From Alphaproteobacteria bacterium (GTDB lineage Bacteria > Pseudomonadota > Alphaproteobacteria > MPNO01 > UBA2964), in assembly GCA_012103315.1 (NCBI GenBank), contig WLWZ01000002.1, forward strand, positions 135,381 through 199,380: DNA of 64,000 nucleotides. The letters are read 5' to 3'. Position 1 is the stretch's first letter. Every line of letters starts with the position of its first letter. A program made the translations under genes and the position numbers. Positions 1 through 64,000 of the stretch are shown one piece after another. Under the pieces are notes generated by a model, which saw only the letters and a program-made list of their open reading frames with translations, had not been told where the DNA came from and searched no databases.

Positions 1-799
1 CTTTCAAATATTCAAACAAATCTATCTCCGGCAGCAGATTAACGGTGATGGTGTCGCCGGGTCGCCAATAGGATGAAATTTGCAGGATCACCGGACCGCT
101 GAGCCCGCGATGCGTAAAGAGCAGTCCTTCGGTAAACTGGATTTTGCCATGGGTTACCGTTGCGTCGACCGAAACGCCTGACAAACCATCGAGCCGCGCT
201 AGCGTCTCAGCATCAAATGTCAGGGGTACCAACCCGGCGCGGGGCTCAATCAGCTTGAGGCCAAACTGCTTAGCGAGCTGATAGCCAAATGTGCTGGAGC
301 CCATCTTGGGAATCGATGGTCCACCAGTCGCGATAACCAGCGCTTCCGAGCTGAAATCGCCCCGATCTGTTTTCACTTCAAACGGGCCGGCCTCCGATTT
401 AGCGACGGTTTTTACTGTGACGGCGGTTTGAATATCGACGCCCTTTGCCTCGGCCAGTAACATATCGATAATTTGCTTGGCGGGGCCGAGACAAAACAGT
501 TGGCCATGGTCACGCTGATGCCACTCGATCTCATACTGATCGACCAAAGAGATGAAGTCGTGCTGGGTGTAACGCGCCAGCGCCGAGACACAAAAGCGAT
601 GATTCTCTGACAGGAAGTTATCCGGTGACGCATAAAGGTTGGTGAAGTTGCACCGTCCACCACCCGAGATAAAAATCTTGCGCCCAACCTCTTCTGACTG
701 ATCGAGCAACAACACTCTGCGGCCCCGTCGATTGGCTTCCGCCGCACACATCAGGCCCGCGGCACCGGCGCCAATAATAATGACATCAAAATGGGACAT
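1..799 (-). CDS. HI0933/BaiN-type FAD-dependent oxidoreductase, C-terminus cut by window edge
   Basis: The gene starts at an ATG at 799 and stays open to the first base of the window, so about 266 N-terminal residues are visible and the C-terminus is missing. The N-terminus carries the Rossmann dinucleotide-binding fingerprint GAGAAG at about residues 11-16. This is followed by a GRKIFISGGGRCNFTN block, which is typical of the HI0933/BaiN (aminoacetone oxidase-like) flavoproteins. A second ATGGPSIPKMG motif lies at about residue 160. Members bind FAD and reduce or oxidise small substrates; the substrate here cannot be told. It ends 19 bp downstream of the Rieske oxygenase beta gene on the same strand, so it may share that transcript. 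Confidence 0.9.
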   Translation of the reverse strand, partial: MSHFDVIIIGAGAAGLMCAAEANRRGRRVLLLDQSEEVGRKIFISGGGRCNFTNLYASPDNFLSENHRFCVSALARYTQHDFISLVDQYEIEWHQRDHGQLFCLGPAKQIIDMLLAEAKGVDIQTAVTVKTVAKSEAGPFEVKTDRGDFSSEALVIATGGPSIPKMGSSTFGYQLAKQFGLKLIEPRAGLVPLTFDAETLARLDGLSGVSVDATVTHGKIQFTEGLLFTHRGLSGPVILQISSYWRPGDTITVNLLPEIDLFEYLK

Positions 800-817
800 C
801 GGATTTATCTGACAGTG

Positions 818-1291
818 TCAGATCGGTCGCACAATGGAGTTGGGAATTATTGTCGTATCATAGACGCAGAGACGCTCGCGAAATTTAAGCGCATCGTCTT
901 CACGGATGATGATATCGCGATATTCACCTGCACACAGAATATGTGTGTCTTTGCCAGCCAGTGTTTCAAAAATGATGAAGTTGGTCCGTGTGATGGTCTC
1001 GTCTTCGGAGCCTGTCACATGCACCGCACCCAACATATGACGCCAGCTGCGGGGACCAAACACGTTGAGCTTGGAAAATGCTTCCATCCGATCCTGAAGC
1101 ATGCCCTGTGAATCGCATAGCAGCAGACCAAGCGGCAGACCGCTGTCAAAATTTTCTTTCGCGATAATCTTATAAAGGCAGTCGCTGGCAAAGAAGCCCG
1201 GCCAGCTTTCAAGGTCATTGTCATCGATGGCAAGCGCATAGGCGTTGATCAAGTCTTCGACCGCGCTGCGCTGTTCAGGCGATATCGTCAT
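818..1291 (-). CDS. Aromatic-ring-hydroxylating dioxygenase, beta (small) subunit
   Basis: This 157-residue protein has the size and feel of the SnoaL-like beta subunits of Rieske non-haem iron oxygenases: an early EDLINAYALAIDDNDLESW helix, a central RMEAF segment and a late TRTNFIIFET strand. The subunit is structural and shapes the active site; it holds no metal. The start ATG overlaps the TGA of the alpha-subunit gene by 4 bp (1288-1291), which implies translational coupling and a 1:1 complex with that partner. No ferredoxin or reductase gene lies beside it, so electrons must come from a component encoded elsewhere. The family call is firm; the substrate is unknown. Confidence 0.88.
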   Translation of the reverse strand: MTISPEQRSAVEDLINAYALAIDDNDLESWPGFFASDCLYKIIAKENFDSGLPLGLLLCDSQGMLQDRMEAFSKLNVFGPRSWRHMLGAVHVTGSEDETITRTNFIIFETLAGKDTHILCAGEYRDIIIREDDALKFRERLCVYDTTIIPNSIVRPI

Positions 1292-2511
1292 AGCCCCATC
1301 ACGTTGCGATAGCCTTTATAGAAAGCGCGTAGAGCGACTTCGGTCACCATATGATCGGCATCATCAGTATCGCGTCCACCGAGCTCGACCACGCCCTGCT
1401 CATCGGGATGGGCGAGGATACCTTCCTGGGTGCGCTCGAGTATTTGTCCGTCGTCTAGCGACACCAGGCCAGCCGGGCCCATGAGATTGGCCTGGCGTAA
1501 TCGCCGCGTCGTCATCTCCTCGTCGTCATCTTCATAGCCAAAAAACGTCCAGTGCAACTCAAACGCATTCGGTCCTTTGGGCACAATCTGACGGGTTGCC
1601 AGCGTATTCGACTGCTGCTGCAAAATCACGTTTGGCCAGAGCGTTTGCATGACGACTGTCTGATCGCCCTCGAATTCGCGCACGACGTCGAGCAGGTTGG
1701 GATCGCTGAGCGCCAGGTCAGAATCGAAAGATCGCATCTGGGCCGTGCCATCATTGAGCTCCTGCTTGCCCCGGATTGAGCTCAGCGCCGTATGCAATCC
1801 AGTGTCATCCATTTCAACCCGGGAATCGTTATCAACCCGGAATAAGCCAAACGTCACGAAGAACACATGCAAAAGACTCGCGTGATGTGTGTCCTTGATA
1901 TTCTCCAGCATTAACTTCCAATTAGCGCCGATACGCTGCCGCGAATGACCGAGAAGCTTAAGCGACCGACCATCGAGCTCGCGGTCGTAATAGCCGAGAA
2001 TACGCTCGCCCATATAGGTTTCAAACGGTGGTGTCTCGTCTGACATGGTTGCGAAAATGCCACCATTCCGGACATGGACCTTGAGCTTATCCAGCCCGTT
2101 ATCGGCCATCGAAAAGTCTTCCGGCATCCCGCCATTGCCTTTGACGCCACGGTAAAACGGCACGCCAAGCAAATTGCCTTTGAGGTCGTACGTCCATTGA
2201 TGATAGGGGCACATAATCTCATTGAACGAGCCCTTATCCTGTTCGCAGAGTTTTACGCCGCGATGGGCACAGCGATTGACCAACGCGTTTATGCCACCTT
2301 CGGCGTCCCGCACTACGATGATTGACTGGTCACCGATTTGGGTGCGTTTAAAATCACCAGCGTTAGGGATTTCACATTCGAGCCCGACATAGTTCCACAC
2401 CGGGCCATAAAAGATTTTCTCAAGCTCGCGCTCGTAATTTTCTTGATCAGTATAGATCCAGTAAGGAACCCGATCGTTTCCCTCTGGCCAGGTGAGCGGC
2501 GTCTCAGACAT
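1288..2511 (-). CDS. Aromatic-ring-hydroxylating dioxygenase, alpha subunit (Rieske)
   Basis: This 407-residue catalytic subunit shows the Rieske [2Fe-2S] ligands C81-x-H83 and C101-x2-H104. The mononuclear iron motif D207-x2-H210-x4-H215 lies in the segment ENIKDTHHASLLH. D207 would be the electron bridge between neighbouring subunits. Family members insert O2 into aromatic rings or N-heterocycles in the cytoplasm, using electrons from a separate reductase. It is translationally coupled to the beta subunit downstream, and its start overlaps the stop of the enoyl-CoA hydratase upstream by one base. The three genes therefore form an operon for degrading an aromatic compound, possibly one handled as a CoA thioester. 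The substrate cannot be read from the sequence. Confidence 0.93.
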   Translation of the reverse strand: MSETPLTWPEGNDRVPYWIYTDQENYERELEKIFYGPVWNYVGLECEIPNAGDFKRTQIGDQSIIVVRDAEGGINALVNRCAHRGVKLCEQDKGSFNEIMCPYHQWTYDLKGNLLGVPFYRGVKGNGGMPEDFSMADNGLDKLKVHVRNGGIFATMSDETPPFETYMGERILGYYDRELDGRSLKLLGHSRQRIGANWKLMLENIKDTHHASLLHVFFVTFGLFRVDNDSRVEMDDTGLHTALSSIRGKQELNDGTAQMRSFDSDLALSDPNLLDVVREFEGDQTVVMQTLWPNVILQQQSNTLATRQIVPKGPNAFELHWTFFGYEDDDEEMTTRRLRQANLMGPAGLVSLDDGQILERTQEGILAHPDEQGVVELGGRDTDDADHMVTEVALRAFYKGYRNVMGL

Positions 2512-3206
2512 TAGTGATGGTCCAGCGCAAACCGCGCCTGTTCAACCAGCGCATTGTTAGGCCGGGCAGCCGCTGGCATTTGCTTGATAGCGTGTAGATA
2601 AGCCTTGCAGCTTTTGAGAACTTCCGCATCCCGATTTCCGAGCGTCGCGACGAATTCATCGACCTCCGCTTCAAGGCGATCTGCCGGTACCACCCGCGAC
2701 AGCAATCCGATATCGAGTGCTTCTGCCGCATCAAATTCACGGCTGGAAAGGATCAAATCGAGGGCCCGCTTAGGTGGCAGATGTTCGTGGATAACCTCCA
2801 TAAGAAACATCGGCGGAAAGCCAAGGCTCACCTCATCAAGCATAAAACGAGCATCATCGGCGGCGATCGAAATATCAGAACGCATAGCCACCCCAAGACC
2901 AAAGCCAAACGCGCGGCCTTTAATGGCGGTCACCACGATTCCAGGAAATGCCGCAAAGGCGGCGTTCACACGGCTGATCTCGCTAAAGCCCGCATAGGGG
3001 CCACCGGGATGCTTCGGTTCCTCACGATCCCGTCCCAGAGAGAAATCATCACCCACCGCGTGAATGACAATGACATCGCTTTCACCAGGAGCGGTTTCCA
3101 GAATTTCAGCCGTGCGGCCGAGCATTTCTGAGGTAAACGCATTGGCGTGCGAGGCACGCTGTAAAAACAGCCGCCCTACTCTGCCGTCTTGTTCAAATCC
3201 GATCAT
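2511..3206 (-). CDS. Enoyl-CoA hydratase/isomerase family protein
   Basis: This 231-residue crotonase-fold protein is slightly shorter than the usual 255-260. It has the family hallmarks: a GDDFSLGRDREEP oxyanion-hole region at about residues 53-65, an IKGRAFGFGLGVAMRSDISIA block, and an FMLDEVSLGFPP segment where the catalytic acids usually lie. Only one clear Glu is present in the second catalytic region, so hydration is not certain; isomerase or hydrolase activity is possible. It is the first gene of an operon with the Rieske oxygenase subunits, which suggests a role in side-chain or ring-cleavage CoA chemistry. It resembles the enoyl-CoA hydratase at 53322-54050 in style and size. Confidence 0.88.
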   Translation of the reverse strand: MIGFEQDGRVGRLFLQRASHANAFTSEMLGRTAEILETAPGESDVIVIHAVGDDFSLGRDREEPKHPGGPYAGFSEISRVNAAFAAFPGIVVTAIKGRAFGFGLGVAMRSDISIAADDARFMLDEVSLGFPPMFLMEVIHEHLPPKRALDLILSSREFDAAEALDIGLLSRVVPADRLEAEVDEFVATLGNRDAEVLKSCKAYLHAIKQMPAAARPNNALVEQARFALDHH

Positions 3207-3263
3207 CGTTCATTCCGTTTCCGCTCACTAAAGACTGATTGTCTTGCAGCAGAACCGGACCCG

Positions 3264-4496
3264 TCAACTGGTGAAACGTTTTTGCGCCGCTTGCAAAAGC
3301 TGTAACCGCAAGGCGTTAAGCTTGATAAAGCCCTGTGCGTCGCGCTGGTCATAGACGGTATCAGCCTCAAACGTGACGTGCGATTCCGAATAGAGGCTGT
3401 AGGGTGACTTCCGCCCAACGACAGACACCGACCCCTTGTACAGCTTCAACCGAACCGTGCCGGTGACGTGTTTTTGACTTTCATCGACCGCCGTCTGGAT
3501 CATCTCGCGCTCCGGCGAGAACCAGAACCCGTTATAGACCAGCTCGGCATAGCGCGGCATCAGATCGTCTTTCAGATGCGCGGCACCGCGATCAAGCGTG
3601 ATGCTCTCAATCCCACGATGCGCGGTCAGTAGCACTGTCCCACCGGGCGTTTCATAGACACCCCGTGATTTCATCCCGACATAGCGGTTCTCGACCAGAT
3701 CAAGCCGACCAATGCCGTTCGCCCCGCCAAGCTCGTTAAGCTTGGTAAGCATCGCCGCCGGTGACAGTTTTTCGCCATCAATCGCAACCGGGTCACCCTG
3801 CTCAAACTCGACCTCAATATAGGTCGGCGTATCAGGGGCCATTTCCGGTGAGACACTACGGGTAAACATTGCGTCACTTGGTTCGACCCAGGGGTCTTCC
3901 AGCGCGCGGCCTTCGTATGAAATGTGCAGCAGATTTGCGTCCGTGGAATAAGGCGGCTCATCTTCCTTGTCGCGCGGAATATCGATCTGATGCGCCCGCG
4001 CATATTCAAGTAGCCGCTGCCGACCATCGAGATCCCATTCACGCCACGGCGCGATAACCTGAATTTCCGGGTTCAGTGCATAATAGCCAAGTTCAAACCG
4101 CACCTGGTCATTGCCCTTGCCGGTTGCCCCATGGCTGACCGCATCGGCGCCGGTCTCGGCAGCGATCTCGATCTGACGTTTGGCGATCAGGGGTCGTGCG
4201 ATAGACGTGCCCAAAAGATAGACGCCTTCATAAACCGCATTGGCCCGAAACATCGGAAACACGAAATCGCGGACAAATTCTTCGCGGACATCTTCGATAT
4301 AAATCTCTTTGACACCGGCGGCTTCGGCCTTGGCCCGCGCCGGTTCAACCTCTTCGCCCTGACCGAGATCCGCCGTAAAAGTAACGACCTCGCAGTCATA
4401 TTCTTCCTGCAACCAGCGCAAGATGACAGACGTGTCCAACCCGCCCGAATAGGCCAGTACCACCTTGTTGATGTCTCTTTTATTGATCGCAGCCAT
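3264..4496 (-). CDS. argG: Argininosuccinate synthase
   Basis: This 410-residue protein is full length for bacterial ArgG. It catalyses the ATP-dependent condensation of citrulline and aspartate to argininosuccinate, the penultimate step of arginine synthesis. The N-type PP-loop AYSGGLDTS lies at about residues 15-23. The family signatures [14 protein letters not shown] and [17 protein letters not shown] are intact. No argH or other arg gene is adjacent, so it is probably a single-gene transcript. The upstream 157 bp before the divergent DUF898 gene must hold both promoters. Confidence 0.98.
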
Positions 4497-4593
4497 CGTC
4501 GGGCCCTTTGCTCAGGAAACTATTGGAAAAGCGCGCGCAGTATAGGGATTAGCGGGAACACCACAAGAGGCAGCAGCACCCACGACCGCAGAT

Positions 4594-4614
4594 TGCAAAA
4601 CCTGTGATTTTGCA
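4594..4614. promoter_or_regulatory. Perfect 7-bp inverted repeat, possible operator
   Basis: The arms TGCAAAA and TTTTGCA are separated by a 7-bp spacer. The element lies in the divergent region between argG (start 4496) and the DUF898 gene (start 4654), 39 bp before the latter start. The dyad is the right size for a homodimeric repressor, or it may be a weak hairpin. No regulator is identified, so this is inference from symmetry and position only. Confidence 0.3.
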
Positions 4615-4653
4615 TAAGAATTATTGAAGATCGAGAACACAGGGGGAGAAAGT

Positions 4654-5793
4654 ATGAACGAGCAGACAATGCCGGACCCCGGAGGTCCCAGCACCCCGCC
4701 AACAGCCCCTGCTCCTATCCATCACCCACTTGAATATTTTGGCGAGGCCAAAGCGTTAGGCTGGCTGGTTTTTAAGAATACAATTCTAACCATCATCACG
4801 ATCGGATTTTACCGCTTCTGGGGTAAAACCCGTATCCGCAAACATATCTGGAGCAGCCTGTCGCTATTCGGTGAAAAACTCGAATACACTGGCACCGGTA
4901 AGGAACTGTTTTTAGGGTTTCTGATCGTTATGGCGGTGTTGGTACCGCTCGGCATAGTCGTCAACGTCGGAAACTTCTATCTCCAAACATTGGGCAACAA
5001 CCATGTGTTGTTTGCCTTCCAAGCGACCTATTCACTGCTCTTTTTATTCTTGTTTGGCTACGCGGTTTTTCGGGCGCGACGGTATCAGCTTTCCAGAACT
5101 GTTTGGCGCAGCATCCGTTTTGCACAGGCAGGAGAGGCCAAGAAGTACGCCTTAAAGTTCTTTGGATACTGGTTGCTTGCGGTCCTAACTTTAGGCCTAG
5201 CCGCACCGCTCGCCTTGGTACGGCTGCAAACTTACCTGATAAATAATACTTTTCTGGGGCAAGAAAAATTTAGTCTAGATGCACAGGTAAAAGACATATT
5301 CTGGAAGGCCATCCTATGTGGAATCCTTGCTCCCTTTACATTATACCTGTCCATGCTCTGGTTTGCTGCGTTCTATACCCGGTACATAGTTTCCAAGACC
5401 CACTTTGGACCCCTCAAACTAGCTTTGCCAATAACTTTCGGTGACTTAGCCAAAATTTATATTCCTTATATTTTGGTTATAGTCCTCATATTTGCAGTTA
5501 TTGCCGGGCCTGTAATTTTTGCTGCTCTAAATCTGGGAAGTATCGGAGACATTAATGCCGCAGCATTTGTTCCTATAACGCTGGTATTGATTCTCTTTTT
5601 CTTTCTGCCAACGATAACTGCAATGATGATCACCCATCGACTTCTCGGTCTTTTTGCAAACAAGCTTGAGGCAGAAGGCGAGATTGATCTCGATGCATTT
5701 GTGCAAAACGCCCAGCAGGCCTCCGGCACGGGTGAAGGCTTGGCCGATGCGCTGGATGTCGGCGGCGCAGCAGGTATTGAGGTAGGGTTGTAA
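4654..5793 (+). CDS. DUF898 (YjgN-like) polytopic inner-membrane protein
   Basis: The protein has about 379 residues and several strongly hydrophobic segments. It shows repeated YRFWGKTRIRKHIW / ARRYQLSRTVWR-type blocks, which are typical of the DUF898/YjgN family of unknown function. I place the start at the ATG at 4654 because GGGGGAGA sits 5-6 bases upstream; an in-frame TTG at 4624 has no comparable site. The M48 peptidase follows two bases after the stop, so the two are almost certainly co-transcribed. The pairing suggests a membrane quality-control or envelope role. The gene reads AT-richer than its neighbours, which could reflect its hydrophobic codons or a different origin. Confidence 0.85.
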   Translation: MNEQTMPDPGGPSTPPTAPAPIHHPLEYFGEAKALGWLVFKNTILTIITIGFYRFWGKTRIRKHIWSSLSLFGEKLEYTGTGKELFLGFLIVMAVLVPLGIVVNVGNFYLQTLGNNHVLFAFQATYSLLFLFLFGYAVFRARRYQLSRTVWRSIRFAQAGEAKKYALKFFGYWLLAVLTLGLAAPLALVRLQTYLINNTFLGQEKFSLDAQVKDIFWKAILCGILAPFTLYLSMLWFAAFYTRYIVSKTHFGPLKLALPITFGDLAKIYIPYILVIVLIFAVIAGPVIFAALNLGSIGDINAAAFVPITLVLILFFFLPTITAMMITHRLLGLFANKLEAEGEIDLDAFVQNAQQASGTGEGLADALDVGGAAGIEVGL

Positions 5794-5795
5794 CT

Positions 5796-6908
5796 TTGTC
5801 AGCACAAGGATGGTTTTACGATGGGCAATCTTCTATCCGCCATGACGTCACGTTGTCCCTGTATCCGGACCGGTTGGAAATTAACGGTATCGCGGGTCAA
5901 TCCGCCCCTGAAGTCTGGCCACTTGATCAATTATGGTGGGCGCAACCTCCGAATGCGAATGGCAAAGCACGGCTCGCACTACAAGGCGATAGTGCAGCCC
6001 GGTTGGAGCTCGATGAGCTTAACTTCATCGCTGCGATCCGTCAGGCCTGCCCCGAGATCGACAGGTCCAGCAAGGACAAAGGCAGTCGCCGCAGACTGGC
6101 TCTCATTCTCGGCGTTTCTATCGCCTCAGTCGGCCTCGCGGTCTTTGCCGCTGCCACCATTTTACCGCGCGTCCTCGCGCCGTTAATCCCGGCCTCTGTT
6201 GAACAGGCCATGGGCAAAGCAGCCGTTGAGCAGGTTATTGATCTAGTCGGGGCGTTAGAAAACAATACGATCAAACGCTGTACGGTTGAAGCAGGATACG
6301 CTGCAATGACCCGCTTCCGTGACCGGATTGCAGCGGCGTCAGACTATTCTGGCCCTCTCGAAATTACCGTCGTAGACGCCAAGATGATCAACGCCTTTGC
6401 GGCCCCCGGCGGGCAGATCGTCGTGTTCAAGGGGCTGATCGATTTTGCTAATAATCCCGAAGAGCTCGCCAGTGTCGTAGCGCATGAGCTGGGCCATGTG
6501 ATCCACCTCCACCCGACCAAAGGCATGGTTCGTCACATCGGCCTGACCGGCACGCTCGACCTGTTACTAGCAGGCGGCGGACAAGGCATTCTCGGCACCG
6601 CAACCGGACTAATGCTGCGCTCCTCCTATTCACGTGATGCGGAACGCGAAGCCGATGATGCCGCTTTGAAAATTTTACAGCGTGCAGGTGTTAAGACTTC
6701 GGGTCTGGTCTCTGTGTTCAAACGTTTTAGCAAAGAACTGCCAGGCATGCCCAAGTCTCTGCGATTGTTTTCATCGCATCCGCTAAGCGAAGAACGGGCC
6801 GCACGCCTGTCAGCGCAATCCAGTGCGCAAGGAAATGCGGCTATGTCCGCCGAAGACTGGTCTGCACTCCAAAAGATGTGTGATCCGAAAAAAACCCAGA
6901 AAAAATAG
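5796..6908 (+). CDS. M48-family zinc metallopeptidase, membrane-anchored
   Basis: This 370-residue protein has the zinc motif HELGH at residues 230-234, the third ligand in the downstream READDAAL segment, and a SSHPLSEERAARL element typical of M48 (HtpX/Oma1/BepA-like) peptidases. A single hydrophobic segment at about residues 101-123 should anchor it in the inner membrane. A roughly 100-residue N-terminal domain precedes that segment and the protease domain follows it. The start is a TTG two bases past the upstream stop, with GAGGTAGGG as a plausible ribosome site. No in-frame ATG lies near, so the TTG start is well supported. It is coupled to the DUF898 gene, suggesting membrane-protein turnover. 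Confidence 0.9.
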   Translation: MSAQGWFYDGQSSIRHDVTLSLYPDRLEINGIAGQSAPEVWPLDQLWWAQPPNANGKARLALQGDSAARLELDELNFIAAIRQACPEIDRSSKDKGSRRRLALILGVSIASVGLAVFAAATILPRVLAPLIPASVEQAMGKAAVEQVIDLVGALENNTIKRCTVEAGYAAMTRFRDRIAAASDYSGPLEITVVDAKMINAFAAPGGQIVVFKGLIDFANNPEELASVVAHELGHVIHLHPTKGMVRHIGLTGTLDLLLAGGGQGILGTATGLMLRSSYSRDAEREADDAALKILQRAGVKTSGLVSVFKRFSKELPGMPKSLRLFSSHPLSEERAARLSAQSSAQGNAAMSAEDWSALQKMCDPKKTQKK

Positions 6909-6919
6909 TCTTGATTGGC

Positions 6920-7138
6920 CTAAATCGACTCGTCTGCCTCTTTCTGGTCGATATTTGGCCAATCGATAAAGGCGAACACCCACACCAAAATCAAACTCAC
7001 CACCGGGATCGCATTGAGCAGACCCCACCACGGCGAGAAACCCGCTTTCTTCAAAATGATCATCGCGGCCCAGACCGGAATGACGACCGCAATCGCCAGC
7101 ACGGCCATTGTCCAGAGGTTGATAGGCACCCCTTGCAC
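6920..7138 (-). CDS. Small two-helix membrane protein (twin 2)
   Basis: This 72-residue protein has two hydrophobic segments and the motif SPWWGLLNAIP between them, ending in a WP and a charged tail. The GTG start at 7138 shares one base with the TAG stop of the preceding small gene (TAGTG), a coupling that supports real translation. The preceding 69-residue protein carries the matching pattern [11 protein letters not shown] followed by WP, so the two look like products of a duplication. I do not know a function. Position downstream of rlmN suggests only co-expression. Confidence 0.75.
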   Translation of the reverse strand: MQGVPINLWTMAVLAIAVVIPVWAAMIILKKAGFSPWWGLLNAIPVVSLILVWVFAFIDWPNIDQKEADESI

Positions 7139-7347
7139 TAGCGCGCCTCCGTCACATCAGCAGGAAGCGAGGGCCACCGAGATAATACCAGGACTAGATA
7201 GATTCCCAGCCAACCGAGGATTGGAATAAAGACCATAAACGCCCAAATCGGCGATTTCCCAATCCGGGTGAAAATGCGACATAACGGCCACAGCATGATA
7301 AGGCCGACAACCATCGAAACGCCAAGGCGAAATTCCAGCTCCGTCAT
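7138..7347 (-). CDS. Small two-helix membrane protein (twin 1)
   Basis: This 69-residue protein has two hydrophobic segments and the central motif [11 protein letters not shown]. Its ATG overlaps the rlmN stop by 4 bp, and it is followed with a one-base overlap by a similar 72-residue protein. The three-gene overlap chain argues for coordinated translation. The pair resembles the unnamed small membrane proteins often found beside housekeeping genes in alphaproteobacteria. No function is proposed; a heteromeric membrane complex is possible but unproven. Confidence 0.75.
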
Positions 7348-8498
7348 GTCGCGGTTGTCGTTGCTTCCTGTGACTTCCGTTTGGCGCGCTCGCTGGCGGA
7401 TTTAAGCTGCCCACAGGCCGCCAAAATATCGCGGCCCCGCGGTACCCGCACCGGTGCTGAATAACCGGCATTATTCACGATCTCGGCAAATCGGTTGATC
7501 GTCTTACCGTCAGAGCATTCAAAGGGAGCACCCGGCCAGGCATTGAATGGAATTAAATTTATTTTAGCCGGAATACCCTTCATAAGGCGCACAAGCTCCC
7601 GCGCGTCAGCTTCTGAATCATTCACGTCTTTGAGCATCACATACTCAAAGGTAATGCGCCGCGCATTGTTGGAACCTGGATAGGCTCGACAGGCATCCAG
7701 TAGTTCCTTGATCGGGAACTTTTTGTTTATCGGGACAATCTCATCGCGCAGATCATCGCGCACGGCATGCAGTGAGACAGCAAGGTTTACGTTCAGCTCT
7801 TCACCACAGCGCTGCATATTCGGAACATAGCCCGCCGTCGAGAGAGTAATCCGACGTTTGGAAATTGAGATACCTTCCTGATCCATGATGATCGTCAGGG
7901 CCTTCGCGACATTGTCAAAATTCAGTAGCGGTTCCCCCATCCCCATCATCACGATGTTGGATAGGAGCCGCCCGCCGCGTGGGCTCGGCCACTCTCCATA
8001 AGTATCGCGCGCCACCAGCATCTGCCCAACGATGTCAGCCGCCGTCAGGTTGCGCATCAACGGCTGGGTACCGGTATGGCAAAATTTGCAGCTCAAGGCA
8101 CAACCGACCTGCGAAGAAATACACAGCGCGCCGCGATCCTTTTCCGGGATATAGACAGTTTCAACTTCACCACCGCCCGGCACACCGAGAAGCCATTTCC
8201 GGGTGCTGTCATTTGAGAGTTGCTCATTGACGACACCAGGCCGGCCAATCTCGCAATGTACTGCGAGCTGCTCTCGCACTTTCAGCGAAAGAGTCGTCAT
8301 TTCATCGAATGACTTTGCGCCACGGTGATAAAGCCAGTGCCAAATTTGCTTAGCGCGGAATTTCGGCAAGCCAAATCCTAGAACTGTATCCTCAAGCTCC
8401 TGACGACTTAGACCGATGAGGTTCACCAAACCCACTGCAGCTGGCACAGCAGATGCCAGCGGTGTTTCCTGAATTATATTGGCCTGAGGTTCCGACAT
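7344..8498 (-). CDS. rlmN: 23S rRNA/tRNA adenine-C2 methyltransferase RlmN
   Basis: This 384-residue radical-SAM enzyme methylates A2503 of 23S rRNA and A37 of some tRNAs. The radical-SAM cluster ligands are C133-x3-C137-x2-C140 (CALSCKFC). The segments [22 protein letters not shown] and the late ILAACGQL cysteine are as expected for RlmN. A 30-residue N-terminal extension is normal for the family. It leads an operon with two small membrane proteins. A UUCG-type hairpin lies just upstream at 8513-8528. Confidence 0.97.
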
Positions 8499-8512
8499 AA
8501 CGGCACTATATA

Positions 8513-8528
8513 GAGCGCCGAAGCGCTC
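8513..8528 (-). terminator. GAGCGC-TTCG-GCGCTC hairpin between MFS gene and rlmN
   Basis: On the minus strand a perfect 6-bp GC-rich stem is closed by a TTCG tetraloop and followed by TATATAG rather than a run of T. It lies 15 bases beyond the rlmN start on the upstream side and 14 bases before the MFS stop. In the direction of transcription it therefore sits in the leader of rlmN. It may be a leader hairpin or a weak terminator for transcripts entering from upstream; the missing U-tract makes true termination doubtful. Confidence 0.35.
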
Positions 8529-8542
8529 ACGGGAAATATTCT

Positions 8543-9883
8543 TTATTCAGCAGCAGCCGGGGCTGCGGGACGGCCAATCCCCGGCGGCGCTGCCCCGGGG
8601 GTAAACTTAAGATAAAACACGGCCACAAAAACAATCGCGATACAGGGTAGCAAGATCATGCAAATCGTTGTCCAACCGACGCTATTTTGCAGTAAACCAG
8701 CGGAAAGTGAAAACGCCGCAACAGACTGAAAGACCATAAAGTCATTCATGCCTTGAGCTTTCGCTTTCTCTTCGGGGCGATACATTTTGGTCAGCAAATG
8801 CGTGGCACCAACAAACAAGAAGTTCCAACCGCACCCGACGCATACATTGGCAAACCAGAAATGCTGCATAGTTCCGCCTGACATCCCAATCAGCGCCGCC
8901 ATACTCGACAGCACCAGTCCTGCCAGCAGGACGTTCAACACCCCGAATTTCTTGATCAATGAGCCGGTAAAAAAAGACGGCGCAAACATGCCGAACATGT
9001 GCCATTGCGCGATAAAGGCAGAATCCACAAAGGTGTGGCCGTACTCTTTAACCATCGCGAGTGGCGTTGCCGCCATCATCAACACCATCACACCCCAGCC
9101 GATAACCGCACATAGAACCGCCACGACATAGCCAGGCTGCCGAATAACCTCGCCCATCGACCGGCCGGAATTTTCAAATTTTTGCTGTTCCTGTTTCGGA
9201 AAACCGACCAGCGAGACCATAAAGATCAATAAGATCGGCAAGAAGGCGAGCACAATAAACGTACTGGCAAACTGATACGGCGGGTTCTGTCCCGGCGTGA
9301 CCGTTGCAGAGGCTGCAATCCCGGGACCACAGATGAACTCAATAGCTTTGGCAAATGTCTCATTGCCAAGCCACAGGCTGGAGACATCATGGGTCCATTT
9401 AGAAATTTCTGGTCCGATGAATGCTGCCAAAACACCGCCACCAACGACCAAAGAAATCGCAATACTCTGCCATTTTTCATCGGCGACATCTGCGGCGGCA
9501 AATCGATAAGTTTGGCCGGAAATCGTATAGGCGCCAAAGAAAATAATCGCGACCAGATAAAGTTCAAACGACCCCTGAAAAATTGCCGCAGCAGCGATAA
9601 TGGCGCCGAGTGAACCCATCAAAGCGCCGAAGATAAACCCTGTGCGTCGGCCAAACCGTCGCATCATCATCGCCAGAGGGATCGAGAACGCTGCGGTGGC
9701 TTCCCACTGCAAAGCCTGTGGTAACGTCGCCAGCGATTTATCTGAGGCCAGAGCAAGACCGACCAGCGCCGATACAGATAGGACAACGCCGGTTGAACTG
9801 TTAAACAGCGCCTGACACAGGGCCAGCAAAGCGACGTTTTTTTTCATACCGGGTTTGCCGGTCGGTTCTGAGGAGTCGGCCAT
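8543..9883 (-). CDS. MFS transporter
   Basis: This 446-residue protein has about 12 hydrophobic segments and the loop motif [21 protein letters not shown] between helices 2 and 3, which matches the major facilitator signature. A second basic loop (IKKFGVLN) follows the central region. The C-terminus is Ala/Pro-rich and soluble. The substrate is unknown; the enlarged loop after helix 5 or 6 resembles carriers of small organic acids but is not diagnostic. It lies between an SDR and rlmN, all on the minus strand. Met13 is an alternative start. Confidence 0.88.
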
Positions 9884-9935
9884 TAAGGTTCCAATGATTC
9901 TGATACGGGGAACGAAGGGTATCTACCCAACTATT

Positions 9936-10721
9936 CTAATGCATATACATGCCGCCATCTACGTTAACGGTTTGACCGGTGATAAAACCAGCCGCCCCAC
10001 TCAGTAAAAAGATAACCGCACCAACCAGATCATCAGGTGTTTGCGGTCGTTTGAAACATTTCCCGTCATCTTTGCCGCCAAGATAGTTTGACGACGAAGA
10101 TGACATTTGTGTCTCGCTCAACGTAAAGCCCGGCGTGATGGCATTGACACTAATTTTATCGTCACCCACTTCACGGGCCAGAGCGCGGGTCAGCCCAACA
10201 ACACCGGCCTTGGAGGTTGTATAGTCGAGCCGATTGGGATTGCCCTCCCAAATGCGCCCAGACGAAATATTGACGATACTGCCACCACCGCGTTTTTGCA
10301 TATGAGGGTACACTGCGCGGCTGCATAAAAAGATACCTTTCAGATTAACGGCCATGACTGAATCCCAGCGCTCCACTGAGATTTCGAACCAGTCTCCCCG
10401 CGGCAAAACACTCATCAAAGAAGCGTTGTTGATCAGCCCATCAATCCCGCCAAATTCACCAACAGCGGCATCTGCCATCGCCTGAACAGCGGCTTCATCC
10501 GTAACATCGGTTGGGACGGAGAGAGCCTGACCGCCAGCATCGCGAATTTCTGCCGCGACATCATTTGCTTCGTTGGTCGCAATATCAGCCAGAACAACTT
10601 TTGCGCCGCCTTCTGCCAAGCGTTGGCTATAGACCTTGCCAATACCAGTTCCGCCGCCGGTGACGATGACAACTTTATCTTTCACGCTATAGGCCGTGTT
10701 GACGTCAAACGCTGTGCTCAT
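9936..10721 (-). CDS. SDR-family NAD(P)-dependent oxidoreductase
   Basis: This 261-residue classical short-chain dehydrogenase has the cofactor loop GGGTGIG at about residues 22-28, INNASL, the catalytic NISSG serine and the YTTSK tyrosine/lysine pair. The C-terminus ends in the common GQTVNVDGGMYMH. A QMSSSSSNYLGGKDDGKCFKRPQ insert after the substrate loop resembles the CIKRPEEPEDL segment of the SDR at 49318-50076, so the two may act on similar substrates. An alcohol or 3-hydroxyacyl substrate is likely but cannot be specified. RBS GGAGAGCGAC precedes the start. Confidence 0.92.
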   Translation of the reverse strand: MSTAFDVNTAYSVKDKVVIVTGGGTGIGKVYSQRLAEGGAKVVLADIATNEANDVAAEIRDAGGQALSVPTDVTDEAAVQAMADAAVGEFGGIDGLINNASLMSVLPRGDWFEISVERWDSVMAVNLKGIFLCSRAVYPHMQKRGGGSIVNISSGRIWEGNPNRLDYTTSKAGVVGLTRALAREVGDDKISVNAITPGFTLSETQMSSSSSNYLGGKDDGKCFKRPQTPDDLVGAVIFLLSGAAGFITGQTVNVDGGMYMH

Positions 10722-10805
10722 GTCGCTCTCCTCGGATTACAAATTTATAGGGCCCCGACGTAGCGCGATCAGCGCGATCAGGCAATGTAGCAACGGGTTA
10801 TTATT

Positions 10806-11357
10806 CTATTTTTTGTGGCAAGCTTTGTTGATCGCCTTATGGGCTGCCGTAAAACCGGAAAGCGAATAGCGATCTTTCGTCACAGTCCCTCGCTTCGATG
10901 TTCCCGTGACAATCATGGTTGTTCCAGCCCGCATCGCCGCAACCAGGGCAGCGTCCCCACGGGCATCACGTGACCACGCGGTTGTGCCATCCGTAAACAT
11001 GGAAAAAGATTTTTTATCGATTTTCACACCAACGGCACTGTCTTTCTTGTAACGGTAACCTGCCGTGATAGAAACTTCGTTGTGGGCACGGTCAGCGATG
11101 CGATGGGTGACCTGCAAATAGGTCGGGCCTCGACGTTTATATTTGCCCACTGACTTCTTGGGCTCACCATGAATGTAGCAGACCTTGCCTTTCTTTTTAC
11201 CCGCAAGATGAACTGACCAGTCTTTAAAGACCTCGGCAGACTTCACGCCAGCGCTTTGTATAGGTGCCGCGGCAATAACCAAAAAACCGGAAAGTAGCAT
11301 CACCAATGTCGAGACTGTTTTCGTTCTCACTACCTTAAATCCTTGCATTCTTCTCAA
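10806..11357 (-). CDS. Invasion-associated locus B (IalB) family secreted protein
   Basis: This protein of 183 residues or slightly fewer opens with a signal peptide ending near AAAPIQSAG. It continues with FKDWSVHLAGKKKGKVCYIHG, the typical FxDWxxxC start of IalB domains, and two Cys residues that may form a disulfide (KVCYIHG and KACHKK). IalB proteins are periplasmic or outer-membrane associated and common in alphaproteobacteria; the name comes from Bartonella and does not imply virulence here. A TTG at 11357 has GAGATAAG about 7 bases upstream. The ATG at 11348 has its purine run too close, so I keep the TTG. It lies 9 bp after the TrmH-type gene. Confidence 0.82.
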   Translation of the reverse strand: MRRMQGFKVVRTKTVSTLVMLLSGFLVIAAAPIQSAGVKSAEVFKDWSVHLAGKKKGKVCYIHGEPKKSVGKYKRRGPTYLQVTHRIADRAHNEVSITAGYRYKKDSAVGVKIDKKSFSMFTDGTTAWSRDARGDAALVAAMRAGTTMIVTGTSKRGTVTKDRYSLSGFTAAHKAINKACHKK

Positions 11358-11366
11358 TAGCTTATC

Positions 11367-11933
11367 TCAGGTCTTTTCAGACATCGCTGTCTTTTTTTGT
11401 CGTCGGCGTTCCTTTTTTTTCCATACAGGGTCGCCAAACGCGTGTTCAGGTACAGGCTCAATTGGTCCTCCCGGCATAACCGGACGCCCGCCAAACCGAC
11501 CAAGAGTGGCTACACGGTCATACATGACAATAGCGCCCGCCGTTGCAAGATTCAGTGAAAATTGCGTCGGAATTTTGACGATGTGGTCACAACATTCCTG
11601 TAGTGACGAGGATAGGCTACCGCGCTCCATTCCCAAGACGTACGCGGCATTTCGTGGGTGTCTAAAACTCGGCAGTTCAACAGCGTCATCCGTCAACTCA
11701 ATACCAACCAAAGAACAACGATCTGGCAGCCGCATCGACTCTACATTATCAAAGCTATAAAAAGGGACCTGTCCGGCCATTTCCGACGTATCGGATTTCA
11801 TGCGGTCAGGATCGAATTTTGCATCGATGGTAAAGACAAAACCTGCGCCAAACCCATGTGCTGTCCGAAACAAATTTCCCGCATTCATCGGTTTCGAAAC
11901 CCCTTCGACACCGATGCCAAAATATCCGCGCAT
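11367..11933 (-). CDS. TrmH/SpoU-family RNA 2'-O-methyltransferase
   Basis: This 188-residue SPOUT-fold protein has the motif-1 segment NAGNLFRTAHGFGA near residue 18, the motif-2 VLGMERGSL near residue 105 and the motif-3 FSLNLATAGAIVMYDR near residue 130. These form the trefoil-knot SAM site. Members methylate ribose 2'-O in tRNA or rRNA. The C-terminal tail is short and strongly basic (KKKERRRQKK), which fits RNA binding. It probably shares a transcript with ialB downstream; the divergent methyltransferase gene at 12007 begins 73 bp away. The target nucleotide cannot be told. Confidence 0.88.
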   Translation of the reverse strand: MRGYFGIGVEGVSKPMNAGNLFRTAHGFGAGFVFTIDAKFDPDRMKSDTSEMAGQVPFYSFDNVESMRLPDRCSLVGIELTDDAVELPSFRHPRNAAYVLGMERGSLSSSLQECCDHIVKIPTQFSLNLATAGAIVMYDRVATLGRFGGRPVMPGGPIEPVPEHAFGDPVWKKKERRRQKKTAMSEKT

Positions 11934-12006
11934 TCTGAACCAACCTTTCTATCTATAACTATCAGAATCCAGACGAACCAACGCAACCCCTCTCAGGAAA
12001 ACATAG

Positions 12007-13260
12007 ATGACGACTTCTGACGGCGTTGCAGCGCTGAGCGAACAATATGAGACCTTTCCTTACCCGCCCCGTGACCCGAAGGACGAAGCGCAACGTTTAA
12101 TAACGGGCTCTCCGAGTCAGCTGGCAGAGCTAAATCATTATATTTTTGGCGGCAGACGGGATTTTTTCAAACCTTTCAGAGCACTTGTTGCCGGTGGGGG
12201 TACCGGCGATGCTGCGATCATGCTCGCACAACAATTAGCCGATACCGGTGGCCCCGGAGAAGTAATCTACCTTGACCACTCAGCGGCTTCGCGGAACATC
12301 GCGGAAGGCAGGGCAAAAGCACGTGGCCTCAAAAATATCACTTTTCATTCCGGCTCACTGCTTGACATCGCAGCGATTGCACCTGGCCCCTATGATTATA
12401 TCGATTGTTGTGGGGTCCTCCATCATTTGCCCGATCCGTCCGCAGGATTGAAAGCACTCTATGATGTGCTTGCCGACGATGGCGGGATGGGTCTGATGGT
12501 CTATGCGCCATACGGACGCGCGGGTGTTTATCAAACACAGGCGATGCTGCGTTCTTTGGAAATCCCGAATGAGGAGCCGACGCAGCGAGTCAAAACCGCT
12601 CGAGCCCTTCTCGAAGACCTGCCACAAACGAACGAACTCCGGCGCAATCCGTTGGTAGGCGATCATCTGAATGAAGGTGATGCAGGATTATATGACCTCT
12701 TGCTACATAGTCAGGACCGGGCGTACACCGTCTCAGAGTTGGCGGAATTTGTTGCCGACGCGCGTATGAGCTTTGCCGCCTTCATTGCGCCCTTCGGGTA
12801 TGACCCTTCGCTGCATATCAAGAATTCCGACATACTTAACCGGCTGAACGCATTAACTTGGATCGAGCGCTGTGCCTTTGCGGAGAAGCTGACCTGCAGC
12901 CAGAAAACACACATATTTTATACAACTAAAAAGACACGTGGCGGACAGAGTATTGCGCAGGTAGGTGACTTGGATTTAGCGCCGGTGCTCGTCGGTCTCG
13001 ATGCAAAACAAGCCGCTGCCGCGCTTCGCAAGTCGGGTCAGCTAAACGCAGAGCTGGAGGGACTTAAACTCTCCTTCGCCATATTAGAAGATGAATGCAC
13101 AGTTCTCGAACTAATGAACGGCAAACACACGCGGCAAGATATTTTAAACGCCGTTACTGCCCTTCGCGCGGATATGACGCCGGAATCCTTTGACGCTGCT
13201 TATGATCGATTATTCAGAGTTTTGAACGGACTCAACTTGGCATTTCTGCAGTCGACGTAA
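12007..13260 (+). CDS. Class I SAM-dependent methyltransferase with C-terminal extension
   Basis: This 417-residue protein has a Rossmann methyltransferase domain in its first 230 residues: motif I VAGGGTGDAAIMLA, acidic motif II IYLDHS, and motif IV DYIDCCGVLHHLPDP. The N-terminal YETFPYPPRDP segment recurs in this type of protein. After residue 240 comes a roughly 175-residue region I cannot assign. It contains a helical TVSELAEFVADARMSFAAF part and a late LELMNGKHTRQDILNAV part that resembles small winged or PqqD-like modules. The substrate is unknown. AGGA lies 8 bases before the ATG. Confidence 0.8.
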   Translation: MTTSDGVAALSEQYETFPYPPRDPKDEAQRLITGSPSQLAELNHYIFGGRRDFFKPFRALVAGGGTGDAAIMLAQQLADTGGPGEVIYLDHSAASRNIAEGRAKARGLKNITFHSGSLLDIAAIAPGPYDYIDCCGVLHHLPDPSAGLKALYDVLADDGGMGLMVYAPYGRAGVYQTQAMLRSLEIPNEEPTQRVKTARALLEDLPQTNELRRNPLVGDHLNEGDAGLYDLLLHSQDRAYTVSELAEFVADARMSFAAFIAPFGYDPSLHIKNSDILNRLNALTWIERCAFAEKLTCSQKTHIFYTTKKTRGGQSIAQVGDLDLAPVLVGLDAKQAAAALRKSGQLNAELEGLKLSFAILEDECTVLELMNGKHTRQDILNAVTALRADMTPESFDAAYDRLFRVLNGLNLAFLQST

Positions 13261-13507
13261 CGCATTACTCAGCGGCGGAAGGTCGTTCCACTGCCCGCCA
13301 GGCCGGAAAGCGAACAATTACCGATGTCCCCACCCCGACGGTGCTATCAACCGTCAAGGTGCCCCCATGGAGTTCAACCAGAGACTTTGTCAGAGGCAAT
13401 CCAAGCCCCGTTCCTTCGTGGCGACGGCTGAGTGTACTATCCACCTGCCCAAATGGCATTAGCGCCTGGACAAGATCTTCCTCTGCGATACCGATCCCCG
13501 TATCACT

Positions 13508-13617
13508 AACCGTCAATGCCATGGTTTCAGCCTGGTCATACTGCGCTGAAACGGAAATCGACAACCGTCAATGCCATGGTTTCAGCCTGGTCATACTGCG
13601 CTGAAACGGAAATCGAC
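13508..13617. repeat. Exact 55-bp direct tandem duplication (two copies)
   Basis: Copy one is 13508-13562 and copy two is 13563-13617; each begins AACCGTCAATGCC and ends AAATCGAC. They are identical and directly abutting. The unit is not a multiple of three, so it shifts the kinase frame: the longer fragment ends in ALTVVDFRFSAV and a stop. Deleting one unit joins MALTV directly to SDTGIGI, the expected HATPase G1 box. Confidence 0.98.
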
Positions 13618-14693
13618 CCTCCACGCTCCGTAAATTTAACCGCGTTGCTGAGAAGATTGATCACGAACTGTTTGATTTTTCTTTCATCGGCACACAGGAG
13701 GGGTAAGGACTCATCAATATTTGATTCAATGACCAGGCCACCTTCATCGATGCGCGGCGCAACGACCCGTAAACACCGTTCCACGCAAAAACCAATATTA
13801 ACCTCTTCTTCCGACAGATCGAGTTTTCCAGCCTCAATTTTTGAAAGATCAAGGATGTTATTAACGACATCGTGAAGATGGCTACCGCTTTGATAAATAT
13901 CACGCACATAATCGCTGTACTGATCATTCCCAAGCGGTCCCAGCATTTCACGCTGCATCAAATCCGAGAAGCCTATAATCGCGTTCAACGGCGTTCGGAG
14001 TTCATGACTCATATTTGCAAGAAATTCGGTCTTGGTCCGATTGGCAATATCGGCTTCTTCCTTGCTTTTGATAAGAACCTCTTCCGCATTTATTTGCTTT
14101 GTCACATCGCGCATCACCACGATACCGCCGCGTTCACCTTCCCATTCGATGGCAGCCGCCGCCACCTCCGCCCAAAACCAAGACCCATCAAGCCGGATAC
14201 GCTTTTGCCGCATAAAGACAGTGCGGGTTCCTTCCCCAACCACGAGACTACGACGTTTAACAACGGTTTCATGAAATTCTGGATGGGTAAGATCAAGCGC
14301 TTCTTTCCCCGACAGGTCTTCCGGCGTTTCTGCACCAAATAGATTTAGGGCTGCTTCGTTGGACAACACGATATGGCCACCCTTATGAACATAAACCGCA
14401 TCAGGAAGCAGATTGACCAACGCGCGATATCGCTCATCACTTTCCCGCAGCCGTTTCTCGTTCTCACGACGGTCCGTAACGTCTTCCGTCAAAGTGACGG
14501 TAAATCCTTCCGGCGTCCGGTGTTCAGTCACCATATACCAACGATTGGCGCCACCCTGACACTCGTAAGAACCATTGGCGGCTTGATGCCGTTTCCGACG
14601 TTCAGTGAGCCAGTCTTGCATCGTTTCGTCACCAAAATACTGCCGAATGCCATCAGCCATGCCACCGACGACATCCTCAAACGATGCGCCTTC

Positions 14694-14696
14694 CTA
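14694..14696 (-). other. In-frame TAG inside the fourth PAS domain of the kinase
   Basis: The reading frame runs NPAVI-TAG-EGASFEDVV and continues unbroken in the same frame into MADGIRQYFGDE and the rest of the kinase. The residues after the stop fit the PAS consensus (a GxxFEDxV helix), so the codon replaced a sense codon rather than ending a protein. CAG (Gln) to TAG is the simplest single change, but this is inference. Confidence 0.85.
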
Positions 14697-16160
14697 AATT
14701 ACCGCCGGATTGGAGTGATAGGTCATCACCCGATGATTCCAAAGAACCAACCGGTCCTCCTTATCCCACAACATAAATCCGTTAGGCATCGTATCAATAG
14801 CTTGCAGCAACCACAGATGAGCCTGACGCGCACTCTCCTCAATTTGACGCTGTTCTGTGACATCCATAACGATGCCATCCCACACAATGGCACCATCGCC
14901 ACGCTGATGAGGGCGCCCCATAGACTGAAGCCAAACCGCTGATCCATCCTTTTTGATCAGCGGTATTTCCATCGACAACGGCGTCATATTCTCTGCTGAC
15001 TCCTGCAGATTTCGAAAATACTCGTCACGAAATTCAGGTCTGATAAGATCGGTAAAGGGAGAAAGGTCGTCGCGCAATTCTTCCGGCGACAACCCAGTAA
15101 TTTCCTCGATGCCAGCGCTGGCATAGCTAAAACGGAGTTTACCGGATGGCTCCATGACACGCTGAAACACAGCCCCTGGCATATTATCGGTTACCGCGCC
15201 AAACCGTCTTTCGGTCTCCGCGTAGGCCGCATCGGCTTCCTTTCGGGCAGATATATCTCTAACGACCCCCAAGAATGCTGGCACACCCTCCCATTCAATA
15301 AAGGTCGCTACTGTTTCAACATCGACAATCGAGCCGTCGAGTCGGATACGCCTTTGTTCCGCCGGATCAAGTTGATCATGTTCCTTGAGAACGAGCGTTC
15401 GCCGTTTGAGCTGCAATACGCGATCTTCTTCAGGTACGAAGCTTAGCGAATCCTTACCAATCAATTGATCAGCTGTTTCCGCTCCAAAAAGGCGTATCGC
15501 CGCAGCGTTAACGAAAACAATTTTCTCGTCGATATGAATGATCACGGCATCGGGCAGCGTTTCCAGCAATTCCCGATGCAGGTTCTCGCTGTACAGCAGT
15601 CGTTCTTCACGCACTTTAATTTCTGTCAGATCTGAATATACACCGACTACGCCACCCTCGCGGGTTCGGTTTTTAATCTGCTTCTTCCATTGGCCGGAGG
15701 GGTACAGAATTTCTGACACCGAGGGCAAATCAGTATGCCGCGACCTTACTTTTTTGATCAATTCTTCGTTGGGTTCATCAGCTCCATCAAATTGTCCTGA
15801 CAACATCGCGGCTTCAATAAGATCATCAAAAGTCTTGCCGACCTCAACTGCGTCAGGGCAAGAAGACCAAATATCTTCGGCATATTGTCGATTAAAAATT
15901 TGCAGCCGGTCCTCGGCATCAAAAAGAGCAAACCCCTCTGACATAACCTCTATGGCTTCCCGCAACCGTTGTGCGGACTGGTTATGCTGCGCCTCAAGAT
16001 GCTTAATTTTGTTCTGCGCGTGAACCTGCTCAGCCTCAAGGTCGGCTATTCTCGCCTTGAGTTTCTCCTTTTCAGAATCGTTTTCTTGTCCACCCATCAG
16101 TCAGGCGAGCCCAGTATTCCATAGGTTTCAGCAACAACACTGCATTACGGTCTATGGTTC

Positions 16161-16177
16161 GTTAACAACCCGTTAAC
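16161..16177. promoter_or_regulatory. CtrA-like site TTAA-N7-TTAAC upstream of the kinase pseudogene
   Basis: GTTAAC-AACCC-GTTAAC is a perfect palindrome. It matches the full CtrA consensus (two TTAA boxes spaced by 7 bases, the second followed by C) on both strands. It lies 64-80 bp upstream of the kinase start at 16097 and just after the sirtuin stop at 16184. CtrA is a master cell-cycle and motility regulator of alphaproteobacteria; no ctrA gene is in the window. Confidence 0.5.
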
Positions 16178-16183
16178 TATTGG

Positions 16184-16942
16184 TCAATTTACCCCGATGG
16201 CATCGCCCAAAATGGGACCTATTTCCATATTGAGAACCAAATCGGCAAAACTATCGAGATCAGTGGGCTCGCGATTTAAGATGACCAAAGCAGCCCCTTT
16301 TTGCGCTGCCGTCTGCGGAAATCCGGCAGCGGGATAGACCTGCAAAGAGGAACCGATCGCCAAAAACAGATCGCAGGCCAGCGTTTCTTCCTGGGCGCGG
16401 CGCATAGGACCTTCAGGCATTGGTTGCCCAAATGAAATTGTCGCTGCCTTCAGCAACCCGCCACAGGCATCACAATCGAGGATCGTTCCATCATTCAGGA
16501 AGGCCTGCCGTATAGGGTCAAAATCGTGTCGTAATCCGCAAGCAAGACATGATGCGTAGGTGCTATTGCCATGCAATTCGACAATTTTGTCTTCGGAAAT
16601 CCCGGATTCGAAATGCAGCCCATCGGTGTTTTGAGTGATAACTGCCGAAACCTTACCGTCGCGGACCAACTTCTCAACCGCCCGATGACCGCGATTAGGC
16701 TCCGCCCCTTCAAAACCGTAAGAGTCATCGAATTTCCGACGCCAAGATTCACGACGCGATTCCTCAGAAGAAATGTAATCGTTATAAAGAATTGGGCTGT
16801 ATTTGGTCCAAACCCCGCCCGGGCTCCGAAAGTCAGGAATACCAGATTCCGTGCTGATCCCAGCACCAGTAAACACCACCGCCCGTTTGCTGACATCAAG
16901 CAGTCGGCGAAATTCCTCCAACCGCCATTGATCATCCGACAT
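16184..16942 (-). CDS. cobB: Sir2-family NAD-dependent protein deacylase (sirtuin)
   Basis: This 252-residue cytosolic sirtuin removes acetyl or other acyl groups from lysines, consuming NAD+. The NAD-binding GAGIS is at residues 26-30, QNTD at 104-107, the catalytic H124 is in ELHGN, and the structural zinc ligands are C132, C135, C157 and C160. It follows aacS by 71 bp on the same strand. Since AMP-forming acyl-CoA synthetases are classic sirtuin substrates, AacS is the obvious candidate target. The symbol is used in the broad bacterial sense. Confidence 0.95.
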   Translation of the reverse strand: MSDDQWRLEEFRRLLDVSKRAVVFTGAGISTESGIPDFRSPGGVWTKYSPILYNDYISSEESRRESWRRKFDDSYGFEGAEPNRGHRAVEKLVRDGKVSAVITQNTDGLHFESGISEDKIVELHGNSTYASCLACGLRHDFDPIRQAFLNDGTILDCDACGGLLKAATISFGQPMPEGPMRRAQEETLACDLFLAIGSSLQVYPAAGFPQTAAQKGAALVILNREPTDLDSFADLVLNMEIGPILGDAIGVN

Positions 16943-17013
16943 TACGGCTCTCTCCCGGCAAATATTTCTCTATCAGGAGCAGGAAGTCTAAGGAGACCAC
17001 CGTGAGCACGCAA

Positions 17014-18966
17014 CTAGCTGCGGAGCTCTGCAAGACCTCTGAAATGATCCAGTGCACCAGGATTTGCCAACGCTTCGGTATTGCGTACCGCTCGATCGTG
17101 AATCACATCCCGAACGGCCAACTCGGTTATTTTTCCAGATTTGGTTCGCGGAATGTCAGGGACGGCGATTATTTTTGCCGGAACATGACGCGGCGACAAA
17201 TTTGCGCGTATCTGCAGCTTTATTTGATTGCGCAGCGTTTCATCCAAAGAATAACCGTCGCGTAATCGGACAAACAGAACGATCCTGGCATCCCCTTCCC
17301 AATCCTGCCCAACGGCAATGGCTTCCTCAATGGCATCAAGCTGCTCGACCTGGCTGTAAATTTCCGCCGTGCCGATCCGAACGCCACCGGGATTGAGTGT
17401 CGCATCCGAGCGACCCTGAATCATCATGCCACCATTCTCTGTCAGCGCGACCCAGTCACCGTGACACCAGACGTCGGGAAAACGTTCAAAATAAGCTGCA
17501 TGGTATCGCTCGTCTTTCTCATCGTTCCAGAACCCAACCGGCATCGACGGGAAAGGTTTCAAACACACAAGCTCCCCTAATTCGCCAACCATCGACTGGC
17601 CGTTATCATCATAAACCGCGACATCCATAGCGAGGCAAACCGCCTGAATCTCACCGCGCCAAACCGGCCCAATGGGATTGCCGCCAACAAAACAACCCAC
17701 GATATCAGTCCCACCGGAGATCGAGGAAACGCAGATATCCGCTTTAATATTGTCGTAAATAAAATCAAAGCTTTCGGGCACCAAAGGTGAACCTGTCGAC
17801 ATCAATGTCCGAACATTCGTCAGATCATGAGTTTCTTGAGGGTTCAGTTTGGCGTTCTTTGCGGCATCGACAAACTTCGCCGAGGTGCCGAAATGGGTCA
17901 TCCTCGATCGTTCTGCAAAATCAAACAAGCTGTTGCCATCGGGATAAAAAGGCGAGCCATCATAGAGGAGGATCATAGCCCCAGCTGCGAGGCCGGACAC
18001 CAACCAGTTCCACATCATCCAGCCAAGTGTTGTGAAATAGAAAACGCGGTCACCCGGTTTCACATCGGTCTGCAAGAGGTGATCTTTCAAATGCTGGATC
18101 AGTGTCCCACCAGCACCATGCACAATGCATTTTGGAACGCCCGTCGTTCCCGACGAGAACAAAATATAGAGCGGATGATTGAATTCGAACCGCTCAAAGA
18201 TAATATCCCCACTGGAAAATGGCGCGATAAAATCAGGAAGTGATGTCTTTCCAGAGTCCCCAATCGGCACAGCTTCATCCGCGTCGTACGGTATGATCAC
18301 CACTGTCTCGACGGACGGCAGTTTCGCGCACACCTCGTCAATCCGTTCTGAACAATCTATAGCCCGACCGTTGTAGAAATACTGATCCGCAGCAAATAAG
18401 AGTTTGGGCTTGATCTGCCCGAACCGATCCAGAACCCCCTGCGTGCCAAAATCGGGAGAACAGGAGGACCAGACAGCGCCGAGGCTCGCTGTCGCCAACA
18501 TTGCCGCAATTGATTCCGGCAGGTTGGGCAAGTAACCCGCCACCCGATCACCTGTTTTGATACCGGCATTTTGCATCGCCTGTCTTAAACGCGACACCAA
18601 ATCATAGAGATCCGCCCCGGTGAGCGTTCGCTCAACACCCGTTTCGCCGCGAAACATAAGCGCGGGTGTATTCCCCCGTTGGCGCAGCAAATTCTCGGCA
18701 AAATTCAAGCGGGCTTCCGGGAAGAATACGGCACCAGGCATTTTGTCAGGGTGTTGCAAGACGACATTGTTGTGATTGTCACCGAGGACGCCAGCAAAGT
18801 CCCAAAGGGTTAACCAGAAGTCTTCTGGTTTTTCGACCGACCATTTGTGCAGAGACGCATAATCAGGACAAGACACACCCCATCGTCCCTCAACAATATT
18901 GATGAATTTGGTTAGGTTGCTAGCGGCGATCCTTGCCGGATCAGGTTGCCAAAGCTTGGTATTCAA
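17014..18966 (-). CDS. aacS: Acetoacetate-CoA ligase
   Basis: This 650-residue ANL-superfamily enzyme activates acetoacetate with ATP and CoA through an acyl-AMP intermediate, feeding ketone bodies or PHB breakdown products into acetyl-CoA. The signature YILFSSGTTGVPKCIVHG is followed by GWMMWNWLVSGL, STGSPL and SISGGTDI, which are specific to the acetoacetyl-CoA synthetase branch. The C-terminal motif PRTKSGKI contains the catalytic lysine (K612), the residue reversibly acetylated in relatives. The start is a TTG with AGGAG 9 bases upstream. It is followed by the sirtuin gene, probably in one operon. Confidence 0.96.
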   Translation of the reverse strand: MNTKLWQPDPARIAASNLTKFINIVEGRWGVSCPDYASLHKWSVEKPEDFWLTLWDFAGVLGDNHNNVVLQHPDKMPGAVFFPEARLNFAENLLRQRGNTPALMFRGETGVERTLTGADLYDLVSRLRQAMQNAGIKTGDRVAGYLPNLPESIAAMLATASLGAVWSSCSPDFGTQGVLDRFGQIKPKLLFAADQYFYNGRAIDCSERIDEVCAKLPSVETVVIIPYDADEAVPIGDSGKTSLPDFIAPFSSGDIIFERFEFNHPLYILFSSGTTGVPKCIVHGAGGTLIQHLKDHLLQTDVKPGDRVFYFTTLGWMMWNWLVSGLAAGAMILLYDGSPFYPDGNSLFDFAERSRMTHFGTSAKFVDAAKNAKLNPQETHDLTNVRTLMSTGSPLVPESFDFIYDNIKADICVSSISGGTDIVGCFVGGNPIGPVWRGEIQAVCLAMDVAVYDDNGQSMVGELGELVCLKPFPSMPVGFWNDEKDERYHAAYFERFPDVWCHGDWVALTENGGMMIQGRSDATLNPGGVRIGTAEIYSQVEQLDAIEEAIAVGQDWEGDARIVLFVRLRDGYSLDETLRNQIKLQIRANLSPRHVPAKIIAVPDIPRTKSGKITELAVRDVIHDRAVRNTEALANPGALDHFRGLAELRS

Positions 18967-19068
18967 GACGGCGCTCTCCTTTATCGCTTACTACGCCAAT
19001 TCATTTCTCGCGCGTCAAGCGGCGCAGCACCCTATCCCGCGCCCCATCATGAGCATAGGGTGCTCGCC

Positions 19069-19983
19069 ATGAGTTCCCCATCCCAACCGAGCGCTAGTTC
19101 AGCGCGGCTATCACCCGCGATTCAAGGTGCGTTATGGACTGTCATCGCGTCGTTTTGCGTTGTCGCCTTTACCGCTATTGGCAAGTATCTGACGGCGGAA
19201 ATGTCGGTCCCTATGATCACCTTTTTTAGATGCGTGTTTGGTGTGCTGTTCATTGTCCCGTGGGTGACTCGTGTTGGGCTAGCGGGGCTCGCCACAAGAC
19301 GCCCGGTACTCTTAATAGCCCGCGGCATCAATACGCTCATCGGCCTTTACTGTGTATTTTTTGCTGTCGCTCTTATCCCGCTCGCTGACGTCGTCGCCAT
19401 TCAATACAGCAAACCGATCTTTGCCTCTCTCGCCGCTGTGCTCATCCTGCGGGAGATCATGTATGGCGCTCGCTGGCGTGCCCTTATAATTGGCTTTGTT
19501 GGCATGCTGATTATTATTCGACCGGGTTTTGCCGAATGGAATATCGGCGTCCTATTTGCACTCGGCGCGATGGCCGCCGGCGCCTTCACGACCATCTCCG
19601 TCAAGCTCATGACCCGCACAGAACCACCGGATCGAATCGTCGCTTATACGCTGGTGGTCATGACCATCGGGTCCGCGGTCCCGGCGATCCTTTCCTGGCA
19701 AACACCCACTTTGGAACAGCTTTTGTGGCTAGTGCTGCTCGGTGGATTAGCGACGGGGTTTCAGCGTTGCGTGGCCCGTGCCTACGCTGCTGCAGATGCT
19801 ACTGTTGTTTTACCATTTGAATTTATTCGGCTGCTAATTGCAGTAGCGTTCGGCTTCTTCATTTTCGGCGAAGCGCTTGATGGCTGGACTTGGGCGGGTG
19901 GCACTGTCATCTTCGCCGCGAGCATGTACGTCGTCCATGCAGAAGCCAAACGAAATGCAAACAAAACGGCGGCAAACGAATAA
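19069..19983 (+). CDS. EamA/DMT-family exporter 1
   Basis: This protein of about 304 residues has ten predicted membrane helices in two EamA repeats. I start it at the ATG at 19069 (AGGG 8 bases upstream), which gives the normal length. An in-frame upstream start at 18946 would overlap the divergent aacS start and add 41 non-hydrophobic residues. Key family segments include the PLADVVAIQYSKPIF loop ending repeat 1 and a GEALDGWTWAGG block near the end. DMT proteins export amino acids, nucleosides or other metabolites; the substrate is unknown. It is followed by a second DMT gene after 42 bp. Confidence 0.88.
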   Translation: MSSPSQPSASSARLSPAIQGALWTVIASFCVVAFTAIGKYLTAEMSVPMITFFRCVFGVLFIVPWVTRVGLAGLATRRPVLLIARGINTLIGLYCVFFAVALIPLADVVAIQYSKPIFASLAAVLILREIMYGARWRALIIGFVGMLIIIRPGFAEWNIGVLFALGAMAAGAFTTISVKLMTRTEPPDRIVAYTLVVMTIGSAVPAILSWQTPTLEQLLWLVLLGGLATGFQRCVARAYAAADATVVLPFEFIRLLIAVAFGFFIFGEALDGWTWAGGTVIFAASMYVVHAEAKRNANKTAANE

Positions 19984-20025
19984 CACGTTCCACTCTCTCA
20001 ACCATATTACGCATAACGGAATACC

Positions 20026-20931
20026 ATGATTCGCGCGTATATCAGCCAATTGCGAAATAAATATCCCAGCGCCGTTGAGGGTGCCGCCTGGATGATGGTT
20101 AGCGCCGCTACATGGTCTGTCATGGTCGCCATTGCACGTGGCTTAAAAGACGACGTACATCTCTTTGAAGTCGTCTTTTTCCGGAGCCTCTTCGGCCTTT
20201 TATTTTTGGTCCCCCTATTTTGGAACAAGAACTTTACAGGGTTAAAAACACGACGCTTCGGCATGCATATGGTACGAGGCCTCTCAGGGGTTGCGTCACT
20301 ATATTTGATGTTTGGCGCGCTTATCTTTATCCCGATGGGCGATGTCGCCGCTATTACTTTCACGCGGCCACTCTTGGCATCGGTCTGCGCCATAATGTTT
20401 CTCGGCGAAGCCTCCCGCGGCCACAGATGGACTGCGGTCATCTTCGGACTCATCGGCGCCTATATCATCGTACGACCGGGTGTTAGCCCCGTTTCCTGGG
20501 GACAAATCCTCGCTATCATTTGTGTGGTTGCAATGGTCATAAACTCAATGGCCATCAAGTCGCTGACGCGAACGGATGCCGCCGACACGATCGTCGTCTG
20601 GCAAATGATTGTTTTCACAACCGTTTCCATTGGCCCCGCGATATATGTATGGGTAATGCCAACCCTTGAGCAAATTGGCTTATTAATTTTAATGGGGTTT
20701 GCGGGAACGATCACCCAACGGGCAATGACCCGGGCATACAGAGCGGCGGACGCCACCATCGTCTTGCCATTTGAATATATGCGGCTGCCTTTTGCCGCTT
20801 TTATGGGGCTCGTGCTGTTTGCCGAGTTTCCTGACATTTGGGTTTGGATTGGCGGTACCATAATTTTCATTGCGACGGTTTATATGGCAAAAAAAGAGCG
20901 GCAAGAAGCGAGAGAAGGGAAACAGGATTAG
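20026..20931 (+). CDS. EamA/DMT-family exporter 2
   Basis: This 301-residue ten-helix EamA transporter is built like its upstream neighbour: a PMGDVAAITFTRPLLAS loop in repeat 1, then RAYRAADATIVLPFEYMRLPFAA in repeat 2, which matches RAYAAADATVVLPFEFIRLLIA in the first. The two are evidently tandem duplicates that have diverged. Their substrates may differ. The gene starts at an ATG 42 bp after the stop of exporter 1 and is probably co-transcribed. It ends in a charged KKERQEAREGKQD tail. Confidence 0.9.
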   Translation: MIRAYISQLRNKYPSAVEGAAWMMVSAATWSVMVAIARGLKDDVHLFEVVFFRSLFGLLFLVPLFWNKNFTGLKTRRFGMHMVRGLSGVASLYLMFGALIFIPMGDVAAITFTRPLLASVCAIMFLGEASRGHRWTAVIFGLIGAYIIVRPGVSPVSWGQILAIICVVAMVINSMAIKSLTRTDAADTIVVWQMIVFTTVSIGPAIYVWVMPTLEQIGLLILMGFAGTITQRAMTRAYRAADATIVLPFEYMRLPFAAFMGLVLFAEFPDIWVWIGGTIIFIATVYMAKKERQEAREGKQD

Positions 20932-20992
20932 GTGGAGAAAAGAGATCCATGGTAGTTAGGCAATCAAACACGAAGCCAATAAATTACAGACG

Positions 20993-21703
20993 ATGTTAGA
21001 GTATAAAAACACAGACCTTTGGTCGGCATACGGCCATACGTTTTACGCACCCGCCCTCAACAAAGATTCCATCGCGCTGGATTTAGGCGCTTCAACCGCC
21101 CTGTTCGGCCACGAGGTTGCGGACGAGATCGGATGCCAGTTTCACGCCGTCGAGGCATTGCCGGAAAACTTCGAAAGGATCAAAGAGACCGACCTCCTAA
21201 AAAAGCATCATTTTGCGATTTGTGGTGAAGACAAATCACAAAACTTTTCCGTGGTTGACGATGAAGATCGTTGGGGCCTAATCCGATCAGGGGGGGTTGC
21301 AGATCAGGGGGAAACCGTGGAAGTCCCGGGCATCACGTTAAAGAGCTTCCTTGGACATATCGGTGCAGACCTGATCGATCTCGCAAAGATTGATATCGAA
21401 AGCGCCGAGATCGCGATGTTCGATTCAACAGATGATGAAACGCTGCGATCCATCAAACAGATCTCCATCGAGTTTCATGACTTTATGGATCCAAACTTGA
21501 TCGAGCCCGTGCAACGCATCCTCCAAAGGATGGATGTTCTTGGTTTCCATACATTTGTCTTTACCCGCAATTTTCACGGCGATGTCTTGTTCATTAATCC
21601 AGAGCATATCGAACTATCCGGCGTCCAAGTATTTACGTTTAAACACATCACAAAAAATCTGCGGGGTATTCAAAGAATTTTGTCCCGTGGCAGTTTAAAA
21701 TAG
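20993..21703 (+). CDS. FkbM-family SAM-dependent methyltransferase
   Basis: This 236-residue protein has the FkbM-type Rossmann start ALDLGASTALFGHEVA near residue 28, a HAVEALPENFERIK segment where the SAM ribose is held, and LIDLAKIDIESAEIAMF, the family-typical KxDxExxE block that follows the substrate strand. FkbM proteins methylate hydroxyls in polyketides or glycans, or act in surface-sugar modification. No glycan genes are adjacent, so the substrate is open. The upstream 61 bp contains no clear terminator, so read-through from the DMT pair is possible. Confidence 0.87.
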   Translation: MLEYKNTDLWSAYGHTFYAPALNKDSIALDLGASTALFGHEVADEIGCQFHAVEALPENFERIKETDLLKKHHFAICGEDKSQNFSVVDDEDRWGLIRSGGVADQGETVEVPGITLKSFLGHIGADLIDLAKIDIESAEIAMFDSTDDETLRSIKQISIEFHDFMDPNLIEPVQRILQRMDVLGFHTFVFTRNFHGDVLFINPEHIELSGVQVFTFKHITKNLRGIQRILSRGSLK

Positions 21704-21771
21704 CCTTGCGGACAGGTGACTATCCGCCGTGATAGGACAATACTGGTCGGTCCTTACAAGGGGGGCCTTTG

Positions 21772-23400
21772 ATGGCTGGTGAGCCACAAGAATATGACTA
21801 CATCATCGTCGGCGCAGGCTCTGCGGGATGCGTCCTGGCAAACCGATTAAGCACCGACCCGAAGAACCGTGTCTTGCTTCTCGAAGCAGGACCCGCTGAT
21901 CGCAATCCCCTTATCCATCTACCCGTTGGCCCCGCCCGGGTGATCAACGATCCAAAATATGACTGGTGCTACGAAACTGAACCGCAAGCCAATCTGGCCG
22001 GACGCAAGATCGCCTGGACACGCGGCAAAACATTAGGCGGCTCTTCGTCCCTCAACGGCATGGTTTATATTCGCGGACACGCCCGCGATTACGATTTGTG
22101 GGCCCAGCGCGGCCTAACCGGCTGGTCATATGATGATGTCCTGCCGTATTTTAAGAAGGCGGAGCATAACGAACGGGGCGGCGGTGAATTCCACGGTAGC
22201 GAGGGTCCGTTAAACGTTACCGAAGGAGGTCAAAACCACTCTTTGTACGACGCCTTTGTGTCCGCTGGGGAACAGGCGGGTCATCAACTCAATGATGATT
22301 TTAATGGCGCCGATCAAGAAGGCGTCGGTCGATTTCAATTCACCATCAAGAACGCCCGGCGCTCAAGCACCGCTGTTGCATATCTTCGTCCAGCAAAGTC
22401 ACGCCGCAATTTAGTTGTTGAGACTGATGCTAAAACTCAAACTGTGACTTTTGACGGCACGCGCGCAACAGGTATCGCCTACAAACATAAGGGCAATGAC
22501 AAAATCGCCATAGCCCACCGCGAGGTTATTCTCGCCGGTGGCGCGATCAATTCTCCGCAACTGCTGATGCTGTCCGGTATCGGCGATGCGACGGCGTTGA
22601 ACGCGCTAGGCATTGAAACGGTGATCAACCGACCCGAAGTTGGAAAGAACCTGCAGGACCACCTATCGATCCGGGTGATGCATCAGTCGAAGATTCGCAC
22701 GATTACCGACGAGCTGAGCAAGTTTGAGCGCGGTATCGCTGCGGTCATTCGCGCCGTTTTGCTCCGCAGCGGCCCGGCAGCAGGATTTCCCCTGGCAGGA
22801 GGGGCCTTCCTGAAAACCTCCCCCGATCTTGAGATGCCGGACGTTCAAATTCATTTCAGCCCCGGCAACTTGATGTCCATCCATCGCAAACCATTTGCAA
22901 AACCAGCAACCGATCATACGCGGCCGGACGCCTTTATGTGCCATGCTTGCCAGCTGCGCCCGGAAAGCCGCGGTGAGATAAGGCTGAGAAGCGGCGACCC
23001 CGAAACGCCACCTGCCATGGAACCCAACTATCTTTCCGCCGACTATGACCGGCAGGTCATGCGGGCTGGATTCAAAATTGCCCGCAATCTGCTGTCCCAA
23101 CCAGCCCTTACCGAATATAGCTTGGGCGAGATCTGGCCTGGACCAGACGTGCAAACTGATGATGAGATCGACGACTTCGTCGCCAATGCTGCTGGCACGG
23201 TCTATCACCCGGTTGGCACCTGTCGCATGGGAGTCGATCAGGAAGCCGTCCTCGATGGTGCCTTGAAAGTGCGGGGCGCAACCGGCTTGCGCGTCGTCGA
23301 TGCCTCCATCATGCCAACGCTGGTGGGCGGGAATACGAATGCGCCAACGATCATGATTGCAGAGAAGGCCGCGGATATGATTTTGGCGGATCAATCGTAA
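21772..23400 (+). CDS. GMC-family FAD-dependent oxidoreductase (choline/alcohol dehydrogenase-like)
   Basis: This protein of about 542 residues belongs to the glucose-methanol-choline family. It has the FAD-binding [17 protein letters not shown] at the N-terminus, the [14 protein letters not shown] signature-1 region near residue 87, a [16 protein letters not shown] signature-2, and a C-terminal HPVGTCRMG plus [14 protein letters not shown] with the active-site His and Asn. Such enzymes oxidise choline, polyethylene glycol or other primary alcohols to aldehydes. The ATG at 21772 is preferred to a TTG one codon upstream because of the AAGGGGGG site. No betaine aldehyde dehydrogenase gene is adjacent, so choline is only one option. 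Confidence 0.94.
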
Positions 23401-23475
23401 AGTGGTACGCTAGGGTTATAACCGTTTCCGCCGGGCAAACGCTCCGGCTCGACCCACTTCAGTACCGGAACAGAT

Positions 23476-24753
23476 TTGACCGAGCAGTCCCCCTCAGGGC
23501 AACCCAGCGCACCAAAAGACAACCCCGAAAGTGCACCAATAACCGGCATGGCAGCGTTGCGCTATCGCGATGTGCAATTGCTCATGATTGGCAAAGTCTT
23601 TGGCTGGATTCCGCTCTTTATGGTTATAACCGCGATCGGCTATCAGGTTTATGACGTCACCGGAAAAGTTGAAAACCTTGCCTATATTGGATTAGCGACC
23701 TTTGCACCTGCTCTCGGGCTGTCATTGATAACCGGCTATGTTGCCGATCTGTTCGACCGCAAGAAAGTCGTTGGGTGTTGCTATGCTAGAGTCGGGGTTT
23801 CGGCCGTTCTATTTCTACTTTGGTCGCTAGGCGACCAAACCGAAATCTGGCCGGTATTCGCGATCTTGCTATTGCTTGGGACAGGACGAGCCTTTTATCA
23901 CCCAGCCGCAAACTCGTTAGTGCCCAATCTCGTCCCACCGGAAATATTTCCCAACGCTGTTGCCTGGCACACCAGCACTAACAAGATCGCCCAAACTATC
24001 GGGCCGATGCTTGGTGGTTTTATCTATCTCGCCGGGCCGGAATACGTCTATGCCATCTCTGCCTGCGGCCTCGCGGTCGGTGCGATCACAAGCTTTTTTA
24101 TCAAAACCAAAACGACCCGCGCCGGAAAGGAACCGACAAGCTGGCGCGTTCTGTTTGCCGGACTGCGCTATGTTTATGACAAGAAGATTATCTTCGGTGC
24201 GATAACGCTCGATTTGTTTGTTGTCTTGCTCGGAGGCGTCACCGCGCTGTTACCAGTCTTTGCCAAAGATATTCTCGATGTTGGGCCGGCCGGGGCAGGA
24301 ATGCTGCGCGGTGCCATCGCCGCCGGATCGCTGGCAACCGGGATCGCCCTCACCCGTATTAGCATGACGCGTTCCGTTGGTGTGACGCTCTATATCAGTA
24401 TCCTCGTCTTTGGCGGCGCGACGATATTGTTCGGTCTATCGACAAGTTTGTGGTTGTCGCTGGTCGCCATGGTGATCGTCGGCATCGGCGATATGGTCAG
24501 CGTCTATATACGCGTCACCCTCATTCAGATCGCAACACCCGATGACATGCGTGGCCGGGTCAGCGCCGTCAATTCAGTGTTTACTGGGGCATCAAATGAG
24601 ATTGGCGAGTTTCGGGCGGGTATGATGGCGGCTGCCTTCGGTGCTGTCCCTGCAGTCTTGTTCGGTGGTATAGGCTGCTTTGCTGTCGCAGGGATTTGTT
24701 GGGCCGCCTTCCCCGAACTCCGCAAGGTTCAAAGAATGGACCGAGAACTTTAA
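23476..24753 (+). CDS. MFS transporter (enterobactin exporter-like, EntS type)
   Basis: This 425-residue protein has about 12 hydrophobic segments. The loop motif GYVADLFDRKKVVG between helices 2 and 3 and the TPDDMRGRVSAVNSVF segment in the second half place it with EntS/MFS_3-type carriers. The start is a TTG with GGA about 6 bases upstream. An ATG at 23548 (Met25) is a fallback and would still leave helix 1 intact. It follows the GMC oxidoreductase by 75 bp on the same strand. The substrate is unknown. Confidence 0.85.
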   Translation: MTEQSPSGQPSAPKDNPESAPITGMAALRYRDVQLLMIGKVFGWIPLFMVITAIGYQVYDVTGKVENLAYIGLATFAPALGLSLITGYVADLFDRKKVVGCCYARVGVSAVLFLLWSLGDQTEIWPVFAILLLLGTGRAFYHPAANSLVPNLVPPEIFPNAVAWHTSTNKIAQTIGPMLGGFIYLAGPEYVYAISACGLAVGAITSFFIKTKTTRAGKEPTSWRVLFAGLRYVYDKKIIFGAITLDLFVVLLGGVTALLPVFAKDILDVGPAGAGMLRGAIAAGSLATGIALTRISMTRSVGVTLYISILVFGGATILFGLSTSLWLSLVAMVIVGIGDMVSVYIRVTLIQIATPDDMRGRVSAVNSVFTGASNEIGEFRAGMMAAAFGAVPAVLFGGIGCFAVAGICWAAFPELRKVQRMDREL

Positions 24754-25161
24754 TCAGTCCTCATCAGTGCACTGAAACGTTTCGTATTCCGCCGGGATGG
24801 TCATTTCCATCAACAGATAGTCCTCAGAATAATTCAGGACGTTGTGTTTGATGCAAGGCGGCTGAACCCAGCAGTCGCCTTCTTCGAAATGCTGCTCGCC
24901 ATGACCTTCAAAATACACGGTTGAGCTGCCCTTTAAGCAATAGACCATCTGGAATTCAAGATCATGATAATGCAGCCCGCTGCCGCCTTCGGGGCATGGC
25001 GCCGTCGTCTTGATCATGTGGATATGAACTTTGCCCTCTGTGATGTCAGCGATGCCGAAATCACGATATTCGCGATAAGTCCGAAGGCCACCGCTGACGA
25101 ACGGGTTTTCTTTAGCTTTATTGACAAGAAAAGTCGATTTTATTTTGTCTGCTCCAGACAT
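24754..25161 (-). CDS. Cupin-domain protein
   Basis: This protein of about 135 residues is a single-domain cupin with metal-ligand pattern H-x-H-x3-E in GLHYHDLEFQ and the late H in PPCIKHNVL. These typically bind Fe, Mn or Zn. Possible roles are dioxygenase, isomerase or binding protein. The in-frame start at 25203 is rejected because it lies inside a terminator hairpin; the ATG at 25161 has AGGGA about 8 bases upstream. It follows a TauD-type dioxygenase in the same direction but is separated by the terminator, so it probably has its own promoter. Confidence 0.8.
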   Translation of the reverse strand: MSGADKIKSTFLVNKAKENPFVSGGLRTYREYRDFGIADITEGKVHIHMIKTTAPCPEGGSGLHYHDLEFQMVYCLKGSSTVYFEGHGEQHFEEGDCWVQPPCIKHNVLNYSEDYLLMEMTIPAEYETFQCTDED

Positions 25162-25186
25162 TCTAAGGTCCCTATTTCTTAAATCT

Positions 25187-25214
25187 AAAAGAAGGGCGGC
25201 CATTCAAGCCGCCC
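25187..25214 (-). terminator. Rho-independent terminator after the TauD-type gene at 25243
   Basis: On the minus strand GGGCGGC-TTGAATG-GCCGCCC forms a perfect 7-bp GC stem with a 7-base loop, followed by TTCTTTT. It begins 29 bases beyond the dioxygenase stop at 25243 and ends before the cupin start at 25161. Confidence 0.8.
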
Positions 25215-25242
25215 ACATTGTAATTCTTCGTAAGCTGTAATC

Positions 25243-26097
25243 TTAGTTCAGCGGTCCATAGCCATTCAACGTCAGGCGCCGCATGAGCCGCGGCTCGTCA
25301 CGGGGAAAATCTCTCCTCATATGGATCGACGCGTAATTATCCCACATCACCATATCGCCGAGTTTCCATTCATGTTCAAACACCACGGATGGGTCTTCGG
25401 AAATATCAAATAGCTGATTGAGGATTTCCTCGTTTTCCTCAGGGGCCAAACCTTCGATCCGGGCTGACATCAACCGGCTGATATAAAGCGCTTTGCGGCC
25501 CGTTGCCGGGTGGGTTACAAAAATCGGCTGCTCATATTGCAACATCCCAGAGATATCAGAGTTATAGATATCGATCCGTTCGCGGCGTTTGTAATCATGA
25601 ATTTGTAGAATCTTACGGCCTTCTAGCTTCGCCTTCAGATCGTCAGGCACGTTGTCATAGGCTTTGTACATGTTGGAGAAACAGGTATTACCCCCCGAAC
25701 TCGGCAGGGTGATCGAATAGAGCAACGTCGCTTTGTGTGGTTTCTCATAATAGCTGGTGTCGTGATGGAACCACATTTCACCATCGCCAAACGCACCGAT
25801 TGGCTCACCGGTTTTCTCGTCTTTGATATTGGTCACGAACATAAAAGGCGTGTCGTAACTCCCACCTGGTGTTGAGCCGTTGGGGGAACGACGGCGTTCA
25901 CCAAGCCCGCCAAACGTATTGGCAAATGCCATCTGTTCTTCTTCAGTGATGTCCTGATCCCGAAACACCACCACGACATGTTCATGAAAAGCATCTTCGA
26001 TTTCTCGGACATCTACTTCACTGATGGGTTCACGCAGATCGACGCCCTTGATCTCGGCACCACAAGCATTTGAAAGCGGTTCAACAGTTACAGACAT
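25243..26097 (-). CDS. TauD/TfdA-family 2-oxoglutarate/Fe(II) dioxygenase A
   Basis: This 284-residue enzyme has the iron ligands H111-x-D113 in WFHHDTS and the distal H259 in MWDNYASIH, with R274 poised to bind 2-oxoglutarate. Members hydroxylate substrates next to a sulfonate, ether or carboxylate and release succinate and CO2. It is closely similar to dioxygenase C at 27845-28723 across the whole length and less so to dioxygenase B at 26201. It is transcribed divergently from B across a 103-bp gap. The substrate is not readable from the sequence. Confidence 0.92.
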   Translation of the reverse strand: MSVTVEPLSNACGAEIKGVDLREPISEVDVREIEDAFHEHVVVVFRDQDITEEEQMAFANTFGGLGERRRSPNGSTPGGSYDTPFMFVTNIKDEKTGEPIGAFGDGEMWFHHDTSYYEKPHKATLLYSITLPSSGGNTCFSNMYKAYDNVPDDLKAKLEGRKILQIHDYKRRERIDIYNSDISGMLQYEQPIFVTHPATGRKALYISRLMSARIEGLAPEENEEILNQLFDISEDPSVVFEHEWKLGDMVMWDNYASIHMRRDFPRDEPRLMRRLTLNGYGPLN

Positions 26098-26200
26098 GAC
26101 GTACAGCCTCTTTAGGAGTATTTTGTTGAGTGCAAATTATCACGGTTGCGACGAGATGTGAAACTATCCAGAGCAACTAGAAAAGTCTGGAAATACCAGC

Positions 26201-27049
26201 ATGGAAATAGAAAAGCTTCCGGGCAGCTTCGGTGCAGCGATCTCGGAGATCGATCTTAAGGAATCGCTGAGCGACAGTGATCTTGAGAAGCTGAAACAAG
26301 CGTTTGTCGAATTTCAGATTCTCATCTTTCATGACCAGCAGATCGAACCACAGCACCAGCTTACCTTTAGCAAGCATTTCGGCCCGGTTCAGAAGCTCTA
26401 TCTAGAAGAACACCGCATTCCTGACTGCCCGGAAGTGGTGGTACTCTCCAACGAACAGGTCGATGGCAAGCATATCGGTGTGGTGGCTGCAGGTGATTAC
26501 TGGCATTCGGATCTATCGCCGAGCAAAACGCCCGGACTCGCAACTATTTTGTACGGGCGTGTTTTACCAAGCCAGGGCGGTGATACGGAATTCGCCGATA
26601 TGTTCACCGCCTATGACACTCTGTCCGATGAGATGAAGGACCGGATCGCGGATTTGCGAGGAGTCCACTGTATCAGCAAGCTGCGCAATCATCGGGTCGA
26701 GGTCACCCGGCCTGGCGGCGCCGCCTATTACAAGAAACAGAACAGTATTCCCGATGAGTGTCACCCACTTGTCCGCACGCACCCAGTATCTGGCCGCAAG
26801 GGATTGTATCTGTCACCACGCTTTACTATCGGCATTGAAGAAATGGATGACGTAGAAGCACAGCCTTTGCTCGATGAACTCTTCGAGCATCAAATCAAAC
26901 CAGCGCACGTCTATCTGCATAGGTGGCAGGTTGATGATCTCGTGATGTGGGACAATCGCAGCGTTAACCACAGGGCCTGTGGTGGCTACGAAATAGGCGA
27001 CATCAGACGCATTCACCGCACCTCAACGCTCGGCGATGTACCTTTCTAG
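26201..27049 (+). CDS. TauD/TfdA-family 2-oxoglutarate/Fe(II) dioxygenase B
   Basis: This 282-residue protein has the facial triad H102-x-D104 in YWHSDLS and the distal H257 in DNRSVNH. The core GRVLPSQGGDTEFADMFTAYD is typical of TfdA-like members. It is more divergent than dioxygenases A and C and lies between them on the opposite strand, so it probably acts on a different substrate or step. The divergent intergenic region shared with A may be controlled jointly. The PEP-CTERM gene converges on its 3' end, 20 bp away. Confidence 0.92.
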   Translation: MEIEKLPGSFGAAISEIDLKESLSDSDLEKLKQAFVEFQILIFHDQQIEPQHQLTFSKHFGPVQKLYLEEHRIPDCPEVVVLSNEQVDGKHIGVVAAGDYWHSDLSPSKTPGLATILYGRVLPSQGGDTEFADMFTAYDTLSDEMKDRIADLRGVHCISKLRNHRVEVTRPGGAAYYKKQNSIPDECHPLVRTHPVSGRKGLYLSPRFTIGIEEMDDVEAQPLLDELFEHQIKPAHVYLHRWQVDDLVMWDNRSVNHRACGGYEIGDIRRIHRTSTLGDVPF

Positions 27050-27069
27050 GGCCTACGACCGTAATCCTC

Positions 27070-27666
27070 TTAAGTGCGGAATCGTCGTCCCGCAATAAAC
27101 GTCCCGAGCAGCCCGACACTAAATAGTGCGATAACCGAAGGTTCGGGGACGGAGGCACTAGCAGTGAAGACCGCATAGGTACGACTGCCATTGCTTGCCG
27201 TGCTTAACGCTCTCTGGAGAGTCAGTGTTGATGAGGCGGTGTCACCAGCGATGCTGTTATTATTATTAGTAATGACATTACTCAAAAGCCCTCCGGTCAA
27301 AAGGGTAACAGGAATTAGAGCCTGGCATGTACTAACGCTTGAGCAGCCCAAGATCGTCTCAGGCTCTGTGTCAAACAGGTTGCTTCCATTATCGATGAAA
27401 ACCTGATCCAACAACGCTTGGGCAGCGACTATTCCTTCGGCCTGGGTCTGAAACGCAAAATCATCGACCGCATTGTTGCATCCTGAAAAAAGGCCTGTGC
27501 AGGAGCCATTACCAAACCTAACGTCATAGAGACTGCCACCAACATCAACTCTGTCCGCACCGATTAGCTGGCCACCGCCATCGATAAGAAGTGTGGGCAC
27601 CGCCTGGGCCGAACTGGCAACGACACACATAAAGGCGGCAATGATGAAGGATTGTAACTTACGCAC
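27070..27666 (-). CDS. PEP-CTERM sorting-domain exported protein
   Basis: This 198-residue protein has an N-terminal signal peptide (FIIAAFMCVVASSAQA) and ends in the sorting signal VPEPSVIALFSVGLLGTFIAGRR: a VPEP motif, a hydrophobic helix and a basic tail. That is the substrate pattern of exosortase-dependent export, usually tied to exopolysaccharide and biofilm. The middle is low in charge and Ser/Thr/Asn-rich, with four Cys that could pair. No exosortase is in the window. The mature function is unknown. The 178 bp upstream is AT-rich and holds its presumed promoter. Confidence 0.82.
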   Translation of the reverse strand: MRKLQSFIIAAFMCVVASSAQAVPTLLIDGGGQLIGADRVDVGGSLYDVRFGNGSCTGLFSGCNNAVDDFAFQTQAEGIVAAQALLDQVFIDNGSNLFDTEPETILGCSSVSTCQALIPVTLLTGGLLSNVITNNNNSIAGDTASSTLTLQRALSTASNGSRTYAVFTASASVPEPSVIALFSVGLLGTFIAGRRFRT

Positions 27667-27844
27667 AGATAAATGCCCCTGAACTACTGACTATGGCTGG
27701 TACTAAAGACTGTTCTGATTCAATTGAGGAGTAGGTTTTATCAATGACGGAGAGAACCTGTCTAGATCAATTCTGCGTGTTTTAAGAATTAATTCGAAGT
27801 ACCGGCGCAATGGCGCAGAGTAATTTTCTAATAGCAGAATTTTC

Positions 27845-28723
27845 TTAAGAAGATAGCGGACCATCGCCACCAATCGTACACCGCCGCAACAGACGACGTT
27901 GTTCTCGAGGGAAGTCCGTGCGGGCATGAATTGAGGCATGGTTATCCCACATCACCAGATCTCCCACCTGCCATTCATGCTCGTAAAAAATCTCTTCGTC
28001 TTCAGAAATTTCAAAAAGTTGATCGAGAATGTCATCGCTTTCGGCACGTTCCAGCCCTTCGATTTGGGCGGACATCAATCGGTTAATATAAAGCGCCTTC
28101 TTGCCGGTTTTTGAGTGAGTGATGATGATCGGCTGCCAGCAATGGCGGAGATCCTCAACGACGACATTGTCGAGATCAAGCCGTTCGCGGCGTTTGTGGT
28201 CATGAATTTGGAGTACCTTGCGGCCTTCAAGTTTGTCCTTCAACTCCTGCGGCAGGTTAGCATAGGCCGCATACATGCTGTTCATCCGCGTGTTGCCGCC
28301 TTCGGTCGGCAGCTCGACAGAATACAGAAAGGTCGCGCGATTGGGGACCTCGTAATAGCAGCTATCAGCGTGGAACCACATCTCCCCATCGCCATAAGAG
28401 CCTTCCTTGCCACCGGCCTCCTCAGGGATATTCGTCACCAGCATGACGTGGCCCTTGGTCGCCTCTTTGCCAGCCCGGATATCTTTCGGTGCGTTGCGCC
28501 GCACGCCTAGCGGGCCAAAGTGGCCGGCAAAGTCTAGTTGCTGCTGCTTGGTCAAATTCTGGTCCCGAAATACCAACGCGACATATTGATTAAAGGCCTC
28601 ATTGAGAACTTCCACCGTCGTCGCGTCTTGCGGTTGGCTGATGTCAATCCCGGAAATTTCCGCTCCAACGTGGGTCGTCAGCGGCGTGATCGTGAGAGTT
28701 CCGGTAGTGGAAATGGTATCCAT
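27845..28723 (-). CDS. TauD/TfdA-family 2-oxoglutarate/Fe(II) dioxygenase C
   Basis: This 292-residue protein is a close paralogue of dioxygenase A. It shares GDGEMWFH, GRKVLQIHDHKRRERLD, LYINRLMSAQIEGL and MWDNHASIHARTDFPR. The iron ligands are H118-x-D120 and a His near residue 267. It is transcribed divergently from the SDR at 28856. A and C probably arose by duplication and flank gene B and the PEP-CTERM gene. The substrate is unknown; the retained active-site motifs argue that all three are functional. Confidence 0.92.
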   Translation of the reverse strand: MDTISTTGTLTITPLTTHVGAEISGIDISQPQDATTVEVLNEAFNQYVALVFRDQNLTKQQQLDFAGHFGPLGVRRNAPKDIRAGKEATKGHVMLVTNIPEEAGGKEGSYGDGEMWFHADSCYYEVPNRATFLYSVELPTEGGNTRMNSMYAAYANLPQELKDKLEGRKVLQIHDHKRRERLDLDNVVVEDLRHCWQPIIITHSKTGKKALYINRLMSAQIEGLERAESDDILDQLFEISEDEEIFYEHEWQVGDLVMWDNHASIHARTDFPREQRRLLRRCTIGGDGPLSS

Positions 28724-28855
28724 AAGACTAGTCCTGAAAGGCCTTTAAACTGAGGGTTTTCATAACATGCAGTCCTTCAAACAGCAAAATTTTTGCGGAT
28801 TCCAGGAAAATCAGAGAAGGTAGTCCGCGAAACAATATTAATATGGAGATAGAGC

Positions 28856-29644
28856 ATGACCATCGATGTGAGCGTTACCGCGCGGTATGAAAGTCTGAAA
28901 GATCGCGTCGTCATTATTACCGGTGGTGGCCAGGGCATCGGCCGTGGCTATGCGCATCATTTCGCCGCCCAAGGTGCAATTCCCGTAATTGCAGAACTGA
29001 ACGGTGACAACGGTGTCTCGGTTCAGCGCGAGATCGAGGAAAAAGGCTCGCGGGCGTTGGCCGTCCAAACCGATGTCGCCTCAATAGACTCTGTCACCGC
29101 GATGGTCGATCAGGTGCTCCAGGAGTTCGGCCGCATCGATGTGCTGATCAATAATGCCGCGGTGTTTTCCCGGATTACCATGGCGCCGTTCTGGGAGCTA
29201 CCGCTCGATGAATGGGACAGCGCGATGAACGTTAATGTTACTGGCAGCTATTACTGTGCCCGGGCCGTAGTGCCGGCAATGCAAGAGGCTAAATGGGGAC
29301 GCATTGTCAACGTCACCTCGGGCACGGTGCAGCTGGGGTCTGCCAACTACCTGCACTACATCACGTCGAAATCAGCCATGATCGGCATAACCCGTTCAAT
29401 GGCCCGCGAGCTCGGTCCTTCCAATATAACCGTTAATACGTTTTGGCCCGGCATTACCAAGACTGAAATTGATCGGCCATCCGCAACCGATGAGGTATTT
29501 GAGATGTTTGCTCAACGACAATGCCTGCCGCGCATGACCACGATTGAAGATTTGGCCAAACCAATGCTGTTCCTCTGTTCAGAAGAAGCCGCCTATATGA
29601 CCGGGCAAATATTTGAGCCTGATGGTGGGCTGAGCTTTAACTGA
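28856..29644 (+). CDS. SDR-family NAD(P)-dependent oxidoreductase
   Basis: This 262-residue classical SDR has GGGQGIG at about residues 22-28, INNAAV, the catalytic serine in VTSGT and the YITSK pair. The stretch NVTSGTVQLGSANYLHYITSK closely parallels NITSGTVFKGTPMQLHYVTSK in the SDR at 49318, so these two are sister enzymes. GGAGAT lies just before the ATG. It converges tail to tail (6-bp gap) with the molybdenum hydroxylase operon. A role in oxidising the hydroxylated product of a neighbouring oxygenase is plausible but unproven. Confidence 0.92.
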   Translation: MTIDVSVTARYESLKDRVVIITGGGQGIGRGYAHHFAAQGAIPVIAELNGDNGVSVQREIEEKGSRALAVQTDVASIDSVTAMVDQVLQEFGRIDVLINNAAVFSRITMAPFWELPLDEWDSAMNVNVTGSYYCARAVVPAMQEAKWGRIVNVTSGTVQLGSANYLHYITSKSAMIGITRSMARELGPSNITVNTFWPGITKTEIDRPSATDEVFEMFAQRQCLPRMTTIEDLAKPMLFLCSEEAAYMTGQIFEPDGGLSFN

Positions 29645-29650
29645 TGCCCT

Positions 29651-32020
29651 CTATTCCGCAGCGGCGGCACCTGCATCAAGAATATTGAGAATGTCTTCAG
29701 CACGCACCGGCGTGCTGTTCAGCTCAGCGCCAAAAGGTTTGAGCGCATCACACACCGCATTGGCAATTACCACCGGCGGCGCAATCGCTCCGCCTTCACC
29801 AAGCCCTTTAAACCCAAATGAATTTCTCGGTGACGGTGTTTCACTATGGATGACATTGATCGGCGGCACGTCAGAGGCCGTCGGTAGCAAATAATCCATA
29901 AAGCTGCCCGTCATCAGCTGTCCATGTTCATCGTAGGATAGCTCTTCAAACAGCCCGCCACCGATACCCTGTACCAACCCACCCTTAACTTGACCGTCAG
30001 CAATGGCTGGATTGATCAACGTGCCGGCATCATGAACTTCGACATAGTTTTCTATTTTAACGACGCCAGTCTGAGTATCAATCTCGACAATCGCCGCATT
30101 GGCAGCATAGGCCCAGGTCACGGTTGGCGGTTCGTAATAGGCCGTTCCTTCGAGACCCGCTTCGATACCTTCGGGACGTTGATGTATCCAGCCCGGCAGT
30201 GCCGCGCGCGCAACTTCTTTCAACGTCATCGACATTTCGGGTACGCCTTTGACACCAACAGAGCCATCGCGCAGTTCGAGATCGGACTCTGACGCCTCAA
30301 GAACGTTGGCGGCGATGGCAAAGACTTTCTCTTTCACTTTATCGCTCGACTCCTGAATGGCGCCGGATGCCGTCACCGCACTACGGCTAGCGATGGTGCC
30401 ATAGCCCATCGTTACATGCGATGTGTCCGCGAGCGTCACGACAACGTCGTCGATATCGACACCCCAGATATCGGCAGCAACCTGGGCGAACGCTGTCTCA
30501 TGACCCTGCCCCTGCGGGCAGGCACCTGTAGCCACCATCACCTTGCCGGAAGAATCGATCTTGACGGTTGCGCCTTCAAACGGGCCGATGCCGGTTCCTT
30601 CGACATAGCAACCAAGACCAAGACCGAGATATCGGCCTTCGGCAAGCGCCTTTTTCTGCCGTTTACGAAATGCATCTAGTCCGCCGACACCGTCCAGCGC
30701 CTTACGCAGTGCCTCGGGATAATCGCCGCTATCATATTCGATCATGACACCATCACGATACGGTAGCCCGACGGCATAGGGCATCTGTTCCGGCTGGATC
30801 ATATTACGAAACCGTACTTCGGCGGGATCAAGCTCAAGTTCATTGGCAATGAGATCAATCGAGCGTTCCATCGCAAAGGCAACTTCGGGCCGCCCCGCCC
30901 CACGGTAGGGCGCGTTAGGCGTCCGATTGGTCATCATGACCTTACAGTCTGACTCATAGTGCGGGATGTCATACGGCCCCATGAAATGCGCGATCGAGTT
31001 TCCGGCAATCGCTGCGCCAACTGGCGAGTACGCCCCGGAATCGACCAGAAAATAATTCTTCACAACGCTGATTTTGCCGTCGTCATCAAACCCGACCTCA
31101 ATATCAAACAGATTGTCCCGCGAATGGGCAGCGTTCAGGAGATGCTCGTGGCGATCTTCCAACCACTTAACCGGTCGACCAAGACGCTTGGCCAAATAGG
31201 CGACCAAGATATCTTCCGGATAAACATGACCCTTACCACCAAAGCCACCACCGACATCAGGCGCAACAACCCGCACGCGTTCTTCGGGCATATCAAGGGC
31301 ATTCGCCACTTCGCGGCGGACCCAATGGACCACCTGAGTCGAAGACCAAACCGTAATGCTATCGGTTCGGGAGTCATATTCCGCGACCACGCCACGGCAT
31401 TCCATCGGCATCGCCGCATAACGGTGATGAAAATAGCGTCGTTTCAATCGGCGCGGTGCCGTCTCCAGAGCCGTCTCGCCATCGCCCTTCTTGGCATGGA
31501 GCGTCGCCGCGATATTGCCCGGTAGATGGTCATGCACCAGCGCATCTGCATTCACTGCCGCTTCAGCATTGGCCACCGGCGGGAGGGTTTCGAAATCGCC
31601 TTCGATCAGTTCTGCCGCATCTTCAGCAATATAGCGATCGCTTGCCACGACCAGCGCATAGGGTTCACCGACATAGCGCAACTTATCGTGTGGCACCAAC
31701 GTCTGATCGGGGATTTCGATACGAGGATCCATGCCGTCACGCCAGGTTTTCGGTGCGGTCACCTGCATGCCGCTAATGGGCGGCAACACGTCCTTCAAAT
31801 CTGCGCCCGCCAACGCCAACGCGACCCCATCAACGCCGCGCGCGGCATCCAGATCAATCGCGTTAATGCGAGCATGGGCCAACTGGCTACGAACAATAGC
31901 GACATGGAGCATGCCATCGAGTTTCATGTCGCCAACAAAAGTTCCTGCCCCTTTGAGAAGCCGGTTATCTTCACGACGAACAACCGAGCGACCAATATAA
32001 GACGGCATCGTATCAGCCAT
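29651..32020 (-). CDS. Molybdenum hydroxylase large subunit (xanthine dehydrogenase/CoxL family)
   Basis: This 789-residue catalytic subunit binds molybdopterin cytosine dinucleotide. It shows APDVGGGFGGKG, the PYRGAGRPE loop (form II rather than the AYxCSFR loop of true CO dehydrogenase), VEGTGIGPFEGA, GACPQGQGHETAF and the C-terminal GEGG with the catalytic Glu. Such enzymes hydroxylate aldehydes or N-heterocycles with water as oxygen source. It forms one operon with the 2Fe-2S and FAD subunits encoded immediately upstream on the same strand, giving a complete L-S-M complex. The SDR and TauD neighbours suggest a shared catabolic pathway. Confidence 0.94.
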   Translation of the reverse strand: MADTMPSYIGRSVVRREDNRLLKGAGTFVGDMKLDGMLHVAIVRSQLAHARINAIDLDAARGVDGVALALAGADLKDVLPPISGMQVTAPKTWRDGMDPRIEIPDQTLVPHDKLRYVGEPYALVVASDRYIAEDAAELIEGDFETLPPVANAEAAVNADALVHDHLPGNIAATLHAKKGDGETALETAPRRLKRRYFHHRYAAMPMECRGVVAEYDSRTDSITVWSSTQVVHWVRREVANALDMPEERVRVVAPDVGGGFGGKGHVYPEDILVAYLAKRLGRPVKWLEDRHEHLLNAAHSRDNLFDIEVGFDDDGKISVVKNYFLVDSGAYSPVGAAIAGNSIAHFMGPYDIPHYESDCKVMMTNRTPNAPYRGAGRPEVAFAMERSIDLIANELELDPAEVRFRNMIQPEQMPYAVGLPYRDGVMIEYDSGDYPEALRKALDGVGGLDAFRKRQKKALAEGRYLGLGLGCYVEGTGIGPFEGATVKIDSSGKVMVATGACPQGQGHETAFAQVAADIWGVDIDDVVVTLADTSHVTMGYGTIASRSAVTASGAIQESSDKVKEKVFAIAANVLEASESDLELRDGSVGVKGVPEMSMTLKEVARAALPGWIHQRPEGIEAGLEGTAYYEPPTVTWAYAANAAIVEIDTQTGVVKIENYVEVHDAGTLINPAIADGQVKGGLVQGIGGGLFEELSYDEHGQLMTGSFMDYLLPTASDVPPINVIHSETPSPRNSFGFKGLGEGGAIAPPVVIANAVCDALKPFGAELNSTPVRAEDILNILDAGAAAAE

Positions 32021-32519
32021 TGTCGCTCTCCTGCCTTACCGGTTTGCCATGCACCTGTTCGGCATAGGCTGTAACGGCTTTTATAATTCCTTCGTATCCC
32101 GTGCAGCGACACAAGGCTGCTGACATCCCGACTTTGATATCCTCTGTGGTAAGAGAGCTGTTGCTTTCAACCAGATCGATAGCGGTCATCAACATCCCTG
32201 GTGTGCAATAGCCACATTGCAAGGCACGGTGCTCTGAAAATAATTTTTGCAACGGATGGAGATCGTCACCATCCGCCAGCCCTTCAACCGTCTTTATGTC
32301 AGCACCCTCTGCCTGAACAGCGAACATCAAACACGACCGCGCTGCCACGCCATCGACGATGATTGTACAGGCACCGCAAACTCCGTGTTCGCAACCAACG
32401 TGGGTGCCGGTCTTGCCAAGAACATCCCGCAAGAAATCGGCAAGCAACATCCGGGGGGCAGCATCGCCGGTCAAAACCTCTCCATTGATAGAGACTGAAA
32501 TCGTTCGCGACGCGGTCAT
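32013..32519 (-). CDS. Molybdenum hydroxylase small subunit, two [2Fe-2S] clusters
   Basis: This 168-residue protein has the plant-type ferredoxin cluster ligands C43, C48, C51 and C63 (CEHGVCGACT) and the second cluster ligands C102, C105, C137 and C139 (CGYCTPGM and LCRCTGY). It carries electrons from the molybdenum site to FAD. Its 3' end overlaps the large-subunit start by 8 bp and its start overlaps the medium-subunit stop by 4 bp, showing tight translational coupling in the order M-S-L. Length is normal. Confidence 0.96.
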   Translation of the reverse strand: MTASRTISVSINGEVLTGDAAPRMLLADFLRDVLGKTGTHVGCEHGVCGACTIIVDGVAARSCLMFAVQAEGADIKTVEGLADGDDLHPLQKLFSEHRALQCGYCTPGMLMTAIDLVESNSSLTTEDIKVGMSAALCRCTGYEGIIKAVTAYAEQVHGKPVRQESDNG

Positions 32520-33388
32520 GACGTCACCGCCGCCCGCTGCACTACTTTTTCGAGCGCCCGGGTCGTCATGACGCCAACAAGACGCCGCCGATAGTCTGCA
32601 CTGGCATGTAAATCCGACATTGGATCGACTGACGCCGCTGCAGCAGCAGACGCTGCTTTAACTGCCTCTACCCCAACGCCATCTTGCAGGATAATCTCCT
32701 CGGCCGTCGTCAATCGTGATGCCGTTGATCCAGCGCCACAGACGGCGAGGCAAACGTCAGCCGGTGCATTATTGGCAAAGGTAATTTGCGCGGCAACACC
32801 CGCCAACGCAAAGTCACCATGGCGCCGCGCAATTTCAACAAACGCTGAACTACTACCTGGCGGCGCTTTCGGTACGATGATTTCAGTCAGAAGTTCATCG
32901 GGCTCAAGCGCTGTTGTCAGGACATCCTCAAAAAAGGCCGCCGCCTTGATTCGACGTTCACCGCGAACAGATTGCGTCACCAACTCAATCTCAAGGGCTA
33001 ACGCGACGGCGGGATATTCCGCTGCTGGGTCGGCATTGGCCAGACTGCCGCCAATTGTGCCGCGGCTGCGAATAGGAAGGTGGGCAATCTGTGTTGTCGC
33101 CTCCTGCAACAACGGTGCCTGATCCCGCACCAACTCATTTTCTTCAATAGTGCGTTCGCGCGTCATGGCACCGATTGCTATGTGATCACCGCCATCCTTT
33201 ATAAAAGCGAGATCAGAGATGCGGTTGAGATCAATTAAAATCTCAGGGCGGCTAAGACGAAAGTTCAGCAGCGGCACCAGACTCTGGCCACCCGCAAGAG
33301 GCCGAGCAGCATCACCATGCTCCGAAAGCAACGCCAACGCCTCGATGAGCGATGACGGAGACAGGATATCCAACGGCGGTGGTTTCAC
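32516..33388 (-). CDS. Molybdenum hydroxylase medium subunit, FAD-binding
   Basis: This 290-residue protein has the FAD-binding ARPLAGGQSLVPLLNFRL near residue 32 and GTIGGSLANADPAAEYPA near residue 110, both standard for CoxM-type subunits. It passes electrons from the iron-sulfur clusters to an acceptor such as a quinone or NAD. It is first in the M-S-L operon. The 181 bp upstream, shared with the divergent DMT gene, should hold the operon promoter. Confidence 0.95.
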   Translation of the reverse strand: MKPPPLDILSPSSLIEALALLSEHGDAARPLAGGQSLVPLLNFRLSRPEILIDLNRISDLAFIKDGGDHIAIGAMTRERTIEENELVRDQAPLLQEATTQIAHLPIRSRGTIGGSLANADPAAEYPAVALALEIELVTQSVRGERRIKAAAFFEDVLTTALEPDELLTEIIVPKAPPGSSSAFVEIARRHGDFALAGVAAQITFANNAPADVCLAVCGAGSTASRLTTAEEIILQDGVGVEAVKAASAAAAASVDPMSDLHASADYRRRLVGVMTTRALEKVVQRAAVTS

Positions 33389-33569
33389 AGGATTCGTTCT
33401 CTCTTACAGATCCAACATGACATCAAAACCCCAACCACTAAAGCGAGTCAAACCTGACACAGCAATAACGTCACCGTTTTAACCCCTGATTCAGTTGTAT
33501 CCGCAAACATTATCGGGCATTAGAAGGCTCGCGTCAGCGATAGACGCCGCCAGGAGCGCTACAATCGTT

Positions 33570-34481
33570 GTGACCTCACCTTCAAGAACGACCCGATTGA
33601 CCAGCGCGTGGCTCAAAATGCCCGGAAATATTCGGGGAATTCTATGGCTGAGCATTGGCGCATTCTTATTTTCGATTACTGATGTCGTTGTTAAACAACT
33701 CGGCCGCAAGTTCGACCCAACCGAGCTTGCTTTATTCCGCTATGGCATCGGTATGATTATGCTGACACCGGTATTTATAAGAATGGGAATTGCGGAACTT
33801 AAAACGACCCGGATTGGGATGCACATTCTCAGAATGTCGCTCGCCATGGTTGCGCAGCTCGGAATTTTCATTACCGTGATCAACATGCCGCTCGCCGACG
33901 CCACTGCGATCTTTTTTTCCAAACCGCTATTTACAACAGTGGTCGCGGTCATCGTGATTTCTGAAGTGGTCAGTGGCCGTCGCTGGATCGCGACAATTGT
34001 CGGGTTTGTCGGCGTTATCATCATGATCCAGCCTGGCGCTGATACCATCAACCCAATCGCCCTCATTGGTGTGGGTTCCGCCCTGGCTTTTGCGACAGCA
34101 AATGTCTTGATACGGGTGCTCTCCAAAACTGAGCCCCCAAATCGCATTTTATTCTACTACCACGTCGGTGGCATTCTTGTGTTCACCGGGCCAGCCATTT
34201 GGTTCTGGACCATGCCGGTCGGCATAGAATGGATCATGCTGATTTCAATCGCCGTCCTGACAACAATCGGTATGACGTGCTTTGTTCGGGCGTTCTCGGC
34301 GGGTGAAGCCAGTGCCGTTGGGCCTATCGAATATGTCCGGCTGATTTATGCCGCCTTGTTTGGTTATTTTCTGTTTAGCGAAATTCCATCGATTTGGACT
34401 GGTGTTGGCGCTAGCTTGATCGTCGCCAGCGCGATCTATATCGCGCGTGATGAAGCCCGGAAAGCAGCAGCGGCGTCATGA
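33570..34481 (+). CDS. EamA/DMT-family exporter 3
   Basis: This protein of about 303 residues is a ten-helix EamA transporter and a near sister of exporter 4 that follows. They share GNxRGILWL at the N-terminus, TEPPNRILFYYH in the middle, and SxGEAxAVGPxEYVRLIYA and IYIARDEA at the end. I choose the GTG at 33570 because it aligns with the start of exporter 4. The open frame extends to a TTG at 33495, and an ATG at 33618 is also possible. A GGAG lies 13 bases before the GTG, which is longer than usual. The substrate is unknown. Confidence 0.85.
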   Translation: MTSPSRTTRLTSAWLKMPGNIRGILWLSIGAFLFSITDVVVKQLGRKFDPTELALFRYGIGMIMLTPVFIRMGIAELKTTRIGMHILRMSLAMVAQLGIFITVINMPLADATAIFFSKPLFTTVVAVIVISEVVSGRRWIATIVGFVGVIIMIQPGADTINPIALIGVGSALAFATANVLIRVLSKTEPPNRILFYYHVGGILVFTGPAIWFWTMPVGIEWIMLISIAVLTTIGMTCFVRAFSAGEASAVGPIEYVRLIYAALFGYFLFSEIPSIWTGVGASLIVASAIYIARDEARKAAAAS

Positions 34482-35398
34482 CCGAGAATCAGTCTAGCAC
34501 AAATAAATTCCAAGCATGGTGGGGCGGGTTATCCGGCAACTTCCGCGGCATCTTGTGGCTAACGATGGGAACTATTGCCTTCGCTCTTAATGACGTTCTC
34601 GTCAAATTGCTCGGCAAAAAGTTTGGGCCAATGGAGCTCGCTTTCTGCCGTTACTTCATCGGCATTTTAATTCTGTCCCCTATTTTCTTCCGGATGGGTA
34701 TTTCAGGCCTTAAAACCCAGCGCCTTGGTATCCATATGCTGCGACTGGTCATCGCCTGTATTGCCCAGGTCGGGGTTTTCTATTCGGTCATCCATCTCTA
34801 TCTCGCTGACGCGACCGCCATTGCCTTTTCGCGCCCTCTTTTTACGACCATTATTGCCGTCTTGTTGCTCTCAGAGCTGGTCTCATCACGTCGCTGGGCC
34901 GCAACAGCTTTCGGTTTTGTCGGCGTGCTGATTATGGTCCGGCCTGGCCATGCGGGATTTGACCCTGTCACGGTTATCGCTCTGATCAGTGCCTGCACTT
35001 TCGCAATCGCCAATGTTTTAATTCGGTTAATGTCCTCCACCGAACCACCGAACCGCATCCTGTTTTACTATCATGCTGGCGGCGCGGTCATCTTTCTCAT
35101 TCCAACGATTATCTTATGGCAAAACCCCGTTGGAATTGAATGGGCGCTGCTCGCCGGGATCGGCGTGATGACCACCATCGGCATGACCGGATTCATTCGG
35201 GCATTCTCTGTCGGCGAAGCAAACGCCGTCGGACCGATGGAGTATGTCCGCCTGATCTATGCTGGTGCGCTGGGATACTCGATCTTTGGTGAGGTCCCTG
35301 ATTACTGGACCTTTGCCGGTGCCCTGATCATCATTATTGCGACGGTGTATATCGCCCGCGACGAAGCCAAAGGGCCGTCACGTTCAGCTGACAGCTAG
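34478..35398 (+). CDS. EamA/DMT-family exporter 4
   Basis: This 306-residue transporter has two EamA repeats with about ten helices. The ATG overlaps the stop of exporter 3 by 4 bp, so the two are made together and could work as a heterodimer, as some DMT relatives do. The YLADATAIAFSRPLFTTIIAVLLLSE loop closes repeat 1 as in exporter 3. The C-terminus is short and polar. It converges with exporter 5, 7 bp away. Confidence 0.92.
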   Translation: MTENQSSTNKFQAWWGGLSGNFRGILWLTMGTIAFALNDVLVKLLGKKFGPMELAFCRYFIGILILSPIFFRMGISGLKTQRLGIHMLRLVIACIAQVGVFYSVIHLYLADATAIAFSRPLFTTIIAVLLLSELVSSRRWAATAFGFVGVLIMVRPGHAGFDPVTVIALISACTFAIANVLIRLMSSTEPPNRILFYYHAGGAVIFLIPTIILWQNPVGIEWALLAGIGVMTTIGMTGFIRAFSVGEANAVGPMEYVRLIYAGALGYSIFGEVPDYWTFAGALIIIIATVYIARDEAKGPSRSADS

Positions 35399-35405
35399 GA
35401 GATTC

Positions 35406-36332
35406 CTATCCCGGCGGTGGTGTTGGTTTGGCAGCATCCATTGCTTTAAGAGCGGCTTCCCGGCGGGCTATATAATAACCACTGCCAAAAATTACCAAGG
35501 CACCGGCAGCGGTCCAGATGTCGGGGTTTTCCTGAAAAAACACCACGCCAAGGCAAACCGTAAACGGCAGCTTCAGAAAGTTGAACGGCATAACTACAGA
35601 AGCTTCACCGACAGCCAGCGCCCGGATAATTCCCTGTCTTGCCAGTGCACTAAAGATCCCGACGACCACAATCCAGACAAGATGTTCAGCGCGCACCTCG
35701 TTCCAGTAGTAAATTGCCGGCACTAATCCTATCACCGACATTAAAATAAAATCGTAGTAGATGATTTTGTTAGAACTATCTATTTTCGCTAATCTTTTGG
35801 TCGACACATTTATCAACGCGTAAGCGCAACTCGTTGCAACGACACCGATTGCGGCCCAGGTGAGCTCCTGAAATCCTGGGCGGATAATAATCATCACGCC
35901 GCCAAATCCAATGAGCAGAGCAGCCCAGCGGCGGATGCCGGGTCGTTCACCGAGCAGCAGAACAACAAACAACACCGTGAAAAGCGGCGACGTAAACATC
36001 AGCCCTGTAACGTCTTGCAGCGGCAGTGTGGCCAGCGCAAAAATCAGGAGGACCATGCCGCCATAATTTAAAATGGAGCGATACACATAGGCCCCAAAAT
36101 GATCGGTCTTCAAGATGCCGACACCAACCTGGAACAACCAGGGTGCCATGAGAATCACACCGAGGATCGAGCGGAAGAAGACGAGCTGAAAGACGCTAAA
36201 GTCCGTCGACAAATAGCGAACGACAGCATAGGTCGCCGCATAGTTTGCGGTCGCGAAGATCATCCACAGGATGCCTCGCGTTGATCCCGGCAGCGCCTCA
36301 AACACTGTCACGGCTCGTGATAGCCGGCTCAT
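35406..36332 (-). CDS. EamA/DMT-family exporter 5
   Basis: This protein of about 308 residues has ten helices in two EamA repeats, with GSTRGILWMIFATANYAATYAVVRYL at the N-terminus and VVMPFNFLKLPFTVCLGVVFF late. I start it at the ATG at 36332, with AAAGG about 8 bases upstream and 4 bases past the stop of the uracil-DNA glycosylase gene. A longer open frame to 36479 runs inside that gene and adds a non-family leader. It is not obviously the closest paralogue of exporters 3 and 4. The substrate is unknown. Confidence 0.88.
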   Translation of the reverse strand: MSRLSRAVTVFEALPGSTRGILWMIFATANYAATYAVVRYLSTDFSVFQLVFFRSILGVILMAPWLFQVGVGILKTDHFGAYVYRSILNYGGMVLLIFALATLPLQDVTGLMFTSPLFTVLFVVLLLGERPGIRRWAALLIGFGGVMIIIRPGFQELTWAAIGVVATSCAYALINVSTKRLAKIDSSNKIIYYDFILMSVIGLVPAIYYWNEVRAEHLVWIVVVGIFSALARQGIIRALAVGEASVVMPFNFLKLPFTVCLGVVFFQENPDIWTAAGALVIFGSGYYIARREAALKAMDAAKPTPPPG

Positions 36333-36336
36333 AGAA

Positions 36337-36933
36337 TCAGCCTTTCGCCAGCAAATCGTGGACGCGGCGGCGTAACTCGGGAATGACGTCTTCTTCATAC
36401 CACGGGTTCTTTTTCTGCCAGATACCAGTCCGCCAACTCGGGTGAGGCGTCGGCAAAAACTCAGGCAAGTATTCTTCAAAGCACCGGACCGTTTCGGTCA
36501 TGGTCTTCTTGCCCTGTTTGCCGAGATAATATTTCTGCGCATACTGGCCGACCAGTAAGGTCAATTCCACCGAGTCCAATCCGTCTCGTAACTTGTCATG
36601 CCACATCGGTGCACATTCCGGACGTGGTGGGAAATCACCGCCTTTAGGATTTGTCCCGGGAAAACAGAACCCCATCGGCACGATGGCGATCTGGCCCTCG
36701 TCATAAAAAATGTCTTTATCGAGATCGAGCCAGTCCCGCAGCCTGTTTCCACTGGCATCATCCCAGGGCACCCCCGACGCGTGAACTTTTGTCCCCGGCG
36801 CCTGACCGATGATCATAATACGCGCCGTTTGTTTCGCTTTAACCACTGGCCGCGGCCCCGCGGGCAAATACGCCGCACAATGGGTACAGGCTCGAATCTC
36901 GGTCAGGAGTTTTGAAAAGGCGCGTTTATTCAT
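36337..36933 (-). CDS. Uracil-DNA glycosylase superfamily protein
   Basis: This 198-residue protein has motif 1 GQAPGTKVHASGVPWDD near residue 43 and motif 2 HPSWRTG near residue 159, the two catalytic elements of the UDG fold. An early CTHC pair exists but the full four-cysteine iron-sulfur set of family 4 enzymes is not obvious, so this is one of the short UDG-like proteins of unassigned class. Expected role: removal of uracil or a damaged base from DNA. It is co-transcribed with exporter 5 by position. Confidence 0.88.
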   Translation of the reverse strand: MNKRAFSKLLTEIRACTHCAAYLPAGPRPVVKAKQTARIMIIGQAPGTKVHASGVPWDDASGNRLRDWLDLDKDIFYDEGQIAIVPMGFCFPGTNPKGGDFPPRPECAPMWHDKLRDGLDSVELTLLVGQYAQKYYLGKQGKKTMTETVRCFEEYLPEFLPTPHPSWRTGIWQKKNPWYEEDVIPELRRRVHDLLAKG

Positions 36934-37013
36934 TTAGGAAAGAATCCAAAAAATTAGGGTTTCGTTCGAACCCTCGGACGCCAGTATGATGACCAAAAGA
37001 GGAAGCGTCGAGT

Positions 37014-37514
37014 ATGACTGAGAAGAACAACCAGACCAGTGTTTTATTTGTGTGTACAGGGAATATCTGCCGGTCACCAACGGCGGAAGGTGTGTTCCGG
37101 CAAAAGGTCGAAAAAGCTGGCTTAGAGAAACGCATCTTGATTGATTCTGCCGGCACGATCGCTTTCCACACAGGCGAAAGCCCCGACCCGCGCTCGCAAC
37201 AAGCCGCCAAGAATAGGGACATTGATCTAAGCGACCTTCAGGCTCGCCAGATTAATACTGAGGATTTTGACAATTTCGATTTTCTCATCGCTCTCGACCG
37301 GTCACATCTAGAAGCTATGCAAGATCGTGCTCCAGCAAATTGTACTGCGCAGATCCGACTGCTGATGGATTTTGCACCGAATGCAGTTATCGAGGACGTC
37401 CCTGACCCGTATTACGGTGGACCCGGTGGGTTTGAAGATGTTCTTAATCTAATCGAGGACGCTTCCAACGGCTTACTGCAGGAAACGCGCAAGAAACTAA
37501 ACGGTATCTCATGA
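37014..37514 (+). CDS. Low-molecular-weight phosphotyrosine phosphatase family protein
   Basis: This 166-residue protein has the active-site loop C14-TGNIC-R20-S at the N-terminus and the general acid Asp in DPYYGG near residue 127. The overlap of 4 bp with the fructosamine-kinase homologue is telling. A human member (LMW-PTP-A) is known to act as a protein-ribulosamine 5-phosphatase, making the substrate for such kinases. Deglycation is thus as likely as tyrosine dephosphorylation here. It is divergent from the UDG gene across 80 bp. Confidence 0.93.
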   Translation: MTEKNNQTSVLFVCTGNICRSPTAEGVFRQKVEKAGLEKRILIDSAGTIAFHTGESPDPRSQQAAKNRDIDLSDLQARQINTEDFDNFDFLIALDRSHLEAMQDRAPANCTAQIRLLMDFAPNAVIEDVPDPYYGGPGGFEDVLNLIEDASNGLLQETRKKLNGIS

Positions 37515-38359
37515 CCGAGGAGCTCAAGACACAAATTGCCGATGCAGTCGGTCGACAACCGGTATCCCTGCAAGAGCTTCATGGTGGCAACGTCGCCCGC
37601 GTTCATCTGGCAGAAATGGAAACGGGTTCGCCATTGGTGATCAAAACCGGTGGTGGTGATTTTGCTGTCGAGGCATTGATGCTGCGGTATCTCGCAGAGA
37701 ATACATCGCTCCCGGTTCCGGTGGTGCATCACGCGGATAAAACTTTGCTCATCATGGATTGGATCGAGAGCGGTGACCCCATTGATGACGATGCCGAACG
37801 TGATGCCGCGCGGCATCTTTCAGCTCTCCATAAAATTACCGCAACTGACTTCGGTTTCGAATGCGATACGCTGATTGGACCCCTTCGTCAGCCTAATCCA
37901 AAGACATCATCCTGGCTCGAGTTCTTTCGAGACCATCGGTTGCTCTTCATGGCTCGGCAAGCGCTCACCGAGGATAGAGTATCATCAGACACAATGGGGC
38001 GGTTTGAGGCATTGGCGAGTCGTCTAGATGAGTGGATTGAAGAACCGGCGGCTCCACAGTTGCTGCATGGCGATATGTGGGGCGGCAATGTGTTGGTCAA
38101 AGACAGTCGCATTACCAGCTTTATCGATCCTGCGATCTATTTTGGTAATGCTGAGATGGACCTCGCCTTCGCAACACTTTTCGGCACGTTCCGTGAACCG
38201 TTCTTCGAGACCTATGAGGATTACGCCCCGCTGCGACCAGGTTTTTGGGAGGCGCGGCGCGACCTCTATAACCTAAATCCGCTGCTGGTCCACCTCCGAT
38301 TGTTTGGTGGCGATTATGGTCGATCAATCGACGCTATCTTGAATCGGTTCGGCGTTTAG
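37511..38359 (+). CDS. Fructosamine/ribulosamine kinase family protein
   Basis: This 282-residue protein of the FN3K/YniA family has an aminoglycoside-kinase-like fold. It has VIKTGGGDFAVEALMLRYLAEN in the N-lobe, a LLIMDWIESG hinge, the catalytic HGDMWGGNVLV near residue 179 and IDPAIYFGNAEMDLAF with the metal-binding Asp. Bacterial members phosphorylate protein-bound ribulosamines or erythrulosamines on the 3-hydroxyl, destabilising the sugar adduct and repairing the lysine. It is translationally coupled to the upstream phosphatase. The stop overlaps tail to tail with the Lrp gene by 4 bp. Confidence 0.94.
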   Translation: MTEELKTQIADAVGRQPVSLQELHGGNVARVHLAEMETGSPLVIKTGGGDFAVEALMLRYLAENTSLPVPVVHHADKTLLIMDWIESGDPIDDDAERDAARHLSALHKITATDFGFECDTLIGPLRQPNPKTSSWLEFFRDHRLLFMARQALTEDRVSSDTMGRFEALASRLDEWIEEPAAPQLLHGDMWGGNVLVKDSRITSFIDPAIYFGNAEMDLAFATLFGTFREPFFETYEDYAPLRPGFWEARRDLYNLNPLLVHLRLFGGDYGRSIDAILNRFGV

Positions 38360-38820
38360 GTCGCCGCGTAATCCAGGGGCAAAGACGTCGTATATTTAAT
38401 CTCTTCCATTGCAAAGCTTGAACTGACATCGGTGAGGTCAACGTGCTCAATCAACCGCTTATAAAACTCGTCATAGGAAGCTATATCCGGCACAACGACA
38501 CGAAGCAGGTAATCAACGTCACCGCTCATCCGGTAAAACTCAACAACTTCCGGAAAAGAAGACACCGCGGTTGAAAATTTCTCAAACCAGGCGGCACTGT
38601 GCTGATTGGTTCGGATTGACACAAACGCCGTGACGCGCACGTTTAACGACTCTGCATCTAGGAGTGCGACTCGTCCGCGGATCACGCCCGCCTGTTCAAG
38701 ACGTTGAATTCGGTTCCAGCAAGGCGAAGTCGATAGCCCCACCTGTTTAGCAACCTCGCTAACCGACAAAGTAGCGTCAACCTGCAGGCAATCGAGTATT
38801 TTAATATCGATAGCGTCCAT
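38356..38820 (-). CDS. Lrp/AsnC-family transcriptional regulator
   Basis: This 154-residue protein has an N-terminal winged helix-turn-helix (SVSEVAKQVGLSTSPCWNRIQRLEQAGVI) and a C-terminal RAM ligand domain with GDVDYLLRVVVPD. Such proteins form octamers or dimers and respond to amino acids. It is preceded by an unusually AT-rich 157-bp region with a dyad that could be its autoregulatory site. Candidate targets nearby are the hydrolase and esterase operon or itself. The effector is unknown. Confidence 0.95.
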   Translation of the reverse strand: MDAIDIKILDCLQVDATLSVSEVAKQVGLSTSPCWNRIQRLEQAGVIRGRVALLDAESLNVRVTAFVSIRTNQHSAAWFEKFSTAVSSFPEVVEFYRMSGDVDYLLRVVVPDIASYDEFYKRLIEHVDLTDVSSSFAMEEIKYTTSLPLDYAAT

Positions 38821-38977
38821 AAAATGAAAATCCGCAATAGAGAATTTCTTCTTTCTATAATCAAAAAATCAGAAAATTCATATTAAAAATATCTGTCGTA
38901 AACGCAAATATAGAAATTATTTTGGAAAATGGGTTCCTTGTCGCCGCATTGGCATTTAAGCGCTACGACCGATTAGC
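38821..38977. promoter_or_regulatory. AT-rich region upstream of the Lrp gene with an imperfect dyad
   Basis: This 157-bp gap is strikingly AT-rich compared with its surroundings. It contains GAATTTCT at 38842-38849 facing AGAAAATTC at 38871-38879, an imperfect inverted repeat 22-51 bp upstream of the Lrp start. Lrp-type regulators usually bind such flexible AT-rich dyads and repress themselves. The assignment is inference from position and composition. Confidence 0.35.
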
Positions 38978-39835
38978 CTATACGCCAATTAGGTCAAAGA
39001 CCGCACGACCAAGCGGGGTTGCAGGGTTATCCAAATCAAAAATTATGTCGAAGTGATTGTGGCCAGCTGTCTCAAATAACTCGCAACTGCTTCCCCGAGC
39101 GCGCCAGGCATCGGCATAGTCTGCGCTCTGACGTTTGAATTCCGACGTCTCGGTCTCGCCATACGACACGACCAGCGGACATCCGGCCTCCGGCAGATGC
39201 CGTTGTGGACTGTTGCGCTCGACCGACTCTAGATCGAGTTTCATCCACTCGTTGATATGTGAGAGACGGATTGGCTCAAGCTCATACAGACCACTGAGTG
39301 GTACCGCGCCTTTGACAACATTTTCGGGCACACCAAACTCGCGATGCCAACTATCCGAGACCAACATGCCAGTCAAATGCCCGCCAGCCGATGATCCGCC
39401 GACAAAAATTCGGTTCTTGTCTCCGCCAAAACTAGCAGCATTGTTCCACACCCAGGCCAGTGCGCGCCGGCACTGCTCGACGATCAAATCCAATGACGCT
39501 CCCGGCGCCAGAGAATAATTCACTGTCACCAAAGAAACACCGTTCGCCACAAACCCTGGCGCCATTGATGCCGATTCCTTCTGGCTCAGCGCGCGCCAAT
39601 AGCCGCCATGAATATATATAAAGATCGGCGCGTTTGGCTTCGCCGGAAATATATCAATCACCTCATCGGCGTGTTCGCCATAAGAAACATCTTCGCGGCA
39701 CTCGAGGGTCTCACGAGCCGCTGCGCTACGTGTTGCATATTCCGCCAAATACACACCAACATCATCGACTGTCGCACGCGCGTTATACCCACGATCCACC
39801 GCTTCCTGATCCATATCTCGATAAATGACCTTCAT
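38978..39835 (-). CDS. Alpha/beta hydrolase (kynurenine formamidase-like)
   Basis: This 285-residue esterase-fold protein has the oxyanion-hole motif HGGYWRA near residue 75 and the nucleophile in GGSSAGGH near residue 150, with a late GHNHFD supplying the catalytic His. The sequence style matches the carboxylesterase family that includes arylformamidases. It is last in a four-gene chain with 4-bp overlaps (esterase, FIST, ThpR, hydrolase). No kynurenine genes are nearby, so formamidase activity is only a suggestion. Confidence 0.88.
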   Translation of the reverse strand: MKVIYRDMDQEAVDRGYNARATVDDVGVYLAEYATRSAAARETLECREDVSYGEHADEVIDIFPAKPNAPIFIYIHGGYWRALSQKESASMAPGFVANGVSLVTVNYSLAPGASLDLIVEQCRRALAWVWNNAASFGGDKNRIFVGGSSAGGHLTGMLVSDSWHREFGVPENVVKGAVPLSGLYELEPIRLSHINEWMKLDLESVERNSPQRHLPEAGCPLVVSYGETETSEFKRQSADYADAWRARGSSCELFETAGHNHFDIIFDLDNPATPLGRAVFDLIGV

Positions 39836-40383
39836 GTGGTTGCCCCATGGCTTAACGGAAATCCCTGCAACGGCGTATAGATCGCCCCGATAGGGGCACG
39901 GTAACTTTCAAACAACGTGAAGCCCTGGACAGAAAACGGGGACGCTTGAAAGAAGCTGTTCCCTTCGAGCCAATCACGTACATAGGTCGGCGGCATTTGT
40001 TTCAAGCGCGCCAATGTAAGGTGGGGCGAAAACTTGCGACCATCTGGCGCAATGCCATGGCGTTTCAGAACAGACTCTATGCGCTGTTGCAAGGTGTCGA
40101 GTGCCGGACACGGCTGTATCCCGGCCCAAAGCGCCCGTATTTTGTTACGCGATTCAAAATGGCCAACGCCAGATAGAGTGAGATCAAAACTCTCAGATTG
40201 CACCGACGATAGTGCCGCCATGATATAGGCAACCTCCGGTTCCTCGACCTCGCCGATAAACCGCAATGTTAGATGCAGATTCTCCTCCTCGACCCAACGG
40301 GCGTCGCGGACACCATTGCATAGTGTCTTGAGCCGCTGGCGCAGATCATCAGGAATCGAAAGGGCAACAAAGAGACGGATCAC
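39832..40383 (-). CDS. thpR: RNA 2',3'-cyclic phosphodiesterase
   Basis: This 183-residue 2H-phosphoesterase has the paired catalytic motifs H37-LTL and H121-LTL, the two HxTx elements that give the family its name. Full-length relatives open 2',3'-cyclic phosphates on RNA ends and can ligate tRNA halves in vitro. Its ends overlap the FIST gene before it and the hydrolase after it by 4 bp each. The role in the cell is not settled for the family. Confidence 0.94.
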   Translation of the reverse strand: MIRLFVALSIPDDLRQRLKTLCNGVRDARWVEEENLHLTLRFIGEVEEPEVAYIMAALSSVQSESFDLTLSGVGHFESRNKIRALWAGIQPCPALDTLQQRIESVLKRHGIAPDGRKFSPHLTLARLKQMPPTYVRDWLEGNSFFQASPFSVQGFTLFESYRAPIGAIYTPLQGFPLSHGATT

Positions 40384-41519
40384 AGAATCAACGATAAGAC
40401 GCCGGTATAGCCATAGAGCCGGTTGTTCGAAATTTCACCATTGGCAAAGAACCCTATCAACGGCACATCGTCGCCGAGAATTTTGGCAATTGTCTTCAGC
40501 TCAACCGAGCCTGTGCCAAACAGATTGGGGCCGCGGGCAATGCACGAGAAATAAAACGCCGCCCTCGGTGGCTTATCCATTCGACGTTTCACATCGGCGA
40601 CCATGCGCTTGAGGTCGGCTGTCGCCGTCGCGCCGTCACGACGGACGAACATAACCTGATCCCCGACACCAACCTTCTCAGCAATCGATACCCAGCCTTT
40701 TTCGGGATAAATACCCAATAGATTGCGCACGAGATAATCTGCTGTATCAGACCCCGTGATCGGGATTGCTGCGTGGACATAGCCATTGATCTTGCTCAGG
40801 TCACGCGCCAGCAATTCACCAATATCTTCCTTAAAAACCTCGAACGCTGGCTTACCATCCAGCGCAAGAACGATGTTGTCGCGCCCTCTGGTAACGTTGT
40901 GAACCGGACCGATGGGCGAACAACCCTGCGTCAGTCCGGTGACTGCACCAAGCACGCCGCCAAACAAAATGCCGGAAACGCCACCATCGGTAACCTCTCC
41001 AGCGATTTGATCCTGCGCACCACGCGAAGCCGTCATTCCACCAACCAAAAAACAGTGCGTCTGCCCTTCAATCCGCGAGAAGATTTTCTCCAGCCTCGGA
41101 ACCCGTGGATCGGCATGAACGATACCCAACACCGGGTTATGCGTTCGCGCCCAATCCAGAACGTCTTTGGGCAAGTCGCGATCTTCGGGTCCGATTGTCG
41201 GCAAGATACAAAAACTGTCTTGCGGCACATCTCCCACCATGATCGCCATCGCGGGCATATCAAAAAACTCAGTGCCGGATATACAAATTCCGAAGCCGAT
41301 TGTCCCGACCCAATCATGGATACGGGTCGCTTCTTTCAGGCGTTTGAGAATGAGATGCAAATCTTCATCAAGAGAATCCGAGACATAGACAAAACCCAGA
41401 TTGCGGCCTTTTGCTGCTTTTCCCAGACTGAGTAAGCAGGCTTCCGTCAGCTCCTGCCAGTCTCCGCCGCTGGCGTGGGCAACGGAAAAACTATCCGACT
41501 GAATATCCGGCGCAGTCAC
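40380..41519 (-). CDS. FIST domain protein (FIST-N plus FIST-C)
   Basis: This 379-residue protein has an N-terminal FIST domain (GTIGFGICISGTEFFDMPAMAIMVGDVP, then CFLVGGMTAS) and a C-terminal FIST-C domain ending in PLIGFFANGEISNNRLYGYTGVLSLIL, the characteristic GxFxxGEI element. FIST domains are predicted small-ligand sensors, often amino acids, found with signalling output domains. Here the sensor is free-standing, so the output must be another protein. It is translationally coupled to the esterase upstream and thpR downstream. No membrane segment or signal peptide is visible. Confidence 0.92.
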   Translation of the reverse strand: MTAPDIQSDSFSVAHASGGDWQELTEACLLSLGKAAKGRNLGFVYVSDSLDEDLHLILKRLKEATRIHDWVGTIGFGICISGTEFFDMPAMAIMVGDVPQDSFCILPTIGPEDRDLPKDVLDWARTHNPVLGIVHADPRVPRLEKIFSRIEGQTHCFLVGGMTASRGAQDQIAGEVTDGGVSGILFGGVLGAVTGLTQGCSPIGPVHNVTRGRDNIVLALDGKPAFEVFKEDIGELLARDLSKINGYVHAAIPITGSDTADYLVRNLLGIYPEKGWVSIAEKVGVGDQVMFVRRDGATATADLKRMVADVKRRMDKPPRAAFYFSCIARGPNLFGTGSVELKTIAKILGDDVPLIGFFANGEISNNRLYGYTGVLSLIL

Positions 41520-42214
41520 TTTTGGGGGGTCCCCGATTTCTCGTTTCCTTTTAACAAGCGGACCACGAACGGCATGATGCGGTCAACTATCACCGCCACA
41601 CCAGCAGGGTTGGGATGAATCCCATCATGTTGATTGAGTTTTGGTATCGCCGCCACGCCTTCAAGAAAAAACGGATAAAGCAGCACATTGTGCTTTTGCG
41701 CGAGATCAGGAAAAACCCGATTAAAGGCCTTGCCGTATTCCGGTCCAATATTCGGCGGTGCCCGCATGCCCGTCAGCAATACGCCGATGCCCGCCGCCTT
41801 TAGCCTGACAATGATATCGTCGAGATTATTCCGCATAGCTCCGGAATCGAGTCCGCGGAGACCATCATTGGCGCCCAATTCAATAATGGCGAAATGTGGC
41901 TTATCAGCCAGAGCCCAGTTCAGCCGCGCCCTGCCGCCGGCACTGGTATCACCCGACACCCCGCCATTGAGCATCTTCACGTTATAGCCCATCGCCCGGA
42001 GTTTTATGCCAAGCTGTACAGGAAAAGCCTCGCCAGCAGGCAGCCCGTAACCAGCAGAAAGGCTATCTCCGAGGACCAGAATTTTCTGCGCCGATGCCGC
42101 TACTACGTTCTTCGCACCGCCAAAAATCAACAAACAAATTGCTGGGACAAGCGCTAAGGACTTGAAAAATTTCGGTAACACGGCATATCTCTTTGATACA
42201 AAGTGATTATTCAT
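41516..42214 (-). CDS. SGNH-hydrolase arylesterase, TesA-like, exported
   Basis: This protein of about 232 residues starts at the ATG at 42214, with a TTG six codons earlier. A signal peptide (FFKSLALVPAICLLIFGGAKNVVAA) precedes GDSLS with nucleophile S51, the GANDG block and the late DGIHPNPAG His/Asp block. TesA-type enzymes are periplasmic thioesterase, esterase or lysophospholipase enzymes. It is divergent from a YbbA/YbbP-like ABC transporter, the same arrangement as tesA-ybbAP in E. coli, which supports the family call. It starts the four-gene overlapping operon. Confidence 0.92.
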   Translation of the reverse strand: MNNHFVSKRYAVLPKFFKSLALVPAICLLIFGGAKNVVAASAQKILVLGDSLSAGYGLPAGEAFPVQLGIKLRAMGYNVKMLNGGVSGDTSAGGRARLNWALADKPHFAIIELGANDGLRGLDSGAMRNNLDDIIVRLKAAGIGVLLTGMRAPPNIGPEYGKAFNRVFPDLAQKHNVLLYPFFLEGVAAIPKLNQHDGIHPNPAGVAVIVDRIMPFVVRLLKGNEKSGTPQK

Positions 42215-42264
42215 CGTCTCATTCCGGCACAATTACATGACATTCAGTAACGATATGGGGTCCC

Positions 42265-42936
42265 ATGATCCAGCTTGAAAACATACATCTTAAGCTGGAG
42301 GGTCCGGCAGGCGCGGTCAATATCCTGCGTGGTATAGATTTATCCGTCGCCGAAGGAGAAACCGTTAGCATTATTGGCCCATCGGGGTCTGGCAAAACGA
42401 CCATGCTAATGGTCATCGCCGGGTTGGAGAAAGCCAGCTCTGGTACCGTGCAGATCAATAATGTCGATCTGAACAAACTCGACGAAGACGGACTTGCCGT
42501 CTTTCGCCGCGACACGATGGGAATCGTCTTTCAGAATTTTCATCTGGTGCCAACCATGTCAGCGCTTGAGAATGTGGCCATTCCCTTTGAGTTTGCTGGC
42601 CGGAACGACGCGTTTGAACAAGCCCGTGAAGGGCTTGAAGCCGTCGGATTGGGTCATCGTATAGATCACTATCCAGGACAACTTTCCGGTGGTGAGCAGC
42701 AACGCGTTGCGTTAGCCCGTGCTTTTGCCGCCAAGCCGCGTCTCCTGTTGGCAGACGAGCCTACTGGAAACCTCGATCAGGAAACCAGCGATGCGGTTAT
42801 CGATTTACTGTTCTCTCTCACTGAGAAATATAAAACGACGCTACTGCTGATTACCCATGATGCCGGAATCGGAAAACGATGTGGTCGCGAAGTACGGATC
42901 GCCGACGGACAAGTGCTGAACGGGGGCACCGCTTGA
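42265..42936 (+). CDS. ABC transporter ATP-binding protein (YbbA/LolD type)
   Basis: This 223-residue ATPase has Walker [10 protein letters not shown], the signature [15 protein letters not shown] and Walker [13 protein letters not shown], all intact. The [13 protein letters not shown] block is typical of the MacB/LolD/YbbA branch that works with FtsX-type permeases and drives extraction or export of lipophilic molecules. The stop overlaps the permease start by 4 bp. Divergent from the TesA-like esterase by only 50 bp. Confidence 0.94.
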
Positions 42937-45458
42937 CGCTTCCCTTACCGCTCCGCCTCGCGCTCCGCGATCTGCGTGGCGGGATTAGTAGTTTTAAAAT
43001 CTTCCTCGCCTGTCTGGTACTTGGCGTCGCCGCTATTGCCGGGATCGGATCACTTTCATCCTCCATTGTTGCCGGACTGGCAGCAGATGGCCGAATTTTG
43101 CTGGGCGGTGATGTTGCGCTGCGACTCGCACATCGCCCCGCATCACAGGGTCAGCTCGACTGGCTCAAGGCGCGAGCGGACGTCACCCGCGTCACATCAA
43201 TGCGGTCGATGGCGAACCGACAAGACAAAAAATCCCGAATGCTGGTCAATCTCAAATCCGTCGATGGACTTTATCCGTTGTTCGGAACTCTCAAACTTGA
43301 TCGCTCCATCGAGCTCAAGAATGCCCTGGCATATCGAAATAATGCCTGGGGAGCTATTGTAGAACCCCGCGTTCTCGAAAGGCTCGGGCTAAAGATTGGC
43401 GATGTGGTCTCCCTCGGATCGGCACAGTTTCGTCTCAATGCGATCATCAGATCAGAACCTGACCGGGTCGGTGGCATTAGAGCAATAACCCGCGGTCCGC
43501 GCTTTACCGTTACTGCTAAAAGTCTGGCAGCGACCGGGCTCGTCCAACCCGGGACACAAATCTCCTATGAGTATCGTCTTCGCCTGCCCGCAACCACACC
43601 GTTGGTATCGTTCAAAGAATCTCTTACTAAGAAGTTCCCCGAAGCCGGGTGGCGCATTCGTGACCGGACCACGGCAGCTCCCAGTGCAGAACGCTTTATC
43701 AATCGTACAGCGCAATTCCTGACACTGGTCGGGCTTACGGCCTTGTTGATCGGCGGTGTCGGGGCCGGCAACGCGGTACGCGGTTATCTTGGCGGTAAAA
43801 CGGCCATAATCGCGACGCTCAAATGTATTGGCGCCGAGCGCCGTTTGATCTTCATGACATGGCTTTCCGAAATCGCTGTCATGACGGGGGCAGCCGTTCT
43901 GTTGGGATTGGGAATTGGCGCGGTTCTGCCAGCTGCCCTGTCTGCCGCGTTAGCTGAGTTACTCCCCGTACCGTTACGGATCGGCCTCTATCCTGAACCG
44001 CTCCTGCTTGCCGCTTGTTACGGCGTGTTGGTTTCTGCCGCATTTTCGCTGTGGCCGCTGGCGCGCGCCTGTACTATCGCCCCCGGAAGCCTTTTTAGAG
44101 ATCTCATCGTTCCTGCGACAAGCCGAATCAGCTGGCAAATCATGCTGCTCACCGCGCTATGCATCGCCGCCCTCGCCTTCCTTGCCATCGCGACTGCCCA
44201 TGACCAGCGGATTGCGACAGGGTTTGTCGGCGGATCTGCTGTCGCCTTCCTGCTATTTTATGGTGCTGGAAAGCTCATGATGAAGCTTGCGGCCCTATGC
44301 AGTGGTATCAAATCAACCAGAATCCGTTTAGCGCTTGCCAATTTGCATCGGCCGGGCAGCCAAACAGCTAACGTCGTTCTATCGATGGGGCTTGGCCTCA
44401 CCGTTCTGGTCGCGGTCGTCGTTGTACAAAGTAATCTGGCGCGACAAATTACCGAGACCATGCCAAGCAAAGCGCCGGGATTTTACTTCGTCGATATCCA
44501 GCCGCATCAAATCGATAAGTTTGAACAGACAGTCCGGCGAACCAGCCCGATCAAAAGCATCAACCGGGTGCCCATGTTGCGTGGTCGGATCACCCATGTG
44601 AAAGGCGTTCCAGCTTCGCAGGTCAAGGCAGCACCAAGCGCTGCCTGGGTCCTACGCAACGACCGTGGGCTAACCTGGTCAACTAAAGCACCGGACGGAG
44701 CCAAGATTAAGGAAGGCGTCTGGTGGCCTGCCAACTATAACGGCCCGCCGTTGGTTTCCTTTGATGCTGGTGCTGCTGCGGGCATGGGTCTTACGATTGG
44801 TGATAAAATAACAGTGAACGTATTGGGTCGTCCGATCACGGCAAAGATTGCCAATCTGCGGGCCATTGATTGGCGAACGTTGCGGGTCAACTTTGTGATG
44901 GTGTTTTCACCCGGCGTTATTCAGCATGCACCGCAAACCCATATTGCCGCTATACGCCTCGATCCCGAGCACGAGAATGATGTGGAAAATGCGGTCGCGG
45001 CAAACTTCGCCAATATCAGCGCCGTCCGAGTACGAGATGTTCTGAAAGCGGTCAGCGAGCTGATGGATCGCATAGCAGCTGCCGTACAACTTACCGCGGG
45101 TATTACTATTCTCGCCGGAACATTGGTACTCGCTGGAGCCGTCGCCGCCGGTCACCAACGTCGGATATATGACTCCGTTGTGCTTAAGGTTCTCGGCGCC
45201 CGGCGCCGCGACATTTTGGCAACGCTCCTCCTGGAATACGGATTGCTCGCGCTATCGACAGCGTTGCTGGCCGCAGCGTTGGGGACCTTTGCAGGATGGG
45301 CCGTTCTAAAACATGTTATGCGGGCTGAATGGCTGCCCGTCGCTGGTACAGTGGCAACAACAATCATCGGTGCCACAATTTTCATGATCTGTATTGCGCT
45401 TTTAGGCACCTGGCGATCTTTGGGCCAAAAACCGGCTCAGTTGCTCCGAAATGAGTAA
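42933..45458 (+). CDS. ABC transporter permease (YbbP-like, FtsX domains)
   Basis: This protein of about 841 residues starts at a TTG overlapping the ATPase stop (TTGA); upstream in-frame codons lie inside that gene. It has an N-terminal membrane helix followed by a large periplasmic domain, then FtsX-type helix clusters near residues 250-440 and at the C-terminus (LKVLGARRRDILATLLLEYGLL). The layout of two FtsX modules around periplasmic domains matches YbbP. The partner esterase is divergent, so the set may handle lysophospholipid or fatty-acyl material at the envelope. The exact cargo is unknown. Confidence 0.9.
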   Translation: MTLPLPLRLALRDLRGGISSFKIFLACLVLGVAAIAGIGSLSSSIVAGLAADGRILLGGDVALRLAHRPASQGQLDWLKARADVTRVTSMRSMANRQDKKSRMLVNLKSVDGLYPLFGTLKLDRSIELKNALAYRNNAWGAIVEPRVLERLGLKIGDVVSLGSAQFRLNAIIRSEPDRVGGIRAITRGPRFTVTAKSLAATGLVQPGTQISYEYRLRLPATTPLVSFKESLTKKFPEAGWRIRDRTTAAPSAERFINRTAQFLTLVGLTALLIGGVGAGNAVRGYLGGKTAIIATLKCIGAERRLIFMTWLSEIAVMTGAAVLLGLGIGAVLPAALSAALAELLPVPLRIGLYPEPLLLAACYGVLVSAAFSLWPLARACTIAPGSLFRDLIVPATSRISWQIMLLTALCIAALAFLAIATAHDQRIATGFVGGSAVAFLLFYGAGKLMMKLAALCSGIKSTRIRLALANLHRPGSQTANVVLSMGLGLTVLVAVVVVQSNLARQITETMPSKAPGFYFVDIQPHQIDKFEQTVRRTSPIKSINRVPMLRGRITHVKGVPASQVKAAPSAAWVLRNDRGLTWSTKAPDGAKIKEGVWWPANYNGPPLVSFDAGAAAGMGLTIGDKITVNVLGRPITAKIANLRAIDWRTLRVNFVMVFSPGVIQHAPQTHIAAIRLDPEHENDVENAVAANFANISAVRVRDVLKAVSELMDRIAAAVQLTAGITILAGTLVLAGAVAAGHQRRIYDSVVLKVLGARRRDILATLLLEYGLLALSTALLAAALGTFAGWAVLKHVMRAEWLPVAGTVATTIIGATIFMICIALLGTWRSLGQKPAQLLRNE

Positions 45459-45460
45459 GG

Positions 45461-45476
45461 TTAACAGCACGTTAAT
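45461..45476. promoter_or_regulatory. CtrA-like site TTAA-N7-TTAA before the Bax-inhibitor gene
   Basis: TTAA at 45461-45464 and TTAA at 45472-45475 are separated by exactly seven bases, matching the CtrA consensus. The site lies 2 bp after the permease stop and about 94-108 bp before the start at 45569. It matches the spacing of the site at 16161-16177. Regulation by CtrA is inferred from the motif alone. Confidence 0.42.
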
Positions 45477-45568
45477 ATTGGATGACGAGATACGGTAAGT
45501 CTTGATTTCTCCCCAGGAATCACCATACTTATAGCAATTATTATTCGGCCATTTAAACGAGGATTGGT

Positions 45569-46327
45569 ATGGCATTCGGAACAGAACGCAAAGCGGTTTT
45601 CACTGGGACCGCTGTTGATCAGGCGGCATATGATGAGGGCCTGCGGGCCTATATGCTGCGGGTTTATAACTATATGGCGTCGGGTTTGGCACTGACAGGC
45701 ATTATTGCCCTTGTCATTGCGCAGATGTCGGTAAATGTGAATGACGCCGGGCAGATCACCAGTGTTACACAGCTCGGCAACACGCTGTTCAACACACCGC
45801 TGAAATGGGTGGTTATGTTGGCACCGCTTGGTTTGGTGTTCTTCCTCAGTGCAAAACTGCACTCGATGTCGTTCTCAGCCGCACAAACCACGTTTTGGAT
45901 TTATGCCGGGCTGATGGGTATCTCGATGGCAACCATCTTTATCGCCTTTACCGGTGAAAGCATCGCCCGGGTATTCTTCATCTCAGCGGGCACCTTCGCT
46001 GCAATGAGCCTCTATGGTTACACCACGAAAAAGGACCTCTCCAAGTTTGGATCGTTCCTGATCATGGGGCTTATCGGAATCATCATTGCATCTCTGGTAA
46101 ATATCTTCCTGCAAAGCTCAGCCTTGCATTTTGCCATTTCAGTGATTGGTGTGCTGGTGTTCGTCGGGCTCACTGCCTATGACACACAGAACATCAAGAA
46201 CGAATATGACGAGTATCATGATGAGGAAACCAGCGGCAAACTCGCCATTTCCGGCGCTTTGCGATTGTATCTCGATTTCATCAACCTGTTCATTATGTTG
46301 CTGCACCTGTTCGGCGATCGTCGTTAG
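45569..46327 (+). CDS. Bax inhibitor-1/YccA-family membrane protein
   Basis: This 252-residue protein has seven hydrophobic helices after a polar N-terminus with DEGLRAYMLRVYNYMASGLALTGI. The late VFVGLTAYDTQNIKNEYDEY with acidic residues is the di-aspartyl pH and calcium sensor region of BI-1 proteins. Bacterial members modulate membrane-protein quality control (YccA with FtsH) or cation leak. GAGG precedes the ATG. A strong terminator follows. A CtrA-like site lies upstream. Confidence 0.96.
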   Translation: MAFGTERKAVFTGTAVDQAAYDEGLRAYMLRVYNYMASGLALTGIIALVIAQMSVNVNDAGQITSVTQLGNTLFNTPLKWVVMLAPLGLVFFLSAKLHSMSFSAAQTTFWIYAGLMGISMATIFIAFTGESIARVFFISAGTFAAMSLYGYTTKKDLSKFGSFLIMGLIGIIIASLVNIFLQSSALHFAISVIGVLVFVGLTAYDTQNIKNEYDEYHDEETSGKLAISGALRLYLDFINLFIMLLHLFGDRR

Positions 46328-46350
46328 CTACAGTGACAAAGCAAGAAATC

Positions 46351-46382
46351 AAACCGGGTGCCCCAGGGCATCCGGTTTTTTT
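46351..46382. terminator. Rho-independent terminator between Bax-inhibitor and phnN genes
   Basis: AAACCGGGTGCC and GGCATCCGGTTT pair in a 12-bp stem with one G-U and a short CCAG loop, followed by seven T on the plus strand. It begins 24 bp after the Bax-inhibitor stop. It lies at the converging ends of the two genes, and the opposite strand has TTTGATTTC, so it may act on phnN as well. Confidence 0.9.
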
Positions 46383-46929
46383 ATGCTTTCGCGAGAGATT
46401 TCAGCATACCTACAAGACGTCCAACACCGGTCTCCAGATCCTTGGTGTTCAATAGATGATTCACCGAGATCCCATCTGGCAACATCACAGTCCGCTCTAG
46501 CCGTTCTGCAAGATTTTTGATGTCATCGCGGCTCTTCAGACGATATTCGAGGACGGGTGGCGGCGCCGTTATCTGAATGACGCAAGCTGGTCTGAAATGT
46601 GCAACCGCTCCCCCCACGATCCCTCGTGAAACATTAGCCACAACATGACGGCCGACCTTGAGATCATCTTCATAGGACGCTGGAATACCGTAGTCAGTGT
46701 CATAAACCCGCCAGGTGAGCATGAACGCCTTCGCCTTCTGGCGTTTAGCAAACTCTGCTGCCGTTACTGGCTCGTGAGACTCGCGATCAGGATCGACCGT
46801 GCGGGTAATCGCCCGTTCAGCAAAAACGTATTTCTTACTACTGGAAAGTGCCGCTTCGGCACCGCGGATTAGACTATCCTTCCCGGCCCCACTGGGCCCA
46901 ACGATCAGAAAGAACGTACCGCGTGCCAC
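46381..46929 (-). CDS. phnN: Ribose 1,5-bisphosphate phosphokinase
   Basis: This 182-residue guanylate-kinase-like enzyme makes PRPP from ribose 1,5-bisphosphate and ATP, the final sugar step of carbon-phosphorus lyase catabolism. The P-loop is GPSGAGKDS at about residues 11-19, and AERAITR and SHEPVT follow in the expected places. No other phn gene is in the window, so it stands alone and may serve general PRPP supply or a remote phn locus. It is preceded by the VanA-like gene on the same strand. Confidence 0.93.
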   Translation of the reverse strand: MARGTFFLIVGPSGAGKDSLIRGAEAALSSSKKYVFAERAITRTVDPDRESHEPVTAAEFAKRQKAKAFMLTWRVYDTDYGIPASYEDDLKVGRHVVANVSRGIVGGAVAHFRPACVIQITAPPPVLEYRLKSRDDIKNLAERLERTVMLPDGISVNHLLNTKDLETGVGRLVGMLKSLAKA

Positions 46930-46938
46930 GGCACTGTC

Positions 46939-47994
46939 CTAACCAGTAGCGCGAATGGCGGACCCGTTAGCTTCTTCTTCTAGAATACGGTCAATTACGC
47001 GACGCGCCTGAATGCCACCGGCATCTTGGTTGAAATCGACCTGATCCGGCAGACCTTCACCAAAAGCTTCAAGGTTACCCTGCTGCGATCCAATGACCGC
47101 GAGGTCTTCGAGAAATGCGGTATGGACCTGACGGAACACCAGCTCTGTAACCGTTGGATCATCGAGCTTAAAGTTATGCGCCTGCGCCCAGAAGTAATGT
47201 GTCGTCGTATCGGTTTCCGGTGTTATCGCATTCAAGTTTCGCATCGACACACCATGTGAGCGATCACCGTCGAAGGCGCCTGTTCCGGCACGCGCACCAC
47301 CAACATCCAATCGGACAAAACCGGGAGGGGTAAACTCAATGATCTGCCAGCGATCGATATGTTCTTCCGGTGTAAAGCCGCCTGCCTTCTGCAAGAATGG
47401 TGGCGCAGGGCTATCCGGGATTTCGCGCGTAACCCGGATCAGATCACCTTCACGCTCGGTCTTGATCGGATTAGAAGCGATCGCGTCGGTACCCAACGTC
47501 GTTGGATGCACGAACTGCAAATGGGTCAGATCAAGCAAATTATCGGTCAATAGTTGATAATTGCCAGGAAGGTCTAGTCTCTCGCCTTTTGCCCGCCAAT
47601 CGGGATCATCGAGCCAGTGGAAATCTTCGATCTCCTCAGGATCTGCAAGTGCTGGGTCGCCCATCCAAATCCAAATCCAGTGGTTCTTTTCAAAAACCGG
47701 ATAGCTGCGCACCTTGGCTTCCGGTGGGATGGTCGTTTGGCTCGGAATATGAATACAGGTACCAGAAGGATCGTACATCAAACCATGATACAGGCACTCC
47801 AGATTGTCGCCTTTCAACACGCCATCTGAGAGCGGCATATGACGGTGGCAACAGCGATCCTCGAGCGCCACAGGCGACCCGTCTTCACGGCGGTAAAACA
47901 CTATCGGCTCATTGCAGATTGTCCGGCGAAGCAATTCCTGCCGGCGAATTTCCGTATCCCAAGCGGCGACATACCAGAAGTTGCGCGGAAACAT
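46939..47994 (-). CDS. VanA-like Rieske oxygenase, single-component type
   Basis: This protein of about 351 residues is a full-length Rieske oxygenase of the vanillate O-demethylase type. The ligands are C48-x-H50 and C67-x2-H70, and the mononuclear iron motif D-x2-H-x4-H is in LDLTHLQFVH. I start it at the ATG at 47994 with GAGGAG 6 bases upstream; the open frame extends to 48033. Members demethylate methoxyaromatics or hydroxylate related rings. The usual VanB reductase is not next to it, so electron supply is unknown. It lies 9 bp before phnN on the same strand. Confidence 0.93.
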   Translation of the reverse strand: MFPRNFWYVAAWDTEIRRQELLRRTICNEPIVFYRREDGSPVALEDRCCHRHMPLSDGVLKGDNLECLYHGLMYDPSGTCIHIPSQTTIPPEAKVRSYPVFEKNHWIWIWMGDPALADPEEIEDFHWLDDPDWRAKGERLDLPGNYQLLTDNLLDLTHLQFVHPTTLGTDAIASNPIKTEREGDLIRVTREIPDSPAPPFLQKAGGFTPEEHIDRWQIIEFTPPGFVRLDVGGARAGTGAFDGDRSHGVSMRNLNAITPETDTTTHYFWAQAHNFKLDDPTVTELVFRQVHTAFLEDLAVIGSQQGNLEAFGEGLPDQVDFNQDAGGIQARRVIDRILEEEANGSAIRATG

Positions 47995-48101
47995 GCTGCT
48001 CTCCTCATTCATTGTGCATTCACACACTAACACGTTGCCGGGGATTTTAGGCCTGCTCCTCGTAAAATCAACCGACTCTGCGCCAAGTAACTGCTAAGGC
48101 A

Positions 48102-49178
48102 TCAAGAAATATCCATCACTTGAACCAGGACTCGGCGCATAATAGAGTTTCGTTCTACTGTTAAATCAACAGATTTTCCGATGCCAACCTTGCGCAGCTC
48201 AGTTGCAAACTCTGCCAGGGTTTTGACCGGCACACTATTGACTTGCGTAACCACATCACCAATCCGACGGCCATTGATAACCCCCATCAAACCGGCTTTC
48301 GCTGCAGAGGTCCCAGGGAGAACATCGGCAATAATCAACCCGGTAACCCCGAGCCGCGCGGCGACCTCTTCCGGTAGAACGGTGATCCCAATTCCCGGTC
48401 GAGGGACGCGACCATTCTTGATGAGCTGGGGCACAACCCGATTGACGACATCAACTGGTACCGCGAACCCAATTCCGGCAGAGGAACCCGAACCCGAAAT
48501 AATAGCCGTGTTTACGCCGATCAACCGACCCGCAGAATCAACCAGCGGCCCACCGGAATTACCAGGATTAATCGCTGCATCTGTCTGAATGACGCCATCG
48601 ACCTCTCGATTATCGGACGTCGGCAGTCGACGATTGAGCGCGCTAATGATTCCGGAGGTCAATGTTCGACTAAGACCAAATGGATTACCGATCGCAAAGA
48701 CTGACTGCCCAACTTTAAGTGATGCCGAGTCACCGAGGGGGATGGGATCCCGCCCAGACCGTGTACCGGTCAAGCGGACAACAGCGAGATCGTAATCCGG
48801 CGTAGAACCAACGAACTTCGCCTCTACCACTTCTCCGTTCTCCAGCCGAACGGCAATTTCATTCGCCCCAGCGATAACATGATGGTTGGTCACAACATGA
48901 CCGGCACGGTCCCAAATAAAGCCCGACCCTGCCCCGCCACCGTCACTCTGTTGGCCGGCAGACGAACCACCCTGCGTAAAGATATAAACCACAGACGGTG
49001 CCGTGGCCTCGAACAACGTCACCGTACTTTTTTCTAAATTAGTGAGGGATCCCCTTGGGGTGACGGCACGCGGCTCATCGCCGGTCAAAAGAACATCGCG
49101 GATAAATTCATCGGCAACAAAGACCGTTGCCACCAGCAAAAACCAGATGACCGCGTAGCGGGTAAATTTATTTTTCAT
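48102..49178 (-). CDS. Membrane-anchored HtrA-family serine protease with one PDZ domain
   Basis: This protein of about 358 residues resembles DegS/HtrA: an N-terminal membrane anchor (residues 8-24), a trypsin-like domain with catalytic H100, D130 and S208 (GNSGG), then a single PDZ domain to the C-terminus. It faces the periplasm and would cleave misfolded or signalling proteins. The ATG at 49178 is preferred to a TTG two codons earlier. It is divergent from the SDR at 49318 across 139 bp. DegS-like signalling versus DegP-like housekeeping cannot be decided. Confidence 0.94.
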   Translation of the reverse strand: MKNKFTRYAVIWFLLVATVFVADEFIRDVLLTGDEPRAVTPRGSLTNLEKSTVTLFEATAPSVVYIFTQGGSSAGQQSDGGGAGSGFIWDRAGHVVTNHHVIAGANEIAVRLENGEVVEAKFVGSTPDYDLAVVRLTGTRSGRDPIPLGDSASLKVGQSVFAIGNPFGLSRTLTSGIISALNRRLPTSDNREVDGVIQTDAAINPGNSGGPLVDSAGRLIGVNTAIISGSGSSAGIGFAVPVDVVNRVVPQLIKNGRVPRPGIGITVLPEEVAARLGVTGLIIADVLPGTSAAKAGLMGVINGRRIGDVVTQVNSVPVKTLAEFATELRKVGIGKSVDLTVERNSIMRRVLVQVMDIS

Positions 49179-49317
49179 TATCAAACTCGTTACAAATCAC
49201 GCGGAGAAAATAACCCAGACATCGCAAGGAAGACACTCAGAAGATAGGGCGTCCCCTTGACGGAATGGCGCCCTGTTCCAACAATGATGAAAATTGATCG
49301 ACACAGGGAGAACATAG

Positions 49318-50076
49318 ATGGGACAGCTCGACGGCAAAACAGTCATCGTTACTGGCGCAGCACAAGGAATAGGCGCTGCCTATGCCCGCGGTCTTGCCGA
49401 ACAAGGCGCCAACGTGGTGATCAATGACGTTATGGATCCATCGTCCCTGGTTAATGAGATCGTCGAAAAAGGTGGGAGCGCGACCGGCATTGTTGCCGAC
49501 GTCACCAACGAAGCCCAAATCGCCGACATGGTATCTCAGACGGTCGAGAAGTACGGACGCATCGATGGGCTCATTAACAACGCTGCCCTTTTCGGTAAGC
49601 TGGCGCGTCGGCGGTTTGAAGAGATAGATATCGACGAGTTTGATGCCGTGATGCGGGTCAATATTCGTGGCGTGTGGCAAGTTTCCCGCGCTGTCGTCGC
49701 AGTCATGCGCAAACAGGAATACGGAAAAATCGTCAACATCACCTCCGGCACCGTGTTTAAGGGAACACCTATGCAGCTGCACTATGTCACCTCGAAAGGC
49801 GCCATCATCGCCTTAAGCCGGGCGATGGCCCGCGAAGTTGGCGACGACAATATTTGTATTAACGCGATTGCTCCCGGCTTGACCCAAAGTGAAGCGGTGA
49901 TGAATGAGGGTCAGTTCTCGCAAGAACATTTTGACGCCAACATTGGCGGCCGCTGCATTAAACGGCCAGAAGAACCCGAAGACTTGATCGGGACAGCGGT
50001 CTTTTTGCTGTCAGAGGATTCTGATTTTATTACCGGTCAGGTTCTTTGTGTCGATGGCGGGTCTGTAACTCACTAA
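49318..50076 (+). CDS. SDR-family NAD(P)-dependent oxidoreductase
   Basis: This 252-residue classical SDR has GAAQGIG at residues 12-18, INNAAL, the ITSGT serine, YVTSK and a C-terminal GQVLCVDGGSVTH. It pairs with the SDR at 28856 in the active-site stretch and with that at 9936 in the CIKRPEEPEDL-type loop. GGGAG lies 8-9 bases before the ATG. The substrate is unknown; it stands alone between the HtrA protease and the AEC pair. Confidence 0.93.
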   Translation: MGQLDGKTVIVTGAAQGIGAAYARGLAEQGANVVINDVMDPSSLVNEIVEKGGSATGIVADVTNEAQIADMVSQTVEKYGRIDGLINNAALFGKLARRRFEEIDIDEFDAVMRVNIRGVWQVSRAVVAVMRKQEYGKIVNITSGTVFKGTPMQLHYVTSKGAIIALSRAMAREVGDDNICINAIAPGLTQSEAVMNEGQFSQEHFDANIGGRCIKRPEEPEDLIGTAVFLLSEDSDFITGQVLCVDGGSVTH

Positions 50077-50080
50077 GACC

Positions 50081-50962
50081 TTAAAGCAGATAGAGCAGTA
50101 AAAGCGGCAAAGTGACGACTGACATCGCCGTGGAGATCAGCACCATACTAGCGACCTCTTCGGGCTCGCGTTTATATATGACCGCGAACAAATAGTTGGA
50201 AATTGCAACTGGCATTGCGCTTTGCAGGATGACGATAGCGCGTACCATACCCTCGAGAGCAAAATACTCCGCTACGCCAAAACCAATGGCGAAGCCTATC
50301 GCCAATCGGAATACACCGAGGCCAATACCGCGCGGCAAAGAAGACACCTGAAACCGGCCCAAAGAACAGCCGAGCGCTATAAGCTGCAACGGGAATGCCA
50401 TACCGCCGAGCAGTTTGGTCGAGTCATACACCCATTTTGGAAGCGAAATATCCCAGTAGATCATGCCAACGGCGATGACCGCCGCCAAGAGCGCTGGTTC
50501 ACGGATCAACTTCCCGAGTGACGCTTTCCCAGAAGCGATTGCTGCCCCAATGGTAAAGGTCCCGACGGCGCCCAGGGTGAAATACACCAATGCTAGCGCC
50601 AGACCCTTTTCGCCAAACGCAAAGAGACACACGGGCAAACCCATACTCCCCACCAACGGGAAGATCATCGATGGCAAATAGGCAGGAAAAGACAGATGGA
50701 AAATGCGCAAAACAATGGCAGCAATGGCCGCCGTTAAGAGATAGATCACAGTTGCCGCGATAGCGATTTCGGTAATTGCCGAGATTTCCAACCTAACCTT
50801 GCTGAATGTTGCAATGATTAGACACGGGACCGCAATTTTATAGACCAGGGTCGATACAAGTTCAGAGTCAAACTCACGACCGGAGCGGGTCCAGAGGAGA
50901 CCCAGCCCAGCGCAAAAGAAAACCGGCAATACGATGGCGGCGAGTTCAGCAACAATTGACAT
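50081..50962 (-). CDS. AEC-family auxin-efflux-carrier-like transporter 2
   Basis: This protein of about 293 residues has ten helices in two halves, of the bacterial PIN-like AEC family that exports organic acids such as malate or malonate. Family blocks include LLWTRSGREFDSELVSTLVYKIAVPCLI and SAMPVAISNYLFAVIYKREPEEVASMV. The start is the ATG at 50962, with a GGGGTAACAGC spacer; the frame runs on to 50983 inside the upstream gene. It is a close tandem duplicate of the gene at 50967-51854. The substrate is unknown. Confidence 0.9.
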   Translation of the reverse strand: MSIVAELAAIVLPVFFCAGLGLLWTRSGREFDSELVSTLVYKIAVPCLIIATFSKVRLEISAITEIAIAATVIYLLTAAIAAIVLRIFHLSFPAYLPSMIFPLVGSMGLPVCLFAFGEKGLALALVYFTLGAVGTFTIGAAIASGKASLGKLIREPALLAAVIAVGMIYWDISLPKWVYDSTKLLGGMAFPLQLIALGCSLGRFQVSSLPRGIGLGVFRLAIGFAIGFGVAEYFALEGMVRAIVILQSAMPVAISNYLFAVIYKREPEEVASMVLISTAMSVVTLPLLLLYLL

Positions 50963-50966
50963 GCTG

Positions 50967-51854
50967 TTACCCCGCCAACACAAAGAGCATGAGAAACGGC
51001 AATGTTAAAAGCGACATAAAGGTCGAGACAACGACGACACCTGCAACGCCACTTGCTTGCCGATCAAATCGCGCCGCGAGAATATAGTTCATAACAGCCG
51101 GCGGCATGGTGCATTGCAGGATGAGTACACCACGAGCAGCACCTTCGAGGCCAAACACCCATGCTAACCCCACGCCAAGACCAAACCCGATGGCCAGCCG
51201 CACGAAGCCAAGCCAAACGCTTTGTTTGAAGTCCCGAACTTCCAAACGCGAAAGCGAGACACCGAGGGCGATCAGCATCAGTGGTATCGACATACCGCCA
51301 ATAATTTCTGCCGTATTGGCGATCCAACGAGGCGGTGGCACCTCGACGGCCATAAAAATTAGTGCACCGGCAATCACCCATAGATGCGGCGTTTTGAAGG
51401 CTGCGGCAAGCGACCACTTACCCGATGCAAAGGCAAATCCAATCGTCACATTGGCGGTCGACATCAGAACAAAAATGCTAATCCCCAATGCCAGACCGGT
51501 ATCACCAAAGGCAAACAGGCAAAGTGGTAGACCCATATTACCGTTATTGGGAAATGAAATTGCCGGCAGGAACGCGCCGACTTCCAGCTTGTAAGCCTTG
51601 AGCAACAAGGCTCCAATTGCCAGATTAGCGATCAGGAAAATACCGAAAACGCCGATCATTTCACCAAACTGGCCTAGCGAAACCTCGAGCTTGGTGAGCG
51701 TTGAAAAGATCAGCGCCGGGACCCCGAAATTCAGGGTGAGCATGCCAACAATGGTGGTATCAAAAGGTTTGCCGGACCGGCCCCATAGATAGCCGATCCC
51801 CGCAATGACGAAGAGCGGGGCAATAATGCCAGCGATTTGAAAAACGAGATCCAC
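50967..51854 (-). CDS. AEC-family auxin-efflux-carrier-like transporter 1
   Basis: This 295-residue AEC carrier has GYLWGRSGKPFDTTIVGMLTLNFGVPALI near the start and LILQCTMPPAVMNYILAARFDRQASGVAGVV near the end, matching its downstream twin. The fingerprint of 5+5 helices with a broken helix in each half is present by pattern. The two genes are four bases apart and are almost surely one transcript. They may be two copies for different organic acids or a dosage pair. Confidence 0.92.
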   Translation of the reverse strand: MDLVFQIAGIIAPLFVIAGIGYLWGRSGKPFDTTIVGMLTLNFGVPALIFSTLTKLEVSLGQFGEMIGVFGIFLIANLAIGALLLKAYKLEVGAFLPAISFPNNGNMGLPLCLFAFGDTGLALGISIFVLMSTANVTIGFAFASGKWSLAAAFKTPHLWVIAGALIFMAVEVPPPRWIANTAEIIGGMSIPLMLIALGVSLSRLEVRDFKQSVWLGFVRLAIGFGLGVGLAWVFGLEGAARGVLILQCTMPPAVMNYILAARFDRQASGVAGVVVVSTFMSLLTLPFLMLFVLAG

Positions 51855-51994
51855 GACTTAAATATAAGGCAGCTAATACACAAAACGCCGACAAGCCGTC
51901 GGCGCCGCGATACCTTAGCAGAGTTGCCGCAGCGCTAACACTAGTGCCTGCATGACATGCTATAAGGTTGCACAACGTTTGGAGATTTCAGGGA

Positions 51995-52693
51995 ATGGGT
52001 AAAACTGGTTGGCTGATCCTCGGCCTCTGCGCGACAGGCCTGATAGCGCTGATCATTTGGCTTTCCGGTGAGAGACCAGGGTCGCTCGATCACCGCGATG
52101 ACCAAATTCACCTAGTGGCGCTCCTGATGGTCCTGCTCTTTGTTGGATCGGGGTTTTGGTATCAGTTGCGCAAACATTCAGGTCTGGTGTGGCTGAAATA
52201 TGGTGTGATTTGGATCGGACTTGGTGTTCTGCTCGTTGGCGGCTATAGCCTGCGGGAAGATTTCGGCAATCTTGGTTCACGGATGGCCGCCGAGTTAATG
52301 CCGGGCCGCGCTATCGAGACTGCCCCCGGCACCGTCGTTATCCGCGCCGGGTCAGATGGGCATTTTCATCTCCGAGCCGTCGTTGACGGAACCAAGATAC
52401 CCTTTCTAGTCGATACCGGCGCGACATCTGTTGTGCTGAGTCCCGATGCCGCGCAACGCATGGGTATCGATTTAGCGAAGCTGTCATTTTCTCTAAAAAC
52501 CAGAACGGCAAATGGTATTGGTCATGCTGCACCGATCCGTCTGCGGGAAATTCGCATTGGGCCAATTTCAGTGCGTAATATTCCAGCGCTGGTAAATCGG
52601 GCCCCAATGAATGAATCTCTCTTGGGAGTTAGTTTTCTAAGTCAGCTAAAGCGCTACGCAGTCGCCGGTGAAACACTCACACTCATTCGATAA
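51995..52693 (+). CDS. Retropepsin-like aspartic protease, TIGR02281 family
   Basis: This protein of about 232 residues has one or more N-terminal membrane helices followed by a single retropepsin domain with the catalytic motif FLVDTGAT near residue 140. A second half ends in ESLLGVSFL, the family ILG-like element. I start it at the ATG at 51995, with GGAG 10 bases upstream. Such proteins are alphaproteobacterial and probably dimerise to make the active site; their target is unknown. It is followed after 23 bp by the adenosyltransferase gene. Confidence 0.85.
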   Translation: MGKTGWLILGLCATGLIALIIWLSGERPGSLDHRDDQIHLVALLMVLLFVGSGFWYQLRKHSGLVWLKYGVIWIGLGVLLVGGYSLREDFGNLGSRMAAELMPGRAIETAPGTVVIRAGSDGHFHLRAVVDGTKIPFLVDTGATSVVLSPDAAQRMGIDLAKLSFSLKTRTANGIGHAAPIRLREIRIGPISVRNIPALVNRAPMNESLLGVSFLSQLKRYAVAGETLTLIR

Positions 52694-52716
52694 TTTAAAA
52701 GGTAACAAGGCATCTC

Positions 52717-53298
52717 ATGGTCAAGCTCGACAAAATATATACCCGCGGCGGCGATAAGGGCGAGACATCGCTCGGCGATGGTACACGTCTTTCCAAAACA
52801 TCAACGCGGATCGCCGCCATAGGCGACGTTGACGAAGCCAATAGTACCATCGGATTGGCCCGTGCAGCGCTACCGAATGACCACCCTTTGTCTGAAACTC
52901 TCGCTCGTATTCAGAATGACCTCTTCGATCTCGGCGCTGATCTGGCGACACCCGGCAATGACGCAGCCGATGGCAAATTGCGTATCCAGGAAGAACAGGT
53001 CACCCGCCTGGAAAATGAGATCGATGCGTTGAACGAACCGCTCTCCCCATTGACGTCCTTTATTTTACCGGGCGGATCAGAAGCGGCATCCCGAATTCAT
53101 TTGGCACGGGCAATCGCACGACGCGCCGAACGCACCGCGACAGCGCTAACCAAGACAGAGCCGGCAAACCGTTATGCGCTGCAATATCTAAACCGATTAT
53201 CCGATTTATTGTTTGTCGCCGCGCGTGCAGAGAACGACGGTGGCAGGACGGACGTTCTTTGGGTGCCCGGGATGAACACTACCCAGAAGGCCAATTAA
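52717..53298 (+). CDS. PduO-type cob(I)alamin adenosyltransferase
   Basis: This 193-residue enzyme transfers the adenosyl group of ATP to cob(I)alamin or cob(I)yrinate, giving adenosylcobalamin. It has the ATP-binding N-terminus YTRGGDKGETSLGDGTRLSK, the IPG-like SFILPGGSEAASRIHLARAIARRAER helix and the late NRLSDLLFVAAR. No cobalamin-dependent mutase gene is in the window. The 3' end converges with the enoyl-CoA hydratase by 23 bp. Confidence 0.96.
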   Translation: MVKLDKIYTRGGDKGETSLGDGTRLSKTSTRIAAIGDVDEANSTIGLARAALPNDHPLSETLARIQNDLFDLGADLATPGNDAADGKLRIQEEQVTRLENEIDALNEPLSPLTSFILPGGSEAASRIHLARAIARRAERTATALTKTEPANRYALQYLNRLSDLLFVAARAENDGGRTDVLWVPGMNTTQKAN

Positions 53299-53321
53299 TC
53301 CAGCCAACCGATGTCGACGAC

Positions 53322-54050
53322 CTATTTTCGGGACGACAGAACGACTGACAGCATATTGCCTGCGAGATCATTTGCCGTTGGGTAGTCCGCTTTTTTAGCA
53401 CTCTTAAGATAGGTCTTGCAGGTCGCGACCGAAGCCCGCTCGTATCCTGCGAGCTTCTCCAGCAGTCCTTCCACCGAAGCATCTAATTCCGCAAGCGGGA
53501 CCACTTCACTGACCAACCCGATGGAAACGGCGCGATCCACATCAATCGTGTCCGTCGAGTACACCATGCCCAGCAGCGACTTTGGCGGAATGCGGTCCAA
53601 ATGGGCCAACATCGCCAATGTCGGAGGCAAGTTCGCGCGCATCTCCGGCATGGCAAAGCGAGCATTGTCGGCAGCAATGGTGACATCTGAAATCGCCGTT
53701 ATGCCGCAACCCAAGCCATTTGCGAGCCCTTGAACCCCGGTGATCACAGGGATTTCTGCATCGCGAATGGCGGAGTAAACACCAAGGATTGGTTCAATCA
53801 GCGCTTCACGCATTTCCAGTGCAGTCGTCGGCTTACCTTCCGGCGCGCCGGCAGGATCACGACCCTTACAGAAATCATCTCCCGCACCGCGAACCACCAT
53901 CGCGTTGATCGATGGGTCAGCACCCGCTTCGCGAACATCTTTAGCGATATCCCTCAACATCGCGAGCGTCAGAAGATTGCCCATATCAGGCCGTTCAAAT
54001 GTCAGCCGTGCAATCGCACCATCCTGGGTTACTGAATATCCGTCACTCAT
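53322..54050 (-). CDS. Enoyl-CoA hydratase/isomerase family protein
   Basis: This 242-residue crotonase-fold protein has GAGDDFCKGRDPAG near residue 50, VQGLANGLGCGITAISDVTIA and FAMPEMRANLPPTLAML. In the second region the two usual Glu residues are not both clear, so it may be an isomerase, hydrolase or decarboxylase. It ends the six-gene UbiD operon. It resembles the hydratase at 2511-3206 in length and in the loop after the oxyanion hole, hinting that the two CoA pathways are related. Confidence 0.9.
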   Translation of the reverse strand: MSDGYSVTQDGAIARLTFERPDMGNLLTLAMLRDIAKDVREAGADPSINAMVVRGAGDDFCKGRDPAGAPEGKPTTALEMREALIEPILGVYSAIRDAEIPVITGVQGLANGLGCGITAISDVTIAADNARFAMPEMRANLPPTLAMLAHLDRIPPKSLLGMVYSTDTIDVDRAVSIGLVSEVVPLAELDASVEGLLEKLAGYERASVATCKTYLKSAKKADYPTANDLAGNMLSVVLSSRK

Positions 54051-54075
54051 TCTCTGTCCCGCCTCTTAAAGATTT

Positions 54076-55320
54076 CTATTTGGATTTTTTGTCACCGGCT
54101 TCGAGGATGATGCCATCCTCCCGGTATTGATCGAACTCAGCGTCACTTAAGCCCAACACGCTGGTGAACACTTTACGGCTGTGTTGTCCAAGCGCTGGTG
54201 GATAGCGGTGCGGCACTTCATCTTCGCCCATGAATTTGATCGGGTTGCCTGCCACTCGGGCACGTTTTTCACCACCACCATCCAGATCAAGCACCATCTG
54301 ACGATGTTCAACTTGAGGATCAGACAGCGCATCGGCCAGCGTATTTACCTCGCCAACCGGAACACCGGCTTTGAGCAAAGACGGCACCCAATCCTTAGCC
54401 TCTTTCGCGGCGAAAGCTTCTTCAAGAAGTGGCCAGAGTTCTTCGCGGTTTTGATGACGGTGCTCGTTGGTCAGAAACCGGTCGTCTTCTTTCAACGCTT
54501 CCAGCCCAAGCACATCGCACAGCCCCTGCCACATGCGTTCTGTATTGGCGCAGACCACCAGCTCGGTGTCATTGGCACCGGCGAATGACCGATAGGTTGG
54601 AATGGATTCATGGCCACGCCCCTGACGTCCGGGAACCTCATCAGAATGCAAATAATACGCTGCCTGATAGGTCAGCAGTGCCACCTGGCAATCGAGCATG
54701 GAGATATCGACGAACTTGCCTTTGCCTGTACGACGACGTTCTTCCAACGCAGCCAAGGAACCGACCGTTGCATACATGCCAGCCGTGAGATCACCGATTG
54801 GCATCCCCGCGCGAACTGCGGAACGACCAACCTCCCCGGTAAGACTCATACCGCCCGACATTGCCTGAACAATCATGTCATAAGCAGGGCGCTCACGATA
54901 AGGGCCAGTTTGGCCAAAGCCACTTATGGAAGCCCAGATCAATCCCGGATTACGCGACGACAAATCGTCATAGGTCAGCCCCAGCCGATCCAAGACACCA
55001 GGACGAAAGTTTTCCATCACGACGTCGCATTTCTCAGCCAACTGTTTGACCAGCGCCAACCCTTCCGGCGCCTTCATATCGATAGCAACCGCTTCCTTGT
55101 TACGATTGATTGACAGGTAATAGCAGCTATCGTCACCAACAAAATGCGGCGGCAGCGTGCGTGACCAGTCACCCGACGGCGCTTCCAGCTTGATCACTTC
55201 TGCGCCGAGATCAGCAAAGATTTGTGTGCTGAACGGACCCGCCAGAAACTGCGTCAGATCCAGTACTTTGATCTCGTTTAGCGGTCCGGGCCGAACCTCT
55301 TCTTGTGTATTCTCTGTCAT
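54076..55320 (-). CDS. Class III CoA-transferase (CaiB/BaiF family)
   Basis: This 414-residue protein belongs to the formyl-CoA:oxalate CoA-transferase family. The N-terminus has the VLDLTQFLAGPFSTQIFADLGAEVIKLE signature; the catalytic Asp is D177 in GMPIGDLTAGMY. It would move CoA from a donor thioester to a free acid, activating the substrate without ATP. It lies between the hydratase and the molybdenum hydroxylase, so the acid activated is probably an intermediate of the UbiD operon. The acid cannot be named. Confidence 0.95.
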   Translation of the reverse strand: MTENTQEEVRPGPLNEIKVLDLTQFLAGPFSTQIFADLGAEVIKLEAPSGDWSRTLPPHFVGDDSCYYLSINRNKEAVAIDMKAPEGLALVKQLAEKCDVVMENFRPGVLDRLGLTYDDLSSRNPGLIWASISGFGQTGPYRERPAYDMIVQAMSGGMSLTGEVGRSAVRAGMPIGDLTAGMYATVGSLAALEERRRTGKGKFVDISMLDCQVALLTYQAAYYLHSDEVPGRQGRGHESIPTYRSFAGANDTELVVCANTERMWQGLCDVLGLEALKEDDRFLTNEHRHQNREELWPLLEEAFAAKEAKDWVPSLLKAGVPVGEVNTLADALSDPQVEHRQMVLDLDGGGEKRARVAGNPIKFMGEDEVPHRYPPALGQHSRKVFTSVLGLSDAEFDQYREDGIILEAGDKKSK

Positions 55321-55328
55321 TCTCTTGA

Positions 55329-57674
55329 TTATTCTGCAGCTTGCGGTGATCGTCCCGCCCGCACCACATCAACGATCCGCGATGGTGTGACCGGCACATT
55401 CATCAAATCGGCGCCGAACGGTTTAAGCGCATTCTCTACTGCTGCAATGATAGATGCCGCCGCTGGTATAGTTCCGCCCTCGCCTGCGCCCTTAACGCCG
55501 AGTGGATTCAACGGCGAAGGTGATTCAACGTGGATTGTTTCAGCATCCAGGACGTCCCCAGCACCAGGGATCAGATATTCGGCAAAGGTCGTGGTAAGAG
55601 GATTGGCGTTCTCGTCAAAAAATTGTTCTTCAAAAAGTGCATTGCCAATGCCGTGCGCCAAGCCACCCTGCACCTGACCGTCAACGATCATCGGATTAAT
55701 CAGATTTCCAGAATCGTGGGCAATGACATAGCGCAATATTTCAACATGACCGGTTTCAATATCAACCTCGACCTCGGCAATGTGGGTGCCGTTGCAATAC
55801 GCCGATTGCGATGGTGAGAAATAATGTGTCGCCTCAAGACCCGGCTCAAAACCCGGTGGCATCGCGAAACCGGGCGACCCGGCAACGGCATGCGCAATCT
55901 CACCCAAAGTCTTACTCATCTCGGGGACGCCTCGAACAAACGCTTTACCGTCCTCAAGCTCGATATCTTCTTCAGCCGCTTCCAGCATATAAGCCGCAAT
56001 CTTGATAGCCTTCTCGCGAACATCGAGCGATGCCATGTGTACGGAGGGTCCGGCATTGGCGGCAATGCGGCTGGCAAAGGTGCCTACGCCATGCGCGATC
56101 TTTGTCGTGTCGGCGAGATGCACTTCAACATCGGCAATATCGACGCCAAATTTTTCAGCGCAAAGCTGCGCCATCGTTGTGCGATGGCCTTGCCCTTGCG
56201 GCGCCGCACCAGTCATCAAGAAAATCTTGCCCGATGGTGCTACACGTACAGTTGCGCCTTCAAACGGACCAAGCCCCGTGCCTTCGACGTAATTGCCAAT
56301 GCCGATACCGATATAACGACCGTCGGCGAGCGCCGCCTTCTGGCGCTCTGCAAAACCGGGATAGTCAATTTTCTCCAGCGCTTCTGACTGGCAGCGCGGA
56401 TAATCACCGCTGTCATAAATCACCGGTTTACCATCCCGAAAGACCAACCCGACCTTATAGGGCATTTCCTCAGCCGGGATCAGATTTCGTGCGCGAAGGT
56501 CCGCAGGATCAACACCAATCTTTTCAGCCGCTTTATCCATCAGCCGTTCCATCGCGAACACTGCCTGGGGTCGGCCCGCGCCGCGCACCGGCGTCACCTG
56601 AACTTTATTCGTCAGCGCGACAATTGTTTCTAATTTAAAGCTCGGCAGCACATACGGACCCGGCACTGTCGTTGATGCAATCAGTGGCGTCACGATACCC
56701 CACGGCACATAGGCACCGGTGTCATGGACCATAGTACCGCGAACACCAAGCAGTTTGCCATCATCGTCAAATGCCGCATCCATATCCCAATATTGATCAC
56801 GTTCCTGGCTGGCCGATAGGAAATGTTCGCGCCGATCCTCAATCCATTTGATAGGCCGGTCGAGCTTGCGAGCGAGGAATGGAATAACCGCTTCCTCAGC
56901 ATAGAACATCGCCTTTGGCCCAAAACCACCACCGACATCCGGCGCGATCACATCAATCTCGTTCTCATTCCAGTCGAGTACGCCGATAATATTGCGCTTT
57001 ACCTGATGCGGCGCCTGAGTAGCTGACCACAACATGGTCCGGCCTTCGTCTTTATCGTACAGAGCAACCGCGCCACGCCCCTCGAGCGAATGTCCGCCGC
57101 CGCGATGATGTCGGATCGAAACCGAAACAGTATGGGCAGCAGAGGCAAACGCCGTATCCGCATCGCCATATTCATTCACAAAGCGCGCCGAGACGTTATC
57201 CTTCGCACCAACATGGCAGAGTGGTGCACCGGTCTGCACGGCGTCATAGGCATCGGATGCGGCAGGCAGAATCTGCCAATCGATCTCGACCATGGCTGCA
57301 GCATCTTCAGCGATATAGCGCGTGTCTGCGACCACACAAGCCACGGCTTCGCCAGCAAAATGCACCTCATCCCGCGCGAGCAGATAGGGCATCATTGGCT
57401 GAGTAATCGCCGGGTTGGGCAAAAGCAACAGAAGTTTGTTTTCCTGAATATCCTTGGGGAAATCCGCCAGCGTAAAAACGCCGTGCACACCATCCATCGC
57501 TTCGGCTGCTGCTGAATCGATCTTGGTAAAACGGGCATGTGGATGCGGGCTACGGATAAACACCGCCTGCAGCGCGCCCTCTACCCGGATGTCATCGGTG
57601 TACTGACCCTTGCCGGTCAGCAGTTCGGGATCTTCTAATCGCTTAACCGCAGCACCGAACAGCTTTGCTCCCAT
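55329..57674 (-). CDS. Orphan molybdenum hydroxylase large subunit (xanthine dehydrogenase/CoxL family)
   Basis: This 781-residue subunit has APDVGGGFGPKA, the TPVRGAGRPQ loop (form II type), VEGTGLGPFEGA, GAAPQGQGHRTTM and the C-terminal GAGEGGTIP with the catalytic Glu. It is a clear relative of the subunit at 29651-32020 and keeps all molybdopterin-binding blocks. No small iron-sulfur or medium FAD subunit is encoded beside it; the only such genes in view are at 32013-33388. It sits in the UbiD operon and is expected to hydroxylate a ring or CoA-bound intermediate. Confidence 0.94.
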   Translation of the reverse strand: MGAKLFGAAVKRLEDPELLTGKGQYTDDIRVEGALQAVFIRSPHPHARFTKIDSAAAEAMDGVHGVFTLADFPKDIQENKLLLLLPNPAITQPMMPYLLARDEVHFAGEAVACVVADTRYIAEDAAAMVEIDWQILPAASDAYDAVQTGAPLCHVGAKDNVSARFVNEYGDADTAFASAAHTVSVSIRHHRGGGHSLEGRGAVALYDKDEGRTMLWSATQAPHQVKRNIIGVLDWNENEIDVIAPDVGGGFGPKAMFYAEEAVIPFLARKLDRPIKWIEDRREHFLSASQERDQYWDMDAAFDDDGKLLGVRGTMVHDTGAYVPWGIVTPLIASTTVPGPYVLPSFKLETIVALTNKVQVTPVRGAGRPQAVFAMERLMDKAAEKIGVDPADLRARNLIPAEEMPYKVGLVFRDGKPVIYDSGDYPRCQSEALEKIDYPGFAERQKAALADGRYIGIGIGNYVEGTGLGPFEGATVRVAPSGKIFLMTGAAPQGQGHRTTMAQLCAEKFGVDIADVEVHLADTTKIAHGVGTFASRIAANAGPSVHMASLDVREKAIKIAAYMLEAAEEDIELEDGKAFVRGVPEMSKTLGEIAHAVAGSPGFAMPPGFEPGLEATHYFSPSQSAYCNGTHIAEVEVDIETGHVEILRYVIAHDSGNLINPMIVDGQVQGGLAHGIGNALFEEQFFDENANPLTTTFAEYLIPGAGDVLDAETIHVESPSPLNPLGVKGAGEGGTIPAAASIIAAVENALKPFGADLMNVPVTPSRIVDVVRAGRSPQAAE

Positions 57675-57695
57675 GATACTTTCTTTCTCTAGCCT

Positions 57696-58835
57696 TCAGC
57701 GTGCGAACAGATGAATCGAACAAACACCATGATCAAAACCCGACACACCGCCACCGGTACAATGAGTCAGGCCGACCTTGGCATCTTCAACTTGGCGCTG
57801 ACCGCACTGGCCGCGCAGCTGGCGCACAATTTCGACAATTTGCGCAACGCCGGTTGAGCCAATCGGGTGGCCTTTCGACAACAACCCGCCGCTGGGATTG
57901 ACCGGAATTTTCCCACCCACCGAAGTTTCACCATCGGCGAGCAACTTCGCCGCATCTCCCTTGGCGCAAAAACCCAGCGCTTCGTAATACAGTAATTCTG
58001 CAATAGCGAAGGCGTCATGAACTTCAGCAAGGTCAACGTCTTCCGGCCCGATACCAGCTTCTTCATAAAGCTGCTTAGCACCCCGCAACGTAATCTTCGG
58101 CGACGTCATGTCGCGATAGCCGGTCATATACTTGCCGGAGTTAATCTCCGATCCAATCACTCGAATCGGCTTCGCAGAATATTGTTTGGCTTTCTCAGCA
58201 GAGCAGATCACGACCGCCGCCGCGCCATCCCCTGACGGGCAGCAATGAAATAGTTTCAACGGATCAGCGACCGGCCGTGACGCCAGGACTTCTTCACGCG
58301 TCACTTCTTTGCGGAACTGCGCATCTTCATTCCACACACCGTGCTTGCGTGCTTTGACGGAGACATCAGCAATGTCGTTCTCGGTCAGACCATATTCATG
58401 CATGTAGCGCCGCGCCCGCATGGCATAAAGTGCCGGCATAACGAGGCCGTGCGAGACTTCCCAGTCTTCTTTCTCTAACGGAAGTGTTCCGCCACCGAAC
58501 TTGGTCAGCTTCTCAACACCAATCACCAGCACGGCGTCATAGATACCGGCGGCAACCGTAATCCAGGCTTCGCGAAACGCAGTCGAGCTCGATGAACAGG
58601 CATTCTCAATATTGATGATTGGCAAACCAGTGATGCCAAGTTTCTTTAAAATGCGCTGTCCGGCCATCATGCCACCGAGTGCCGTCCCGCAATAGGTCGC
58701 TTCGATTTCGGTTTTTTTGATACCGGCATCTTCCACCGCCTGTTTCACTGCAGGCCATGCGATATCAGCGAGAGTCTTGTCCTGATATTTGCCAAACGGC
58801 ACCATGCCAGCACCAACGATTGCAACATCACGCAT
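57696..58835 (-). CDS. Thiolase-family protein (SCP-x type)
   Basis: This 379-residue thiolase has the nucleophile C80 in NACSSSSTAF, VHDAF with the second-loop residues, GGLLSKGHPIGSTG with the active-site His, and a late HCTGGG. This organisation is of the SCP2/acetyl-CoA acetyltransferase type. Its stop is 22 bp before the hydroxylase start and its start overlaps the DUF35 gene by one base. Such thiolases commonly form a complex with DUF35 proteins, and some work as aldol lyases rather than thiolytic enzymes. The reaction is uncertain. Confidence 0.94.
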   Translation of the reverse strand: MRDVAIVGAGMVPFGKYQDKTLADIAWPAVKQAVEDAGIKKTEIEATYCGTALGGMMAGQRILKKLGITGLPIINIENACSSSSTAFREAWITVAAGIYDAVLVIGVEKLTKFGGGTLPLEKEDWEVSHGLVMPALYAMRARRYMHEYGLTENDIADVSVKARKHGVWNEDAQFRKEVTREEVLASRPVADPLKLFHCCPSGDGAAAVVICSAEKAKQYSAKPIRVIGSEINSGKYMTGYRDMTSPKITLRGAKQLYEEAGIGPEDVDLAEVHDAFAIAELLYYEALGFCAKGDAAKLLADGETSVGGKIPVNPSGGLLSKGHPIGSTGVAQIVEIVRQLRGQCGQRQVEDAKVGLTHCTGGGVSGFDHGVCSIHLFAR

Positions 58836-59260
58836 TAACTGTCTCCCTTCTGAACAGGGGTAAAGGCAAAACTCTCAAAAGGCGCACCTGATTCATCTGA
58901 TCCGAGAGTAGCAATCTGGGCTTTCACCGACATTTCCATTTCCAGAGTGTCGGGGTCGGCATCAACGATATGAGCGAACACCCGCACGTCTTCAGGCAAA
59001 TCGACATAGGCCGCGATGAAAGGCAGGTTCCAGCCCTTTGGCGCGGCATGCACCACCGACCAGGAATACAGCTTTCCCTCGGCGCTCAACTTAATCGGCG
59101 ATAGGTTTTCAGACATGCATTCCGGGCAAACGTCGCTCGGCGGAAACACGTTCTTTTGGCAATCACCGCATTCTGATCCCACCAGCCGAACCGCACCATC
59201 GCTGTCCGTGGTGACAGCGTCACCAGCGAGGTTCAACGCTTCCTGTAATTCTTCACTCAT
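58835..59260 (-). CDS. DUF35/OB-fold zinc-ribbon protein
   Basis: This 141-residue protein has a rubredoxin-like zinc ribbon with C31, C34, C45 and C48, then a C-terminal OB-fold (KLYSWSVVHAAPKGWNLPFIAAYVDL). DUF35 proteins bind CoA thioesters and partner with thiolases or aldolases, as ChsH2 does in steroid side-chain degradation. The one-base overlap with the thiolase gene supports such a complex here. It is fed by the UbiD gene 9 bp upstream. Confidence 0.92.
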   Translation of the reverse strand: MSEELQEALNLAGDAVTTDSDGAVRLVGSECGDCQKNVFPPSDVCPECMSENLSPIKLSAEGKLYSWSVVHAAPKGWNLPFIAAYVDLPEDVRVFAHIVDADPDTLEMEMSVKAQIATLGSDESGAPFESFAFTPVQKGDS

Positions 59261-59269
59261 ACCTAATCT

Positions 59270-60922
59270 CTACTCATTCTCCGGGTTACGCGGAACATCG
59301 CGGATTGAGGTGTTTGGTGCAACATCATTTCGCCGCAACTGGGCACTGCGCCTGCCATTTTCCATATAGCGTCCATCCACCGCGCGCTGTGCCATTTCTT
59401 CCCATTCTTCCGACCAATCACCCAGCGAATAGCCATGCCAGGGGCTTTCCGGTTTGAGCGGCGGCAAGTCGAGAATTTCCCATAACTCCTTGGCGCCTTC
59501 CATAAACTCCTTGGTCGGCAGGGCAATTGGCGGCATATCCGATTTAAGGGTCGCATCAATTAACATCGTGCCATCGAACCCATCGCCCCGTTCCAGCGCC
59601 GGACCATGCCCTCGATCACGATATTTAAGGATTTCAACATCCAAAGCCGGGTTGGCGCGATAGGCCAAAGCCCAAAACACCGCGTCACCCTGTTCGGGGT
59701 CAATATCTTCATTTACCGCGATGACATACTTGCCACAGGCAGAGTCAAAATTCGCTGTGCCATAAAGCGCCCGCCAAATCTCTGTCGTCGGAACGCCGCG
59801 CTCAAACACCAAAAAGGCCAAGCGCCGAATGTTCGTAAGCGGTTCATGTAGCGAAACATGTTTGAGACCCTTGATACCAAGATGATCCGTCAAATGGTTA
59901 AGGAATTTGGGCTCCATCGCGACGCGCTTGATGACGCTCGATTCCGACGGTGTGACCTGCGAGATGATCGACGCCATGATGGCATCCTTACGACGCGTAA
60001 TCGCGGTGACTTCAAAGATAAAATTATATTCCTCAAGATTGATGTGCCCGTGGCTTTCGCCAAATGGGGCTTCGGGCTCCAGCATCTCAGTATCAACCAG
60101 CCCTTCGATGACAATCTCGGCATCCGCTGGCACCATCAGATCGACGGTCTTGGCTTTAGCGACGCGGATTGGTGCACCGACCAGCGCCCCGGCGACCGCG
60201 ATTTCATCGACACCTTCGCGGATCTTCTGCGGGCTGACATAGGCCAAGGCCGGTGGGCAACCAACCATAATCGCCATCGGCATCTTTTCACCGCGGGCTT
60301 TGTACTTGTCCCAATGTGCATGTCCGCCCTGGCGCAGATTGACGAACATCTTGAGGCCAATGCGGTCAGGCGCTTTGATACCACCGCGATAGGTGCCCAT
60401 ATTCTGCACACCGGTATCCGGGTCACAGGAGATACAGCTGGTCGCCGTCAGGTAAGGCGCAACATCAAACCCCGGCGTCGAAATTGGTACTGGCAAGGCA
60501 TCGAGGCCCTTACCTTCGCCATCCAGATCAGCACCGGTGAGAACAACCTCATGACACGGCGCATCCTGTACCTCAACCGGTGGCACAGGCGCGGCCAAGG
60601 CGTTCTTCCAGTGATCGCCAATATCGGAAACCGGCACGCCCATGCCGACGCCGTAAATCTCCGGCGTTGTCGCCAGCGCACCAACCACCAGCGGGATATC
60701 ATATTTATTACCGCGACTGTCTGTGACGTTATTAAACAAGAAGGCTTTGCGTTCTGATTCAGGAATACCGCCGCGAAACTGCCAACGCACGAGGGGCTTC
60801 AGCTCTGTGTCTTTATTTACCGGCGCATCGATTTCATGAAGCAGCCCGGATTCGCGCAGAGTAGCAATATGGTCGTGGAGATCTGGATATCCCCGCCCGC
60901 CATATTGTTTGTCGTCAGCCAT
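59270..60922 (-). CDS. UbiD-family decarboxylase
   Basis: This protein of about 550 residues starts at an ATG at 60922 with GAGGA 5 bases upstream; the open frame extends to 60949. It has NMGTYRG near residue 174 and EAPFGE near residue 284, the elements that bind prenylated FMN and metal in UbiD and ferulate decarboxylase. It reversibly decarboxylates an aromatic or unsaturated acid. It needs prFMN made by a UbiX partner, none of which is in the window. It is first in the six-gene operon and its position argues that decarboxylation or carboxylation is the first step. Confidence 0.95.
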   Translation of the reverse strand: MADDKQYGGRGYPDLHDHIATLRESGLLHEIDAPVNKDTELKPLVRWQFRGGIPESERKAFLFNNVTDSRGNKYDIPLVVGALATTPEIYGVGMGVPVSDIGDHWKNALAAPVPPVEVQDAPCHEVVLTGADLDGEGKGLDALPVPISTPGFDVAPYLTATSCISCDPDTGVQNMGTYRGGIKAPDRIGLKMFVNLRQGGHAHWDKYKARGEKMPMAIMVGCPPALAYVSPQKIREGVDEIAVAGALVGAPIRVAKAKTVDLMVPADAEIVIEGLVDTEMLEPEAPFGESHGHINLEEYNFIFEVTAITRRKDAIMASIISQVTPSESSVIKRVAMEPKFLNHLTDHLGIKGLKHVSLHEPLTNIRRLAFLVFERGVPTTEIWRALYGTANFDSACGKYVIAVNEDIDPEQGDAVFWALAYRANPALDVEILKYRDRGHGPALERGDGFDGTMLIDATLKSDMPPIALPTKEFMEGAKELWEILDLPPLKPESPWHGYSLGDWSEEWEEMAQRAVDGRYMENGRRSAQLRRNDVAPNTSIRDVPRNPENE

Positions 60923-61003
60923 GTCTTCCTCATCCTGTCTGCAGCGCAATAAACCACGAAGGAAAACAAGGGATCAACCACCGGGGACGCTGTTATTTTT
61001 AAA

Positions 61004-61909
61004 TTACGACTTACTGGCCGCTGCCCGTTTCACAATCCGCTCACGGTAGGAGATGATGGTTGTCGCCATCACAATCGTAAACGCCCCTGCCCATGTCCAG
61101 ATATCAGGGATTTCCGAGAAAGCGATATAGCCAAAAAGTGTCGCCCAGATCATCCGCGTAAACACAATCGGCTCGGCAAAGCTTAAATCGGCTATCGCAT
61201 AAGCCTTGGCGGTAAACAGATGACCGATACTCCCCAACGCACCAATGATCACGAGGCCTAGCAACTGCTCTATTGTCGGCCACTGCCAATAGAACAAGGC
61301 AACGACGAGCGTAATTGGTGTCATCAGAAATTGCACATAAGCAGCGATCGTCGCCGGGTCTTCCGTCTTGGTCAGGCTCTTGGCAAAGAGTTTTGAGATC
61401 GCCGCCAAGGCCGTAGCAGCGATTGCCAGTAGCGCACCGATATTCACCGCCTCAAACCCGGGACGAATAACCATCAACGCGCCGAGCGCCCCAAGGATTA
61501 GCGCGGTCCAGCGCCAGATACGAACCCTTTCACCAAAAGCCACCATCGCCCCCAGCGTCACAAAAAGAGGTCCGGTGAGATTAAGAGCTGTCGCATCTGC
61601 CAGCGGAATAAGTGACAGCGCCATGAACCAACACAGCATCGACATTGAGTTGATACAGGCACGGATTGAATGGAAGCCCAAACGCTTGGTCATGAACATT
61701 CCAACACCACCCCGCATCAACAGTGGCACTAACACTAGAAAACCAAACAGATTGCGAAAAAACGCAATGACGAAGGGATGCAGATCGGCAGAAAGCAGCC
61801 GCACCGTGCCATGCATTGAGGCAAATAATGCCCCTGCGAGGATCATAAAGGCCGTCGCAAGAACCGCCGGGGAGGCGGCAGCAGAGGAACCTCCGGCAGA
61901 TGCGGTCAT
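61004..61909 (-). CDS. EamA/DMT-family exporter 6
   Basis: This 301-residue transporter has ten helices in two EamA repeats, with SLIPLADATALNLTGPLFVTLGAMVAFGE closing the first and YAIADLSFAEPIVFTRMIWATLFGYIAF in the second. The N-terminus is Ala/Ser-rich. It lies just upstream of the UbiD operon in the same direction, 81 bp from its start, and could export a pathway intermediate, but no evidence ties them. The gap to the divergent OYE gene is 173 bp. Confidence 0.92.
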   Translation of the reverse strand: MTASAGGSSAAASPAVLATAFMILAGALFASMHGTVRLLSADLHPFVIAFFRNLFGFLVLVPLLMRGGVGMFMTKRLGFHSIRACINSMSMLCWFMALSLIPLADATALNLTGPLFVTLGAMVAFGERVRIWRWTALILGALGALMVIRPGFEAVNIGALLAIAATALAAISKLFAKSLTKTEDPATIAAYVQFLMTPITLVVALFYWQWPTIEQLLGLVIIGALGSIGHLFTAKAYAIADLSFAEPIVFTRMIWATLFGYIAFSEIPDIWTWAGAFTIVMATTIISYRERIVKRAAASKS

Positions 61910-62082
61910 AAGTCTTTTTCCAGAATTTTCTATTGCGTTGGCTCGTCGAGCCGCGCGGGCTAAGTAACGATATTATGCAGTGTACTCTGCCGGATAAAAC
62001 AGCGCCACCACGCCCTTGCCGCGTGCGATTTCACGTGTAAGCTCGCCAGCAACCAGCTTCCTTTAAGAAAGTAAGAACAACC

Positions 62083-63195
62083 ATGTCGGACGCCCAAACC
62101 CCACCCATGTTTACGCCATTCACCCTACGAGAAATGACCGTCAGCAATCGCGTCGTGATGTCGCCTATGTGTATGTATTCCGCTGATGATCTCGACGGCA
62201 CGCCGACAGACTTTCACGTCGTACATTTAGGCAGTCGCGCGATGGGCGGCACGGGGCTGGTTATGACCGAAATGACCCAGGTCTCCAGAGAAGCCCGTAT
62301 CTCCCCCGGCGATGCCGGCATGTATGAAGATCGCCATATGGAAGCCTGGAAGAAGGTCGTCGATTTTGTCCATACCCGCTCTGAGGCCAAAATCGGCATG
62401 CAGATCGGCCATGCGGGACGAAAAGCCTGTGAGCCCATCGCCTGGAAGCGCAACACGCCACTGACCGAAGACGAGAAATGGGAGATCGTCGCGCCAAGCG
62501 CCATCAAGTTTGGACCCGATAGTGAAATGCCGCGCGAAATGAACCAGAGTGATATCGCCAAAGTCATTGATGATTTTGTCTCTGCCGCCAAGCGCGCCGA
62601 TGACGCAGGTTTCGATATTATCGAGCTGCATGCCGGGCATGGTTATTTGCTGTCATCCTTTATGTCGCCGCTATCGAACCAACGGACAGACGCCTATGGC
62701 GGATCACTGGAAAACCGCATGAAACTTCCGCTCGAAGTGTTCCACGCGGTACGCGCTGTCTGGCCAGACGAGAAACCGATGTCGGCCAGAATCTCAGCCA
62801 TCGATTGGAACGATGACGGTAACCAGATCGAAGATGCTGTTGAGGTCGCCAAGATGTTCAAGGCTGCTGGGCTCGATATCATCGATGTCTCAAGCGGTAA
62901 CGTCACCAGCGAACGCCGCCCCGTCACGCCTGGTCTGTTCCAGACACCGTTCAGCGAACAAATCCGCCGTGATGCTGATATGCCGACCATGACGGTTGGT
63001 AATCTGGCGGTACCCGAACAGATCAATGGCGTCATCGCCGAAGGCCGCGCCGATCTCTGCTGTGTCGGTAAGGGGCATCTATATGATCCCTACTTCGTAC
63101 GTCATGCAGCGCGAGAGCTTGGATATGAGCTGAAATGGCCTAATCAGTACCCAGCAGCCGGAGCGTTTAATCCCAACCCAGAAATCATGAGATAA
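62083..63195 (+). CDS. Old yellow enzyme family NADH:flavin oxidoreductase 1
   Basis: This 370-residue FMN-dependent ene-reductase of the YqjM-like branch has the N-terminal SPMCMYS with regulatory C30, GMQIGHAGRK near the active site, and HGYLLSSFMSPLSNQRTD with the FMN and substrate loop. The C-terminus holds TVGNLAVPEQINGVIAEGRADLCCVGKGHLYDP. OYEs reduce activated C=C bonds, often in aromatic or xenobiotic metabolism. A homologue follows 4 bases later. Divergent from exporter 6. Confidence 0.95.
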   Translation: MSDAQTPPMFTPFTLREMTVSNRVVMSPMCMYSADDLDGTPTDFHVVHLGSRAMGGTGLVMTEMTQVSREARISPGDAGMYEDRHMEAWKKVVDFVHTRSEAKIGMQIGHAGRKACEPIAWKRNTPLTEDEKWEIVAPSAIKFGPDSEMPREMNQSDIAKVIDDFVSAAKRADDAGFDIIELHAGHGYLLSSFMSPLSNQRTDAYGGSLENRMKLPLEVFHAVRAVWPDEKPMSARISAIDWNDDGNQIEDAVEVAKMFKAAGLDIIDVSSGNVTSERRPVTPGLFQTPFSEQIRRDADMPTMTVGNLAVPEQINGVIAEGRADLCCVGKGHLYDPYFVRHAARELGYELKWPNQYPAAGAFNPNPEIMR

Positions 63196-63199
63196 TTCT

Positions 63200-64000
63200 A
63201 TGGCGACTAATCCCGCAGCCGAGACTGAAGTTCCGCCGATGTTCACGCCCTTTAAGTTACGGGGCATGGAGACGATTAATCGCGTAGTCATGTCGCCACT
63301 CTGCATGTACTCGGCAGAAGATGGCGTCGTCGGTGATTGGCATGTCGTGCATTTAGGCAGCCGCGCCATCGGCGGCGCTGGCCTGGTCTTTGCTGAAATG
63401 TCCGCTGTCCACCCTGATGGTCGCATTTCAATCCGCGATGCAGGTATTTGGGACGACAAGCACACCGAGCCCTGGAAACGGGTTGTCGATTTTGTCCATG
63501 AAAACACCGATAGCAAGATCGGGATACAGCTCGGCCATGCCGGTCGTAAGGGCGACACCGGGCTAAGCTGGCAGCGCGGCACAGACGCCCAAATGGAATA
63601 TGGGTTTGATATTGTTGCGCCGACCGCCATTCCGGTTTCAGAGCGTGCCCGTACACCACGCGTTATCACCGATGAAGAAATTCTAGCGCTGCCTGACCTC
63701 TATAAACGCGCCACTGAACGGGCCGAAGAAGCGGGCTTTGATGCGCTCAACTTCCATTGTGCGCATGGCTATTTAATGTCGAGCTTCATCTCGCCGCTGA
63801 GCAACCATCGCAATGATGAGTTAGGCGGGCCGCTTGAGAACCGCATGAAACTGCCACTAAAAATATTTGCCGAGGTGCGCAAAGCCTGGCCGGAAGACAA
63901 ACCCATCGTCGTGCGGATTTCCGCCGTCGACTGGGAAGAAGGCGGTCACGAAATTGAAGACGCTGTCGAAATCGCCAAGATGTTCAAAGCCGCTGGGGCC
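63200..64000 (+). CDS. Old yellow enzyme family NADH:flavin oxidoreductase 2, cut by window end
   Basis: The ATG at 63200 lies 4 bases after the stop of OYE 1, and the frame stays open to the last base, giving 267 visible residues. The same fingerprints are present: SPLCMYS with C35, GIQLGHAGRKGD, and HGYLMSSFISPLSNHRND. A short insert SWQRGTDAQMEYGFD differs from copy 1. The two are tandem duplicates that have diverged considerably, probably to distinct substrates. The C-terminus is beyond the window. Confidence 0.94.
   Translation, partial: MATNPAAETEVPPMFTPFKLRGMETINRVVMSPLCMYSAEDGVVGDWHVVHLGSRAIGGAGLVFAEMSAVHPDGRISIRDAGIWDDKHTEPWKRVVDFVHENTDSKIGIQLGHAGRKGDTGLSWQRGTDAQMEYGFDIVAPTAIPVSERARTPRVITDEEILALPDLYKRATERAEEAGFDALNFHCAHGYLMSSFISPLSNHRNDELGGPLENRMKLPLKIFAEVRKAWPEDKPIVVRISAVDWEEGGHEIEDAVEIAKMFKAAGA

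Follow-up and report, generated by a model that had tools for sequence, protein, structure and literature searches.

We asked whether six adjacent genes in an alphaproteobacterial genome encode a single pathway, what kind of compound that pathway would consume, and how a molybdenum hydroxylase large subunit (L) encoded among them would work with neither an M (FAD) nor an S (2Fe-2S) gene beside it. The window, the whole stretch of 64,000 nucleotides that was analysed (G000:C14:135381-199380), belongs to a genome of 4.1 Mb in 25 contigs. Six intact open reading frames, all on the minus strand, were found at the place, in the order and with the families given by an earlier sequence-only reading, and each of the six proteins scored above its curated Pfam cut-off. 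The six genes and their two neighbours are as follows.

53322..54050, minus strand: crotonase-fold protein (PF00378, 105 bits; E136 and G116)
54076..55320, minus strand: class III (CaiB/BaiF) CoA-transferase (PF02515, 416 bits; succinate-HMG CoA-transferase 9br6, 299 bits)
55329..57674, minus strand: molybdenum hydroxylase large subunit, L (PF20256, PF02738, PF01315; no adjoining M or S genes)
57696..58835, minus strand: thiolase of the BbsB/SCP2 type (BbsB 7pxp_C, 325 bits)
58835..59260, minus strand: DUF35 protein, a ChsH2-BbsA-type zinc-ribbon OB partner of thiolase (PF01796, PF12172; BbsA 7pxp_A, 60 bits)
59270..60922, minus strand: UbiD-family prFMN-dependent decarboxylase (PF01977, 175.6 bits; alternative TTG start at 60949)
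61004..61909, minus strand: EamA-family transporter (PF00892; possible first gene of the transcript)
62083..63195, plus strand: Old Yellow Enzyme-family oxidoreductase (PF00724; divergent, conserved neighbour, candidate pathway member)

From UbiD to crotonase, the intergenic gaps are 9, -1, 21, 8 and 25 bp. Conservation of the gene order, which the sequence-only reading had proposed as a check, was borne out: the full order UbiD-DUF35-thiolase-L-CoA-transferase-crotonase recurs in relatives of the window's family (stretches L116-L120, L122 and L123), and partial copies cut by contig ends were found in L121, L124, L130, L101 and L103. These recurrences, at 51-98% protein identity, lie within one GTDB family of uncultured marine Alphaproteobacteria. 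Among named records, the operon is found in MAGs labelled as Alphaproteobacteria UBA2964, Rhodospirillaceae or uncultured Alphaproteobacteria, one of which is a complete chromosome (OX638326.1), and their isolate names suggest that the lineage is marine. Recurrence of the complete arrangement across the family means that it is not a product of chance. The six genes remain tightly packed in relatives while the flanks change through insertions of ~0.6-1.5 kb on either side (L118-L120): EamA and UbiD are ~1.5 kb apart in L118, and 0.6-1.2 kb separates crotonase from the next conserved gene in L119 and L120. Since the order is kept tight while the flanks vary, we infer from spacing and conservation that the six genes are transcribed as a unit; scans of the locus for promoters and terminators gave chance-level results. 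The EamA gene precedes UbiD by 54 or 81 bp, according to which UbiD start codon is used. It adjoins UbiD in L116, L117, L119, L120, L123 and L130 and does not immediately precede it in L122. It may be the operon's first gene. The protein encoded by the divergent Old Yellow Enzyme-family gene resembles the reductase half of salicylyl-CoA 5-hydroxylase/oxidoreductase.

Two of the families involved are abundant in this genome. Whole-genome profile searches, in which L genes were counted by MoCoBD_2 matches with two split hits joined, gave 37 UbiD and 40 L genes, so that some adjacency of the two is likely, and about six loci do have UbiD close to an L. The six genes might on these grounds be mere neighbours in a paralogue-rich genome rather than members of one pathway. 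However, order, strand and tight spacing are constant across the family amid changing flanks, and part of the set is retained as a core throughout the order (see below). We regard the mere-neighbour explanation as very improbable, and treat the six genes as a functional unit. Also in favour of a shared pathway, UbiD, L and crotonase recur at C23:97483-103178 together with a glyoxalase/dioxygenase-fold gene, and at C2:589606-595908 UbiD is divergent to a crotonase-L-S-M set.

Membership of the first protein in the UbiD family is indicated by its domain, by R179, E284 and E289, which align with the catalytic Arg/Glu residues of the family and are invariant in orthologues, and by the presence of a UbiX-sized gene in the genome. 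This single Flavoprotein gene, against 37 for UbiD, lies elsewhere (C24:139609), which fits the earlier observation that the window contains no UbiX. Among the families compared, an operon UbiD was present only in that of the window, and the UbiD tree unites the operon-encoded proteins in a single cluster (93/99); rows G009, G015 and G020 of that tree were ignored as apparently translated in the wrong reading frame. A scan of viral contigs with UbiD found no relative. Structure models from shallow alignments had a mean pLDDT of 33.6 for UbiD and 51.8 for crotonase.

The closest solved relative of the window UbiD is HmfF (6h6x, 144 bits). The operon could on this basis be a variant of the hmf furan pathway, in which furan-2,5-dicarboxylate would be decarboxylated by UbiD, converted to a CoA thioester, hydroxylated at C5 by the molybdenum enzyme and carried by a hydrolase to 2-oxoglutarate; a UbiD-type decarboxylase, a CoA thioester and a Mo-dependent dehydrogenase are also joined in the hmf scheme (PMC6678421). 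However, the HmfF histidine H297, reported to be key to furan specificity (PMC7976604), aligns with a serine in the window UbiD, with a two-residue gap nearby that leaves the exact column uncertain. Because this histidine is missing, furan-2,5-dicarboxylate was set aside as a disfavoured substrate. Moreover, the cluster contains a class III CoA-transferase instead of the CoA synthetase (HmfD), thiolase and DUF35 are not needed by hmf, and the corresponding operons of sister families have no UbiD. An hmf variant is highly unlikely.

The thiolase carries C80, the HDAF motif (H273), H323 and C359, all invariant in nine orthologues. The best matches of the CoA-transferase are succinate-dependent enzymes, and D177 is its predicted catalytic residue by motif position. 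Hydratases of the crotonase fold carry a pair of catalytic glutamates. The window protein keeps one of them (E136) and has G116, 20 residues earlier, where the other is expected, an arrangement invariant in orthologues. With only one of the two catalytic glutamates, the hydration implied by the earlier label of enoyl-CoA hydratase is doubtful, although the crotonase family assignment itself holds; a reaction of the isomerase, hydrolase or lyase type is more probable.

BbsA and BbsB are the closest matches of DUF35 and thiolase, as would be expected if the operon were a bbs-like beta-oxidation module in which the Mo enzyme, in place of an acyl-CoA dehydrogenase, oxidised an aliphatic side chain. 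The occurrence of benzylsuccinate CoA-transferase among the CoA-transferase matches and of an SDR gene just upstream of several sister operons would also fit such a module. Against it, both proteins score far below the Bbs equivalog cut-offs (364.9 versus 750 bits and 79.5 versus 250) and are homologous, not equivalent; the crotonase, as noted, departs from the hydratase pair; and members of this Mo-hydroxylase family mostly hydroxylate sp2 carbons or aldehydes. A bbs-like module is therefore unlikely, and action of the Mo enzyme on a ring is preferred.

The nearest match of the window L is the large subunit of quinoline 2-oxidoreductase (1t3q, 490 bits). Its L domains and E732, which aligns with the catalytic Glu and is invariant in orthologues, place it among the xanthine-oxidase-family Mo-hydroxylases. 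Its motif argues against a form I CO dehydrogenase, which was rejected: the window L has PVRGAGR at 362, not AYxCSFR, the form I active-site motif (PMC13240472), and none of the L genes has the form I motif. Rokubacterial relatives of L (41-46%) are encoded without the other five operon genes. M and S genes are absent from the window operon, a point on which the earlier note had not remarked, and within the window's family neither was found in those operon copies whose thiolase-to-L stretch was covered.

Orthologues of the thiolase, 72-78% identical, are also present in sister families of the order, in an operon arranged DUF35-thiolase-M-S-L that encodes a complete trimeric hydroxylase. CoA-transferase and crotonase follow M-S-L in families f2 and f4, and neither was found within the stretch examined in family f3. 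The order-wide core consists of DUF35-thiolase and M-S-L, with CoA-transferase and crotonase present in three families out of four; the 4-20 kb examined around the sister-family operons contained no UbiD. Outside the order, thiolase relatives reach no more than 56% identity and have other genes around them. One distant 10-kb stretch (L175) encodes thiolase, crotonase, CoA-transferase, S, M and L at 24-49% identity. The distribution over families suggests that the window's family gained UbiD and lost M-S from its operon. Decarboxylation, which the sequence-only reading had proposed as a step of the pathway, is accordingly a qualified proposal: the operon does contain UbiD, but UbiD appears to be a later addition in one family only, outside the order-wide core.

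The M-S genes lost from the operon appear to persist elsewhere. In the L tree, the L proteins of the window's family cluster with those of the sister operons (90/89), to the exclusion of the window genome's other L paralogues. At C19:151244-152652, next to a paralogous L, lies an M-S pair whose S is 74-80% identical to sister-operon S (60% for the next best S of the genome) and whose M is 60-64% identical to sister-operon M (44% for the next best M). Consistently, in a joined S+M tree this pair groups with the sister-operon pairs (99/98). The same M-S-L set occurs in G001, G002, G003 and G008, and in G009 the operon-type M-S pair adjoins an L matching a different paralogue. In G011 and G012, the pair is intact without L and ends against a convergent gene whose product, judged by its N-terminus rather than by profile search, resembles an RpoH-type sigma factor; no trace of L was detected beside these free M-S genes with a profile derived from the L proteins of the genome. 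Since M-S was lost from the operon while operon-type M-S persisted elsewhere, the window hydroxylase is probably assembled in trans from the operon L and the unlinked pair. An intact M-S pair without L would need a partner from elsewhere, and the operon L matches it by descent. In the window genome itself, the pair stands beside another L, so its partnership with the window L is one that we infer.

Alternatively, the window L might function without M-S, in a redox-neutral reaction or with another electron acceptor. The genome as a whole bears on this reading, with 40 L genes against 13 S genes. Among the full-length L genes, 27 of 39 have no adjoining M-S, and 19 such unlinked genes form a clade with no M-S-linked member, so some L proteins may need no dedicated partners. 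The window L, however, falls outside this clade in a mixed group, its sister-family orthologues have M-S in their operons, and the operon-type M-S has been kept intact and L-less in G011 and G012. We give partner-free action of the window L a low probability, and assembly in trans remains the preferred reading.

The excess of L over S is not confined to the window genome. A complete chromosome of the same genus (G002) has 41 L and 14 S genes, with 13 L linked, 28 unlinked and one S without L; other Alphaproteobacteria also have L genes lacking a neighbouring S, with a milder excess (L:S of 4:3, 8:5, 16:8 and ~34:16), a point that counts against the favoured reading. A second lone S-M pair (C19:69776-71117), accompanied by coxG, coxD, coxE, XdhC-type and MobA-type genes, lies within C19:68989-76092. 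It is likewise without L in G002, G003, G007, G011, G014, G019 and G025, and an L is found between S and M in G009, G010, G013 and G016. A tentative generalisation, which we consider possible but somewhat short of an even chance, is that Mo-hydroxylases are modular in this marine lineage: a few M-S electron-transfer pairs, including L-less ones, would be shared in trans by dozens of separate L proteins, new substrates would be reached by duplicating one gene, and the window operon would be a case in which comparison with relatives reveals the departure of M-S from the operon.

Taken together, we favour, with moderate confidence and from comparative sequence evidence, the interpretation that the locus is a CoA-dependent catabolic operon for a (hetero)aromatic or similar unsaturated cyclic carboxylic acid, with recruited decarboxylation and a trans-assembled hydroxylase. 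UbiD would remove a ring carboxylate with prFMN; the class III CoA-transferase would place CoA, probably from succinyl-CoA, onto a remaining carboxylate; the Mo-hydroxylase would hydroxylate the ring with water as the oxygen source; the crotonase would isomerise or open the ring product; and DUF35-thiolase would cleave a 3-oxoacyl-CoA product. On paper, a substrate of the furan-acetic-acid type would account for a 3-oxoacyl-CoA thiolase substrate: speculatively, the CoA ester of furan-2-acetic acid, once hydroxylated at C5 and opened, would yield 3-oxoadipyl-CoA. This scheme retains the CoA-dependent (hetero)aromatic acid catabolism first suggested for the locus and drops its hydration step.

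If correct, the substrate range of an enzyme family can grow by one added gene, and many 'orphan' coxL-like genes of the ocean would be working enzymes whose other subunits are encoded elsewhere. The locus offers a concrete candidate operon and partner pair for ring-compound breakdown in dissolved organic matter. A search of open-licence PMC papers turned up no characterised operon with this gene set, in line with the first impression that the combination matches no described pathway. The nearest systems share parts of it. The hmfABCDE/hmfFG genes of Cupriavidus basilensis HMF14 likewise combine a UbiD-type decarboxylase, a CoA thioester and Mo-dependent hydroxylation of a five-membered heteroaromatic acyl-CoA; the window operon differs in having a CoA-transferase rather than a synthetase, an additional DUF35-thiolase and no linked M-S, and in not conserving the furan-specificity histidine. 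The bbs operon for benzylsuccinate beta-oxidation shares the BbsA/BbsB-type DUF35-thiolase, a class III CoA-transferase and a crotonase, whereas the window operon has one CoA-transferase gene instead of two, no SDR, and an added Mo-hydroxylase and UbiD; neither the six genes nor the annotated neighbours include an acyl-CoA dehydrogenase (BbsG). With quinoline 2-oxidoreductase and form II CoxL-type enzymes, the window L shares its family, the catalytic Glu, an RGAGR-type loop and the absence of the form I CO dehydrogenase motif, but its M and S are not encoded with it. Finally, SAR202 and sponge symbionts are uncultured marine bacteria with many CoxL-type paralogues (in SAR202 also CaiB), many of whose substrates are unknown (PMC5395668, PMC8941161); in the sponge-symbiont survey this applies to more than half of the CoxL-type proteins (PMC8941161). 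UbiD is not mentioned in the searched text of PMC5395668 or PMC8941161. Unlike in those expansions, UbiD is expanded here too, and the separation of M-S has been traced phylogenetically.

The 4.1-Mb genome to which the window belongs carries 37 UbiD-domain genes, as against one UbiX-sized gene. Several UbiD-domain genes stand in tandem on contigs C4, C8 and C9, and 7 of the 37 gave no match to the catalytic Glu motif when a simple pattern was used. In G002, a complete chromosome from the same genus, the UbiD gene of the six-gene operon (L118:6753-8402) has a TAA a few codons ahead of the usual end, which makes the protein ~4 residues shorter. Other paralogue groups were also large: window-genome stretches totalling about 1.07 Mb held 25 TauD-like dioxygenases, 22 SDR proteins and 19 EamA-like transporters.

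Among the 27 Mo-hydroxylase large-subunit genes of the genome that stand apart from FAD- and iron-sulfur-subunit genes, 19 form one clade, no member of which adjoins such genes. A cassette on contig C19 (68989-76092, stretch L047) reads coxG, iron-sulfur subunit, FAD subunit, D, E, F and a MobA-type gene, with no large subunit; this state is kept in several relatives, and the large subunit is present in others. The window also holds a second, complete Mo-hydroxylase set:

29651-33388, (-), second Mo-hydroxylase set, complete
29651-32020, (-), its large subunit
32013-32519, (-), its iron-sulfur subunit
32516-33388, (-), its FAD subunit

Elsewhere in the window genome (C23:97483-103790, stretch L061), UbiD, a large subunit, a glyoxalase/dioxygenase-fold gene, a crotonase and a GST-like gene lie on a single strand, preceded by divergent CoA-transferase genes. 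In another proteobacterium, the distantly related stretch L175:8197-18367 encodes on one strand relatives (24-49% identity) of thiolase, SDR, crotonase, CoA-transferase and the iron-sulfur, FAD and large subunits.
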